From Flavobacteriales bacterium (GTDB taxonomy: Bacteria > Bacteroidota > Bacteroidia > Flavobacteriales_G > JALEGO01), in NCBI GenBank assembly GCA_020631045.1, contig JAHDHZ010000015.1, forward strand, positions 1 to 48,527: a stretch of 48,527 nt of DNA. The letters run 5' to 3'. Shown here in pieces: positions 1 through 48,527 of this stretch (its first letter is position 1; each line of letters begins with the position of its first letter). A program made the position numbers and the translations under genes. The notes under the pieces were generated by a model. The model had not been told where the DNA came from. It saw only the letters and a program-made list of their open reading frames with translations, and did not search any database.

Positions 1-232
1 AAAATAGATTCGATGAAAATTCTTCTGTAAAAAACTCTCCAGAGTTCTCAACTTTATAGGCTACATAAAATTTTTCTTGATCATCACTATTAGGCACCTC
101 TTTGATTGTGTAGCCTTCTGATTGAAGATCATCTAATACTGGTGAGGCAAAATCAGAACTGTTACATGAAGAAGAAGAACATAAAGCAACAGAGAAAATA
201 AATCCGATTAAATAAAATATGTTGTTTTTCAT
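1..232 (-). CDS. Putative lipoprotein, partial (C-terminus outside window)
   Basis: This is a minus-strand reading frame starting with ATG at 232 and running off the left edge after 77 codons without a stop. The N-terminus MKNNIFYLIGF is a hydrophobic signal sequence, and a cysteine at about residue 23, within CSSSSCNSS, would be the lipidated residue of a type II signal peptide. The visible mature part is acidic and polar, with no domain I recognise. It is divergent from gcvP, with about 150 bases between the two starts. It is probably a small periplasm- or surface-anchored lipoprotein; the function is unknown. Confidence 0.6.
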   Translation of the reverse strand, partial: MKNNIFYLIGFIFSVALCSSSSCNSSDFASPVLDDLQSEGYTIKEVPNSDDQEKFYVAYKVENSGEFFTEEFSSNLF

Positions 233-336
233 ATCAATAGTTTTTTAACTGCTTCACAAAGATGCGCAGCTAATCATTTCATGTCAAGTTTTTTTTCTTA
301 CAGCTTATAAATAAGTGAAAAGCTGACTTGAAATTA

Positions 337-367
337 TTGGTAATTAAGACCCCCTAATTTAACTTTG
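337..367 (+). promoter_or_regulatory. Bacteroidota-type promoter of gcvP
   Basis: TTG at 337-339 and TAACTTTG at 360-367 are separated by exactly 20 bases. This matches the Bacteroidota consensus of a -33 TTG and a -7 TAnnTTTG. The gcvP ATG lies only 13 bases after the -7 element, so the 5' leader would be under about 10 nucleotides. The assignment rests on motif match and position only. Confidence 0.6.
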
Positions 368-380
368 TAAAAAAAGTAAC

Positions 381-3230
381 ATGCATACCTTTTTAAGCCG
401 ACACATTGGAGCAAACAAAAGGCAAGAAAAAAGCCTTTTAAAAGCCATAAAAGAGCTTTCAATAGAAGCGTTAATTGACAAAACGATTCCTGAAAACATT
501 CGACTTAAAAAGCCCTTTGAGATTTGTGATCTAACCAGTGAATTTGAGTTTGAAAAGCACATCAACGAGCTGGCACAAAAAAACAAGCTTTACAAATCAT
601 TTATAGGACAAGGGTATTATGGCACCATTACACCAAACGTTATTAAACGCAATATCTTAGAGAATCCCGGGTGGTACACCGCTTACACTCCTTATCAAGC
701 TGAAATTTCTCAAGGCAGATTAGAAGCTTTGTTGAATTTTCAAACTATGATTAGTGAATTGACAGCAATGCCAATTGCCAATGCTTCTTTGCTTGACGAG
801 GCTACTGCCGCTGCCGAGGCCATGATCATGTTCTACAACACACGTTCTAGAGCACAACAAAAAAGCAATGTTTGTAAATTTTGGATCGATGAAAATTGCT
901 TTGAGCAAACCATTGAAGTGCTTCAAACTCGTGCAGAGCCTCTAGGCATTCAACTCGTCATCGAGTCACCCTCTCAAGCAAAGTTTGACGATTCATATTT
1001 CGGAGCCATTTCACAGTACCCCAACAAGTACGGAGAAATTTCAAACTTAGAACCTTGGGTAACATCCGCCCAAAAATACAGCATCAAAACAGCCATAGCA
1101 GCTGATTTAATGAGCCTTGCTTTATTAAAAGCCCCAGGAGAGTATTACGTTGATGCTGTTGTGGGATCGACCCAACGCTTTGGTGTACCCATGGGTTTTG
1201 GCGGGCCACATGCTGCTTATTTTGCCACCAAAGAAGCCTTCAAAAGAAACATACCAGGAAGAATCATCGGCGTTTCTTTAGATCGACATGAAAACCCAGC
1301 TCTTAGAATGGCCCTGCAAACTCGCGAACAACACATTCGAAGAGACAAAGCCACATCAAACATCTGTACGGCTCAGGCTTTGCTTGCCATTATGGCTTCA
1401 ATGTATGCTGTTTATCACGGACCTCAAGGCATTTATAATATCGCTAAAACCATTTTTGATAAAACAACCGCTTTGAAAGTGGCTCTTGAAAAAATGGGGT
1501 ATAAAATTATCAATAAATCCCATTTTGATACGATTTCAATTGCAATCGGAGCTGGCAAAGTATCAAACATAAAAATGCTTGCAAAAGACCTTGAGATCAA
1601 CCTGTATTACCACTCAGACGCCGTAAGCATAAGCGTTGATGAAACGATTTCAGAAAAAGCCATCAAGGCGCTTTTAACACTCTTTTCAAAACTTTCAAAT
1701 AAAGAAATTGATCTTACATTCAAAGCTGCCCAAGTAGATAAAACCCACCAAAGAACCTCTGAGTTTTTAACTCACAGCGTGTTTAACAGGTACCACACAG
1801 AAACTGAGATGATGCGGTACATCAAACGCCTTGAAAACAAAGATATATCACTCACAAGATCTATGATTTCTTTGGGTTCTTGCACCATGAAGCTCAATGC
1901 AGCTGCAGAACTCTACCCCATTTCAATTGCTCAGTTTGCTTATTTACACCCATTTGCTCCCAAAGATCAATCTGAAGGTTATCAAGAAGTGTTTAAAAAA
2001 CTCAACGAATGGCTTAGTAAAATTACGGGCTTTGCCGCTATGTCTTTGCAACCCAACTCTGGCGCACAAGGAGAATACACTGGCCTTATGGTCATCAGAG
2101 CGTATCATAAACACAACAAAGAAGATCATCGAAACATTGCCTTGATTCCCTCTTCTGCACACGGCACGAATCCCGCTTCAGCAGTGATGGCAGGTATGAA
2201 GGTTGTAGTTGTGCAATGTGATCAACATGGCAACATTGATGTTGATGATTTAAAAGCCAAAGCTGAACAACACAGTAAAGACTTGTCTTGCCTGATGGTG
2301 ACCTACCCCTCAACTCACGGAGTATTTGAGCAGCGCATCACAGAAATCACAGAGATTATTCACCAGCACGGCGGTCAAGTTTATATGGATGGAGCCAATA
2401 TGAATGCGCAAGTTGGCTTAACCAGCCCAGGCCTTATTGGCGCAGATGTATGTCACTTAAACCTACACAAAACTTTTGCCATTCCTCATGGTGGTGGAGG
2501 CCCTGGCATGGGACCAATTGGAGTAGCTGAACACCTTGTTGATTTTCTACCAGGACACAAACTCACAGAGTTAGGCACTAAAAAAAGTATTAAGGCGGTT
2601 GCTGCAGCACCATACGGAAGTGCTTTGATTCTTTTGATTTCATACGCTTACATTAAACTTTTAGGTAGTGAAGGTTTAAAAAAATCGACCCAGATCGCCA
2701 TTCTGAATGCCAATTACATGAAAGCCAGGTTAGAAGATGCATATGAGATTCTCTACACCGCCAAAAACGGAACCGTAGCTCATGAAATGATCGTTGATTG
2801 CCGCCCTTTCAAGCAAAGTGCGGGTATTGAAGTTGAAGACATCGCAAAACGTTTGATGGATTATGGGTTTCACGCGCCCACCATGTCTTTTCCTGTAGCA
2901 GGCACCATGATGATTGAGCCTACAGAAAGCGAAAGCATTGAAGAGCTTGATCGCTTTTGTGAGGCTATGCTTGAAATTCGAAAAGAAATTGCAGCGATTG
3001 AAAATGGAAAAGTAGATAAAACAGATAACGTGTTGAAAAATGCTCCACACACAGCAGAAGAGTTGGTTTCAGATTGGCCTTATAGTTATAATAGAAAGCA
3101 AGCTGTTTTTCCGCTCACTTGGGTAAGTCAATCAAAGTACTGGCCACCAGTTAAACGTGTAGACAATGCACATGGAGATCGCAATTTGGTATGTACCTGC
3201 CCACCAATCGAGAGTTATCAGATGGCTTAG
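381..3230 (+). CDS. gcvP: Glycine dehydrogenase (decarboxylating), P-protein
   Basis: This is the P-protein of the glycine cleavage system. It decarboxylates glycine with pyridoxal phosphate and passes the aminomethyl group to the lipoyl arm of GcvH in the cytoplasm. At 949 residues it is the full-length fused form, with both halves of the P-protein in one chain. The PLP-binding motif HLNLHKTFAIPHGGGGPG lies around residues 692-709, with K697 the expected Schiff-base lysine. The start begins with HTFLSRHIGA, typical of the family N-terminus, and a good promoter lies just upstream. gcvT and gcvH are not in the window, so the system is dispersed in this genome. The stop abuts the stop of the convergent DUF547 gene with no base between them. 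Confidence 0.97.
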   Translation: MHTFLSRHIGANKRQEKSLLKAIKELSIEALIDKTIPENIRLKKPFEICDLTSEFEFEKHINELAQKNKLYKSFIGQGYYGTITPNVIKRNILENPGWYTAYTPYQAEISQGRLEALLNFQTMISELTAMPIANASLLDEATAAAEAMIMFYNTRSRAQQKSNVCKFWIDENCFEQTIEVLQTRAEPLGIQLVIESPSQAKFDDSYFGAISQYPNKYGEISNLEPWVTSAQKYSIKTAIAADLMSLALLKAPGEYYVDAVVGSTQRFGVPMGFGGPHAAYFATKEAFKRNIPGRIIGVSLDRHENPALRMALQTREQHIRRDKATSNICTAQALLAIMASMYAVYHGPQGIYNIAKTIFDKTTALKVALEKMGYKIINKSHFDTISIAIGAGKVSNIKMLAKDLEINLYYHSDAVSISVDETISEKAIKALLTLFSKLSNKEIDLTFKAAQVDKTHQRTSEFLTHSVFNRYHTETEMMRYIKRLENKDISLTRSMISLGSCTMKLNAAAELYPISIAQFAYLHPFAPKDQSEGYQEVFKKLNEWLSKITGFAAMSLQPNSGAQGEYTGLMVIRAYHKHNKEDHRNIALIPSSAHGTNPASAVMAGMKVVVVQCDQHGNIDVDDLKAKAEQHSKDLSCLMVTYPSTHGVFEQRITEITEIIHQHGGQVYMDGANMNAQVGLTSPGLIGADVCHLNLHKTFAIPHGGGGPGMGPIGVAEHLVDFLPGHKLTELGTKKSIKAVAAAPYGSALILLISYAYIKLLGSEGLKKSTQIAILNANYMKARLEDAYEILYTAKNGTVAHEMIVDCRPFKQSAGIEVEDIAKRLMDYGFHAPTMSFPVAGTMMIEPTESESIEELDRFCEAMLEIRKEIAAIENGKVDKTDNVLKNAPHTAEELVSDWPYSYNRKQAVFPLTWVSQSKYWPPVKRVDNAHGDRNLVCTCPPIESYQMA

Positions 3231-3974
3231 TTATGGCAATTTAAAATTCTGAAGATCTAAACTCCAATCGTATGGTAAATAAGTAATTTTCATTCCTTTA
3301 GCCTGCTTAATTGCAGTGTATTTTTTTAGGATGGATTTTCTCTTCTTTTTTGATCCAAAATCTCCTCTAAACCAACTCATCAGAGGTGTTACCTTTATTT
3401 CATTGCCTTTTACTTGAGTGGTTTTTCGCAAGTAAGCAGCTGTGGCATGCTCTAACTGCTGTTTGATATTATTTTCTTGATAAACACGAGTGACAGGGCA
3501 AGAAGCAGCTCCACAATTCAAGGCAAAATGTATGCGGTAATCAATTTGAGTATTGCGGTGTTTGCGTTCAAATCTAGAGACGAACCATTTCTTCAAATAA
3601 CCCAATGAGAGTTTTACTCTTGAATTTCTGAGAATGCCATGTTCAATATCATCAAAACTTAATACCTGGCCAGCAATACGCATTCTGGGTTCTGAGAAAA
3701 AAGCGTTCTTATCTTTATACAGGTCAGGATTTTCAAGTAAAAAGTACTGAATAAAACCATTGTAGGTATTGATCCAAAAGCTGAGTTTTTGCTCTTTTGT
3801 TTCAAGACCTAACAATTCTTTTTCAGTAAGTGATTTGTAACGCTGAATATGCTCAGAAACGTCTTTTCTTTGAAGTATATTTGTAAGAAATTGCTGACCA
3901 AGTATACTGATACTTTCTTGAGCATCCACCCAAAAAGAGCACTGCAAAAACAATATAAAAAGTAGTTTGCGCAT
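3231..3974 (-). CDS. DUF547 domain protein, secreted
   Basis: The 247-residue product carries the DUF547 signature: FWINTYNGF near the N-terminal third and ALNCGAASCPVTRVY in the middle, where conserved Asn, His and Cys residues are thought to make a thiol-hydrolase-like site. Biochemical function of the family is not settled. I chose ATG at 3974 over the longer frame from 4019 because MRKLLFILFLQCSFWVDAQ is a clean signal peptide and a candidate -7 element (TAGATTTG, 3980-3987) lies inside the would-be extension. It is probably periplasmic. It is convergent with gcvP with zero intergenic bases and divergent from thrS. Confidence 0.85.
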   Translation of the reverse strand: MRKLLFILFLQCSFWVDAQESISILGQQFLTNILQRKDVSEHIQRYKSLTEKELLGLETKEQKLSFWINTYNGFIQYFLLENPDLYKDKNAFFSEPRMRIAGQVLSFDDIEHGILRNSRVKLSLGYLKKWFVSRFERKHRNTQIDYRIHFALNCGAASCPVTRVYQENNIKQQLEHATAAYLRKTTQVKGNEIKVTPLMSWFRGDFGSKKKRKSILKKYTAIKQAKGMKITYLPYDWSLDLQNFKLP

Positions 3975-3979
3975 CGACA

Positions 3980-3987
3980 CAAATCTA
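3980..3987 (-). promoter_or_regulatory. Candidate -7 element for the DUF547 gene
   Basis: On the minus strand this reads TAGATTTG, a full match to TAnnTTTG, five bases before the chosen ATG at 3974. A -33 TTG at the usual spacing is not clear; TTT is present. If real, the transcript is nearly leaderless and the longer start at 4019 is excluded. Confidence 0.35.
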
Positions 3988-4011
3988 ACACAAAACCAAC
4001 CCTTTAAAAAT

Positions 4012-4042
4012 TTGAGCAAACAAATAGCTTAAACTATCTTTG
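4012..4042 (+). promoter_or_regulatory. Bacteroidota-type promoter of thrS operon
   Basis: TTG at 4012-4014 and TATCTTTG at 4035-4042 are 20 bases apart, the same spacing as at gcvP. The thrS ATG is at 4060, giving a leader of roughly 10-13 nucleotides. That is too short for an E. coli-style thrS operator or a T-box, so those regulatory modes are unlikely here. Confidence 0.6.
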
Positions 4043-4059
4043 CTTTTCAATTTAAAACT

Positions 4060-5997
4060 ATGATTGACATTACGCTTCCTGATGGATCGGTTCGTTCGTA
4101 TGAATCACCTATCACGCCATACGATGTAGCACTTTCAATTAGTGAAGGGCTAGCACGCAATGTGCTTTGCGCTAAAGTGAATGAGCAAGTGGTTGATTTA
4201 TCTACGAAAATCACTGAAAATTCAAGCCTTGCCCTTTTAAAATGGGAAGATACCGATGGCAAACAAACCATGTGGCACTCTTCAGCACATTTGATGGCAG
4301 AAGCATTAGAAGCTTTATATCCAGGTATTAAATTGGGTATTGGCCCTGCAATTGAAAATGGGTTTTATTATGATATAGATCCTGGCGAGCATACCATTTC
4401 AGAACACGATTTTGGCAAGATTGAGAAAAAAATGCTTGAATTGGCTTCTCAAAAAAATAGTTTTGAACGCAAAGAGATTTCTAAAAAAGAAGCCTTGGAG
4501 TATTTCAAGAAAAAAGGCGATGAATACAAACTTGAATTGCTCGAAGATTTAGAAGACGGCAGTATTACTTTTTATACTCAGGGGGAGTTTACTGATCTGT
4601 GTAAAGGTCCGCATATTGCGCATACAGGTTTTGTCAAAGCTGCAAAAATTTTAAAAGTGGCTGGAGCCTATTGGAGAGGAGATGAAAAACGTAAGCAACT
4701 CACGCGTTTGTATGGCATTACTTTTCCGAAAAACAAAATGCTTTCTGAGCATATGCATATGCTAGAAGAAGCTAAAAAAAGAGACCATCGCAAATTGGGC
4801 AAAGAAATGGAATTATTTGCCTTTTCAGAAAATGTAGGGCAAGGGCTTCCTTTGTGGCTACCTAAAGGTGCTGAGCTCAGAGAACGCCTAGAACAATTTT
4901 TGAAAAAAGCGCAAATAGAAGCTGGCTACGCTCCTGTTGTAACCCCACATATTGGTAGTAAAAAATTATACGAAACCTCAGGGCATTATGAGAAATATGG
5001 CGAAGATTCTTTTCAGCCTATCAATACTCCTGATGAAGATGAAGAATTCTTGCTAAAACCCATGAATTGCCCTCATCATTGTGAGATATTTAAAGCCCGC
5101 CCACGCTCCTACAAAGAACTCCCAGTACGTTTCGCTGAATTTGGAACTGTATACCGCTATGAGCAAAGTGGAGAGTTGCATGGCCTTACCCGCGTTCGTG
5201 CCTTCACACAAGACGATGCACATATTTTCTGCGCTCAAGAGCAAGTAAAAGAGGAGTTTAAAAAAGTAATTGACTTGGTCTTATATGTCTTTAAAGCTTT
5301 AGATTTTCAAAATTTCACTGCCCAAGTATCGCTTCGCGACAAAGAAAACACCTCAAAATATATTGGTTCTGAAGCAAACTGGGAAAAGGCAGAAACTGCC
5401 ATCATTGAAGCAGCTGAAGAAAAAGGATTGAACACCATTATTGAATATGGTGAAGCTGCCTTTTACGGACCTAAACTTGATTTCATGGTCAAAGATGCAC
5501 TGGGTAGAAGCTGGCAATTGGGCACCATTCAAGTTGATTACAATTTACCCGAACGATTTGACCTAACCTACATTGGCGCTGATAACGAAAAACATAGACC
5601 TGTAATGCTGCACCGAGCACCCTTTGGATCTATGGAACGTTTTGTGGCTGTTTTAATAGAGCACTGTGGCGGAAACTTTCCGCTTTGGTTAAACCCCACA
5701 CAAGTTGCCCTCTTACCAGTAAGTGAAAAGTATAATGATTTTAGCGAAAAACTTTCTAAACTGCTGAAAAATTACGATATTCGCGCACTTGTAGATGACA
5801 GAAACGAGAAGGTAGGCAGAAAGATTAGAGACAATGAAGTGGCTAAAGTGCCTTACATGATTGTTGTAGGAGAGAAAGAAGAAAGCGGGGGTGATTTGGC
5901 TGTTAGAAAGCACGGCCAAGGTGATTTAGGCTCCTTTTCTGTTGAAGCATTTGCAGATTTAATTAAACAAGAAATTAATACGTCTATTGGCAATTAG
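4060..5997 (+). CDS. thrS: Threonyl-tRNA synthetase
   Basis: This class II aminoacyl-tRNA synthetase charges tRNA-Thr in the cytoplasm. The 645-residue protein has the usual order: a TGS domain (from [15 protein letters not shown]), a second additional editing domain with [11 protein letters not shown] at about residues 73-83 (the HxxxH editing motif), the catalytic core, and the C-terminal anticodon-binding domain ([11 protein letters not shown] onward). Motif 2 is visible as [25 protein letters not shown] at 335-344 supplies the zinc-ligand cysteine (C337), and [11 protein letters not shown] is motif 3. It opens the conserved thrS-infC-rpmI-rplT operon and overlaps the infC start by 11 bases, which suggests translational coupling. 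Confidence 0.97.
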
Positions 5998-6544
5998 AAG
6001 AAAAAAAAGGCAAAGAGGTTACAGGAAAAGTCTCGAACCTGAACACAAGATCAACCAAAAGATAGATGCTCCGAAAGTGAGGGTTGTTGGTGAAAATATA
6101 GAATCTGGTGTTTATTCAAGAGGTGAGGCACTTCAATTGGCTGATGACGAAGGATTAGATTTGGTGTTGATCTCACCAAAGGCTGACCCACCAGTTTGCA
6201 AGATTATTGACTATAAAAAGTTTTTATTCGAGCAAAAGAAAAAGAAAAAAGAACTAAAAGCGAAAGCTCAGAAAGTAGTGATCAAAGACATGCGCTTTGG
6301 CCCCAATACTTCAGAGCACGATTTTAATTTTAAGCTCAAGCATATTGAGACTTTCTTACAAGACGGATGCAAAGTCAAAGCATACGTTTTCTTTAGAGGA
6401 AGAACCATTATGTTCAAAGATCAAGGGCAACTCTTATTATTGAAACTTGCGCAAGCGGTTGAAGAGATCGGAGTGGTCGAGCAAATGCCCAAAATGGAAG
6501 GTCGACGTATGATTATGTTTATCGCTCCAAAAAAGAAGAAGTAA
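5987..6544 (+). CDS. infC: Translation initiation factor IF-3
   Basis: The 185-residue product has both IF-3 domains: an N-terminal region with [20 protein letters not shown] and [12 protein letters not shown], and a C-terminal domain with [20 protein letters not shown]-3 binds the 30S subunit and checks start-codon selection. No ATG is available; the best start is TTG at 5987, giving MAIRRKK, the usual N-terminus in this phylum. An ATT at 5993 is a second possibility. A non-ATG start is the known basis of IF-3 autoregulation in E. coli (AUU) and probably serves the same role here. The start lies inside the thrS coding region. Confidence 0.96.
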
Positions 6545-6564
6545 AACGATTAATTGTTTGTGTT

Positions 6565-6759
6565 ATGCCAAAAATGAAAACAAATTCTTCTGCTAAAAAA
6601 CGTTTTAAGTTTACAGGCAGCGGGAAAATTAAAAGAAAGCATGCTTTTAAAAGTCACATCTTAACTAAGAAGACCAAAAAGCAAAAAAGAGCTTTAACTA
6701 AATTTACAACGGTTCACCCTGCAGATGAGCCAAACATCAAGCACTTGCTTTGTGTATAA
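6565..6759 (+). CDS. rpmI: 50S ribosomal protein L35
   Basis: This is a 64-residue, very basic large-subunit protein beginning [20 protein letters not shown], the family's standard N-terminus. Length and operon position between infC (20 bases upstream) and rplT are as expected. The C-terminal [14 protein letters not shown] carries a cysteine. It is followed by an unusually long 115-base gap before rplT. Confidence 0.95.
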
Positions 6760-6874
6760 TTGATCTGTAGATTTGCACCTGTGCTAGCAAATTAAAAACA
6801 AAGCACAAAAAGTTTAACCGGTAGTGTGCCCAAAGAATCAAAAATGATCGCCTCTACACTTAAATATTAAAATT

Positions 6875-7222
6875 ATGCCACGTTCAACAAACGCAGTTGC
6901 TTCAAGAGCAAGAAGAAAAAAAGTTTTAAAACTCGCCAAAGGATACTGGGGAAGAAGAAAAAACGTATATACAGTTGCTAAAAACGCTGTAGAGAAAGGT
7001 CTTCAGTACGCCTATAGAGACAGAAGACAAAAGAAAAGAAAATTCAGAGCCCTTTGGATTCAAAGAATCAACGCTGCAGCAAGACTAAACGGAATGTCTT
7101 ACTCAGCTTTCATCGGAGCTTTATCAAAAAAAGAAGTTAAGTTAAACCGAAAAGTATTGGCTGACTTAGCTGTGAATCATCCAAAAGCATTCACTGCTGT
7201 TGTTGATTCAGTTAAAAAATAA
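6875..7222 (+). CDS. rplT: 50S ribosomal protein L20
   Basis: The 115-residue basic protein starts [19 protein letters not shown] and contains the helical core [20 protein letters not shown], typical of L20. It binds 23S rRNA early in 50S assembly and, in other bacteria, represses its own operon through an mRNA structure that mimics the rRNA site. The 115-base gap upstream of the start could hold such a structure. A strong intrinsic terminator follows about 25 bases after the stop and ends the operon. Confidence 0.97.
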
Positions 7223-7246
7223 ATCACAGACAACAATCAATCACTT

Positions 7247-7272
7247 AAAAGCCTCGTTTTTGCGGGGCTTTT
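7247..7272 (+). terminator. Intrinsic terminator of the thrS-rplT operon
   Basis: AAAAGCCTCG (7247-7256) pairs with CGGGGCTTTT (7263-7272) across a six-base loop, ten pairs with one G-U. The T-rich 3' arm continues into the downstream T run. The hairpin reaches the last base before the stop codon of the convergent gene at 7273, so it may also stop leftward transcription. Confidence 0.85.
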
Positions 7273-8031
7273 TTATGCCTCAATATTTTCAGAAGATAAA
7301 AAAGAGTAAAAAGAAGACTTAAACAGATATTTTAAATCTGTTGGCTTTCCTTTTATTTTTTGGTGCACTTGTTTTAAGTTTTGCTGCACAAATCCATCAA
7401 AGGCTTTCAATAACTTTGATTCAAACGCATGACTGGCCACACCTTTAAAAATGGTACAAAAATAGAAGCTTCCATAAGCATGAATCATAATTTTATACTC
7501 ACCATAATCAATCACTCCAACTTTTTTATTTGATGCATCGTTAAACGCATCTTCCATGAAAGCCTGAATGGCTGTTAACATTCCTGCGATCACGTCTTGA
7601 TTGGCTTTTAAAGATGCATCAGACAACCCTTCAAGCAAAACCCCTGACTGGTTTTCAACCAACATAACAGACTGCACTTGAGCCTGAAAAATTCCTGAAA
7701 CACTTGATTTATTTAAAAAGAATTTGCGTTTCCAAAACTCAACTGAAGTCAAATTATTGGTTGTCTGCTCGATTTTCTGAATCGCTAAACCGACTTCATT
7801 GGCAATATACTTCTTAATTAACTGGCCAAAATACGGAGCAATAATATCTATAGATTCATTTTTTGAAGCCTCTAAATTGCTTAAGAATTGATCTGCCGAC
7901 TTTATTTTTTGGTCTAACAACTCAATTTTTGACTGCAACTCTACTTTGAGTAATTCTATTTCTTGGGCTGTTGCTTTTCTATCTTCTTCTAATAGAATTT
8001 CTCTCAACTCATTTAAAGAAGACTGTTGCAT
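7273..8031 (-). CDS. Coiled-coil protein with longin/roadblock-like sensor domain
   Basis: The product is 252 residues. Residues 1-50 are Glu/Lys/Leu-rich with coiled-coil character. The middle holds IAPYFGQLIKKYIANEV, and the C-terminal half has SVMLVENQSGVLLEGL, DVIAGMLTAIQAFMEDAF and DYGEYKIMIHAYGSFY. From memory this last block resembles the region before the beta-barrel or OmpA part of large cyanobacterial and proteobacterial OmpA-family proteins, where a longin/roadblock-like fold is predicted; that comparison was not computed. No signal peptide is present, so it is cytoplasmic. I chose ATG at 8031, which forms a TGATG stop-start with the upstream gene, over TTG at 8034. The coupling implies the two proteins act together. 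Exact function is unknown. Confidence 0.75.
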   Translation of the reverse strand: MQQSSLNELREILLEEDRKATAQEIELLKVELQSKIELLDQKIKSADQFLSNLEASKNESIDIIAPYFGQLIKKYIANEVGLAIQKIEQTTNNLTSVEFWKRKFFLNKSSVSGIFQAQVQSVMLVENQSGVLLEGLSDASLKANQDVIAGMLTAIQAFMEDAFNDASNKKVGVIDYGEYKIMIHAYGSFYFCTIFKGVASHAFESKLLKAFDGFVQQNLKQVHQKIKGKPTDLKYLFKSSFYSFLSSENIEA

Positions 8032-8378
8032 CAATTCAGATTTGAAGCCATTGTAGTCAAAAGGTCAGCCATTTTTTTCTTATCTAACTTTTCATTAGAC
8101 AGCAAGTCGATTGACTGATTTAAATCGGTTTTCAAAGCGCTTATTTTCTCATCATACTGCGCTTGCAAGTCATCTATTTTCTGATTCATTCTAGACTCTA
8201 AGTCTAAAATCATATTCAATTGCTTTTCAAAACGCTGATCTGTTTTCTCATCTAAATCTTCAAAACGATGATCGTACTGCTGTTTCTCTTCACCAAACAA
8301 AAGTTCTTTTAAGGTACTTAACTTATCTGTTTGGGCTTCTAAAGCTTCTTTGGTGTTTTCTTTGACTTGTTGCTGCAT
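8031..8378 (-). CDS. Small coiled-coil protein, partner of the next gene
   Basis: This 115-residue acidic, soluble protein is almost entirely predicted coiled coil. It begins with MQQQVKENTKEALEAQTDKL and continues with heptad-like Leu/Ile spacing to the end. The segment LSTLKELLFGEEKQQ resembles LNELREILLEEDRK at the start of the downstream protein, so the two may share an N-terminal motif. The genes are joined by a TGATG overlap, which points to coupled translation and complex formation. I do not recognise a named family. Confidence 0.7.
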   Translation of the reverse strand: MQQQVKENTKEALEAQTDKLSTLKELLFGEEKQQYDHRFEDLDEKTDQRFEKQLNMILDLESRMNQKIDDLQAQYDEKISALKTDLNQSIDLLSNEKLDKKKMADLLTTMASNLN

Positions 8379-8457
8379 GATTTTTCTGAAATGAGCTTTA
8401 ATTTACAAAAAATGAATTGAAAAATAAAAACACAGAGGTTTTTGATATTTATTTTTT

Positions 8458-8553
8458 GGGCGTTACCTGACGGCCAGGCTAATCAGGGGTACGCTTCGCT
8501 TCCGTGCTACGCACTTGCTCGCAAGCTCACAACCCTTAATATCCTTAACGCTC
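8458..8553. repeat. Dispersed Bacteroidota intergenic repeat (MITE-like)
   Basis: This block of about 96 bases is clearly more GC-rich than its AT-rich surroundings. It opens with GGGCGTTACCTGACGGCC and closes with TTAACGCTC; GGGCGTTA and TAACGCTC are terminal inverted repeats matching at 7 of 8 positions. The same opening and closing pattern recurs, as I remember it, as a short repeat scattered between genes in many Flavobacteriia genomes. It contains small internal hairpins and no ORF of its own. It lies between two divergently oriented genes. Family membership is from memory, not a search. Confidence 0.55.
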
Positions 8554-8621
8554 GTTTTAAAAAAATTGACTTAAGTTTTTTATTTTCAGATCTTCACATC
8601 AAAATTAAAAACGATTGTTTT

Positions 8622-9060
8622 ATGAAAACACTAAAATCAATACTACTTACAGCTACTTCTTTAGCTATTTTTTCAAGTACAGGATGTCAAGATAGCGACG
8701 GAAATCTATATGAGAATTATAAGAATCCCTGCTCATTTTATTATAATGCAAGCTCATCTGAAGGAGCAACATGGATAGACTAATAAAGTTGAAGCTTATA
8801 TAAACTCTGAAATAATGGCACAGAATGCTCTTAACGGAGATATTAGATTGTTTAAAAAACTGCATATGTATGATGCAAATAGTAATCCATCATATGTATT
8901 TATATTCGAGAGAAAAACAGAACAACAGAATGGAACTTGGGATACAAAAACTGAAATTGAAGTGTACGATTGTAATGGGGCATCCATTCAAAATATTCAG
9001 CATGCAAATGGCTATATTTTACAGAATCAAGGATTTGAATTTAAAAAAGTCATAAGATAA
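8622..9060 (+). pseudogene. Lipoprotein gene split by a frameshift
   Basis: The first part, ATG at 8622 to TAA at 8781-8783, encodes 53 residues with a signal peptide and lipobox (IFSSTGCQDSDG). The second part is open in the next frame from about 8779 and encodes TNKVEAYINSEI followed by the 81-residue stretch that has an ATG at 8815 and stops at 9060. Removing one base near 8778 would join them into one lipoprotein of about 145 residues. The second part alone has no export signal, although it looks like the body of an exported protein (FERKTEQQNGTWDTKTEIEV). A sequencing error, a real mutation, or programmed +1 shifting are all possible. Function is unknown. Confidence 0.6.
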
Positions 9061-9082
9061 CAAAATCCTTGTTTAAGATTTG

Positions 9083-9116
9083 AAAGGCCTTTAATAGTTT
9101 ATTAGAGGCCTTTTTT
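9083..9116 (+). terminator. Intrinsic terminator after the split lipoprotein gene
   Basis: AAAGGCCTTTAATA (9083-9096) pairs with TATTAGAGGCCTTT (9100-9113) over a three-base loop, 14 pairs with one G-U, followed by a T run. It lies 23 bases after the stop at 9060. A working terminator argues that the locus was recently functional. Confidence 0.8.
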
Positions 9117-9150
9117 ATTTGTGATTTGAATTTATAGATTAACTGCCATT

Positions 9151-9348
9151 GATTCAGATCACCTCCTAATATTAAAGCACAAAATACCTATGCTCGCGCA
9201 TAGGGTTCTTTTTATTTGCACTTTTGCTCGCTTGAAGCTGACCGATTAGCTACGCTGATCCAGATCACCACTTAATATTAAAGTACAAAAACCCTATGCT
9301 CGCGCATAGGGTGCCTTTTGTTTGCACTTTTGCTCGCTTGAAGCTGAC
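9151..9348. repeat. Two direct repeats of 92 bp, each with a terminator-like hairpin
   Basis: Copies at 9151-9242 and 9257-9348 start GATTCAGATCACC and GATCCAGATCACC and end CGCTTGAAGCTGAC; the period is 106 bases. Each holds a hairpin, CCTATGC-TCGC-GCATAGG at 9187-9204 and ACCCTATGC-TCGC-GCATAGGGT at 9291-9312, with T-rich sequence on the minus-strand 3' side. Differences between copies are scattered substitutions. They probably arose by local duplication of a tRNA-terminator spacer. Confidence 0.8.
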
Positions 9349-9380
9349 GCTTCAGACTCGCAAAAGGGCAAACAAAAAGC
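9313..9380. repeat. 68-base interrupted palindrome between two terminators
   Basis: Arms 9313-9333 and 9360-9380 match as inverted repeats at 19 of 21 positions (left arm GCCTTTTGTTTGCACTTTTGC). The same axis also carries an inner stem TGAAGC-TGAC-GCTTCA at 9339-9354. Terminator-like hairpins touch or overlap both ends (9291-9312 and 9375-9403). Confidence 0.75.
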
Positions 9381-9403
9381 CCAGCGCTTCGCACTGGGCT
9401 TTT
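9375..9403 (-). terminator. Terminator of tRNA-Val(GAC)
   Basis: AAAAGCCCAG (9375-9384) pairs with CTGGGCTTTT (9394-9403), with an inner GC-TTC-GC. Read on the minus strand it is followed by a T-rich tail. It lies 11 bases beyond the 3' end of the tRNA gene. Confidence 0.8.
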
Positions 9404-9413
9404 GTACTCCATG

Positions 9414-9488
9414 TGGGCAATACTGGATTCGAACCAGTGACTTCCACCCTGTCAAGGTGACACTCTAAACCAACTGAGTTAATTGCCC
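9414..9488 (-). tRNA. tRNA-Val (anticodon GAC)
   Basis: The 75-base minus-strand gene folds as a cloverleaf. The acceptor stem is GGGCAAT paired with ATTGCCC, with discriminator A. The T arm contains GGTTCGAATCC. The anticodon stem TCACC/GGTGG closes the loop TTGACAG, giving anticodon GAC. CCA is not encoded, as is usual in Bacteroidota. It is one of two valine tRNAs here with different anticodons. Confidence 0.95.
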
Positions 9489-9612
9489 TTTAGCGCTTCA
9501 AAAATCTGCAATTTCTTCGTTGCACTTCGCTTAAAGTTTCCTCACTTACCTTAGTAAGCTCCGGTACTTTTCGTTTGTGCGCCTCGAACTTACATCTTTT
9601 TGAAGCGCTAAA
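9489..9612. repeat. 124-bp element with perfect 16-bp inverted ends between tRNA genes
   Basis: TTTAGCGCTTCAAAAA at 9489-9504 is repeated in perfect inverse at 9597-9612. The interior has a small palindrome around CTTAC/GTAAG and no ORF. The left end directly touches the 5' end of tRNA-Val(GAC). From memory, similar sequence occurs beside tRNA and other genes in Flavobacteriia, so this is probably a non-autonomous dispersed element rather than a gene. Confidence 0.7.
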
Positions 9613-9620
9613 TTTTTTCA

Positions 9621-9650
9621 AACAAAAAACCCAGTACTTCTACTGGGTTT
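9621..9650 (-). terminator. Terminator of tRNA-Val(TAC)
   Basis: AAACCCAGTA (9627-9636) pairs perfectly with TACTGGGTTT (9641-9650) over a CTTC loop, with a T-rich tail on the minus strand. It begins two bases past the tRNA 3' end, so each tRNA-Val gene has its own terminator. Confidence 0.8.
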
Positions 9651-9652
9651 AG

Positions 9653-9727
9653 TGGGCGATGAGAGACTCGAACTCCCGACCCCCTCGGTGTAAACGAGGT
9701 GCTCTGAACCAACTGAGCTAATCGCCC
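9653..9727 (-). tRNA. tRNA-Val (anticodon TAC)
   Basis: The 75-base cloverleaf has acceptor strands GGGCGAT and ATCGCCC with discriminator A. The D arm begins TAGCTCAGTTGG. The anticodon stem CCTCG/CGAGG closes the loop TTTACAC, giving TAC. The T arm holds AGTTCGAGTCT. CCA is not encoded. With the GAC isoacceptor next door, it covers the valine codon box. Confidence 0.96.
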
Positions 9728-9770
9728 TTAAAGGTGCACAAATATAAGAGCATTGAATGTTATTGCCAAA

Positions 9771-11210
9771 TTAGCTGCCAAAAACTTTGATAAACTTGCC
9801 GTTTTTTAATCTGTATTTGTTTTTTGCTATTTCTATGATCTGACCTTCTTGAAGTATTGCTAGTTCTTTTAAATCTTCTTCCATGGTATGTACACTTCCT
9901 GATGTTTTTCTGGCAAGATCTAAATATTGTGTATTTATACCATACCAACTACCGCACAAAATTACGTGCACAGGATAGCGCAATTTTTCAATCAAACCAT
10001 AATCTCGCATATTGGCAAAATTATCAGCGATTAAAATATAGTTGCCCTTCACACCATATTTCTCTTGTGCTTCAATCAAAGCCTCAATGTCGTTTTCAGG
10101 AGCATCTCCACCCCCGCCTCTCAACATGGTAAAGCTTAGCTTATCTTCTACTTTGGCATATTTAGAATCTTCTTCTAAATAAATTCCACCCGTATTGCCA
10201 ACAGGTTTTAAACGCTTGAAATCGCCGTCGTTAAAAAAATAACTCGCTTTTACATCACCACTTTTTAGATTTAATTTATGCCAAGCCATTAATTGAGTAA
10301 TGTAATGATACATGCTGCCCGTGACATCTGTGACTACTACTTGATTTTTCCAAACATTTCTCTTGAATACTTGCTCAATAAGGTTGTGCTCTTTTTTAGT
10401 TTGACTATAAAATCCACCATAACGAGATGGCGTCATTCGTTTTGAAACACTATACTTCTTTCGCCAAGCCTCATACTTCTTTTTTGAGACATGGCATTCT
10501 TCTTTTTTTGCAAAACTACTTACCGATGTTTCTGTGCGGGTGATTTGAGGCTTCATGATGGGTTTACGTTCCCACATGCTTTCTTTTTTAAAGGTAAGGC
10601 CAAGCTTATTCCAACCCATAAAATTTGGTTTGTATCTACCGTTTGGAACAAATTCTTTGTGGCGTTTTACCTTTCTATTCAAAACCGTTCGAGAAGAATC
10701 ATCAACCTGAACACAACTATCAGCTTTTAAACTTTTTAATTTAGTCAACATCGCTGCTGTTTTTTCTGCACGTTCTTTTTTAGTTTCTCTTTTTATATAT
10801 TCAACCAAAAAACCGTGAAAACAATTTTTAGCCGCTTCTCTATCTTTTACTTTTTGAGCCCTTACCAGAAACTTAATCGGCTTTTCTTTAAAGCTCGGAC
10901 AAACCTTAAACAAGCTTTCGAAACGCATCTTGTTTAATTTGGGCTGAGAAAAACTGCCTGATTCTTGGTAATCTGAATAGTATAAAACGATGCGAATTAC
11001 TTGAAGTTGATTAAGGTTTTTATAATCTCTTTCAAAAGAAGACGAGTCAAAATTCATATGCATAAAAGTTTGGTTTGCAAATTGCGCATCACCATCAATC
11101 GGATTGACAAACTGAGGTTTTATTGACAAAAGGTCTTGAATTTCTATCTGAGCTTTGAAATTTGTTTTTCTGACCAAAATAATTAAGAGTAAGATGAATA
11201 GCTTTTTCAT
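9771..11210 (-). CDS. Exported von Willebrand A-like domain protein
   Basis: The 479-residue protein has an N-terminal hydrophobic signal (MKKLFILLLIILVRKTNFKAQ). The C-terminal third contains VVVTDVTGSMYHYITQLMAW, a DxTGS variant of the DxSxS metal-adhesion motif at the start of a VWA domain. It then continues with KASYFFNDGD, a Gly-rich RGGGGDAPEND and KGNYILIADNFANMRDYG, consistent with the alternating strands and helices of the fold. The middle is Lys/Arg-rich. No sorting domain or membrane anchor is seen at the C-terminus, so it is probably periplasmic. It faces away from the ECF sigma gene, with about 108 bases between starts. A role in metal-dependent protein binding is inferred; the partner is unknown. 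Confidence 0.75.
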   Translation of the reverse strand: MKKLFILLLIILVRKTNFKAQIEIQDLLSIKPQFVNPIDGDAQFANQTFMHMNFDSSSFERDYKNLNQLQVIRIVLYYSDYQESGSFSQPKLNKMRFESLFKVCPSFKEKPIKFLVRAQKVKDREAAKNCFHGFLVEYIKRETKKERAEKTAAMLTKLKSLKADSCVQVDDSSRTVLNRKVKRHKEFVPNGRYKPNFMGWNKLGLTFKKESMWERKPIMKPQITRTETSVSSFAKKEECHVSKKKYEAWRKKYSVSKRMTPSRYGGFYSQTKKEHNLIEQVFKRNVWKNQVVVTDVTGSMYHYITQLMAWHKLNLKSGDVKASYFFNDGDFKRLKPVGNTGGIYLEEDSKYAKVEDKLSFTMLRGGGGDAPENDIEALIEAQEKYGVKGNYILIADNFANMRDYGLIEKLRYPVHVILCGSWYGINTQYLDLARKTSGSVHTMEEDLKELAILQEGQIIEIAKNKYRLKNGKFIKVFGS

Positions 11211-11318
11211 AGTTATTTATTTACTCCTATAATGCACTAGCTTTAATTTGTTACAGAATTAAAAAATTTAAAAAAAGGCTGTATCTTTTTTGCATCTCAT
11301 AGTTATAGGTTCAAATAA

Positions 11319-11879
11319 ATGCCCATGAGACTATTTAGAAGAAATACATTAAGTGAGGCTGAGATCATTGAAAAAGCAAAGCACTCAAAAGAATACTTTG
11401 GTATGTTGTACAACACTTACCACCACCGTATTTTTTGCTTTATTTTCAAACGCATCGAAGATGAGCAATCAGCTGCAGACGTCACCTCTCAAGTTTTTAT
11501 AAAAGCTTTTTTAAATATTAAAAAGTTTGAATACAAAGGTTATTCTATTTCTTCTTGGTTTTTCAGAATTGCGATTAATGAGTGTAATGCTTTCTTTAGA
11601 AAAAAAGCCAAGGTGCGCATCATCAGTATTGACGATGCAGGTATAAAAGCCTTAAATGATCAGTCAGAAGTACAAGAAGAAAATCCCTTAAGTCCTGATG
11701 ATTTAGCTATTGGTTTATCAGCTCTTTCAGAAGAAGATTTAAACCTGATTGAACTACGTTATTTTGAAAAACTCTCTTTTAAGGAGATTGCTGAAATTTT
11801 GGGCATTACTGAAAACAATGCAAAGGTGAGGGCGTATAGAATCTTGGGTAAACTCAAAAAGAATATTGAATCTAAATAA
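11319..11879 (+). CDS. ECF-family RNA polymerase sigma factor (module 1)
   Basis: The 186-residue protein has sigma region 2 at about residues 25-95 (YHHRIFCFIFKRIEDEQSAAD, then SSWFFRIAINECNAFFRK) and region 4 at about 135-185 (LIELRYFEKLSFKEIAEILG), with no region 1 or 3. That is the ECF (group 4) layout. It would direct RNA polymerase to a small regulon when released from an inhibitor. The next gene, seven bases on, encodes a small single-pass membrane protein that could be a reduced anti-sigma factor. A second sigma/membrane-protein pair lies 1.2 kb downstream. I do not know its target promoters. Confidence 0.9.
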   Translation: MPMRLFRRNTLSEAEIIEKAKHSKEYFGMLYNTYHHRIFCFIFKRIEDEQSAADVTSQVFIKAFLNIKKFEYKGYSISSWFFRIAINECNAFFRKKAKVRIISIDDAGIKALNDQSEVQEENPLSPDDLAIGLSALSEEDLNLIELRYFEKLSFKEIAEILGITENNAKVRAYRILGKLKKNIESK

Positions 11880-11886
11880 GTGAAAG

Positions 11887-12141
11887 ATGAAGAATAGAAA
11901 AGTAAAATTTAACCGTACTATGCCTTCAGAGCAGCAAACAGCTCAATATAAAAATTTTGATTCCGTCTATGGCAAATTTCAAAAAGTACAACAAAGTAGA
12001 GGCTCTTTTAAAAACCGCTCTTTTTATTTGGGTGGAATGATTATTGTCTTAGTGGCTTTATTGGTGATTTTATCCTCACAAAGAGAAAATAAAAGTAAAA
12101 AACCTACTGAACAACAAAAGCAAGTATTAAATCAGCTCTAG
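11887..12141 (+). CDS. Small single-pass membrane protein after the sigma gene (possible anti-sigma)
   Basis: This 84-residue protein has a basic cytoplasmic N-terminus of about 45 residues, one hydrophobic segment (LGGMIIVLVALLVILSS) and a short 20-residue Lys/Gln-rich tail. It has the same order as the first 75 residues of the membrane protein encoded at 13603, which follows the second sigma gene, but lacks the large extracytoplasmic region. It could be a minimal anti-sigma factor whose cytoplasmic part binds the sigma encoded just upstream, or a truncated remnant of a longer one. There is no direct evidence of sigma binding. Confidence 0.65.
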   Translation: MKNRKVKFNRTMPSEQQTAQYKNFDSVYGKFQKVQQSRGSFKNRSFYLGGMIIVLVALLVILSSQRENKSKKPTEQQKQVLNQL

Positions 12142-12181
12142 TTTTTGATTCAGTGAATCGAATCATAAAAAGTGTAACTTC

Positions 12182-13018
12182 ATGGTAATGAAATTTACAG
12201 TTAAACTTCTGGGCGGTTTTTTAAATATTCTAAACACATTATTACCTTCTATAGGTACTAAAATAGCTTATTATATCTTTTGCTACCCTATTAAATTTAA
12301 ACTCCAACCCAGACAAATAAATTATTTAAAAAAGCATCTACAAGGTTACATTGAATTCGACGATCAAAAAGTAGCACTTTATAAATTTGGTAAAGGCCCA
12401 AAAATCATTCTTTTCTTACACGGTTGGAGAAGCAATGCTTACCGTTGGAAAAACTTCATCAAAGCTTTAGACCATCAAGAATTCACTTGCTTCGCCATTG
12501 ATGCTCCCGCCCACGGCCTCTCCTCCACCAAAACCTGCAATATTCCCATTTACACCAAGGCCATATACCAAACCTTACAAAATATCCCCCCACCTAACGC
12601 AATAGTGGGCCACTCTTTCGGGTGCATTTCTACACTTTACCTGTACAACAAGCACCCTGAAGTAATTCCACCTAAAACTGTCTTGCTTGCCTCTCCAGGC
12701 AAAGCTCAAGACTTTGTTGATTTTTATCAAAATGCTCTAAGTCTGTCTGAGCGCACCATGCAATATTTAGTACAGTACTTTATAGATAAATTTGGTGTTT
12801 CTATCGACTATTTTGATGTTTCCACCTTAGTAAAAGGCTATGTTCAAGAATGTTTAATTGTACACGACAAACAAGATAAAGACGTTGATGTTCAATATGC
12901 TTATACCATTCAAAAACGCTGGAAAAACTCAGAACTACTCATAACTGAAGGCTATGGCCACAAGCTTACTCAGCCTGAGATTATTGAAAAAGCAGGTGGG
13001 TTTGTAACAAAAAACTAA
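12182..13018 (+). CDS. Alpha/beta hydrolase
   Basis: The 278-residue protein has the alpha/beta-hydrolase layout: an oxyanion-region LHGWRSNAYRW, the nucleophile elbow AIVGHSFGCIS with the serine in GHSFG, a likely acid in LIVHDKQDKDVD, and a C-terminal histidine in GYGHKLTQPE. The hydrophobic N-terminus (LLGGFLNILNTLLP) may be a membrane-associating segment. There are two possible starts two codons apart (ATG at 12182 or 12188). It sits between the two sigma modules on the same strand and may belong to the same transcript. The substrate is not predictable; esterase or lipase-like activity is likely. Confidence 0.87.
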   Translation: MVMKFTVKLLGGFLNILNTLLPSIGTKIAYYIFCYPIKFKLQPRQINYLKKHLQGYIEFDDQKVALYKFGKGPKIILFLHGWRSNAYRWKNFIKALDHQEFTCFAIDAPAHGLSSTKTCNIPIYTKAIYQTLQNIPPPNAIVGHSFGCISTLYLYNKHPEVIPPKTVLLASPGKAQDFVDFYQNALSLSERTMQYLVQYFIDKFGVSIDYFDVSTLVKGYVQECLIVHDKQDKDVDVQYAYTIQKRWKNSELLITEGYGHKLTQPEIIEKAGGFVTKN

Positions 13019-13055
13019 CCTTTCGTTACCCCTTTGAAAAAACTACTACAAGTCT

Positions 13056-13610
13056 ATGTTTAAAATTAAAAAACAACTCATAAGTGAGGTAGACCAAATT
13101 AAGTTGGCACAGCAAAATCCAAAAGATTTTGAGCCACTTTATAAAAAGTATTTCTTACAGATCTACAAATTTGTCTACTCAAGAATTGGTTCTGAGAGTA
13201 ATGCTAAAGAAATTACTTCTTTGGCTTTCACAAAGGCCTTAGTAAATGTTGGTAAATACAAAGACAAAGGTTTCCCTTTTTCTTCTTGGTTGTACCGCAT
13301 TGCAAGAAATGAAATCAACGATTTTTACCGCCGAAATCAAAAACAAAAATGCTCAGTGGTGAGCACTGAAGAATTGTTTCATTTAAAAGATGAGATTGAT
13401 GTGCATCATGACCATAGTGATGAACGCATGCAAAAATTAGTGGTTTTACTCAACAGCTTAGAAGAAGATGAAATAGAACTTATCGAGCTTAAATATTTTG
13501 AGAAAAGACCTTATAAAGAGATCGCTGAAATCACCGGATTATCAGAGAGTAATGTAAGGGTAAAAACCCATCGTATTGTGCAAAAACTAAAAACTAAAAA
13601 TAATGGCTAA
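13056..13610 (+). CDS. ECF-family RNA polymerase sigma factor (module 2)
   Basis: The 184-residue protein is a paralogue of the sigma at 11319. It has region 2 (FEPLYKKYFLQIYKFVYSRI, then SSWLYRIARNEINDFYRR) and region 4 (LIELKYFEKRPYKEIAEITG, then SESNVRVKTHRIVQKLK). The two proteins share SSW-RIA-NE and LIEL-YFEK-KEIAEI, which suggests an old duplication. The stop overlaps the start of the membrane-protein gene by eight bases, a typical sigma/anti-sigma coupling. It probably controls envelope genes, perhaps including its own operon. Confidence 0.9.
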   Translation: MFKIKKQLISEVDQIKLAQQNPKDFEPLYKKYFLQIYKFVYSRIGSESNAKEITSLAFTKALVNVGKYKDKGFPFSSWLYRIARNEINDFYRRNQKQKCSVVSTEELFHLKDEIDVHHDHSDERMQKLVVLLNSLEEDEIELIELKYFEKRPYKEIAEITGLSESNVRVKTHRIVQKLKTKNNG

Positions 13611-15243
13611 TATCAAGATCGACAACAACAAGCAACAGCATTTTGAAAAAATCAAGGCCGAAAATTTAGATTTTTCAGCTGTATTAGAAAATGCCTCTAA
13701 GGTGAAAAAGTGGGGGTTAAAAACCTATTTGTTAAATGGCTTAGTTTGCCTTGCGATTTTGGGTGGATTGCTTGCGCTTTTTAACAAAAAGAAAAATACG
13801 CCATCAACTAATAAACAAGAGGTAAAAACAGAGCTTTATGGATTTGCCGCTCCGCTAGAAGACCACAAGGTGGGCTTTGAGCAGTATCAAGTCAAACTAA
13901 AGACTGATGAGCCTACTGAGGTTATGACCAAAGAGGGTACAAAAATTGTGATTCCATCTCAGGGCTTATTAAACCAGGATGGAAGCCCAGTAAAAGGTGA
14001 AATCACCGTAAAGTATCGTTCTTTCAAAGATTTAAAAACCATTATGCAATCGGGTATTCCTATGGTATATGATTCTGCTGGAGTCGCTCGCGTGTTTGAA
14101 TCAGCAGGTATGTTTGAATTGTATGCCTTGCAAAACGATAAGCTTTTGAGCATTGCTAAGGGCAAATCTGTTGAAGTGCAAATGACTTCTAATCATTTAG
14201 GAGATTACTTCAATCAATACTATTTAGATCCTGAAACAAAAGCGTGGAGGTATACAGGCAAAGATACAGCGGGTAGTGTTTCTTTTGCAGATGTACAGGT
14301 ATATGAGGCAGCCTTAGATGTAGAGTTGCAAAAATTAGAGGCTTCAAAACCTTTAATGCCTAAACGCGTAGATGAGCAAAAGCCCTTCATTAAATTGAAT
14401 TTTAACCAAAAAGCATATCCCGAACTGGCGGCATTTAAAGATGTGCGTTTTCAAATACATGAGAGCGAACAAAACTTTGATGCTGATTACGCCAAAGAGT
14501 CTTGGAGCAATGTGGCTATCAATAGAGCCTTGAAAAGTGAAATTTACAATTTATGTTTTTCAAAAAAGGCGCGTGAAGAGTTATGTTTTAAAACTACTCC
14601 AGTAGTTTCAGGGCGCAGTTTTAACACCTCAAAGCGCATGGCTGATAAAATGCTTGAGCAATACAATCAAAAACGTGCGGCTATTAAAAAGGCTAGAGCT
14701 GAGGCTAAGCGTTATTTGATGATTCGATCATCTGAATTAGAAGCCCAAAAAGACAGCAATGCTCAAGAAATTGCCGCTAGAGAATTTATTGATACAGCCG
14801 GAATTTCTATTCAAGGAGGCAGAATGGTACGCGCTAATTTAAGTGCTTCGCCAATCAGGGTATTTCGCATTATGGGTTTTGGTATTTGGAATTGTGATTT
14901 TCCATCAAAAGTGCCCAATCCTGTAGTTTCTAAATTGCGTTTAGCCGATCAAAATGGCACTATTTTAGATGCCCCAAGAATGCAGGTATATGTAGTAGAT
15001 ATAAAACGCAATATGTTATACGGCCATAGAGTTCAGCATGCAGAAATTGCAGCGAGATACAACAATGAAGACGAACCAAAGAACATGCTTTGGGCAACCT
15101 TGGGTGATCGGGTATATTATTATTCAGCTGATGATTTCAACACCCTTGAAGTGGGCAATGCCTTCACAAAAACAATTCAGCTTAATCAAATGTCAGCCAA
15201 ATCTTTTGTAAACCTTACTGACGATGAAATTTTTAATCTATGA
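13603..15243 (+). CDS. Single-pass membrane protein with ZU5-like extracytoplasmic domain (candidate anti-sigma)
   Basis: This 546-residue protein has a cytoplasmic N-terminus of about 40 residues, a transmembrane helix near 41-60 (LLNGLVCLAILGGLLALF) and a long periplasmic part. Residues from about 100 to 200 resemble a ZU5-like domain: TKEGTKIVIPSQGLLNQDGS, GEITVKYRSF and ESAGMFELYAL. The same pattern occurs in the OmpA protein at 16907. Later there is a charged helical stretch of Lys/Arg/Glu/Ala around residues 350-385. Position, overlap with the sigma gene and topology fit an anti-sigma factor whose periplasmic domain senses the envelope. I see no known anti-sigma domain (zinc-binding or FecR), so the role is inferred. 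Confidence 0.75.
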   Translation: MANIKIDNNKQQHFEKIKAENLDFSAVLENASKVKKWGLKTYLLNGLVCLAILGGLLALFNKKKNTPSTNKQEVKTELYGFAAPLEDHKVGFEQYQVKLKTDEPTEVMTKEGTKIVIPSQGLLNQDGSPVKGEITVKYRSFKDLKTIMQSGIPMVYDSAGVARVFESAGMFELYALQNDKLLSIAKGKSVEVQMTSNHLGDYFNQYYLDPETKAWRYTGKDTAGSVSFADVQVYEAALDVELQKLEASKPLMPKRVDEQKPFIKLNFNQKAYPELAAFKDVRFQIHESEQNFDADYAKESWSNVAINRALKSEIYNLCFSKKAREELCFKTTPVVSGRSFNTSKRMADKMLEQYNQKRAAIKKARAEAKRYLMIRSSELEAQKDSNAQEIAAREFIDTAGISIQGGRMVRANLSASPIRVFRIMGFGIWNCDFPSKVPNPVVSKLRLADQNGTILDAPRMQVYVVDIKRNMLYGHRVQHAEIAARYNNEDEPKNMLWATLGDRVYYYSADDFNTLEVGNAFTKTIQLNQMSAKSFVNLTDDEIFNL

Positions 15244-15932
15244 GAATACTTCTTTTTACATATTTCAGTATGTTAATCGCCTTTTCAGGAGTTAGCCAAG
15301 AACATACCTTTAACATTAAAAAAGAGTCACAAACTATCTATATAAATACCCAATATGCCAGTTTGTTTCGCAATGCTTTACATCCATTTAGGTATACCCT
15401 GAGCAATCAAGATACAGCTGGGTATAAGCTGAATTTAATCGGTGGAGAGGTGATTGAAAAAGACAGTGGGCTATTTTTAAAACCAATGGCGATTCCAGAA
15501 GTGTTGCTTGAAATCATAGATCCAGAAGGTAATGTAGTGTACACAAAACAGTACCCCGTTCGCCCAGAACCTCAAGCAATGATAGCAGGTGCTCGAACAG
15601 ATTCTGTACTGCTTGATATGATTTTATTGACCAATCGCATTTATGCAAAATCAGCCAACTTGAAGCCTTTTCGAGTAAAGTCTTTTGAAGTAATTTATGG
15701 TGATCGCATTCGAAAGCTCAAAGGAGATAAACTCAAAGGGCAGGCTAGAATAGACATTTCAAATTTACCTGAAGGATCATTAATTGAGTTCAGAAACATC
15801 ATAATTGAAGTATTTGATGCTTTAGAGCTTGAAATTGCACCTTATTTTGTTACCATGAATCGCGTAAACCCATTAAAAAGCACACGCTTAGAGTTAAACT
15901 ATCAAGGAGAAGACAACAGATTCGAAGACTAA
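15240..15932 (+). CDS. Exported protein of unknown function, end of sigma operon
   Basis: The 230-residue protein has a signal peptide (MRILLFTYFSMLIAFSGVSQ). Its start overlaps the stop of the membrane-protein gene by four bases (ATGA), so it belongs to the same operon. The body is beta-rich, with KPFRVKSFEVIYGDRI and ARIDISNLPEGSLIEFRN near the C-terminus. This faintly recalls the C-terminal domains of GldM-like proteins, but only by eye and with low weight. It may be a soluble periplasmic partner for the sensor encoded just upstream. Confidence 0.7.
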   Translation: MRILLFTYFSMLIAFSGVSQEHTFNIKKESQTIYINTQYASLFRNALHPFRYTLSNQDTAGYKLNLIGGEVIEKDSGLFLKPMAIPEVLLEIIDPEGNVVYTKQYPVRPEPQAMIAGARTDSVLLDMILLTNRIYAKSANLKPFRVKSFEVIYGDRIRKLKGDKLKGQARIDISNLPEGSLIEFRNIIIEVFDALELEIAPYFVTMNRVNPLKSTRLELNYQGEDNRFED

Positions 15933-15998
15933 TTTATATAGTTTCTTATATTACCGTATCTATTTTAAAAATCTACGTTATAAGATAAACTCACCATT

Positions 15999-16403
15999 AT
16001 GAAAAACATCTGCATATTACTTACGCTACCTTTATTGTTGATTTCATGCCATGCTAAACCTGAGCTTTCAGATGCCAAGCAAACCTGCGAGCACTACTTT
16101 GAATTGATCAATCAAAAAGCATATGCCGATGCTTTTGCTTTGAGTGCTGAAGAGTTTACTAGAAGCTCTAATGAAACACAGAGCATTAAAAAAATGCAAA
16201 AGCTGCACGAAAAACTCGGCGATGTAAAAAGCTTTGTGTTAAAAGATAGTGTCTTGTATGAAGAATTTGGCCAACGCGCACATTTTAAACTCGTATACGA
16301 AGTACAACACCCAAGACTCAAAACCGATCAAACTTTCTTAATCGTAAAAGAAGCCGGCGCTCATAAAGTTTATAATCATACGATTGTGAATACTAATTTT
16401 TAG
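15999..16403 (+). CDS. Small lipoprotein, NTF2-like
   Basis: The 134-residue protein has a lipobox, LLLISCHAK, with the cysteine at about residue 17. The mature part (TCEHYFELINQKAYADAFAL, then a C-terminal VYEVQHPRL...FLIVKEAG pattern) looks like the NTF2-like fold of DUF3887/DUF4019-type proteins, in which an N-terminal helix is followed by a curved sheet. Its last 11 bases overlap the 3' end of the convergent gene at 16393. The exact role is unknown. Confidence 0.75.
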   Translation: MKNICILLTLPLLLISCHAKPELSDAKQTCEHYFELINQKAYADAFALSAEEFTRSSNETQSIKKMQKLHEKLGDVKSFVLKDSVLYEEFGQRAHFKLVYEVQHPRLKTDQTFLIVKEAGAHKVYNHTIVNTNF

Positions 16404-16848
16404 ATCTTTTTGGTGTGAATGAAAAATTTCCGCCAAAATAAACATAACTGGCTACATTTTTTTCTTGATGAATAGCAGCGATAAACTTATCATTCATCAG
16501 TTCAATGGCTCTTACGCTAGCAAGTGCAACAGATTCAGAGCGGCTTGTGTTTTCTATTACCTGAATATCTGACACTGAACTATCTGCTCCAACCAAAACT
16601 TTAAACTTCATATAAAACCTACCGGGCTTTTTTACTGTTTGGGGGATCACAAAACTTTTCACCAAATCTTCTTGAAGTTGCATTGCCCCTCCTTGATAAC
16701 GTGCTCCTATGTCAGGACGCCTGACAATTACAAGCTCTTTTTTTTCAACTTGATTTTGCTCTTGATCTTTTGAAACATTAAAAACGTATTCTTGACCCAC
16801 AACTTGAAAAGTCAAAAAAATTAAAATGAGTGTAAAATATTTGTGCAT
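16393..16848 (-). CDS. Exported TonB C-terminal-like domain protein
   Basis: The 151-residue protein has a signal peptide (MHKYFTLILIFLTFQVVGQ). GGAMQLQEDLVKSFVIPQTV and GRFYMKFKVLVGADSSVSDI match the pattern of the TonB C-terminal domain found in many small Bacteroidota proteins. There is no transmembrane anchor or proline-rich linker, so it is not a classical TonB; such proteins probably bind other envelope partners. It is divergent from the OmpA/ZU5-like gene and overlaps the convergent lipoprotein gene by 11 bases. Confidence 0.8.
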   Translation of the reverse strand: MHKYFTLILIFLTFQVVGQEYVFNVSKDQEQNQVEKKELVIVRRPDIGARYQGGAMQLQEDLVKSFVIPQTVKKPGRFYMKFKVLVGADSSVSDIQVIENTSRSESVALASVRAIELMNDKFIAAIHQEKNVASYVYFGGNFSFTPKRSKN

Positions 16849-16906
16849 ACATCATCAAAAAACAAAAACTATACCACAACTTACAATGATTGTGTATCTT
16901 TTGGTC

Positions 16907-18571
16907 ATGAGAACAACGCTACTCACTTTTTGCTTACTTGCTACTCAGTTTATCTTGGCACAACACGATACCAGTTTCATCTACTTTGAAACTGGAAAAT
17001 TCAACTTTAATAAACAAGCCCAAAAAGACTTAGATAAAGCTGTCAAACTACACGAAAAGTACATCATTGACAGCTTATACATCATTGGCCACACTGACAA
17101 TAGAGGCAGCATTGAATACAACGAAACTCTTTCTAAAAATAGAGTAAATGCTGTTTATGACGTTTTATATCAAACTTTTACTAATCTCCGCTCAGATTAC
17201 AAAGGAGAGCTCTCGCCCAGAAAAGTCAATAACTCTGCTAAAAACATGGCTTTAAACAGAAGAGTCGAAGTGCTCTGGTTTTACAGCCCTAAAAATAAGC
17301 TTTCTAAGATGCAGCGTAAAGCCATGCAAGAAACTGAAATTGATTATAGTCATGAGCTTAAAGAAAAACCATTAGAAGAAAATAAGCCTGTTCACAAGAC
17401 TCAAGATGTTATAATCAAACAACACCTTGAAGATCAAAAACAATTCACTGAATTACTCGAAAAAGAAAATGCTAAAGCTGTTGTGGTCAAAAAAACAATT
17501 GACAACACTCAGCCCTCGATCATCAAAACAGAAAAAGGGACTGTATTGATCATTCAAGAAGATTGTTTTGTTACCCCTCAAGGAACAGCACCTAAAGAAG
17601 TACATGTAGAAGTAAAAGAATATTATGCCCTTTCAGATATAGCTTTGGGTGGATTAAGTACAAAAACAAGTAAAGGTAAGTTGCTTAAAACAGGTGGTAT
17701 GATAGAGGTAAGCGCCAAAGATGAAACCGGAAGCGATTTAATTTTAAAAAAATCAATGACCGTGAGTCTTCCTACCAGTAAAAGCAAAAAAGACAATAAA
17801 ATGATCTTGTATGAAGCTGTAGAATCAAAAAATGTAAAAAACCCAACTGTTTGGAAGAAATCTAAAACTCCAAATTATAAAAAGCCTTTTACACTTAATA
17901 AAGAACAGATCTTAGCCCAGCTTGAAAAGAATTATGGCAGTCCTGAGGTTATTTTACAGTCTATGATTGAACATGGGGTAGAACAAACGATTAATGATGC
18001 GGTAGACCACACTATAAAACAGGCGATTAACTATCCATTAAAAAAAGGATATGAACTTGTTAGAAGAAAGCACTTAAAATTTAAAGGTTATGACAAACAA
18101 GCCATTGATCGCATCATCAAAAGTGAGCGTGAAAAATTAGAACTCATGCAAACGCAACGCTACATGTTCACAGCAACTAACCTTGAAAAACTCAACTGTG
18201 ACGCTGATGGTATTCAAGGGGTAAAAGGTAAGCGTATTATTCAACGATTTAATATTGATGGAGGGCTTGAAAATGGGTATTTATATATGCTATTTCCTGA
18301 TAAACAAGTAGTTTGTTTGGCAGATGCTACACTAAAGCCTTTAGAAGAAGTTAATGCAGGAGATTTTTTAGGCACAAATAGAGAGACTAAATTCAGTAAA
18401 ACCCCAGAAGGAAACTCAGTTATTGTATTTGGATTTAGAGTGCGTAACGGAAAATTTGAAAGTTGTCAAAAACGCATTACTACTTCAATCACACCAGAAC
18501 ACCTGTCTTTTAAACCCTCTTCTTTAATGCAGTTTAAACAAGAAATCAATGCTTTGCCTTTTGCGCTGTAG
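16907..18571 (+). CDS. OmpA-domain protein with ZU5-like domain
   Basis: I chose ATG at 16907 because MRTTLLTFCLLATQFILAQ is a signal peptide; the longer frame from 16826 runs into the divergent gene. The 554-residue product has an N-terminal OmpA-like peptidoglycan-binding domain (about residues 25-130) with IYFETGKFNFNKQAQ, IIGHTDNRGSIEYN and LNRRVEVLW. A ZU5-like domain follows (about 200-310) with GTVLIIQEDCFVTPQGT and LLKTGGMIEVSAKDETG. The C-terminal 230 residues are Lys-rich with no known domain. OmpA domains are usually C-terminal, so this order is uncommon. It shares the ZU5-like part with the membrane protein at 13603, hinting at a common ligand or direct partnership. Confidence 0.85.
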   Translation: MRTTLLTFCLLATQFILAQHDTSFIYFETGKFNFNKQAQKDLDKAVKLHEKYIIDSLYIIGHTDNRGSIEYNETLSKNRVNAVYDVLYQTFTNLRSDYKGELSPRKVNNSAKNMALNRRVEVLWFYSPKNKLSKMQRKAMQETEIDYSHELKEKPLEENKPVHKTQDVIIKQHLEDQKQFTELLEKENAKAVVVKKTIDNTQPSIIKTEKGTVLIIQEDCFVTPQGTAPKEVHVEVKEYYALSDIALGGLSTKTSKGKLLKTGGMIEVSAKDETGSDLILKKSMTVSLPTSKSKKDNKMILYEAVESKNVKNPTVWKKSKTPNYKKPFTLNKEQILAQLEKNYGSPEVILQSMIEHGVEQTINDAVDHTIKQAINYPLKKGYELVRRKHLKFKGYDKQAIDRIIKSEREKLELMQTQRYMFTATNLEKLNCDADGIQGVKGKRIIQRFNIDGGLENGYLYMLFPDKQVVCLADATLKPLEEVNAGDFLGTNRETKFSKTPEGNSVIVFGFRVRNGKFESCQKRITTSITPEHLSFKPSSLMQFKQEINALPFAL

Positions 18572-18578
18572 TTAGAGG

Positions 18579-18983
18579 CTAAAAATCATCATTTCTTACT
18601 CTTAACGTATACATCACAAATCCCTCTCCTCCATCATCCAGCCACTGATCACAGTCATTTAAGTCTTTATTGAACGATTTTTCTGCCCCATCTATCTTTG
18701 AGCTCAAGTATTGCATTTCAAGCTGGTTAAACCCATTCTTTTTTCTGCAATCACGTTCTTTGATGACTATAGTCTGAGTGGTGAAAATTTGCTTTGAGTT
18801 TCCTTGAACGGAGTCTGATTGTACAAGCTCAGTACCTTCAAGTTTGTAGCTAAAATACACCACGTTATTTGTAAAGTTGTGAATGCTGTAATAACCTGTA
18901 GTCGTAGCCTCTTTTTTACATCCACTACACACTAAAAAAGACATTAAAATCAATGTTAATTTATGGTTCAAAATCGTTTTCAT
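18579..18983 (-). CDS. Small lipoprotein (paralogue of the next gene)
   Basis: I chose ATG at 18983 to give MKTILNHKLTLILMSFLVCSGC, a lipoprotein signal with the lipid cysteine at residue 22; the frame from 19016 adds an unlikely MIIIKPLFLE lead. The mature part is about 110 residues and beta-rich (YYSIHNFTNNVVYFSYKL). The C-terminus CDQWLDDGG...YTLRVRNDDF parallels CGAWLKSGR...FILRVYENDF of the upstream gene, so the two are tandem paralogues. The start overlaps the end of that gene by 23 bases. Function is unknown. Confidence 0.75.
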   Translation of the reverse strand: MKTILNHKLTLILMSFLVCSGCKKEATTTGYYSIHNFTNNVVYFSYKLEGTELVQSDSVQGNSKQIFTTQTIVIKERDCRKKNGFNQLEMQYLSSKIDGAEKSFNKDLNDCDQWLDDGGEGFVMYTLRVRNDDF

Positions 18984-19392
18984 ACACTCTAAGAATAAAG
19001 GTTTGATAATGATCATAGCGCCCAGATTTTAACCAAGCCCCACAAGTGTTAGGGTCAGGGGTATAAAAATGTGTGAGCAAAGCAGCATCTTTAAATTCAA
19101 TTTGCAATACTGAAATACCGCCTATGGCAGTCGAGTCTGCAACTTGCCCTCGGCAAGCGACATTTTTACTCAATTCAGTGCCTAAAAAAGCAAATATTTT
19201 AGCCTCTCCTGGTGCAATGGTGTCTGTTTGAATAGTAAAATCACCAAAGGTATATTCGTTTAAATTCTCCCAGCTGATGATCACCTCTTGTTTGGTTTTA
19301 TTGTGCAAGATATACTCAACATTTGAAAACACCACCGAACGGCATCCACCCAACATCATCATTGCTCCAAAAAATAATGGTAAAGCGCGCAT
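18961..19392 (-). CDS. Small lipoprotein (paralogue of the previous gene)
   Basis: The 143-residue protein has a signal MRALPLFFGAMMMLGGC with the cysteine in the lipobox. The mature domain shows the same pattern as its downstream neighbour: VEYILHNKTKQEVIISW near the start, two central cysteines, and an ILRVYENDF end. Its start codon overlaps the stop of the next upstream gene by one base (TAATG), so three lipoprotein genes are coupled in one minus-strand operon. Confidence 0.78.
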   Translation of the reverse strand: MRALPLFFGAMMMLGGCRSVVFSNVEYILHNKTKQEVIISWENLNEYTFGDFTIQTDTIAPGEAKIFAFLGTELSKNVACRGQVADSTAIGGISVLQIEFKDAALLTHFYTPDPNTCGAWLKSGRYDHYQTFILRVYENDFEP

Positions 19393-19835
19393 TATAGTTC
19401 AAAAAAGATGTTTTTAACAAACAAGACACTATCAGATTCATCTGTAGCTTTGATTTGCATAGTTACTTGATCTTGTATCATAATCATCACATCTGGGCTA
19501 CCTTGATTAGCACTTAAGGTTTGTGTTTGATGCACAGCATCAAAGGCTTGCAGGTTCCAACCTTCAAGCTCTGTATACCCCCAAGGTTCATTTTGCGCAT
19601 TAGCAGTATTGCTCAATTCAAGGGTAAGTGTTCTTTCTCTGCCAATATTTGCAGCTAAAGAAAATCCATCAGTAGGGTCTAGTATGGTGCCATTAGGCAA
19701 AGCCAGTAAATTAATGCCATTTAAACTGACCTCATCAAAGGTGATTTCGCCTTTAAGCAAAGTGGTTTCATCTTTAGCACACCCAGATAAAAACAACATA
19801 ACTGCAAAAGAGATATAGTAACGGATTTTTTTCAT
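19392..19835 (-). CDS. Small lipoprotein, first gene of a three-gene operon
   Basis: The 147-residue protein has a lipobox (VMLFLSGCAKDE) with the cysteine at residue 19. The mature part is beta-rich and ends in TDESDSVLFVKNIFFEL. It does not resemble its two downstream neighbours. It overlaps the next start by one base and is divergent from the membrane protein at 19945. Function is unknown. Confidence 0.75.
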   Translation of the reverse strand: MKKIRYYISFAVMLFLSGCAKDETTLLKGEITFDEVSLNGINLLALPNGTILDPTDGFSLAANIGRERTLTLELSNTANAQNEPWGYTELEGWNLQAFDAVHQTQTLSANQGSPDVMIMIQDQVTMQIKATDESDSVLFVKNIFFEL

Positions 19836-19895
19836 TTTTATGCTTTATACAGATAACCACAAGATATAAAAATGTTACAAACTGACGTTTAAGTG

Positions 19896-19926
19896 TTTGG
19901 TTTTCTGAGAATTAAAATTACTTTAG
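19896..19926 (+). promoter_or_regulatory. Candidate promoter of the membrane protein at 19945
   Basis: TTTG at 19896-19899 and TACTTTAG at 19919-19926 are 19 bases apart. The second box differs from TAnnTTTG at one position. The start codon lies 19 bases after it. Weak but well placed. Confidence 0.4.
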
Positions 19927-19944
19927 TACTATAAATTAAACACT

Positions 19945-20634
19945 ATGAGCAACGAAAACACCTTTGTAGCAAGTCCTGAGGCAAAAGCCAAGGCCACAAA
20001 ATTTAGAGTTATCGCCTTTATCTGCTGGATTTTAGCCATGGCAGGGCAGGTATACGCAATTTTTAACCTCATCAGCAACGAAATGCTAACCTGGCTGATT
20101 GTGGCTATTGTAATTATCTTAATTTTAGCGGTTACTGGAAACATCTTGTGGAAAAAATCAAACCGCCTAGACCCCGCTTCTGAAAAAGATGGATTTAAGT
20201 TCTTTTTACAAAACCAGTTGGGCGCTATTATGGGCATCTTGGCCTTTTTGCCTTTGGTGGTGATGATTTTAATGAACAAAGATTTAGATGGCAAAAGTAA
20301 GGGCATTGCAGGTGCCATTGCAGGCATTGCTTTAGTAGTAGCAGGCGTTTCTGGGGTGGATTTTAATCCTCCATCTGTAGAGAAATACACCGAAGAGATT
20401 CAAAACCAAACCAAAGATCTCGCAGATTTAAATGTGGCTGATGATGTATACTGGGCAAAAGCTGGAAACAAATACCATATTGACAGTGATTGCTACCACA
20501 TCAGAGACAATGCTGGAGTTACGCGTGGAACCGTCAAAGAATCTTTCGAGCAGAAAGGCATTTCAGAGTTGTGTAAGACGTGTCGTAAAAATGCAGAAAA
20601 AGCACGCCTACTGCCTGTAGAAGAAGCAGAATAA
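19945..20634 (+). CDS. Multi-pass membrane protein with C-terminal Cys/His metal-site-like domain
   Basis: The 229-residue protein has about four hydrophobic segments: FRVIAFICWILAMAGQVYAI, LTWLIVAIVIILILAVTG, GAIMGILAFLPLVVMILM and GIAGAIAGIALVVAGVSGV. A soluble C-terminal domain follows (from about residue 168) with VYWAKAGNKYHIDSDCYHI and ISELCKTCRKNAEKA. The arrangement H-x4-C-x2-H ... CxxC resembles the small KYH...C...CxxC domain found in many bacterial proteins and probably binds metal. No signal peptide is needed; the N-terminus is cytoplasmic. Function is unknown. Confidence 0.8.
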   Translation: MSNENTFVASPEAKAKATKFRVIAFICWILAMAGQVYAIFNLISNEMLTWLIVAIVIILILAVTGNILWKKSNRLDPASEKDGFKFFLQNQLGAIMGILAFLPLVVMILMNKDLDGKSKGIAGAIAGIALVVAGVSGVDFNPPSVEKYTEEIQNQTKDLADLNVADDVYWAKAGNKYHIDSDCYHIRDNAGVTRGTVKESFEQKGISELCKTCRKNAEKARLLPVEEAE

Positions 20635-20652
20635 ATAAAATTAATTGTAATA

Positions 20653-20685
20653 AAAAAGCCCTTAAAATCATCAAGGGCTTTTTTT
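20653..20685 (+). terminator. Intrinsic terminator after the membrane protein gene
   Basis: AAAAAGCCCTT (20653-20663) pairs with AAGGGCTTTTT (20673-20683) over a nine-base loop, with T run and A run on either side, so it can work in both directions. It separates two convergent genes. Confidence 0.85.
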
Positions 20686-20711
20686 ATTCTAAGAAACTGC
20701 TGTTAAAAACA

Positions 20712-21158
20712 CTAGAGTTTTTCTAAAGTAGTTGTTGTTAAAATATTCTCTGCATCTACATAATCAAGCACCAATTTTGTATCTGTTTTTTCAACAATAC
20801 TCAACACTTGGGTCAATTCAGCTTCTGTGAGCTCAAATCCGAAAGATGCAAAAAGACTGCCGTCTAATTTTAAGGTCAATTCATCTGCATCGTCGTTTAC
20901 ATCATAAGTAAAAGCTTGAGATTTTCCATCTTGAACAATGGCTCCATCGCAAGGATCTTTCTTGATTTTACAATTTTCAAATTTGTAGACAATTCCTGAA
21001 ATCAAAGAATCTGGAGATACTTCTCCGTCATAAACTTCTTTGGTTACTTGCCAAGATCCTTCAAGGTCATTGACTAAATTCTGACGCTCCTTAGCGCATC
21101 CGTATATAAAAAGTGCAGCGCTTAACAGCACTGAAATTTTAAAGGTTAATCGTTTCAT
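20712..21158 (-). CDS. Lipocalin-like lipoprotein
   Basis: I chose ATG at 21158, giving MKRLTFKISVLLSAALFIYGC with the lipid cysteine at residue 21. The frame from 21185 would add nine residues with no purpose. The mature domain starts LEGSWQVTKEVYDGE, the GxW opening typical of the lipocalin-like families in Bacteroidota, and continues as an alternating beta pattern. It probably binds a small hydrophobic ligand or acts in the envelope. The YiiX-like gene lies just upstream on the same strand, its stop about 30 bases from this start. Confidence 0.75.
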   Translation of the reverse strand: MKRLTFKISVLLSAALFIYGCAKERQNLVNDLEGSWQVTKEVYDGEVSPDSLISGIVYKFENCKIKKDPCDGAIVQDGKSQAFTYDVNDDADELTLKLDGSLFASFGFELTEAELTQVLSIVEKTDTKLVLDYVDAENILTTTTLEKL

Positions 21159-21188
21159 AGTAATTGGTTTTAAATGGTTAAACAATAA

Positions 21189-21800
21189 TTAGCGTATCGG
21201 CACTTTTTCAAACTTTGTAGTGTCAAAAAAGACCTGAAAGCTTACTTTAATATGATTTTTGATGTCGTTATAAATACTGTCATTTGTTTCGTTAAAAGCA
21301 TGATAAATAATCTCAGAGCAAAACATTTTGTCTTTGTGTTCATAATCAAAAGCATAATCAAAGGCAATTTGTTGCTGCTCATAGCTTTTGATTTTCTCTA
21401 CAAATTCTCGTCTTTTTTCAAGACTGTTTTTGCGTCTAACTACATAAATATTAGATGGATGCGCATCTGCTAAAAAATCTTCTATACGAATACTTTGCAC
21501 GCCGTCTTTAGGGGCATACTCTTTAGAGATTGAATGAATTAACTCAAGTTGTTGTTGGTGATTTTTCACTACTACAGCACAATGTGAGATCGGGATTTTT
21601 TCATTCAGATGCTTAACCACCATGTCACTAATGATGCCTCTACTGCGCTTTAAAAGAATGTCTCCTTCTTTTAGGTTTGCAGTGTTGATGTTAATTTCTG
21701 CTTGTTTAAAATTATGCTCTTGCTTTTGTTTCTCACAAGAAACTAAACAGACGCATAAAAAGCTGAAAACGTAAACAAGTATTTTAACAAAAAGATTCAT
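21189..21800 (-). CDS. YiiX/YebB-like papain-fold lipoprotein (cysteine hydrolase)
   Basis: I chose ATG at 21800, giving MNLFVKILVYVFSFLCVCLVSC, a lipoprotein signal. The 203-residue product has the permuted NlpC/P60-type pattern of YiiX proteins: LKEGDILLKRSRG near the start, ISHCAVVVKN with the active-site His, and KMFCSEIIYHAF near the end with the catalytic cysteine. Such enzymes are thought to hydrolyse amide bonds in peptidoglycan or acyl-modified substrates. The lipocalin-like gene lies 30 bases downstream on the same strand, so the two may be expressed together. Confidence 0.85.
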   Translation of the reverse strand: MNLFVKILVYVFSFLCVCLVSCEKQKQEHNFKQAEININTANLKEGDILLKRSRGIISDMVVKHLNEKIPISHCAVVVKNHQQQLELIHSISKEYAPKDGVQSIRIEDFLADAHPSNIYVVRRKNSLEKRREFVEKIKSYEQQQIAFDYAFDYEHKDKMFCSEIIYHAFNETNDSIYNDIKNHIKVSFQVFFDTTKFEKVPIR

Positions 21801-21860
21801 TTCATTTGGTTTTTGTTCTTGCATGCTTAAAAAGCACGCAAGAACATGAACTTAGAGGTT

Positions 21861-22409
21861 TTACTTTTTACCTCCACCAATAGTAATAGCTGTTTTAATA
21901 GCAATATAACTTGGGTTATATGTATTAGTGCCAAAAATTAAGTTGTATTCTGCTGCTAATCTCCAGTGGCCTAATTCAAAACCAATTCTTGGAACAATAC
22001 CAGGTTTGAATCCTCCTTGTATTTCTTCTATCGTGCCAAAATCTGATGAAACTCCAACATTTGCAACAGCAAAGCCAGACAAACCTAAGCCGCCAAAAGG
22101 TCTAAAAGTGTTCGCATTTAAATAGTATTCGCCCACTAAACCATAATGCGCTAAAGCGCTTACCGAAGTAAATTCATCGCCGCCTGCCATGATGGCTTGT
22201 TGGTAATTAATACCAAAGGCCAGTTGGTCTGAATGATTATATCTGGTTTCAAATCCAACTAGAATACCTCCACCACCACTTTGTGGCATTGCATATCCTA
22301 AAACAGGAATATCAACCTCAATCATTCGAAAGGTTTCTGATTGAGAAAAACTATTTAACGATAAAAAACTAAATCCTAAAACTGTACATATTGACTGTAT
22401 GATTTTCAT
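21861..22409 (-). CDS. Outer-membrane beta-barrel protein
   Basis: I chose ATG at 22409, giving MKIIQSICTVLGFSFLSLNSFSQ, a signal peptide. The mature part alternates hydrophobic and polar residues in short strands and contains GGILVGFETRYN, GLVGEYYLNANTFRPFGGLG and VPRIGFELGHWRLAAEYN. The C-terminal end is a strand (AIKTAITIGGG). At about 160 mature residues it would make an eight-stranded barrel. It is divergent from the LytTR regulator at 22606, across a 196-base spacer with a candidate operator. Confidence 0.75.
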   Translation of the reverse strand: MKIIQSICTVLGFSFLSLNSFSQSETFRMIEVDIPVLGYAMPQSGGGGILVGFETRYNHSDQLAFGINYQQAIMAGGDEFTSVSALAHYGLVGEYYLNANTFRPFGGLGLSGFAVANVGVSSDFGTIEEIQGGFKPGIVPRIGFELGHWRLAAEYNLIFGTNTYNPSYIAIKTAITIGGGKK

Positions 22410-22517
22410 AATAATTAATTTAAAAGTTCTACTTATAGAATGTGCACTTCGCAATTTGTTACAAAAAGCACTTTGAGTACAAAATGGCTTTTAAATTTTA
22501 GGTGAAAGCTTTTTAAA

Positions 22518-22549
22518 TGATAAGTGATTGAAATAAAGTGATAGGTGAT
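22518..22549. promoter_or_regulatory. Candidate LytTR operator (two direct repeats, 21-bp period)
   Basis: TGATAAGTGAT (22518-22528) and TGATAGGTGAT (22539-22549) differ at one of 11 positions and are 21 bases apart, two helical turns. LytTR regulators bind paired direct repeats at about this spacing. The site lies between a LytTR gene and a beta-barrel gene. Binding is inferred. Confidence 0.4.
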
Positions 22550-22605
22550 ATTTATAAGCTCAAAACCAGTTGTAACATTTTAGATCTTTGTCGTTGCATC
22601 ACCAA

Positions 22606-22989
22606 ATGCAAAATTTGAAATACACTAAAACATTAGAAATACAAAAAAACAAAATCAGTTTAAAAACTGCAGATGGTATACTTGTTGTTCCAGTATATGA
22701 AATACAGTATGTACAAGCTTATGGAAATTACACAAAAGTATATGTTACGGGGCAAATGAGATTCTTGCTCATTTCAAATACGCTTTCGTTTTTTGAAAAA
22801 AAGTTTTCTGAATCTGGTTTTTTAAGGATTCACTACAGTTTGCTTGTCAACGCTGTTTGGATTAAGTCTGTCAACCTAAAAAGTCCACCTTTTGTAGTGC
22901 TCAAATCTGGGATTCAGCTTACAGTAGCTCAAAGAAGAAAACAAGCTGTAGAGCAATTTATGCTCGAATTTACAGACAGTATAAAATAA
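22606..22989 (+). CDS. Stand-alone LytTR DNA-binding regulator
   Basis: The 127-residue protein is essentially a single LytTR domain: IQYVQAYGNYTKVYVTGQ, the loop LLISNTLSFFEKKF, then FLRIHYSLLVNAVWIKSV with the RIHxSxLVN motif of the family. It has no receiver or membrane domain, so its activity may depend on its level or an unlinked partner. I chose ATG at 22606 over an upstream TTG. Its stop is five bases from the end of the convergent secA. Confidence 0.88.
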   Translation: MQNLKYTKTLEIQKNKISLKTADGILVVPVYEIQYVQAYGNYTKVYVTGQMRFLLISNTLSFFEKKFSESGFLRIHYSLLVNAVWIKSVNLKSPPFVVLKSGIQLTVAQRRKQAVEQFMLEFTDSIK

Positions 22990-22994
22990 GGTCT

Positions 22995-25900
22995 TTACCC
23001 ATGACAGTTCTTAAACTTCTTACCACTTCCACAAGGGCAAGGCTCGTTTCTACCCACTTTTGCTTCTGCTACAACAGGGGCACGCTTTTGAGGTTTTGCC
23101 TCACCACCTAAGTTTTGGTTTCGAGCTTGTTCTTGGGCACTTCGAGCTGCTGCCACATCGTTTCTTGTGGTTTGCATTTGCTTTAAATCAGCTTTGGGTT
23201 GCTCTTGTACTTTTTGCTGCCCAGGGGCTTGGGCATAAATGTTTGCTTTTTGCAAGAAAGAGATGATCTCTTTATTGACCTTTGAAAGCATTTGCTCAAA
23301 CAATGCAAAAGATTCTATCTTATAGGTCACCAACGGATCTTTTTGCTCGTATTGTGCTGCTCCCTGAATGTTTTGTTTTAAATCATCTAACTCTCTTAAA
23401 TGCTCTTTCCAAGCATCATCAATGAAGCTTAAAGTAATGATTTTCTCAAGCTGGGTGCAAATGTGCATACCATCAGAATTCATCAACTTATCTCTATTAA
23501 ACCTAAATCCTATGACTTTTTTACCATCTGTGAACCCGATCGGAGGCAGATTGTTCGAAATCTCAGGATTGTTTTTAATCACATCTCTCACCGCACTAAA
23601 AACCATTTTAGAAATGGTTTTTTTCTTTTGATCGTAGTGCAAGTAAGCAGTTTTAAACAACTCATCAGTCAATTCTTGAAAAGACGTTGAGGCTGCTTTT
23701 GTCTCATCGAAGGGCAATTGTACAGATAAAATTGAAAAGGCATCCATCTGAAATTGCTCATAATCTTTGCTTTGCTGATAATCACCAGTGATCTCTTGTA
23801 CTACATCATACAAAGCATCGCTGATGTCTAAAGCTAGACGCTCTTCATACAAAGCGTTTTTACGTTTTTTGTAGATTACCTCTCTTTGAGAGTTCATCAC
23901 ATCATCGTATTCTAACAATCTTTTTCGTATGCCGTAGTTGTTCTCTTCAACTTTCTTTTGAGCACGTTCAATCGATCTGGTAATCATGCCGTGCTGAATT
24001 ACATCACCTTCTTCGTGACCCAAACGGTCCATCATACGGGCAATACGCTCAGATCCGAACAAACGCATGAGATTGTCTTCAAGTGAGACAAAAAACTGAG
24101 AAGAGCCCGGATCACCTTGCCTACCCGAACGCCCCCTTAACTGACGATCAACTCTTCGAGATTCGTGACGCTCTGTACCAATAATGGCCAGTCCTCCAGC
24201 TGCTTTTACCCCATCTCTTAACTTAATGTCAGTACCACGACCTGCCATGTTGGTGGCAATGGTCACTCTACCTGCAAACCCAGCATCTGCCACAACATCT
24301 GCCTCTTTATCGTGCAATTTTGCGTTGAGCACATTGTGCTTGATTTTTCTTTTAGTGAGCATCTTACTTAGGTGCTCAGATGATTCTACAGTGGTGGTTC
24401 CTACCAAAACAGGACGGCCTGCATCGATCATTTTTTGTACTTCTTGCGCAATGGCATCGTTCTTTTCTCTTACGGTTTTGTACACCAAGTCTTGCTCGTC
24501 TTTTCTAGCAATTGGTCTGTTTGTCGGAATAATAATTACATCAAGCTCATAGATTTGAAACAGTTCTGTTGCTTCAGTCTCGGCGGTACCGGTCATGCCC
24601 GAGAGTTTGTTGTACATTCTAAAATAATTCTGTAGGGTAATGGTCGCATAGGTCTGTGTGGCGGCTTCTACCTTTACGTTTTCTTTTGCTTCAATGGCTT
24701 GGTGCAGTCCGTCTGAATAACGACGGCCATCCATAATACGACCTGTTTGTTCATCGACAATTTTTACTTTGTTGTCCATGACCACATACTCGTTTTCTTT
24801 CTCGAACAGTGCGTAGGCCTTTAAAAGTTGATTCATTGTGTGGATGCGATCAACCTTGATGGCATAGTCAATATTGAGCTGATCTAAAGCTTTAGACTCG
24901 TCTTCTTGAGATAGGTTTTTGTTTCTAATCTCAGCAATACTTGCCCCCATATCAGGAACAATATAAAAGTTCGGATCATCTGTATTACCCGTAATCAAAT
25001 CAATCCCTTTTTCAGTCAATTCAATGCTATTGGTCTTTTCATCTATGGTAAAAAATAGTTTTTCATCAACTGTAGGCATTTCTTTTGCATTGTCTTGCAA
25101 ATAAAAATTCTCAGTTTTTTGCAAAGTCGTCTTGATGCCTGGCTCACTTAGGTACTGAATCAATTCTTTGTTTTTAGGCAATCCACGATGTGCTCTTAAA
25201 AGTGCCAATCCACCATCTTTTTGGTTTTGATTATAGGTCTTTTTATCGGCTGCCTGTGTTTCTGTAATTGATAGTAACTTTTTAGCCTGTGCCAAAAAGC
25301 CTTCTGCCTCTTTGCGTTGAGCACGCATCAGCAACTCAACTTTTGGTTTGTACTGCGTGTATTCTTGTTGGTCTCCTTTAGGGGTCGGGCCAGATATAAT
25401 CAACGGAGTTCTAGCATCATCAATCAAGACAGAATCAACCTCATCGACAATGGCATAATTGTGCTTGCGCTGAACCAAATCTTCAACCTTAGAGGCCATG
25501 TTATCTCTCAGATAATCAAACCCAAACTCATTGTTGGTACCATAAGTAATATCAGCTAAATAAGCATTTCTTCTGCCTTCTGAATTGGGCTGATGATTGT
25601 CAATACAATCAACTGTTAAGCCGTGAAATTGAAAGATGGGTGCATTCCATTCGGCATCTCTTCGAGCCAGGTAATTGTTCACCGTCACCACGTGTACACC
25701 TCTACCACTCAAAGCATTCAAATAGATGGGCAAGGTAGCTACTAAGGTTTTACCCTCTCCTGTTTGCATCTCAGCAATTTTTCCTTGATGCAAGACTACT
25801 CCTCCAATTAACTGCACATCGTAATGAATCATTTGCCATTCAATATCGGTACCAGCAGCGTTCCATTTGTTAAGCCAAGTGGAGTTGTTTCCACTGATTT

Positions 25901-26333
25901 GAATGTGTGGTCTATTGGCAGCTAATTCTTTGTCTAAAGCTGTGGCTTGTACTTGCAACTGCTGATTTTCAGTGAGTCTTCTTGCCGTTTCTTTCACAAC
26001 AGCAAAGGCTTGAGGCAACAAATCATCAAGCACTGTTTTTAATTTCTCAGTGATTTGTTCTTCAATTTGATCAATCTGATCAAAAATTTGATCTTTCTCA
26101 TTGATTGAAGCTTGTTCTGCTTTTAGCTTTAACGCATCAATTTGATCGCGTTCTTGTTTTACTGCTTCATTGATTTTTGATTTAAACTCAGCGGTCTTCT
26201 CTCTGAGTTGTTGGTCTGATAAAGCATTTAAACCAGCATATTGTTTATTAATCTGATCAACAACAGGACGAATAGCTTTGATGTCTTTTTCTGATTTTGT
26301 TCCAAAGATTTTTTTTAAGATAGAACCAATCAT
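22995..26333 (-). CDS. secA: Preprotein translocase ATPase SecA
   Basis: This 1,112-residue motor drives secretory preproteins through SecYEG. Walker A is MQTGEGKTLVATLP and Walker B/DEAD-type is IVDEVDSVLIDDAR. The region-2 helicase signature includes LSGMTGTAETEATE, ATNMAGRGTDIKL and QLRGRSGRQGDPG. The C-terminus EPCPCGSGKKFKNCHG is the zinc site that binds SecB and phospholipid. Length is above the 840-900 residues of many bacteria but usual for Bacteroidota, which carry an insertion between the nucleotide-binding parts. It lies downstream of upp and a membrane protein on the same strand. Confidence 0.97.
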   Translation of the reverse strand: MIGSILKKIFGTKSEKDIKAIRPVVDQINKQYAGLNALSDQQLREKTAEFKSKINEAVKQERDQIDALKLKAEQASINEKDQIFDQIDQIEEQITEKLKTVLDDLLPQAFAVVKETARRLTENQQLQVQATALDKELAANRPHIQISGNNSTWLNKWNAAGTDIEWQMIHYDVQLIGGVVLHQGKIAEMQTGEGKTLVATLPIYLNALSGRGVHVVTVNNYLARRDAEWNAPIFQFHGLTVDCIDNHQPNSEGRRNAYLADITYGTNNEFGFDYLRDNMASKVEDLVQRKHNYAIVDEVDSVLIDDARTPLIISGPTPKGDQQEYTQYKPKVELLMRAQRKEAEGFLAQAKKLLSITETQAADKKTYNQNQKDGGLALLRAHRGLPKNKELIQYLSEPGIKTTLQKTENFYLQDNAKEMPTVDEKLFFTIDEKTNSIELTEKGIDLITGNTDDPNFYIVPDMGASIAEIRNKNLSQEDESKALDQLNIDYAIKVDRIHTMNQLLKAYALFEKENEYVVMDNKVKIVDEQTGRIMDGRRYSDGLHQAIEAKENVKVEAATQTYATITLQNYFRMYNKLSGMTGTAETEATELFQIYELDVIIIPTNRPIARKDEQDLVYKTVREKNDAIAQEVQKMIDAGRPVLVGTTTVESSEHLSKMLTKRKIKHNVLNAKLHDKEADVVADAGFAGRVTIATNMAGRGTDIKLRDGVKAAGGLAIIGTERHESRRVDRQLRGRSGRQGDPGSSQFFVSLEDNLMRLFGSERIARMMDRLGHEEGDVIQHGMITRSIERAQKKVEENNYGIRKRLLEYDDVMNSQREVIYKKRKNALYEERLALDISDALYDVVQEITGDYQQSKDYEQFQMDAFSILSVQLPFDETKAASTSFQELTDELFKTAYLHYDQKKKTISKMVFSAVRDVIKNNPEISNNLPPIGFTDGKKVIGFRFNRDKLMNSDGMHICTQLEKIITLSFIDDAWKEHLRELDDLKQNIQGAAQYEQKDPLVTYKIESFALFEQMLSKVNKEIISFLQKANIYAQAPGQQKVQEQPKADLKQMQTTRNDVAAARSAQEQARNQNLGGEAKPQKRAPVVAEAKVGRNEPCPCGSGKKFKNCHG

Positions 26334-26409
26334 AATTCAGGGTATTTTTGATTTTTTTGACGAAAAATAAAGGTACAGAATTCTTTGAATTGAGACCCTA
26401 TTTTAGTGC

Positions 26410-26844
26410 TCAAATAAAAAACTTGCCAAAAATGGTAGCCAAAGCACTCCAAAAGGCAACAGAAATAAATAATGCAGGCAATGTTTTTCGGTCATCCCTG
26501 AAATAATTGTAAGCAATAATACTGCCTATCGGAATAGAGATCATCATAGGGGTAATAAAAGCAATTCCAATGATGCCCCACGATCGCTTTACTTTTACCG
26601 TAAGACGAGAACTCCATGAAAAAATACGCTTTTTATCTTTGCTTTTAAACCTATGCGCGATAAGTTGCACGAGTGATCCACCAAAAAAATAGAACACCAA
26701 TACGCCCAGCGATCCACCCGAAAAAAGAATTAAAAAATTAACAAAAGGAGCATAACCTGAAAGCAAAACCGCAGGCACTGACACCAACATCTTAATGCTT
26801 GCAAGTAACATTAAAGAAATCACTTTTAAGGCCTCAACCCACAT
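26410..26844 (-). CDS. Small integral membrane protein
   Basis: The 144-residue protein has four hydrophobic stretches, including VISLMLLASIKMLVSVPAVL, FVNFLILFSGGSLGVLVFYF and IGIAFITPMMISIPIGSIIA, joined by a basic loop KSKDKKRIF. The PxxISIPIGS motif recalls small-multidrug-export-like or SNARE-associated membrane families, but I am not confident of the family. It sits 12 bases after upp and 76 bases before secA on the same strand, so the three may be co-transcribed. Confidence 0.65.
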   Translation of the reverse strand: MWVEALKVISLMLLASIKMLVSVPAVLLSGYAPFVNFLILFSGGSLGVLVFYFFGGSLVQLIAHRFKSKDKKRIFSWSSRLTVKVKRSWGIIGIAFITPMMISIPIGSIIAYNYFRDDRKTLPALFISVAFWSALATIFGKFFI

Positions 26845-26856
26845 GATTAGAAAGCT

Positions 26857-27510
26857 TTACAATTTAGGTCCGTAAGCCAAGTCACCAGCATCACCCAAAC
26901 CAGGCACGATGTAACTCTTGCTGTTCATCTGTTCATCTAAAGCTGCAATCCAAAAGTGGGTGTCTTTAGGGAAGTTTTTAACCACATATTCAAGGCCTTG
27001 ACGAGAACCTATGGCTACTGCTACGTGTGTTGCTTTGGGTTTTCCGTTGGTAAGTAATGCCTCGTAGCATGCATACATCGATGACCCTGTAGCCAACATG
27101 GGGTCAGATAAAATCAAGGTTTTGTCTTGCAATGAAGGTGATGCCTGATAGTCAACAGCGATATCAACTTCGTGGTTTTCATGTGGTTTTCTGTAAGCTG
27201 AAATAAAGGCGCTAGGCGCTTTGTCGTAAACATATTGCAGACCCAGGTGTAATGCTAAGCCTGCACGCAAAATGGTTGCTAAGACAGGTTGCTCAGACAG
27301 TATATTTACCTTGCAAGTATCGAGCGGAGTAGTGATGGTTTTTTGCTGATATTCAAGATGTTTTGAAATCTCAAACCCAATAATAGCACCGATGCGCTCC
27401 ATGTTTTTTTGAAACCGCATTTGATCGCCTTGAATCTGAGTATCTCTAATCTCTCTAATAAACTGGTTGAGCACTGAATTTTGCTCATTTAAGATATGTA
27501 CATTTTGCAT
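26857..27510 (-). CDS. upp: Uracil phosphoribosyltransferase
   Basis: This 217-residue pyrimidine-salvage enzyme makes UMP from uracil and PRPP in the cytoplasm. The PRPP-binding loop is LILSDPMLATGSSMYA, and the uracil-binding C-terminus is YIVPGLGDAGDLAYG, both diagnostic of UPRTases. PVLATILRAGLALHLG forms the second PRPP contact. The length is close to the family norm of 208-215. A promoter lies immediately upstream and would give an almost leaderless mRNA. Confidence 0.96.
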   Translation of the reverse strand: MQNVHILNEQNSVLNQFIREIRDTQIQGDQMRFQKNMERIGAIIGFEISKHLEYQQKTITTPLDTCKVNILSEQPVLATILRAGLALHLGLQYVYDKAPSAFISAYRKPHENHEVDIAVDYQASPSLQDKTLILSDPMLATGSSMYACYEALLTNGKPKATHVAVAIGSRQGLEYVVKNFPKDTHFWIAALDEQMNSKSYIVPGLGDAGDLAYGPKL

Positions 27511-27517
27511 GGTAAGG

Positions 27518-27548
27518 CGAAGTTAGTGAATTGAGAAGCGTAGATCAA
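27518..27548 (-). promoter_or_regulatory. Bacteroidota-type promoter of upp
   Basis: On the minus strand, TTG (27548-27546) and TAACTTCG (27525-27518) are 20 bases apart, with one mismatch to TAnnTTTG. The ATG is at 27510, so the predicted transcript starts very close to the first codon. It is the same architecture as at gcvP and thrS. Confidence 0.5.
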
Positions 27549-27552
27549 GGGT

Positions 27553-27584
27553 AAAAAAAAGGCTATAAGCAAAAACTTATAACC
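27553..27584 (-). terminator. Terminator of the small peptide gene
   Basis: On the minus strand GGTTATAAG pairs with CTTATAGCC, nine pairs with one G-U, over a six-base loop. It is followed by an eight-base T run (plus-strand A run at 27553-27560). It lies between the peptide gene and the upp promoter and isolates the two. Confidence 0.85.
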
Positions 27585-27608
27585 CTTTCAACTTTTTAAC
27601 TTTTAGTC

Positions 27609-27845
27609 TTACCCATTTCCTGTTCCAGTTTGTCTATGATCAGTTAAATCAAAACTAAAATCAAATGCTTGATCGTATATGTGAGATACGTCTGTATCAC
27701 AGCACCCCGCATCACCAGCAGTACAGCTATCATTAGTTGACACTTCATAAACACTTAACGATCCAGCATAAGTATTCGTCTCTGTATTGTTATTAATTTT
27801 AAAATCATTGAACAATTCTTTTAAATTATCTTTTTTTGTGCTCAT
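27609..27845 (-). CDS. Small Cys-containing peptide, unknown
   Basis: This 78-residue gene stands alone, with its own strong terminator and a spacer of about 100 bases upstream. Its N-terminus MSTKKDNLKELFNDFKINN is helical and charged, like leader regions of some modified peptides, followed by a C-terminal part with three cysteines (SCTAGDAGCCDTD), Asp/Phe-rich sequence and a TGTGNG tail. No signal peptide or membrane segment is seen. It could be a ribosomally made peptide precursor or a small cytoplasmic protein. No modifying enzyme gene is adjacent, so I do not assign it. Confidence 0.6.
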   Translation of the reverse strand: MSTKKDNLKELFNDFKINNNTETNTYAGSLSVYEVSTNDSCTAGDAGCCDTDVSHIYDQAFDFSFDLTDHRQTGTGNG

Positions 27846-27946
27846 AATTATTTTTTTAACATCTTGAATTTAAGAAAATTATATTAGTGAATCAATAAAT
27901 AATAAACAAAAGACTAATTTACTTTATAAGTGTATTGAATTCACTT

Positions 27947-28999
27947 TTAAGTGTTTTGTAGATGAAAATCGAAACCCTCTTTACCAAGCCAGGTTAATAC
28001 ATTTTTACACCAAATATCACGGCCTTCTTGAGCAGTTAAAATTCCAGTTTCAACCGCATAATCTACCACTCGACCCGGAAAAGATGTACCTACGCCTTCC
28101 ATTTCACCCAAAGGATACGGATCATCTAGGCCAATAATCATTTGGCTGGCACCGACACGTTTTTTTAGTAATTCTAAAGTGTAAGAATCATGAACCAGGG
28201 TGTCAAAAAATAGATTCTCACTACCCAATGTTTCTCTTGGGTCGTGATAGCCTTTAAAAATATCAGGGCGGCCATCATAACCCTGAATACGCCTGCCATA
28301 TCCAGCAATACCCAACATACCACCGTGAGCAAAACTCGTGCGCATCTTTGGGTATTTTTTAGGCAAGGCTCTTAACGTAAATAAATGCAAGGTATCTGCA
28401 CATTGCGCCATCATCCAAACCAAATGAAAGCGCCAGTATTGATTTTTTAAAGCCACCATTTTCTCACCATCATAAGGGTGAATCTGAAGGGCTAAGCCAA
28501 GATCATTCGCTTTTTCAAAAATAGGATCTACCTCTTGCTCTGCAACAGACAGCCACTCTGCTTTAGAATTTAAAAAATGAGTAGGCAAACAAAGCACTCT
28601 AAGATTCAATTCATGAACACAACGATCAATTTCTTTTAAGGCTTCTTTCATGTAAAGCGGCTGCACTACAAAACCACAGGTAAATTTCTCTGGATAATTG
28701 CTTTGTATTTGAGCATTAAAATCATTCTGAAAACGCATGGTGTCAACGCAATCCTGTTTAGACCAACCATTGCAGTACAACTGAGATAAACAAAGCATAA
28801 CTGCATGATCGATCTGATGCTTATCCATCCACAACAGCTTATCCTTCACAAAAAAACTTTGATCTGTAATTGGCCTTGACCACTCTCCCTGACGCATGAA
28901 GGATTTATCTTCATCGACCCAAAATAATTTTTTGTCCTTCATAAATCTAGGAATTTGAGAAGGCTCAGGTAAGATATGTCCGTGACCATTTATGCGCAC
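27947..28999 (-). CDS. ACMSD-like amidohydrolase (metal-dependent decarboxylase family)
   Basis: The 350-residue protein belongs to the amidohydrolase 2 group that contains 2-amino-3-carboxymuconate-6-semialdehyde decarboxylase. Metal ligands expected in that enzyme sit at nearly identical numbers to human ACMSD: H6 and H8 (NGHGHIL), H174 (QIHPYDG) and D292 (IIGLDDPYPLGE), with a catalytic-type H225 in FAHGGMLG. LDDPYPLGE corresponds to the family's D-x-P-x-PLGE stretch. ACMSD acts in the kynurenine pathway, but no other kynurenine genes are nearby. A relative acting on a different aromatic intermediate is possible. No signal peptide; cytoplasmic. Confidence 0.85.
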   Translation of the reverse strand: MRINGHGHILPEPSQIPRFMKDKKLFWVDEDKSFMRQGEWSRPITDQSFFVKDKLLWMDKHQIDHAVMLCLSQLYCNGWSKQDCVDTMRFQNDFNAQIQSNYPEKFTCGFVVQPLYMKEALKEIDRCVHELNLRVLCLPTHFLNSKAEWLSVAEQEVDPIFEKANDLGLALQIHPYDGEKMVALKNQYWRFHLVWMMAQCADTLHLFTLRALPKKYPKMRTSFAHGGMLGIAGYGRRIQGYDGRPDIFKGYHDPRETLGSENLFFDTLVHDSYTLELLKKRVGASQMIIGLDDPYPLGEMEGVGTSFPGRVVDYAVETGILTAQEGRDIWCKNVLTWLGKEGFDFHLQNT

Positions 29000-29114
29000 A
29001 ATACTTTAACTAAAATATATCCTATTAACGAAAAATAACACTAAAAGATACATTATAGCTAGACTATGCATTGTAGTGTACTGTAATTAATGAAAAAGTC
29101 TTGGAAAAACGAAA

Positions 29115-29149
29115 ATAAAAAAGGGAAGACTTTTTACAATCTTCCCTTT
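29115..29149 (-). terminator. Terminator of tRNA-Glu
   Basis: AAAGGGAAGA (29120-29129) pairs with TCTTCCCTTT (29140-29149). On the minus strand a T run follows the stem. It lies directly beyond the tRNA 3' end. Confidence 0.85.
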
Positions 29150-29152
29150 AAG

Positions 29153-29224
29153 CAGCCCGTAGGGGAATCGAACCCCTGTTTCCAGGATGAAAACCTGGCG
29201 TCCTAACCCCTAGACGAACGGGCC
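29153..29224 (-). tRNA. tRNA-Glu (anticodon TTC)
   Basis: The 72-base gene has acceptor strands GGCCCGT and ACGGGCT (first pair G-U) with discriminator G. The D arm begins TCGTCTAGGGGTTAGG, typical of tRNA-Glu. The anticodon stem CCAGG/CCTGG closes the loop TTTTCAT, giving TTC. The T loop is GTTCGATTC. CCA is not encoded. Confidence 0.96.
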
Positions 29225-29302
29225 TCAATTAATGAGAATACGAAATTAATTTTTTCTGTGATATGTTCCAAATAAATTTCAGGGTTTACGCATGGTTTTC
29301 TA

Positions 29303-29310
29303 TAATTTTG
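29303..29310 (+). promoter_or_regulatory. Candidate -7 element of the PfkB kinase gene
   Basis: TAATTTTG at 29303-29310 is a full TAnnTTTG match, 19 bases before the start at 29330. A -33 TTG is not evident at 20 bases; a TTTC is near. The rest of 28999-29329 holds the tRNA-Glu gene and its terminator; I see nothing else in it. Confidence 0.4.
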
Positions 29311-29329
29311 TGATACAAAACCAGAATTT

Positions 29330-30259
29330 ATGAGCTTACTTGTTGTTGGGACTGTTGCTTTTGATGCTATTGAAACTCCTTTCGGAAAAACAGATAAAAT
29401 TGTGGGTGGAGCCGCTACTTATATCTCACTTGCTGCTAGTTTTCACACCAAAGACATTGGTTTAGTTTCTGTTGTGGGTGGAGATTTCCCTAAAGAGAAA
29501 ATTGCTTTTTTAAATTCTAAAGGCATTGATACTTCAGGCCTTGAAATCAAAGAAGACGAAAAATCATTTTTCTGGTCAGGCAAATACCACAATGACATGA
29601 ATACCCGTGATACACTTGCCACTGAGTTGAATGTCTTATTAGATTTCGACCCTAAAGTGCCCAATGATCAAACTGCTCCTGACTTTTTAATGCTAGGCAA
29701 CCTAGACCCAGACTTACAAGCCAAAGTGTTAGATCAGATGACTAAGCGTCCAAAGCTAATTGCGATGGATACCATGAATTTTTGGATGGATATGAAACTC
29801 GATCAGCTTAAAAAAAATATTGCCAGAATCGACGTACTCACCATCAACGACGAAGAAGCACGTCAACTTTCAGGTGAATACTCGCTAGTCAAAGCGGCAA
29901 AACTTATTTTAAGCTGGGGACCCAAATACCTAATCATTAAAAAAGGTGAACACGGCGCACTACTTTTCGACAAAGAAAACAACGTCTTTTTTGCGCCCGC
30001 CCTACCCTTAGAAGAAGTCTTTGACCCTACTGGTGCTGGAGATAGCTTCGCAGGTGGGTTTATCGGCTATTTAGCCGCAACAAAAGACATTTCCTTTGAC
30101 AATCTAAAACGTGCAGTGATCATCGGATCTGCTATGGCCTCGTTCACCGTTGAAAAATTCGGCACCCAGCGCTTAGAAGCAATTAGCCCACAAGAAGTTG
30201 ATCAAAGACTACAAGCTTTTAACAACTTAGTTCAAGTAGACATTGCACTAGCCCATTAA
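29330..30259 (+). CDS. PfkB-family carbohydrate/nucleoside kinase
   Basis: The 309-residue protein has the PfkB family N-terminal pattern (VVGTVAFDAIETPFGK and GGAATYISLAASF) and the C-terminal signature VFDPTGAGDSFAGGFIGYLA, where the aspartate of GAGDS is the catalytic base. It transfers phosphate from ATP to a sugar or nucleoside; the substrate cannot be told from sequence by eye. The NHL-repeat gene follows after 29 bases. Confidence 0.93.
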   Translation: MSLLVVGTVAFDAIETPFGKTDKIVGGAATYISLAASFHTKDIGLVSVVGGDFPKEKIAFLNSKGIDTSGLEIKEDEKSFFWSGKYHNDMNTRDTLATELNVLLDFDPKVPNDQTAPDFLMLGNLDPDLQAKVLDQMTKRPKLIAMDTMNFWMDMKLDQLKKNIARIDVLTINDEEARQLSGEYSLVKAAKLILSWGPKYLIIKKGEHGALLFDKENNVFFAPALPLEEVFDPTGAGDSFAGGFIGYLAATKDISFDNLKRAVIIGSAMASFTVEKFGTQRLEAISPQEVDQRLQAFNNLVQVDIALAH

Positions 30260-30288
30260 AAGCCATTTTAAACCATTAAACACACATC

Positions 30289-31659
30289 ATGAAAAACCTA
30301 TATTCTTTCGCATTTTTTATTTTGCTTATCAATACAGCAAACACTCAAAGCGTCGTTGAAACATTCTGCGGAACTGGTATTGCAGGGCTCACGAACGGAA
30401 CCCCCAATCAAACGGCTTTTAATTACCCTCAAAGTATCTGTATCGATCAAATGGGTAATTTATACATAACAGACAGTGATAATAACTGCATTCGAAAAAT
30501 TGATCAAAATGGCAATTCAACCACTTTTGCAGGCGGATCAGGCCCTCAAGATACAGGATATGTTGATGGTGAGAAATCGATTGCAAGATTCAACGTTCCT
30601 TCTGGTATTTGCATCAATGCACAAGGCGATTTATTTGTCACAGATTTCTGGAATCACTGTGTTAGAAAAATTTCAGCCTCTACCGGAATGGTCAGTACTG
30701 TTGCTGGGTCTACTATTGAAGGTTATGCTGACGGAATAAGTGATTCTGCACAGTTCAATTCACCAAGAGCACTTGTGTTGAGCCCAGATGAAAACTTTCT
30801 TTTTGTTGCAGATAGTTGGAACCATAGAATTCGAAAAATTGATCTTCAAAACAATACTGTAAGCACCTATGCAGGATCTGGTGTATTTGGCTACCCTAAT
30901 CAAGGAAGTCACAACGACGGGCAAGACACTGTCTCAGCTACTTTTTACACTCCAACTGGTCTTGATATTGATTCAAACGGAGTGTTGTATGTTGCAGATG
31001 CCTTCAATCATAGAATTCGAAAAATTGATACGCTGGGAGTAGTAACAACTGTTGTTGGCAACGGCCCTTCTGGTTCAGCTAACGGAAGTTACGCTCCAGG
31101 AAATACAGCTACTGCTAGACTTAATGTACCTGTAGAACTCATGCTTTTACCATCAGGTGACATCTTGGTAAGTGATTTATATAGCCAGCGCATCAGACTC
31201 ATTACAAATGATACTGTTGAAACGTATGCTGGAACAGGTAGCGTAGGGTTTTATGATGATTATGCTGAGCTTTCTCAACTAAATAACCCAAGAGCAATGA
31301 CACTTAGTTTAACAGGAGACACTTTGTTTTTTACTGACCAAGGCAACAATGTGATTCGTATGATTTTCACTCAAGAGAATCAAAATCCACCCACTTCTAA
31401 TAACCAGTTAAGCTTTCAGGATCAATTCAAAGTATATCCTTCACCTGTGAGTGATCAACTCGTTATTGATTTAAGCAATCTACAAACAAATGACTTAAAC
31501 ATAGTAATTCAAAATGCATTAGGGCAAACTATTTATTCAAACAACGTCAATACCAGTATTGAAGCCATAGACGCCTCATCATGGAATACCGGAATGTATG
31601 CCGCAAAGCTTGTAAGTAACCATAAAGTAATGGCAGTTCAGAAGATAATAAAAAGGTAG
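30289..31659 (+). CDS. NHL-repeat T9SS cargo protein (type A sorting domain)
   Basis: The 456-residue exported protein has a signal peptide (MKNLYSFAFFILLINTANTQ). At least six NHL-type repeats of about 55-60 residues follow, each centred on a variant of DxxNHxIRKID (for example ITDSDNNCIRKID, VADSWNHRIRKID, VADAFNHRIRKID, VSDLYSQRIRLI, FTDQGNNVIRMI), which would form a six-bladed propeller. The C-terminus, starting at KVYPSPVSDQLVIDLSN and ending in KVMAVQKIIKR, is a T9SS type A sorting domain, so the protein is probably secreted or attached at the cell surface. Ligand unknown. Confidence 0.88.
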   Translation: MKNLYSFAFFILLINTANTQSVVETFCGTGIAGLTNGTPNQTAFNYPQSICIDQMGNLYITDSDNNCIRKIDQNGNSTTFAGGSGPQDTGYVDGEKSIARFNVPSGICINAQGDLFVTDFWNHCVRKISASTGMVSTVAGSTIEGYADGISDSAQFNSPRALVLSPDENFLFVADSWNHRIRKIDLQNNTVSTYAGSGVFGYPNQGSHNDGQDTVSATFYTPTGLDIDSNGVLYVADAFNHRIRKIDTLGVVTTVVGNGPSGSANGSYAPGNTATARLNVPVELMLLPSGDILVSDLYSQRIRLITNDTVETYAGTGSVGFYDDYAELSQLNNPRAMTLSLTGDTLFFTDQGNNVIRMIFTQENQNPPTSNNQLSFQDQFKVYPSPVSDQLVIDLSNLQTNDLNIVIQNALGQTIYSNNVNTSIEAIDASSWNTGMYAAKLVSNHKVMAVQKIIKR

Positions 31660-31677
31660 TTTTTTATAAAAACACTC

Positions 31678-31715
31678 AAAAAAAGCGTTATTCACTTGTG
31701 TTTAACGCTTTTTTT
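31678..31715. terminator. Bidirectional terminator between convergent genes
   Basis: AAAAAAAGCGTTA (31678-31690) is perfectly complementary to TAACGCTTTTTTT (31703-31715) over a 12-base loop. The right arm's T run serves the plus-strand gene and the left arm's A run serves the minus-strand gene. The stop codon of the protease gene (31688-31690) lies inside the left arm. Confidence 0.9.
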
Positions 31716-33292
31716 ATAGCCTTATCATTCTTATTGAACACTCTATAAAAGCCTTTGCTACCAAATAAGTAGCGCGCAATATTGGCCTTTAGATAGTTAG
31801 AAATTAAGCGCGTAGAAACGTTTGCCTGAGTGCGTTTATACTTTACTCCAGCCTCACTGGCAAATCCATATAAGCCTTTCAGTAAAGAATAATCAACTAC
31901 AAAAAGTTTCTCAAATTCAGCAGCATCTGTATACATATCTTTAAACTCTGCTCGATGCTGATCAACATAATCTAAGGCATACTCGCGAATCAAGCCATTG
32001 TACAACAAGGCAATAAAATAATCGGTACGATCAGTGGTATCAAACGGCACAATCACATCAGGATAAATACCTCCACCCCCATATACTACATCTCCAGAAG
32101 GCGTAAAGTATTTTAAAGAATCAGGAAAAGCCGAACTGTCTATCTCAGTCTCAATACTGCCCAAGCGTTCATATTGCGCCTCATGATAAGCTTCTGACCC
32201 TTCTTCATACGGCATTTGAATGCTTCTTCCGGTAGGAGTATAATACCGAGCAATGGTCAATCGAATAGCCGATCCATCAGGCCAATTGGTTTGTTCTTGC
32301 ACTAAGCCCTTGCCATACGAACGCCTACCGATAATGGTGCCTCGATCATTGTCTTGCACCGCCCCTGAAATAATCTCAGAAGCAGAGGCCGTGCCCTCAT
32401 CAATGAGTACGCAAATATCTGTTTGATGAAAAGCTCCTGAAGAGGTCGCATAATAAGTTCTTTTTGGGCGTGCTTTGCCTTTGGTGTAGACGATTAACTC
32501 ACCAGATACTAAAAACTCATCTGCAAGCTTGACGGCTTGATCTAGGTATCCGCCCCCATTGTTTCGAAGATCTAACACAAGCTTTCGCATGCCTTTTTCT
32601 TTCAAGGTTAAACTGTGCTGCATAAACTCTTCATAGGTCGTTCTTGAAAAACGGCTCAGTTTTAAATACCCCGTAGTATCATTGAGCATAAAAGAAACAT
32701 CAACACTGTTAATCGGAATTTTATCTCTTGTAATGGTAAAATGCTGTATTTGGGTGGATGTGTGCCCACGCAAGATGCCTACTTTTACCTTTGTACCCTT
32801 CGCCCCTCTCAACAATTGCATTACGCGTTTGTTAGTAAGTTCAGTACCTGCTACAATTGTATCATTTACCTCTACAATGCGGTCTCCTGCTCTGATGCCC
32901 ACCTGCTCTGAAGGCCCACCAGTAATAGGAGAAATCACCAAAATAGTATCTTCTTGAATGCTGAATTCAATGCCGACTCCTTCAAAATTTCCGTGCAAAG
33001 GCTCGTTCACCGAGCTTAAATCTTTGGGTGGAATATAATACGAATGCGGGTCTAATTCTTGCAACAAAAACCCTACGGTTTGATCAACCAACATTTCTTT
33101 TTTTACCGTATCGACATACTCTTGCTCGATGTAGTGGATGATCTCATTGAGTTTATTGAATCCTAAAGGCGAGATGTTCATCAACTCAGGATTGTGGTAG
33201 CCCCCATTTGACAAGCGCATACCCACAAAAGCCCCAAAAATAAATACTAAAGCTAAAATTATGGGATTAAAACGGCCTTGTGGTTTTGTCAT
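31688..33292 (-). CDS. S41-family C-terminal processing peptidase
   Basis: I chose ATG at 33292 (MTKPQGRF, then a transmembrane/signal segment IILALVFIFGAFVGMRL) over the longer frame from 33373. The 534-residue protein has a PDZ domain (GIEFSIQEDTILVISPITGG and AGDRIVEVNDTIVAG) followed by an S41 catalytic domain with DEGTASASEIISGAVQD (Ser nucleophile in the ASASE region) and RRSYGKGLVQEQ (Lys). Such proteases trim C-termini of envelope proteins. It is a membrane-anchored periplasmic enzyme of normal length, divergent from thiE with 41 bases between starts. Confidence 0.94.
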   Translation of the reverse strand: MTKPQGRFNPIILALVFIFGAFVGMRLSNGGYHNPELMNISPLGFNKLNEIIHYIEQEYVDTVKKEMLVDQTVGFLLQELDPHSYYIPPKDLSSVNEPLHGNFEGVGIEFSIQEDTILVISPITGGPSEQVGIRAGDRIVEVNDTIVAGTELTNKRVMQLLRGAKGTKVKVGILRGHTSTQIQHFTITRDKIPINSVDVSFMLNDTTGYLKLSRFSRTTYEEFMQHSLTLKEKGMRKLVLDLRNNGGGYLDQAVKLADEFLVSGELIVYTKGKARPKRTYYATSSGAFHQTDICVLIDEGTASASEIISGAVQDNDRGTIIGRRSYGKGLVQEQTNWPDGSAIRLTIARYYTPTGRSIQMPYEEGSEAYHEAQYERLGSIETEIDSSAFPDSLKYFTPSGDVVYGGGGIYPDVIVPFDTTDRTDYFIALLYNGLIREYALDYVDQHRAEFKDMYTDAAEFEKLFVVDYSLLKGLYGFASEAGVKYKRTQANVSTRLISNYLKANIARYLFGSKGFYRVFNKNDKAIKKALNTSE

Positions 33293-33333
33293 TGTGTAAG
33301 TTTGTAAGTAGCTAGTAATACACAATATACAAT

Positions 33334-33948
33334 TTGCTTTCAACACTGCAATACATAACTTCTGATCATGCACAATACTCGCATTTTGAGTTGGGCAAAC
33401 AAGCTTTTCAAGCGGGGTGTAAGTGGGTACAGTTGCGCATGAAAGATGCAGCTGATCAATACATTTTAGATACTGCCTTAGCCTTAAAAGAAGTTGCTAA
33501 AGCGTGCGGGGGGATGTTAACCATCAATGACAATGTATTGATTACCAAAAAAACCAATACTAATGGAGTGCACTTAGGGGTAAATGACACGCCTGTGAAA
33601 GAGGCTAAAACCATCTTAAATGCTGAGCAAATCATCGGAAAAACAGCCAACTCTATACAAGAATTGACAATTGCCTTGTCTGAAGGTGTTGATTACATTG
33701 GGTATGGCCCTTTGCGGTTTACATCCACCAAAAAAAACTTAAGTACTCCTGTAGGAATACAGGCCTACAAGGCACTTAAAAACCCAACCACTCCAATTTA
33801 TGCCATCGGAGGCATTCGAGTAGAAGACCTCTCTGAGCTGAGCAAAACCCATGTGCATGGCATTGCCATTAGTAGTTTACTTACAAATTCAAGCCAAAAA
33901 GAGCAGCTAATCTCTCAAATACATCGTATTTTTGATGCACGTGACTGA
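33334..33948 (+). CDS. thiE: Thiamine phosphate synthase
   Basis: The 204-residue enzyme joins the pyrimidine and thiazole halves of thiamine to give thiamine phosphate. Family motifs are visible: [53 protein letters not shown] and [10 protein letters not shown]. No ATG is present before residue 37, so the start is TTG at 33334 (a CTG four codons later is less likely). It overlaps thiG by 14 bases, and thiG overlaps thiH, forming a compact thiE-thiG-thiH unit. Confidence 0.93.
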
Positions 33949-34714
33949 CCAACTTCAAATAGCCGATAAAACCTTTACCTCTCGCTTGTTTACAGGCACT
34001 GGAAAATTTGCCTCTGGCACGTTGATGCAAAAGAGTATCGAGGCAAGCGATTCTGAGCTAGTGACTGTTGCCTTAAAACGCATTGAATTGAGTCAAGATG
34101 ATGAGAACATTTTGCAATATTTTAAATCTCTGAACATTGATTTGTTGCCAAATACCTCTGGGGTAAAAACTGCTAAAGAAGCCGTATTTGCAGCTCAAAT
34201 GGCCAGAGAGGCACTACAAACCAATTGGATCAAACTTGAAATTCATCCTGACCCTAAATACTTGATGCCTGACCCTATTGAGACCTTAGTAGCAGCTGAG
34301 CAATTGGTCAAAGAAGGCTTTGTCGTGTTGCCTTATGTGCATGCCGACCCAGTGCTTTGTAAGCGCCTTGAAGAAGTGGGTTGCCAAGCAGTAATGCCTT
34401 TAGGAGCTATGATTGGTTCAAATATGGGGCTAAAAACCTTAGAGTTTCTAAACATTATCATTGAACAGGCAAATGTACCGGTGATCATTGACGCAGGATT
34501 GGGCCTTCCTTCACACGCTTCAGCAGCTTTTGAAATTGGCGCAGATGCCGTGCTGATCAATACAGCGATTGCAGTAGCCAAAGACCCCATTGCGATGGCT
34601 CAAAGCTTTAAGCTAGCTTGCCAGGCAGGCAGAACAGCCTATTTGGCAGGGCAAGCACAAGTACTCAATACCGCTGAAAGCTCAAGCCCACTCACTTCTT
34701 TTTTAGATGCTTAA
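33935..34714 (+). CDS. thiG: Thiazole synthase
   Basis: The 259-residue enzyme forms the thiazole ring from deoxyxylulose phosphate, a dehydroglycine imine and the ThiS thiocarboxylate. Signature parts include [55 protein letters not shown] and [15 protein letters not shown]. The lysine in TNWIKLEI is the Schiff-base residue expected. I chose ATG at 33935; TTG at 33932 is also open. It overlaps thiE by 14 bases. thiS and thiF are not adjacent. Confidence 0.95.
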
Positions 34715-35831
34715 TATGCTAAAAGGGTTTGAACAGATCTTTGATAAGCATGATTGGAAGGCTGTAAGCGCATCGATCTATGCTAAAACCAGCAAAGATG
34801 TTGAGCGAGCACTTTCAACGTCAAGCAGAGACATTGAAGATTTCAAAGCCTTAATTTCACCTGCCGCAGAACAGTACCTAGAACAAATGGCACAACAAAG
34901 CCATGCGCTGACCAAAAAGCATTTTGGCAACAACATTCAAATGTATATTCCGCTTTACCTATCAAATGAATGCCAAAACATTTGCACCTATTGTGGGTTT
35001 TCGCTCGATGTAAAACTCAAGCGCAAGACCTTAACAGATGCTGAAATTCATGCTGAGGCCAAACTCATCAAGCGTCTTGGGTACGATCATGTACTGGTGG
35101 TCACGGGCGAGGCAAATAAAACGGTAGGCATGCCTTATTTTTTAAACGCCATTAAGATTTTAAAGCAGTATTTTGCGCATATTTCTTTAGAGGTGCAGCC
35201 CTTAGAACAAGAAGATTACTTTAAACTAAAGCAGGCTGGCGTACAAGCCATTTTGGTGTATCAAGAAACCTATCACAAAGAAGATTATAAAAAACACCAT
35301 CCAAAAGGTAGAAAATCTAATTTCGCCTATCGGCTTGACACGCCTGATCGCATTGGCAGGTCGGGTATGCATAAAATTGGGTTGGGTGTGCTGATTGGGC
35401 TTGAAGATTGGCGTGTAGATAGTTTTTTTACCGCCTTACACATGCAATACCTAGAAAAAAAGTATTGGAAAAGCCGCTATGCGATATCTTTTCCTAGATT
35501 GCGCCCCTGCGCTTCAGGTATTCCATTAAAATCAGTAATTAGCGACAGACAACTTACTCAGCTCATTTGTGCTTATCGCTTGTTAAACCCCATGGTAGAG
35601 CTTTCAATGTCTACACGCGAGAGTCAAAAGTTTAGAGACAATATCATCAAACTGGGCATTACCTCAATCAGTGCTGAGTCTTCTACCGAACCCGGAGGGT
35701 ACTCCACCCCAAAAAAAAGCCTAGAGCAATTTGAAACTGATGACAAACGCAATACCAAAAGTTTTGTTCAGGTGATTAAAGATCAAGGGTATAATGTGGT
35801 TTTTAAGGATTGGGATAAAAGTTTACAATAA
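34707..35831 (+). CDS. thiH: 2-iminoacetate synthase
   Basis: The 374-residue radical SAM enzyme cleaves tyrosine to supply dehydroglycine for thiazole formation. The 4Fe-4S cluster motif [10 protein letters not shown] (CxxxCxxC) is near residue 91. Later motifs include [16 protein letters not shown], the SAM-region ISLEVQPLE, and [20 protein letters not shown]. Bacteroidota often use this oxygen-sensitive branch rather than ThiO. It overlaps thiG by eight bases. A possible alternate start ATG is at 34716. Confidence 0.95.
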
Positions 35832-35878
35832 CACATTATGTCTGGTATTTTAAAAGATAGAACTCTTAAAATTTTAGA

Positions 35879-38314
35879 TTATTTCAGTACTGAGAATTTT
35901 TCAATATACTCTTGGTCATTACTGTAGATTTTCAAAAAATAAATCCCCGCAGATAAATCCTCTAAACTGATTCTATTTACAGAATAGGTGAGATCACTTT
36001 TTAACAACTTACCTTCTAAGCTATAGATTTCATATTTAAGGGGCAACTTACTATTTATATTTTTGCAATGAATAAAAAGCTCATTTTGTGCTGGATTTGG
36101 ATAAATGACAATACCCCTTTCACTTATTAAGTCAGAGCTTACAGGGAAGTTGTCATTTGATATTCTAAAATTATCAATTCCAATTTCAGCAAAAGATGAT
36201 GAACCAGAAAAACTCGCCTGATGATTGTAAGCTTTAAATATGATTTTATAATTATCATTAAAATTATAGAGGTAATTACTAAGATTAATTGTGTGCCTTT
36301 TCCACTCACTTAAACCATCGCTATTATTCAGCAAAATCAGAGTAGTATTTGATGAGTTTTCATTGTTAAGTATTACCTCTAAATAGTTATCATTTGCTTG
36401 TAGATTTGTATATGAAAATGGTTTAAACCATACATCAAATTGAAGGTAAATACTACTATCGGTAAATATGCTAAAATTAATCTCTGGAGATGTCAAACTA
36501 ATTGTATCATTTATTAAATGATCTAAAAAAAAATCATCAATACCAGTAAAATAACAGCTTTGACCACAATCATCAGAGTCAAAATTAGGTTGTAACAAGG
36601 TTGTTTGGGTAGAGTCATAAATTTCCATTGTAGCTCCTCTTTGCCAGCCTCCAAAAGTATTGAAAGGCAATACCTCCCAGCCTAAATCATGATTAAAATT
36701 ATCATAGTATTCTGCTGAGAGCAAAACATCAAGGGTGTCATTAGGAGCATTAAATGTATAATTTTCAATGCAATGAGAGGTCCATCCCCATTTTGAAATG
36801 TGTATGTTGTATGAGCCACTAATAATATTGCATTTATCAAAACTTCCATCTGCTAATGAAGTGAAATTATAAGAAACACTGTCATTAAATATCGATATTT
36901 GAGCATCACTTATAGGGGTAAGGTCAGTGCTTCTTATTAGGCCTTGAAGGTTAATTATATCATTGACAGGTGTCAAAGCGATATCTAAAATAGTTGTGCT
37001 GTCATTTTGTATATAAATACTATCCAAAGTAATTGATTGATAACCGAACTTACTTACTTGAACCGTATGAAATCCTGCTTGGTGAAACCCAGTGGCGTAC
37101 CTTCCATTGTCTGAAGATAATTCAATTTGGTTGGTATTTAAGATTTCAATTTTAGCTTGATTTATACTTGTGCCACAAATATTATCTGAAACTACACCTT
37201 GCAAATAAGCCCCTCTTTTGAGCTCAGCTTCTAAAATAAATAAACCATGTTTTCTGTCTGTCGCAATAATGTTTTCAGAGCCTAAATATGGATATACTCC
37301 CCAGCAACCGTTAAAAAACATACCATCTGCATCTGGATATGTATCATAGTGCCCTACCTTTATTAGATTATGTGGGTTTTTAGCATCAATTATAACAACC
37401 CCTGCCTCATAGTAAGATGTAAATATATAATCGTCTTTTACGAATAAATTGTGGGGTGTAATCATGCTGTCAGGGAATATTCGATAGCGATCAACCTCAA
37501 ACATGTTTTCAGGATCTTCTACATTATATGAAGTGATAAATGCACCTGAAACCTCATCAGCTGTAAAAACATATTTGTCATCGTCTGATATCCAGTTATG
37601 ATGTGTGCCATTACTTGGCGTGTTGATCAAACCTAAGGTATTCATATTTTGTTTATCTGAAACATCAATGCAAATTAGAGCACCATTTCTCATTGCAGAT
37701 CCCCATAATGTATCATCTCTAACCATTCCATCATGGAAATAATAAGGCTCATTAAAAACCCCTACTTCTGAAGGATTCCAAGGGTCAGATAAATCTAAGA
37801 CTAAAAATCCATTTTTTTCTGGCAGTGCATTTGAGCCGAATAAATATGCATACCCTTTCTCATCAATGTATATATTGTGAGCTGTTTGAATGTTATATTG
37901 ATTCCCGCTATAGAATTTATAATTTAGGTTGCTATCTGGCAAGTTTTGTAAATCAATAATTAAAAGACCTGGAGCTGATTCAGAAGTTACATAAGCATAG
38001 TGAGACCATGTCTTAACATCTTTCCATTGAGAGGCAGAAAACAAAAAAGAAAAACATTTTTCTAATGTGTCATTTGCATTAGTAATATCAAAAATTTCGA
38101 CACCTAATTGACTCCCAAATATTGCATATTCTCTTGCGTTACTCTCATAACCCCACACGTCATTTAAACCGGCAGTAAAACTAGGTTCAGTTATAGAATC
38201 TGCTTTAAAGTTCTCTTGATTTATTAGATTAATATTCAATTGAGAAAACCCTTGTTTAAAAATCAATAGATTAATAAAAATTAATAATAGTTGTTTGCTA
38301 TTTGATTTTTTCAT
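35879..38314 (-). CDS. LVIVD-repeat/choice-of-anchor-type T9SS cargo protein
   Basis: I chose ATG at 38314 so that MKKSNSKQLLLIFINLLIF forms the signal peptide. The 811-residue protein has an N-terminal beta-propeller-like region with VWGYESNAREYAIFGS, GLLIIDLQNLPDSN, GVVIIDAKNPHNLIKVG and similar LVIVD-type repeats. Two carboxypeptidase-regulatory-like domains follow (LQGVVSDNICGTSINQAKIE and LQGLIRSTDLTPISDAQIS). Then comes a jelly-roll-like region (WGWTSH..., GWQRGATMEIYDS), and a C-terminal T9SS type A sorting domain (GIVIYPNPAQNELFIHC). The gene is more AT-rich than its neighbours. It is probably surface-exposed or secreted. Confidence 0.85.
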   Translation of the reverse strand: MKKSNSKQLLLIFINLLIFKQGFSQLNINLINQENFKADSITEPSFTAGLNDVWGYESNAREYAIFGSQLGVEIFDITNANDTLEKCFSFLFSASQWKDVKTWSHYAYVTSESAPGLLIIDLQNLPDSNLNYKFYSGNQYNIQTAHNIYIDEKGYAYLFGSNALPEKNGFLVLDLSDPWNPSEVGVFNEPYYFHDGMVRDDTLWGSAMRNGALICIDVSDKQNMNTLGLINTPSNGTHHNWISDDDKYVFTADEVSGAFITSYNVEDPENMFEVDRYRIFPDSMITPHNLFVKDDYIFTSYYEAGVVIIDAKNPHNLIKVGHYDTYPDADGMFFNGCWGVYPYLGSENIIATDRKHGLFILEAELKRGAYLQGVVSDNICGTSINQAKIEILNTNQIELSSDNGRYATGFHQAGFHTVQVSKFGYQSITLDSIYIQNDSTTILDIALTPVNDIINLQGLIRSTDLTPISDAQISIFNDSVSYNFTSLADGSFDKCNIISGSYNIHISKWGWTSHCIENYTFNAPNDTLDVLLSAEYYDNFNHDLGWEVLPFNTFGGWQRGATMEIYDSTQTTLLQPNFDSDDCGQSCYFTGIDDFFLDHLINDTISLTSPEINFSIFTDSSIYLQFDVWFKPFSYTNLQANDNYLEVILNNENSSNTTLILLNNSDGLSEWKRHTINLSNYLYNFNDNYKIIFKAYNHQASFSGSSSFAEIGIDNFRISNDNFPVSSDLISERGIVIYPNPAQNELFIHCKNINSKLPLKYEIYSLEGKLLKSDLTYSVNRISLEDLSAGIYFLKIYSNDQEYIEKFSVLK

Positions 38315-38517
38315 TGAAAGTTGCAACATTGGTAATTATCTAAAATAACAAATAAAACCTTATCTAATAATTCAATCACTACAGAAATAAAATCCAAAAC
38401 TTCATCAACAACATTGCCCATACACTCTATCGTATTTTTGGCACGGTTTTTTCACGCACTTCAGCATAACACATTTTCATTGAACAACATCAATTTAAGT
38501 TAAACCCTTAAAAACCA

Positions 38518-39339
38518 ATGAAAATGAAAGCATTTAAATATTTCTCGACACTTATTGTGTTTGTTGTAAGCATAAACTTACTAGCTCAAGAAGAAACTGG
38601 CAAATTCAAACTGCTTAAAAAAATTTTAGACCCTAGAGAAAGTACTACTTGCCAAGCAAAAAATAGAAATGTATTGTTTATAGATTATGGAGTTTTAAAT
38701 ACCCTAACGGTTAAGCATCCTTTAGATTTTTCGTCTAACAATCACAATTTTGCTACTTTAGGTAGCAGCAACACTATAACCCTAGGGTATTTACACCGTA
38801 TTCACAATGCCCAAAGAAGATTTAAAGTTGCTCTAGGAGTAGGCATTGAACGCAATGAACTAAAATTTCAAGAGGCTATACATCTGCCCTCAGGTGCCGA
38901 AAAATTTGAAATACAAATCCTAGAACAAGGCACAAATATAGAAAGCAAATTGCAAAACATTTATGTGCAAATGCCTTTAGTATTTCAATTTCGATTGGGT
39001 GGAATTCCCGATGAGCTGAGAAAAAAGAGTAAGAAAAACAGAAAGCGCAGAGAAGCTGTGTTGATTCAACCTCAAAAGTTTGCTTTTGGCATAATACCAG
39101 CCATCAATGTTGGCTCAAAACTTGTGCGTACCACCACCATGTCTGATCGTTTTCAAAAAGAGAAAATTAATGCCTCAAATCAAATTAGAAAAGCAAAGTT
39201 GATGGGCACCTTTAGAATGAGCTTTAAGGGCAATATCGGATTGTTTGTGAATTATGACCTCTTGAATTTATTTCAATATCAAAACAGCCCAAATCTGCAC
39301 AATTTAAATATTGGGCTTACTGTTGGAGGGATATTGTAA
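38518..39339 (+). CDS. Exported outer-membrane beta-barrel-like protein
   Basis: The 273-residue protein has a signal peptide (MKMKAFKYFSTLIVFVVSINLLAQ). The body alternates short strands such as TITLGYLHRI, RRFKVALGVGIE and QNIYVQMPLVFQFRLGG, with a basic insert KKSKKNRKRRE (about residues 168-178). It ends in NIGLTVGGIL, like a C-terminal strand of a barrel. A TAnnTTTG match (TATTTTTG, 38433-38440) lies upstream, but without a good -33. A GU-rich hairpin after the gene may be its terminator. Function is unknown. Confidence 0.75.
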   Translation: MKMKAFKYFSTLIVFVVSINLLAQEETGKFKLLKKILDPRESTTCQAKNRNVLFIDYGVLNTLTVKHPLDFSSNNHNFATLGSSNTITLGYLHRIHNAQRRFKVALGVGIERNELKFQEAIHLPSGAEKFEIQILEQGTNIESKLQNIYVQMPLVFQFRLGGIPDELRKKSKKNRKRREAVLIQPQKFAFGIIPAINVGSKLVRTTTMSDRFQKEKINASNQIRKAKLMGTFRMSFKGNIGLFVNYDLLNLFQYQNSPNLHNLNIGLTVGGIL

Positions 39340-39389
39340 GTATTTGTTTGACAAAAAGAACTTGCTTGTTGTTGCACTTGATTGTGCGT

Positions 39390-39431
39390 GGGGGGGGGCT
39401 AGGCGCAGTGCTAAAAGCATTGCGTTTAGCC
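39390..39431 (+). terminator. Nine-G run and stem-loop, possible terminator
   Basis: A run of nine G (39390-39398) leads into a 16-pair hairpin, GGCTAGGCGCAGTGCT (39397-39412) with AGCATTGCGTTTAGCC (39416-39431) around an AAA loop. Three pairs are G-U, so it folds well only as plus-strand RNA. A T-rich but not uniform tail follows. It lies between convergent genes. Confidence 0.5.
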
Positions 39432-39443
39432 ACTTCTTATTGT

Positions 39444-41288
39444 TTATTTTTCAAGGTAGTTTTCAAAGGATTGCTGAGTGATTGATTTGCCTAGCAACTG
39501 TATTTGATCAGCTTGCCTTATTGTTGAGGATATTGGTTTATTTTGATTGTAATCGTAGAGCAAATGTCCACTTCGATTGACTATACCAAAACCATTGTTA
39601 AACATGTATTGAGCAAAATCATTAGAGTCTGAACGAAACAATGAGTTACTCAAAGCATAATGCCCCGCATCAATTCCTAATTGATTGAGCAGTGTAAAAG
39701 GTAAATCTACTTGGCTTGAATAAGTTGAGCATACTGAATCTTGTACAGCTAGAGCTCCCCCCAACCAAAGCATAGGAATATGAAACTTTTCAGGGGCATA
39801 ATACCCTGAGGGGTGTTTAGGCAATAAATGCCCATGATCAGCCATGATAATCACTAAAGTGCTGTCCCAAACAGGAGTCTTTTTGAAGGTTTCTACAAAC
39901 CTAAAAATAGCCGAATCAGTATAGTAATGCGTACTTAAGAACTTTTGTTCTTCTGTTTGCTCTCCATATTTATAGGTCGTAGGAATTTCAAAAGGCTCAT
40001 GACTTGTTAAAGTAAATACTGATTTAAAAAAAGGACGCTGACTCTCTTGTAAAACATCTCTTGTAAAACGCTCTAAAACAATGTGATCATGCACACCCCA
40101 TTTAGAATTCCAATCTTTGGCATCAAAATCATGGCCAGATACCAACTCATCAATTTGAGCATTTAAAAAATAGGTGTTCATATTCGCAAAATTGAGCTCT
40201 CCGCCATAATAAAAGGCCGTATGATACCCTGATAAATTTAAGTCTTTCAACAAATGAGGCAACTTTTCTGCTTTTGAGGGTTCAAATATGATACTCTTTT
40301 GGGGCAAAGCATATGCTCCGCTAAAAACAGCAGCAATACCTTGATCGCTTCTTGAACCATTGGCGTAAAAATGTTCAAAGAACAACCCTTGATGAATCAA
40401 ACTACTAAAACCAGGGGTATAGGTGTTTTTTGCTCCTAGCTGTTTCACAAGCTTTGCAGTAAAACTCTCCCACAATATAAGTACAATATTAGGACGCTCT
40501 ATGCGAAGCAAAGGCTTTGATTTTGGAACCCTCACTTGAATAGGCGAATACTCATTGATAATTCTTTGCGCATTAGCAGATGCTGTAAACCGATAAGTAT
40601 TTTTAAGCCCAGACGCCTTGTTTATAGAATAAAAAAAGTTCCACACTACATTTAAAGCCGTATGATTTACAACTATATTTTTTGAGAAATATACATTGCT
40701 ATGATTGATTGGCACAGTTTGCAGCCCTCCTCTAGCCATTATAATTAAAGGTAGGTAAAAGAAAAAGCCCAGTAAAAATGAGTAAAAATTAAAGCGCCTA
40801 TTTTCAAGCATATGAACGCGAATCAACTTGTAATCGATGTACAATAAGAAAGATAAGACGGCTACAAATACTAATGCAAAACCTATTATTTGCCAAATAG
40901 TTAAAGAAGCCAACATGATAAAAGGATCATTAAAATACTTTAATATGGTTTGATCAATTCTAGTTTTCCAGAACGGATACAAAAACATGTCAGCAACATA
41001 TAATACAGCAATCAGTATTATAAAAATTACCTGAATTATATTGAATAAAATTGTGATCAAACTTATCTGAATAATTTGTCGAAGTATAAGATATAAGAGA
41101 AAAACAAACCCTAAGATTGCAGTTATGGCTAAATCTAATCTCAAACCATACAAGCCTGCTTGAATCACTTCAATTACTTGCACTTCAACAAATGCCTCAT
41201 GATTCACAAAAACAAAAAGCACTCTTAATGCTTGAAAAACAAAAAGCAAAAACCCTAAATACTTTAGCAGTGGCACATATCTATTCAT
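39444..41288 (-). CDS. LtaS-like sulfatase-fold membrane enzyme
   Basis: The 614-residue protein has about five N-terminal hydrophobic segments (for example LGFLLFVFQALRVLFVFV, TAILGFVFLLYLIL and FIILIAVLYVADMFLYPFW). A sulfatase-superfamily (LtaS-type) domain follows: PNIVLILWESFTAKLV with the metal-binding site and nucleophile Thr region, FYANGSRSDQGIAAVFSG, and near the end IIMADHGHLLPKHPSGYYA. Such proteins transfer phosphoglycerol or phosphoethanolamine to glycans, or hydrolyse such groups. Gram-negatives lack lipoteichoic acid, so the acceptor here is unknown. The terminator of the PorE-like operon lies in the 67 bases upstream. Confidence 0.9.
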   Translation of the reverse strand: MNRYVPLLKYLGFLLFVFQALRVLFVFVNHEAFVEVQVIEVIQAGLYGLRLDLAITAILGFVFLLYLILRQIIQISLITILFNIIQVIFIILIAVLYVADMFLYPFWKTRIDQTILKYFNDPFIMLASLTIWQIIGFALVFVAVLSFLLYIDYKLIRVHMLENRRFNFYSFLLGFFFYLPLIIMARGGLQTVPINHSNVYFSKNIVVNHTALNVVWNFFYSINKASGLKNTYRFTASANAQRIINEYSPIQVRVPKSKPLLRIERPNIVLILWESFTAKLVKQLGAKNTYTPGFSSLIHQGLFFEHFYANGSRSDQGIAAVFSGAYALPQKSIIFEPSKAEKLPHLLKDLNLSGYHTAFYYGGELNFANMNTYFLNAQIDELVSGHDFDAKDWNSKWGVHDHIVLERFTRDVLQESQRPFFKSVFTLTSHEPFEIPTTYKYGEQTEEQKFLSTHYYTDSAIFRFVETFKKTPVWDSTLVIIMADHGHLLPKHPSGYYAPEKFHIPMLWLGGALAVQDSVCSTYSSQVDLPFTLLNQLGIDAGHYALSNSLFRSDSNDFAQYMFNNGFGIVNRSGHLLYDYNQNKPISSTIRQADQIQLLGKSITQQSFENYLEK

Positions 41289-41304
41289 TAACTGTTTAAA
41301 TTTT

Positions 41305-41336
41305 GGTCAAAAAAAAAGCCCTTTTAAAGGGCTTTT
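41305..41336 (-). terminator. Intrinsic terminator of the adhesin-PorP-PorE operon
   Basis: AAAAGCCC and GGGCTTTT flank a TTTTAAA loop (41314-41336), a near-perfect palindrome. On the minus strand the stem is followed by a nine-base T run. It lies 20 bases after the end of the PorE-like gene at 41356. Confidence 0.88.
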
Positions 41337-41355
41337 AAAACATTTGATTTTTGAT

Positions 41356-43560
41356 CTACATACGAACAATCTTAAACTCAGTACGTCTGTTTAATTGGTG
41401 CTCTTCTTCAGAACACTTCACTCCGTTTTTACACTTGTTTACTAGACGTGTTTCACCATAACCTTTGCCATAAATCCTATTGGCATCATCTATACGCTCT
41501 TTAATATACTTAGCGCTTGAACGAGCACGTCGTCCTGAAAGTGCAAAGTTATATCCATCAGATCCTCTAGCGTCTGTATGAGAGCCTAGTTCAATAACAA
41601 TATTGGGATTCTCTCTCATTACCTTCACAATTTTATCAAGCTCAAGAGCTGCATCTGGTCGAATGTCATGTTTATTTAAATCAAAATAAATTGGGTTGAT
41701 TTCAATAATTTTTGCCAAATCAGTACCCACACCAATTTTTTGAAGTTTTAAGTCTAAATAAGAATTTATATCAACAATTTGATCTTCAGGAACAGTAATT
41801 TCTACTGTTTCAGATTTTCCTAAATATCCAGGAGCGCCAACATCAACCTTGTACTTCAGTACTTGACCAGCCTCTAGTTTAGCAGGCGTTCTAAATTGTC
41901 CATTGGCAGGAGTAGTGAAACTGTACAGTTGCTTACCTCCATCGTTCATGTCATAAATACGCACTGAAGCACCTTCAATGGGAGTTTCATACTCTTTTGA
42001 AAGCACCTTTCCTTTGATCAATCCACCCGCACCTTTTACCAAATGTAAATCATGCTGCAGAACAGGGTGCAATGGAGAGAGTTCATCTGTATCAAGTAAA
42101 TCAACCACCTCACTGTATTTAGGCTTTTTACCAACAATAAAGTATGATTGATCAGGCTCAATTTCAAACTCAAAACTTCCGTCAGTCGTTTGAACACTGT
42201 CTAACACTTCTCCGTTTGGATTTTTCAATAGCACTTCAGCTACATCAATTGTGTCATTGGTTTGCCCTTCTAATACTGCTCCTTTTACCATATAGGTAGG
42301 CGCAAAATCTTTCAGCAGTTTAAACTTATAGATGTCATCATTGCCTTTTCCGCCTACTCTGTTTGATGAGAAATATCCATTCTTTCCAGAACGATCAACA
42401 ATAAAACCAAAATCATCTAGATTTGAATTTAAAGAGGCTCCCAAGTTAATGGGTTCAGCATCTGCATTTCTAACATAAAAAATATCTAATCCACCAATAC
42501 CAGGATGTCCGTCAGAAGCTATAAACATATCTCCTAAAGAGTCAACAAAAGGAAACATTTCATCACCTTCTGTATTGATGTTTTCTCCTAAATTTTCAGG
42601 AGCCGTCCAAGCCTCACCATCTTTGGTGCACTTATAGATGTCTGTACCGCCTTTTCCGCCAGGCTTATCAGAAACAAAGTACAACGTGTTTCCATCAGGA
42701 GAAAGGGCTGGGTGACCTACTGAATAAGAAGCTTCATTGTATTGAAAAGGATAGGTATTGGTTACTTCATTTTCTTGGTTTATATCAGCAACCATGATTT
42801 CAAGTTTTTTAACCCCTTTCTTTTCTTCTAAATTGTTGTTTCTAGTATAATACAACTTATTGGTCTTGTGATCAAAAACCACAGGGCCTTCATGATAGTC
42901 AGTATGCACTTCTTTATCGAACAATTTAGCTTCTCTTAAATCTCCGTCAGTTGAACTTCTATCAGCCACAAAAAGATTTAAATAAGGTAAAGCATCTCTA
43001 TCATGTACTTTTCTTACCGGTCGAGTAACTCTAGAAGATGAAAACATGATCTTGTCTTTAAAATAAGCAGGCCCAAAATCAGCCTTTTCTGAATTATCAG
43101 CAATCGCTGTTACATTGAATCTATCTTTGTCTTCTAAAATCTCCTTGATGATGTTTGGATTTTGAATGTGTCTCTTAATTCTAGAGTCATTCTTATCCAT
43201 CTGATTGTATACAGAAATATATTTTTCAGCCTCTTCATATTTTTTATTAGACTTTAAAATAGAAATGTAATTGTATACATCTTCAGGTTTTTTATTCTCA
43301 TTTTTCATCACTCTACCCATATACTTTTGGGCATTGACATAGTCATGCGTATACATGTAAGAGAGCGCTAAATTTCTCAACGAGCCGTAATTGCCTTTAT
43401 CTTCTTTATCAACTACATAGCGATATTGTTCTATTGCTTGTGGATAAGCTTGTTTATTGAAGTATTCATTTGCTTTTTCTTCACGATAAGTAAGCTGCGC
43501 AAATGTTAAGGTCGGAAGCACTGATAAACAGCCTAATAAAAATATACTTGTCTTTTTCAT
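41356..43560 (-). CDS. PorE-like protein: TPR, beta-propeller, carboxypeptidase-like and OmpA domains
   Basis: The 734-residue protein has the architecture of PorE/PG1058-like T9SS components. After a signal peptide (MKKTSIFLLGCLSVLPTLTFA) come TPR-like helices (KANEYFNKQAYPQAIEQYRY and SLRNLALSYMYTHDYVNAQ), and WD40/PD40 propeller repeats (VGHPALSPDGNTLYFVSDKP, GYFSSNRVGGKGNDDIYKF). Then there are two carboxypeptidase-regulatory-like domains, and a C-terminal OmpA domain with IYFDLNKHDIRPDAALELDK and LGSHTDARGSDGYNFALSGR. OmpA domains tether such proteins to peptidoglycan. It is the last gene of an operon with PorP/SprF and the adhesin (13 and 19 bases apart). Confidence 0.92.
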   Translation of the reverse strand: MKKTSIFLLGCLSVLPTLTFAQLTYREEKANEYFNKQAYPQAIEQYRYVVDKEDKGNYGSLRNLALSYMYTHDYVNAQKYMGRVMKNENKKPEDVYNYISILKSNKKYEEAEKYISVYNQMDKNDSRIKRHIQNPNIIKEILEDKDRFNVTAIADNSEKADFGPAYFKDKIMFSSSRVTRPVRKVHDRDALPYLNLFVADRSSTDGDLREAKLFDKEVHTDYHEGPVVFDHKTNKLYYTRNNNLEEKKGVKKLEIMVADINQENEVTNTYPFQYNEASYSVGHPALSPDGNTLYFVSDKPGGKGGTDIYKCTKDGEAWTAPENLGENINTEGDEMFPFVDSLGDMFIASDGHPGIGGLDIFYVRNADAEPINLGASLNSNLDDFGFIVDRSGKNGYFSSNRVGGKGNDDIYKFKLLKDFAPTYMVKGAVLEGQTNDTIDVAEVLLKNPNGEVLDSVQTTDGSFEFEIEPDQSYFIVGKKPKYSEVVDLLDTDELSPLHPVLQHDLHLVKGAGGLIKGKVLSKEYETPIEGASVRIYDMNDGGKQLYSFTTPANGQFRTPAKLEAGQVLKYKVDVGAPGYLGKSETVEITVPEDQIVDINSYLDLKLQKIGVGTDLAKIIEINPIYFDLNKHDIRPDAALELDKIVKVMRENPNIVIELGSHTDARGSDGYNFALSGRRARSSAKYIKERIDDANRIYGKGYGETRLVNKCKNGVKCSEEEHQLNRRTEFKIVRM

Positions 43561-43573
43561 TGTATTGAGATAT

Positions 43574-44500
43574 TTAGAAGTATCTAGGAGAAATTACTTG
43601 TTTCTTTCTAAAGAAGAAGTCATAACTGATAAACAGTTCATGAGATCCGCTGTTAACTGATCTTAATTTGGTTAACGTAAAATCATAAGAATAACCTGCT
43701 TTCAATTGCTCATTAAACTGATAACCAACCAAAATACCAATGGCATCTCCTAATCGGTACATAGCTCCTAACCAAAGTTTTTCTTTCAATAAAAATTGAC
43801 CGCTTAAATCTAAACTCAAAGGCGCATTTTTAGTTAATTTCAATTGAGCAGATGGTTTAAACTTAACCGATCCAGAAAGATCAAAAATAGCTCCACCCAT
43901 CAAATAATAGTGCCTTTGCAACACTTCATTGGTTGAATTTGGGTAAAAGTTTTCTAACTGATCTGTTAACAAATCAGGAGCAGAAAATCCAACATAATAC
44001 TTATCTGAATACAAATAAGCACCCGCTCCAACATTAAAGGCATTGTGATTGCCAGGAGCCAACAATAAAAATTGATCTCCTGGATCAGTAGCTGATAGAG
44101 TTGAAATGCTTCCGTTGTAGTGATTTAACTTCGCACTTGTTCCGAAAGCCAAAGTTGATTTTTGCGATACTCTAAACCCATAAGATAATGAAAGGTTTGG
44201 CGTAGTGTATTTAATCGGACCAATTTCATCATGAGTTAGATTTAAGCCCACACTTAATCCTTTAAAAATAGGTGCATGTGCATAAATATTGGTAGTTAAA
44301 GGCGAGCCGTCTAGGCCTACCCATTGCTTTCTAAATATGCCTGTGATGTTCAGTGCCTGATGTGAACCTGCATATGCAGGGTTGATCGATAAATTATTGT
44401 ACATATAATGCGTAAACTGTATGTTCTGCTGAGCTTTTATGCCATATGCAGCTGCAAAAAACGCAGATGTAAGTGCTATATTTCTAATTATTGTTTTCAT
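43574..44500 (-). CDS. PorP/SprF-family type IX secretion membrane protein
   Basis: The 308-residue outer-membrane protein has a signal peptide and then QQNIQFTHYMYNNLSINPAY, the hallmark of the PorP/SprF family. Its length and the repeating beta pattern (KPSAQLKLTKNAPLSLDLSG; GYQFNEQLKAGYSYDFTLTK) fit a barrel of about 14 strands. SprF is needed for export and surface attachment of SprB-like adhesins that carry type B domains, and this copy is encoded directly after such an adhesin gene. Confidence 0.95.
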   Translation of the reverse strand: MKTIIRNIALTSAFFAAAYGIKAQQNIQFTHYMYNNLSINPAYAGSHQALNITGIFRKQWVGLDGSPLTTNIYAHAPIFKGLSVGLNLTHDEIGPIKYTTPNLSLSYGFRVSQKSTLAFGTSAKLNHYNGSISTLSATDPGDQFLLLAPGNHNAFNVGAGAYLYSDKYYVGFSAPDLLTDQLENFYPNSTNEVLQRHYYLMGGAIFDLSGSVKFKPSAQLKLTKNAPLSLDLSGQFLLKEKLWLGAMYRLGDAIGILVGYQFNEQLKAGYSYDFTLTKLRSVNSGSHELFISYDFFFRKKQVISPRYF

Positions 44501-44519
44501 CTTTTTTCGTGCCTATTAA

Positions 44520-47500
44520 TTATTTATATAAGTATACATATCCTGAAACTTTATCTTCTCCGTTTCCTAAATCAAGAACATAAAAGTAGGTTCCGATAGG
44601 TAGATAGTCGTTGTTGTCTCCAATTACGTTCACGTTAGGAACACCATCCCAATCATTGTTATAAGGCTCTGCCTCATATACCTTATTGCCCCATCTGTTG
44701 AAAATGGTAATGGTATTGTTTGGATATTTGTCTAATCCCCTGATCACAAATCGATCATTAGAAGCATCTCCATTTGGTGTAAACACCTGAGGAACTTGAA
44801 GATTATCACAATTCTCAGGACTCCAAGCATCTGACGGATCAACGCTCTGAGAAGCCAACACATAATCACAAGGATCTTGAGGATTCGTTCCATCAGTTAA
44901 TTCATCAGTATTGATTACACCATCTCCATCACAGTCGATTAAACCCCACAATGTATCAGGTGTTAAACTTTGAGAATTTGCAAAGTAATCACATGGATTC
45001 AACGGATCAGTACCATCAGTGGTTTCTTGACCATTTGGCACACCATCTCCATCACAATCTTCAGTGATTTGAGTGACATCACAACATCCCTGAACAACAT
45101 TTGAATCTAAAAATGCTGCCAATGGAGTGGTGTATCCGTCAACTACATTGGTGCCAATGACCTGCCCCAACTGATTTACCACAACAGGGTTGCCAGCCAG
45201 TACACCGTCAAAATCTTGATCGGTATATCCCGCTTCGTTCACATCATTACATCCATCACCATCAGAATCTAAGTCAAACTGATTGATGATTCCATCGTTA
45301 TCGTAATCTCCATCCACACAAAGTGTCTGCACATAGTAAGTAGGCATAAACACTTCTGCTTGAGAGTTGTAACAATTTGCAACAATTCTGCTCACTGGAG
45401 TGGTCAAACAAAATTTAACTGTTCCTGCAGGATCGCCAATATTTACAGGATTCGCCACAGTATTTTTAATATCTGCAGAATGTGTTGCATCTGATGCAAC
45501 AACTGCATTACTGCCTACCTGACAAGCTGCAGCAGAAATATCTGTAATCAAGTTGCCTGCTCCATCATAAGCATCAACCCAAATTTCTTCTAATTGATCA
45601 ATATCTGAAACTACAAACTCAACTGCAACTGCTCCATTAAATTCATACTGTAAAGGAGCATCAAATGTATTATCAGGATACAAGTGTGTGATGCCATTTA
45701 CCGTAATGGCTAAGAATCCTGAATCATTCACATCAGTAATTGTAACTTCTGTAAGACTCGTGTTGATCACAGCTGATGGATTTGGCACTTGTTGAACCAG
45801 TGAAGAATCACATCCACCCAATTCATCAACATCTAAAATTCCATCGTTGTCATCATCTATATCAATGTCATCACATACGCCATCGTTATCGTTGTCATCA
45901 CTTGATGCATCACAACAACCTACTGCCAATGTTGAATCAACAAAAGCATTACCAGGACTTGTATATCCATTGATCACATTCGTGCCTACTACTCTACCCA
46001 ATGAATCTACAACAAGCGGAAGATCAGCTAAAATACCGTCAAAGTTTTGATCAACAAAACCAGCTTCTAACACATCGTTACACCCATCACCATCAGAATC
46101 TAGATCAAGGTAATTTGGTACTCCATCTGCATCTGAATCTTCAGAAGTACATGCCTGCACCACAAACTCAATGCGATCAAAACCAACTCCAACAGGCCCT
46201 AAACGGGTCATATTAATGGTAAACGAAGAAACTTGATCGTTTAATCTCAATGAACCTGCGGCAGATCCATCATCATCATTCAATGTACTCTCACCGTTAT
46301 GAGCAGGAGTTTGAGCATTGCCTGCCCCTAGGTCTTGTGCCGAGGTAGGACTAGTCAAGAAGTCGTTTGTTCCTGAAATCTCAGTCCAAGTTAATCCTCC
46401 TTGTAGGGTCATCAATGCAGAATTTTGAGTTGTTCCATCGTGTCCACCTAATTTATCAATGTGTAAAACAGGTTGATCGACAAGTATTGGGTTGCCCGAA
46501 GTATCTTCAAAATTGAAGGTAATGTCTGTGCCTCCCCAATAAAAGTCTCCGCTCAATGCTGGATGCGTCACAAGATTTGTCGACCAGTATGAGCCAGCAG
46601 CTGCATTGAAGTTAAAAGCATCATTCACAAAAGCAGAATCTGCTTGAGCCTTCACAACTATACCGTTGCCCATATCATAAGAAGCTACATTGTTTGCATC
46701 AATCGTCCAGAGTTGAGTCAACGCATTGTTTGAACACAAGCCTTCATCAGTATCGTAAATACCATCGTTGTCATCATCTAAATCAACATCATCACAAATA
46801 CCATCATCGTCATTATCAGAAACACAACCCGCACAAGTTCCACTTGGATTTGCAGGCGTAGATTGATCACATAAAGGATCAGAAGTTACCCCAGAAGGAT
46901 TTAGTGGAGTATTTGGATCATCATTACCTGTTGTTTCTTCACAATCAGTGTATCCATCATTATCAGAATCAGTTGACGGATTCCCATTGTAATCACAGGC
47001 GTTGTTAAGATCTGTACCATCTACTACTTCTTGACAGTCTGGTACAGGATCGCCATCTGTATTTTGTGTAATTGAATAGTTAATCAAAGAATCATTAGGA
47101 GAGCAATCTACTCCGTTCAACACTCCATCATTGTCACAGTCCTGGTTCGGATCAGATAAACTACAATTCGACCCACATGTTCCGGATGGATTCACTGGTG
47201 TTGATTGATCACAGAACGGATCAGAAGTTACTCCATTTGGATTGTTCGGCGTATTCGGATCATCATTTCCTGTCGTCTCTTCACAATCAGTATATCCATC
47301 ATTATCAGTATCTGTTGATGGATTACCGTTGTAATGACAAGCATTATTAGCATCTGTACCATCAGCTAATTCCTGACAATCAGTTACAGGATCACCGTCT
47401 GTATTTAAGTTGATATCAAATGCTATTGATGGATTTGAAGGATCACAATCTACTCCATTTAATACTCCATCTAAATCACAATCAGCTAAGGCATTATTAA

Positions 47501-48527
47501 TATCACAGCATGTGCCAGAAGGATTTACTGGTGTTGACTGATCACAATTCGGGTCTGAAGTCAATCCATTAGGATCTAAAGGCGTACTGGGATCATCATT
47601 ACCCGTAGTCTCTTCACAATCTGTATATCCATCATTATCAGTATCTGTTGATGGATTGCCATTGTAATCACATGCATTATTTGGATTTGTACCGTCTATC
47701 AACTCTTGACAATCTGTAACAGGATCACCATCTGTATTTAAAGTTGTAGTAATTATAATGGTTGAATCATTCGGTGCACAATCAACTCCATTCAACGTAC
47801 CATCGTTATCACAATCAGCCAATGGATCTGATAAGTCACACCCGGCACAAGTCCCAGTTGGATTCACTGGCGTTGATTGATCACAGTTAGGGTCAGAAGT
47901 TGTTCCACTAGGGTCTACTGGAGTGTTTGGATCATCATTACCTGTGGTTTCTTCACAGTCAGTATATCCGTCATTGTCAGTGTCTGTTGACGGATTGCCA
48001 TTGTAATCACAGGCATTGTTTGGATCTGTTCCATCTGCTAATTCCTGACAATCTGTAACAGGATCACCATCTGTATTTGCCGTCAAGGTAACTGTAATAG
48101 AGGCATTCGAAGGATCGCAATCTACTCCGTTCAACGTACCGTCATTGTCGCAATCAGCCAAAGCATCATTAATATCGCAGCAGGTTCCGGTTGGATTCAC
48201 TGGCGTTGATTGATCACATAATGGATCTGAAGTTACCCCTGAAGGATTTAGTGGAGTATTAGGGTCATCATTTCCGGTTGTTTCTTCACAATCAGTGTAT
48301 CCATCATTATCGGTATCTGTTGATGGATTGCCATTGTAATCGCATGCATTGTTTGGATCAGTTCCGTCTACTGCCTCTTGACAATCAGGCACAGGATCTC
48401 CATCTGTATTCAAGGTAGTTGTAATGCTTATTGTTGAATCATTTGGCGCACAATCAACTCCATTCAACGTACCATCGTTATCACAATCAGCATTCGGATC
48501 AGATAAACTACATGCAGGTGCACAGCT
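44520..48527 (-). CDS. Giant Cys/Asp-rich surface adhesin, T9SS type B (N-terminus outside window)
   Basis: The frame is open to the right edge, so at least 1,335 codons are visible and the start is missing; a TTG inside the repeats is not a real start. The N-terminal half has five repeats of 111-114 residues containing NGNPSTDTDNDGYTDCEET, rich in Cys and Asp and like thrombospondin type 3 calcium loops. Two short TSP3-like blocks (CDDVDLDDDNDGIYDTDE; CDDIDIDDDNDGILDVDE) and two domains of about 130-170 residues follow. The C-terminus, starting at VPQVFTPNGDASNDRFVIRG and containing TITIFNRWGNKVYE, is a gliding-motility-type (type B) T9SS sorting domain. It probably acts as a surface adhesin, with PorP/SprF as its export partner. 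Confidence 0.92.
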   Translation of the reverse strand, partial: SCAPACSLSDPNADCDNDGTLNGVDCAPNDSTISITTTLNTDGDPVPDCQEAVDGTDPNNACDYNGNPSTDTDNDGYTDCEETTGNDDPNTPLNPSGVTSDPLCDQSTPVNPTGTCCDINDALADCDNDGTLNGVDCDPSNASITVTLTANTDGDPVTDCQELADGTDPNNACDYNGNPSTDTDNDGYTDCEETTGNDDPNTPVDPSGTTSDPNCDQSTPVNPTGTCAGCDLSDPLADCDNDGTLNGVDCAPNDSTIIITTTLNTDGDPVTDCQELIDGTNPNNACDYNGNPSTDTDNDGYTDCEETTGNDDPSTPLDPNGLTSDPNCDQSTPVNPSGTCCDINNALADCDLDGVLNGVDCDPSNPSIAFDINLNTDGDPVTDCQELADGTDANNACHYNGNPSTDTDNDGYTDCEETTGNDDPNTPNNPNGVTSDPFCDQSTPVNPSGTCGSNCSLSDPNQDCDNDGVLNGVDCSPNDSLINYSITQNTDGDPVPDCQEVVDGTDLNNACDYNGNPSTDSDNDGYTDCEETTGNDDPNTPLNPSGVTSDPLCDQSTPANPSGTCAGCVSDNDDDGICDDVDLDDDNDGIYDTDEGLCSNNALTQLWTIDANNVASYDMGNGIVVKAQADSAFVNDAFNFNAAAGSYWSTNLVTHPALSGDFYWGGTDITFNFEDTSGNPILVDQPVLHIDKLGGHDGTTQNSALMTLQGGLTWTEISGTNDFLTSPTSAQDLGAGNAQTPAHNGESTLNDDDGSAAGSLRLNDQVSSFTINMTRLGPVGVGFDRIEFVVQACTSEDSDADGVPNYLDLDSDGDGCNDVLEAGFVDQNFDGILADLPLVVDSLGRVVGTNVINGYTSPGNAFVDSTLAVGCCDASSDDNDNDGVCDDIDIDDDNDGILDVDELGGCDSSLVQQVPNPSAVINTSLTEVTITDVNDSGFLAITVNGITHLYPDNTFDAPLQYEFNGAVAVEFVVSDIDQLEEIWVDAYDGAGNLITDISAAACQVGSNAVVASDATHSADIKNTVANPVNIGDPAGTVKFCLTTPVSRIVANCYNSQAEVFMPTYYVQTLCVDGDYDNDGIINQFDLDSDGDGCNDVNEAGYTDQDFDGVLAGNPVVVNQLGQVIGTNVVDGYTTPLAAFLDSNVVQGCCDVTQITEDCDGDGVPNGQETTDGTDPLNPCDYFANSQSLTPDTLWGLIDCDGDGVINTDELTDGTNPQDPCDYVLASQSVDPSDAWSPENCDNLQVPQVFTPNGDASNDRFVIRGLDKYPNNTITIFNRWGNKVYEAEPYNNDWDGVPNVNVIGDNNDYLPIGTYFYVLDLGNGEDKVSGYVYLYK
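46830..48527 (-). repeat. Five tandem 333-342 bp coding repeats in the adhesin
   Basis: The anchor sequence gattgatcac (or gactgatcac) recurs at 46861, 47203, 47536, 47875 and 48208, so the periods are 342, 333, 339 and 333 bases. Copies differ at many third codon positions, while the protein part NGNPSTDTDNDGYTDCEET is almost invariant (one copy has DSDNDG). Each unit carries about seven or eight cysteines. The array probably continues past the right edge. Confidence 0.92.

Follow-up and report, generated by a model that had tools for sequence, protein, structure and literature searches.

The putative anti-sigma factor and the OmpA-domain protein encoded at positions 13603 and 16907 of the DNA under study share a homologous ZU-like module, confirmed by profile comparison, and most likely both belong to one Bacteroidota envelope superfamily, which is defined by a C-terminal pair of modules (ZU-CT). 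In the best overall explanation, to which we assign a probability of about 0.7, the superfamily is borne on different anchors, the anti-sigma version would act as a partner-sensing switch, and the OmpA version would be a separate paralogue. The DNA analysed, referred to as the window, is the whole stretch of 48,527 nucleotides from the Flavobacteriales bacterium contig JAHDHZ010000015.1 (GCA_020631045.1, positions 1 to 48,527).

Organisation of the locus

Table 1. Position, strand and supporting evidence of the genes and modules discussed, in window coordinates.
Feature	Position	Strand	Evidence
ECF sigma factor 1, 186 aa	11319..11879	+	Pfam Sigma70_r2 7e-11, r4_2 1e-10
Stand-alone short anti-sigma segment and TM without ectodomain, 84 aa (putative anti-sigma 1)	11887..12141	+	N-terminal HMM match 1.4e-17
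ECF sigma factor 2, 184 aa, overlapping the 13603 gene	13056..13610	+	Pfam Sigma70_r2 3e-14, r4_2 3e-12
Putative anti-sigma factor, 546 aa	13603..15243	+	Gene confirmed at this position
ZU5-like module of the putative anti-sigma factor, residues 90-222	13870..14268	+	Profile comparison
CT module of the putative anti-sigma factor ('FGIWNCDFP')	14854..15240	+	Profile and sequence comparison
Secreted GldM D3/D4-like protein, 230 aa, 4-base overlap with the 13603 gene	15240..15932	+	Homology to relatives
OmpA-domain protein with ZU5-like and CT modules, 554 aa from ATG	16907..18571	+	Pfam OmpA 4.8e-10
OmpA peptidoglycan-binding-type domain, motif GHTDNRGSIEYNETLSKNRV	16964..17296	+	Pfam OmpA and sequence reading
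ZU5-like module of the OmpA protein, residues 191-318	17477..17860	+	Profile comparison, predicted structure
CT module of the OmpA protein ('LEKLNCDADG')	18155..18568	+	Profile comparison, predicted structure

The 13603 protein consists, in order, of a cytoplasmic segment of ~40 aa, a transmembrane region (TM, ~42-60), the periplasmic ZU5-like module, a middle domain, a linker and the CT module. It has an orthologue within the same genus that is 43% identical along the full length, and an orthologue of sigma factor 2 was found at locus L097 (3.5e-66). The 16907 protein carries a signal peptide, and a gene on the opposite strand lies between its gene and the sigma operon.

An NTF2-like protein is encoded at 15999-16403; a same-genus relative stands in another sigma operon (L098:12753-13157, 3.2e-32), and the placement of the gene resembles a merger of two operons in the window. 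Two adjacent small proteins on the minus strand (18579-19392) were mutually similar (phmmer about 1e-4).

A ZU-like module common to both proteins

Direct comparison of the 13603 and 16907 proteins gave a weak match (BLASTP, single comparison, 24% identity over 116 aa, E = 0.026). Two alignments were built independently, one of eight modules of the anti-sigma type and one of twelve modules that were OmpA-type or OmpA-like, and each was made into its own profile. The two profiles matched end to end over 121 columns with 99.7% probability and a score of 134-135 (hhalign, E = 1.5e-24 for the single comparison), when unrelated domain pairs stayed below 1%, a reversed profile reached 0.9%, and 100 column shuffles peaked at a score of 20.1 against 135 for the true pair. 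Two bridging homologues, G003:C653 and G001:C15, which come from same-family genomes, were matched by both window proteins. The shared module is about 125 residues long. AlphaFold predicted beta strands and one short helix for the anti-sigma module (pLDDT 90.7), and beta folds for the ZU-linker-CT part of the OmpA protein (mean pLDDT 79.8).

The initial annotation had aligned two segments of these proteins by eye over about 90 residues and had set a profile-profile alignment beforehand as the check. The alignment proved genuine by that check, by the shuffle controls and by the bridging homologues, and the further claim that a periplasmic module is common to an OmpA protein and a membrane protein held as well, the periplasmic location being predicted. 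In the tree, the anti-sigma ZU module grouped with its same-genus orthologue, and the two window modules were placed in different parts; on this topology alone, local duplication was rejected as their origin.

The similarity extends beyond the match first noticed, as a second module (CT, with an 'NCD' motif) ends both proteins. The CT profile of OmpA-type and lipoprotein members matched the anti-sigma CT profile with 67% probability and a score of 31.6, the best of 100 shuffles scoring 17.5, so that support for a common origin of CT in the two subfamilies is moderate at the profile level. Most members carry both ZU and CT, the latter at the C-terminal end of the protein. No profile match was obtained between CT and the ZU-like module (0.75%), and the idea that CT duplicates the ZU-like module was rejected. 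A Hint-like reading of the C-terminus of the OmpA protein was dropped, because the region aligns with the CT module.

Distribution and anchors

At least one module was present in 27 of the 42 genomes of the order (E ≤ 0.001) and in 45 of the 396 genomes sampled across the phylum (E ≤ 1e-4). The anchors comprised a lipoprotein signal, an OmpA domain, an LRR region, and a single-TM protein encoded behind an ECF sigma gene. The ZU-like module is a common building block of Bacteroidota envelope proteins, on many unrelated anchors, so that its presence in both window proteins does not by itself demonstrate one signalling route.

Relation to the ZU5 family

ZU5-ZU5-UPA tandems are known from ankyrin, PIDD, UNC5 and NLRP1/CARD8. 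The Pfam ZU5 family (PF00791) had no match in the window proteins and none in the genome of the window at E ≤ 10, was absent from the best 25 of 33 families listed for 63 module members at E ≤ 10, and the module does not reach the Pfam gathering score for ZU5. Searches of Pfam, NCBIfam and PDB sequences with the module returned no family among the matches listed. A profile of the 63 members was collinear with the bacterial ZU5 domains of the phylum at 65.6% probability, with a score (30.6) above all of 150 shuffles (best 16.7). In a PDB fold search with the ZU-CT model of the OmpA protein, ankyrin ZU5A-ZU5B came first (E = 5.6e-4, probability 0.99) at a TM-score of only 0.28, and ankyrin-named entries, likewise with low TM-scores, occupied the first six places. 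The anti-sigma module alone gave nothing significant, with no ZU5 structure among the 50 entries listed.

The likeness to ZU5 thus lies in a remote collinear profile match and in the top fold match of the two modules of the OmpA protein, and the difference in the lack of a Pfam match among those listed, the low TM-scores and the conserved columns of the module, in which no cleavage motif of the C-x-H or H-F-S type, and no conserved autoproteolysis residue, was seen. Autoproteolysis is not universal among ZU5 domains, and a missing cleavage motif leaves a ZU5 fold possible. As profile and fold evidence are mixed, the module is named ZU5-like rather than a ZU5 member: the label given in the initial annotation is a fair one for a remote resemblance only.

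Linkage to ECF sigma factors

Using a sequence pattern of the anti-sigma type (F[EN]S[AG]GM), 80 named loci were retrieved, which, being picked by a subtype motif, speak for that subtype rather than for the superfamily at large. An ECF sigma gene was located directly upstream on the same strand in 63 of the 80 (64 with the window) and somewhere in the flank in 67, and in most loci the sigma gene and the gene of the one-TM protein overlapped or were closely spaced. The encoded proteins share a conserved cytoplasmic segment of ~40 residues followed by one TM. On the basis of this gene context, in which coupling to an ECF sigma gene is taken as one mark of an anti-sigma factor, the status of a putative ECF anti-sigma factor proposed earlier for the 13603 protein is supported.

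It resembles single-pass ECF anti-sigma factors in its position behind the sigma gene, the short cytoplasmic segment, the one TM and the large periplasmic part, and differs from them in an ectodomain of a type that was not found in Pfam, in the NCBIfam matches or in the papers searched. Pfam recognised no anti-sigma domain in the protein, including the zinc-finger, RskA and FecR types, which would fit a co-transcribed structural or sensor protein without direct contact to the sigma factor. We regard such a role as very improbable, given the sigma gene immediately upstream in most loci, the conservation of the short cytoplasmic segment, and the fact that stand-alone segment-TM proteins are encoded right behind sigma genes.

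One such protein is the 84-aa product in the window, which was matched by an N-terminal HMM built without it; its relative in the same-genus genome (L098, 7.9e-18) is full-length, at 556 aa. Split organisations were also found at L186:288-1967, in the order sigma factor, 71-aa segment-TM protein, ZU-CT protein and GldM-like protein, and at L219:6636-8503, where the sigma factor and a 70-aa segment-TM protein are followed by a separate protein with, as judged by eye, an apparent middle domain of the family type. The N-terminal match and these splits would fit a split or redundant regulation, in which the partner of sigma factor 1 has lost its ectodomain and the sensory part is supplied in trans by a separate ZU-CT protein, for instance the product of the 13603 or the 16907 gene. 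No ZU-CT gene is positioned directly behind the 84-aa gene in the window, however, and some splits may be frameshifts (L170, L247); we consider sensing in trans very unlikely. The same-genus genome also encodes, adjoining a sigma/anti-sigma pair, an 832-aa protein (L098:13183-15678) that contains a CAP domain and matches OmpA weakly.

A GldM-like protein in the operon

The window protein encoded at 15240 had no direct Pfam match. Its orthologue in L097 (4.9e-51) is itself a weak GldM_4th match (0.0019), and its counterpart in L098 matched both GldM_4th (1.3e-15) and GldM_3rd (1.8e-5). The likeness to GldM/PorM of type IX secretion thus concerns D3-D4, through the same-genus partner family; a full-length GldM has an N-terminal TM and D1-D4, whereas the 15240 protein is short (230 aa), secreted and without the GldM N-terminal domains.

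A GldM-like gene was present at most two genes downstream in a subset of the sigma-linked loci (17 of the 63, plus the window), and was not detected near the sigma/anti-sigma pair in the other 46. In the same-genus genome, GldM-like genes follow three ZU-CT proteins; a sigma gene is directly upstream of two of these, and the third is at a contig end. A locus of the gldL-gldM-gldN type is present in the genome of the window (G000:C15, L261); a truncated GldM there was rejected, as there is an assembly gap within the gldM frame.

The OmpA protein as a probable separate paralogue

The OmpA domain of the 16907 protein passes the Pfam cut-off and reached no NCBIfam cut-off among the matches listed. 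By sequence reading, the D and R positions of peptidoglycan binding are present (GHTDNRG..NETLSKNRV), as in OmpA/Pal-type proteins, from which the protein differs in that its OmpA domain is followed by the ZU-CT pair.

From the shared module, the initial annotation had proposed that the two proteins sense a common ligand or dimerise, giving a route from the cell wall to the sigma factor. If they made contact through their ZU-CT modules or shared a ligand, cell-wall state would control sigma factor 2. Both proteins are predicted to be periplasmic, and the genome of the window holds only two module copies, both in the window and about 3.3 kb apart, a proximity to which we would give a chance of roughly 0.3% by our own estimate. 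Furthermore, with the types assigned from the directly adjacent genes in draft genomes, nine of the 42 genomes of the order had the sigma-linked type, eight the OmpA type and five both, against 1.7 expected; the nominal p-value (Fisher, 0.006) ignores kinship and is inflated, because the genomes with both types are close kin.

Against such a route, no gene combining OmpA and ZU was found within about 6 kb in any of the 80 anti-sigma-type loci, near which two OmpA genes occurred, both without the module. The same-genus genome likewise yielded no OmpA-ZU gene, though the anti-sigma orthologue is kept there, and the 16907 gene forms a separate transcription unit. The subfamily-specific loop, which is the most conserved one of the anti-sigma type, also differs, reading 'SGIPMxYDSAGxxxxFESAGM' in the anti-sigma type and 'GLxTxSxxxxLESGGM' in the OmpA type; the part of the former signature that coincides with the retrieval pattern is biased by retrieval, and the 'SGIPMxYDSAG' loop is not. 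A common ligand, dimerisation or a single route was accordingly not borne out, given also the many anchors of the module. In the genome of the window, we consider a wall-to-sigma route, for which conserved genomic support was not found, quite unlikely. In the preferred explanation, the OmpA version represents a paralogue in its own right and not a conserved component of the sigma switch.

Proposed mechanism and implications

In the preferred explanation, the short conserved cytoplasmic segment of the 13603 protein would hold the co-encoded ECF sigma factor, and the ZU-CT pair would serve as a periplasmic platform for protein binding. Binding or loss of a partner at this platform would be relayed through the TM and lead to release of the sigma factor, and the best candidate for the partner would be the co-encoded GldM D3/D4-like protein. 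In the 16907 protein, the ZU-CT pair would be fixed to peptidoglycan via the OmpA domain. The homology of the ZU-like modules, the architectures, the linkage to sigma genes and, in a subset, that to GldM-like genes are directly observed, whereas anti-sigma activity, protein binding, the signal and the partner are inferred, the platform mechanism being drawn from gene order and fold class.

A bolder version, which we hold to be unlikely, would define a new class of Bacteroidota TM anti-sigma factors that sense periplasmic protein partners via a bacterial ZU5-UPA-like tandem, with a secreted GldM D3/D4-like protein as a dedicated co-factor, and so couple the state of the envelope or of type IX secretion to transcription. 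The wall-bound tandem of the OmpA protein would then provide a second input in the genome of the window, possibly to the ectodomain-less anti-sigma 1.

In the literature searched, which covered few subscription journals, no paper joining ECF sigma factors, GldM and anti-sigma factors was found, and the only one joining ZU5 and anti-sigma factors was a 2012 survey of polymorphic toxins, in which ZU5 is regarded as an autoprocessing domain (PMC3482391).

Although the ZU-CT pair is found widely among the envelope proteins of Bacteroidota, no Pfam or NCBIfam family appeared among its listed matches. It marks a recurrent sigma/anti-sigma unit, the conserved neighbourhood of which supplies concrete candidates for the partner. 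The ZU5 family is used by ankyrins and by inflammasome proteins, and if the kinship to ZU5 is true, a bacterial tandem would be added to this family.
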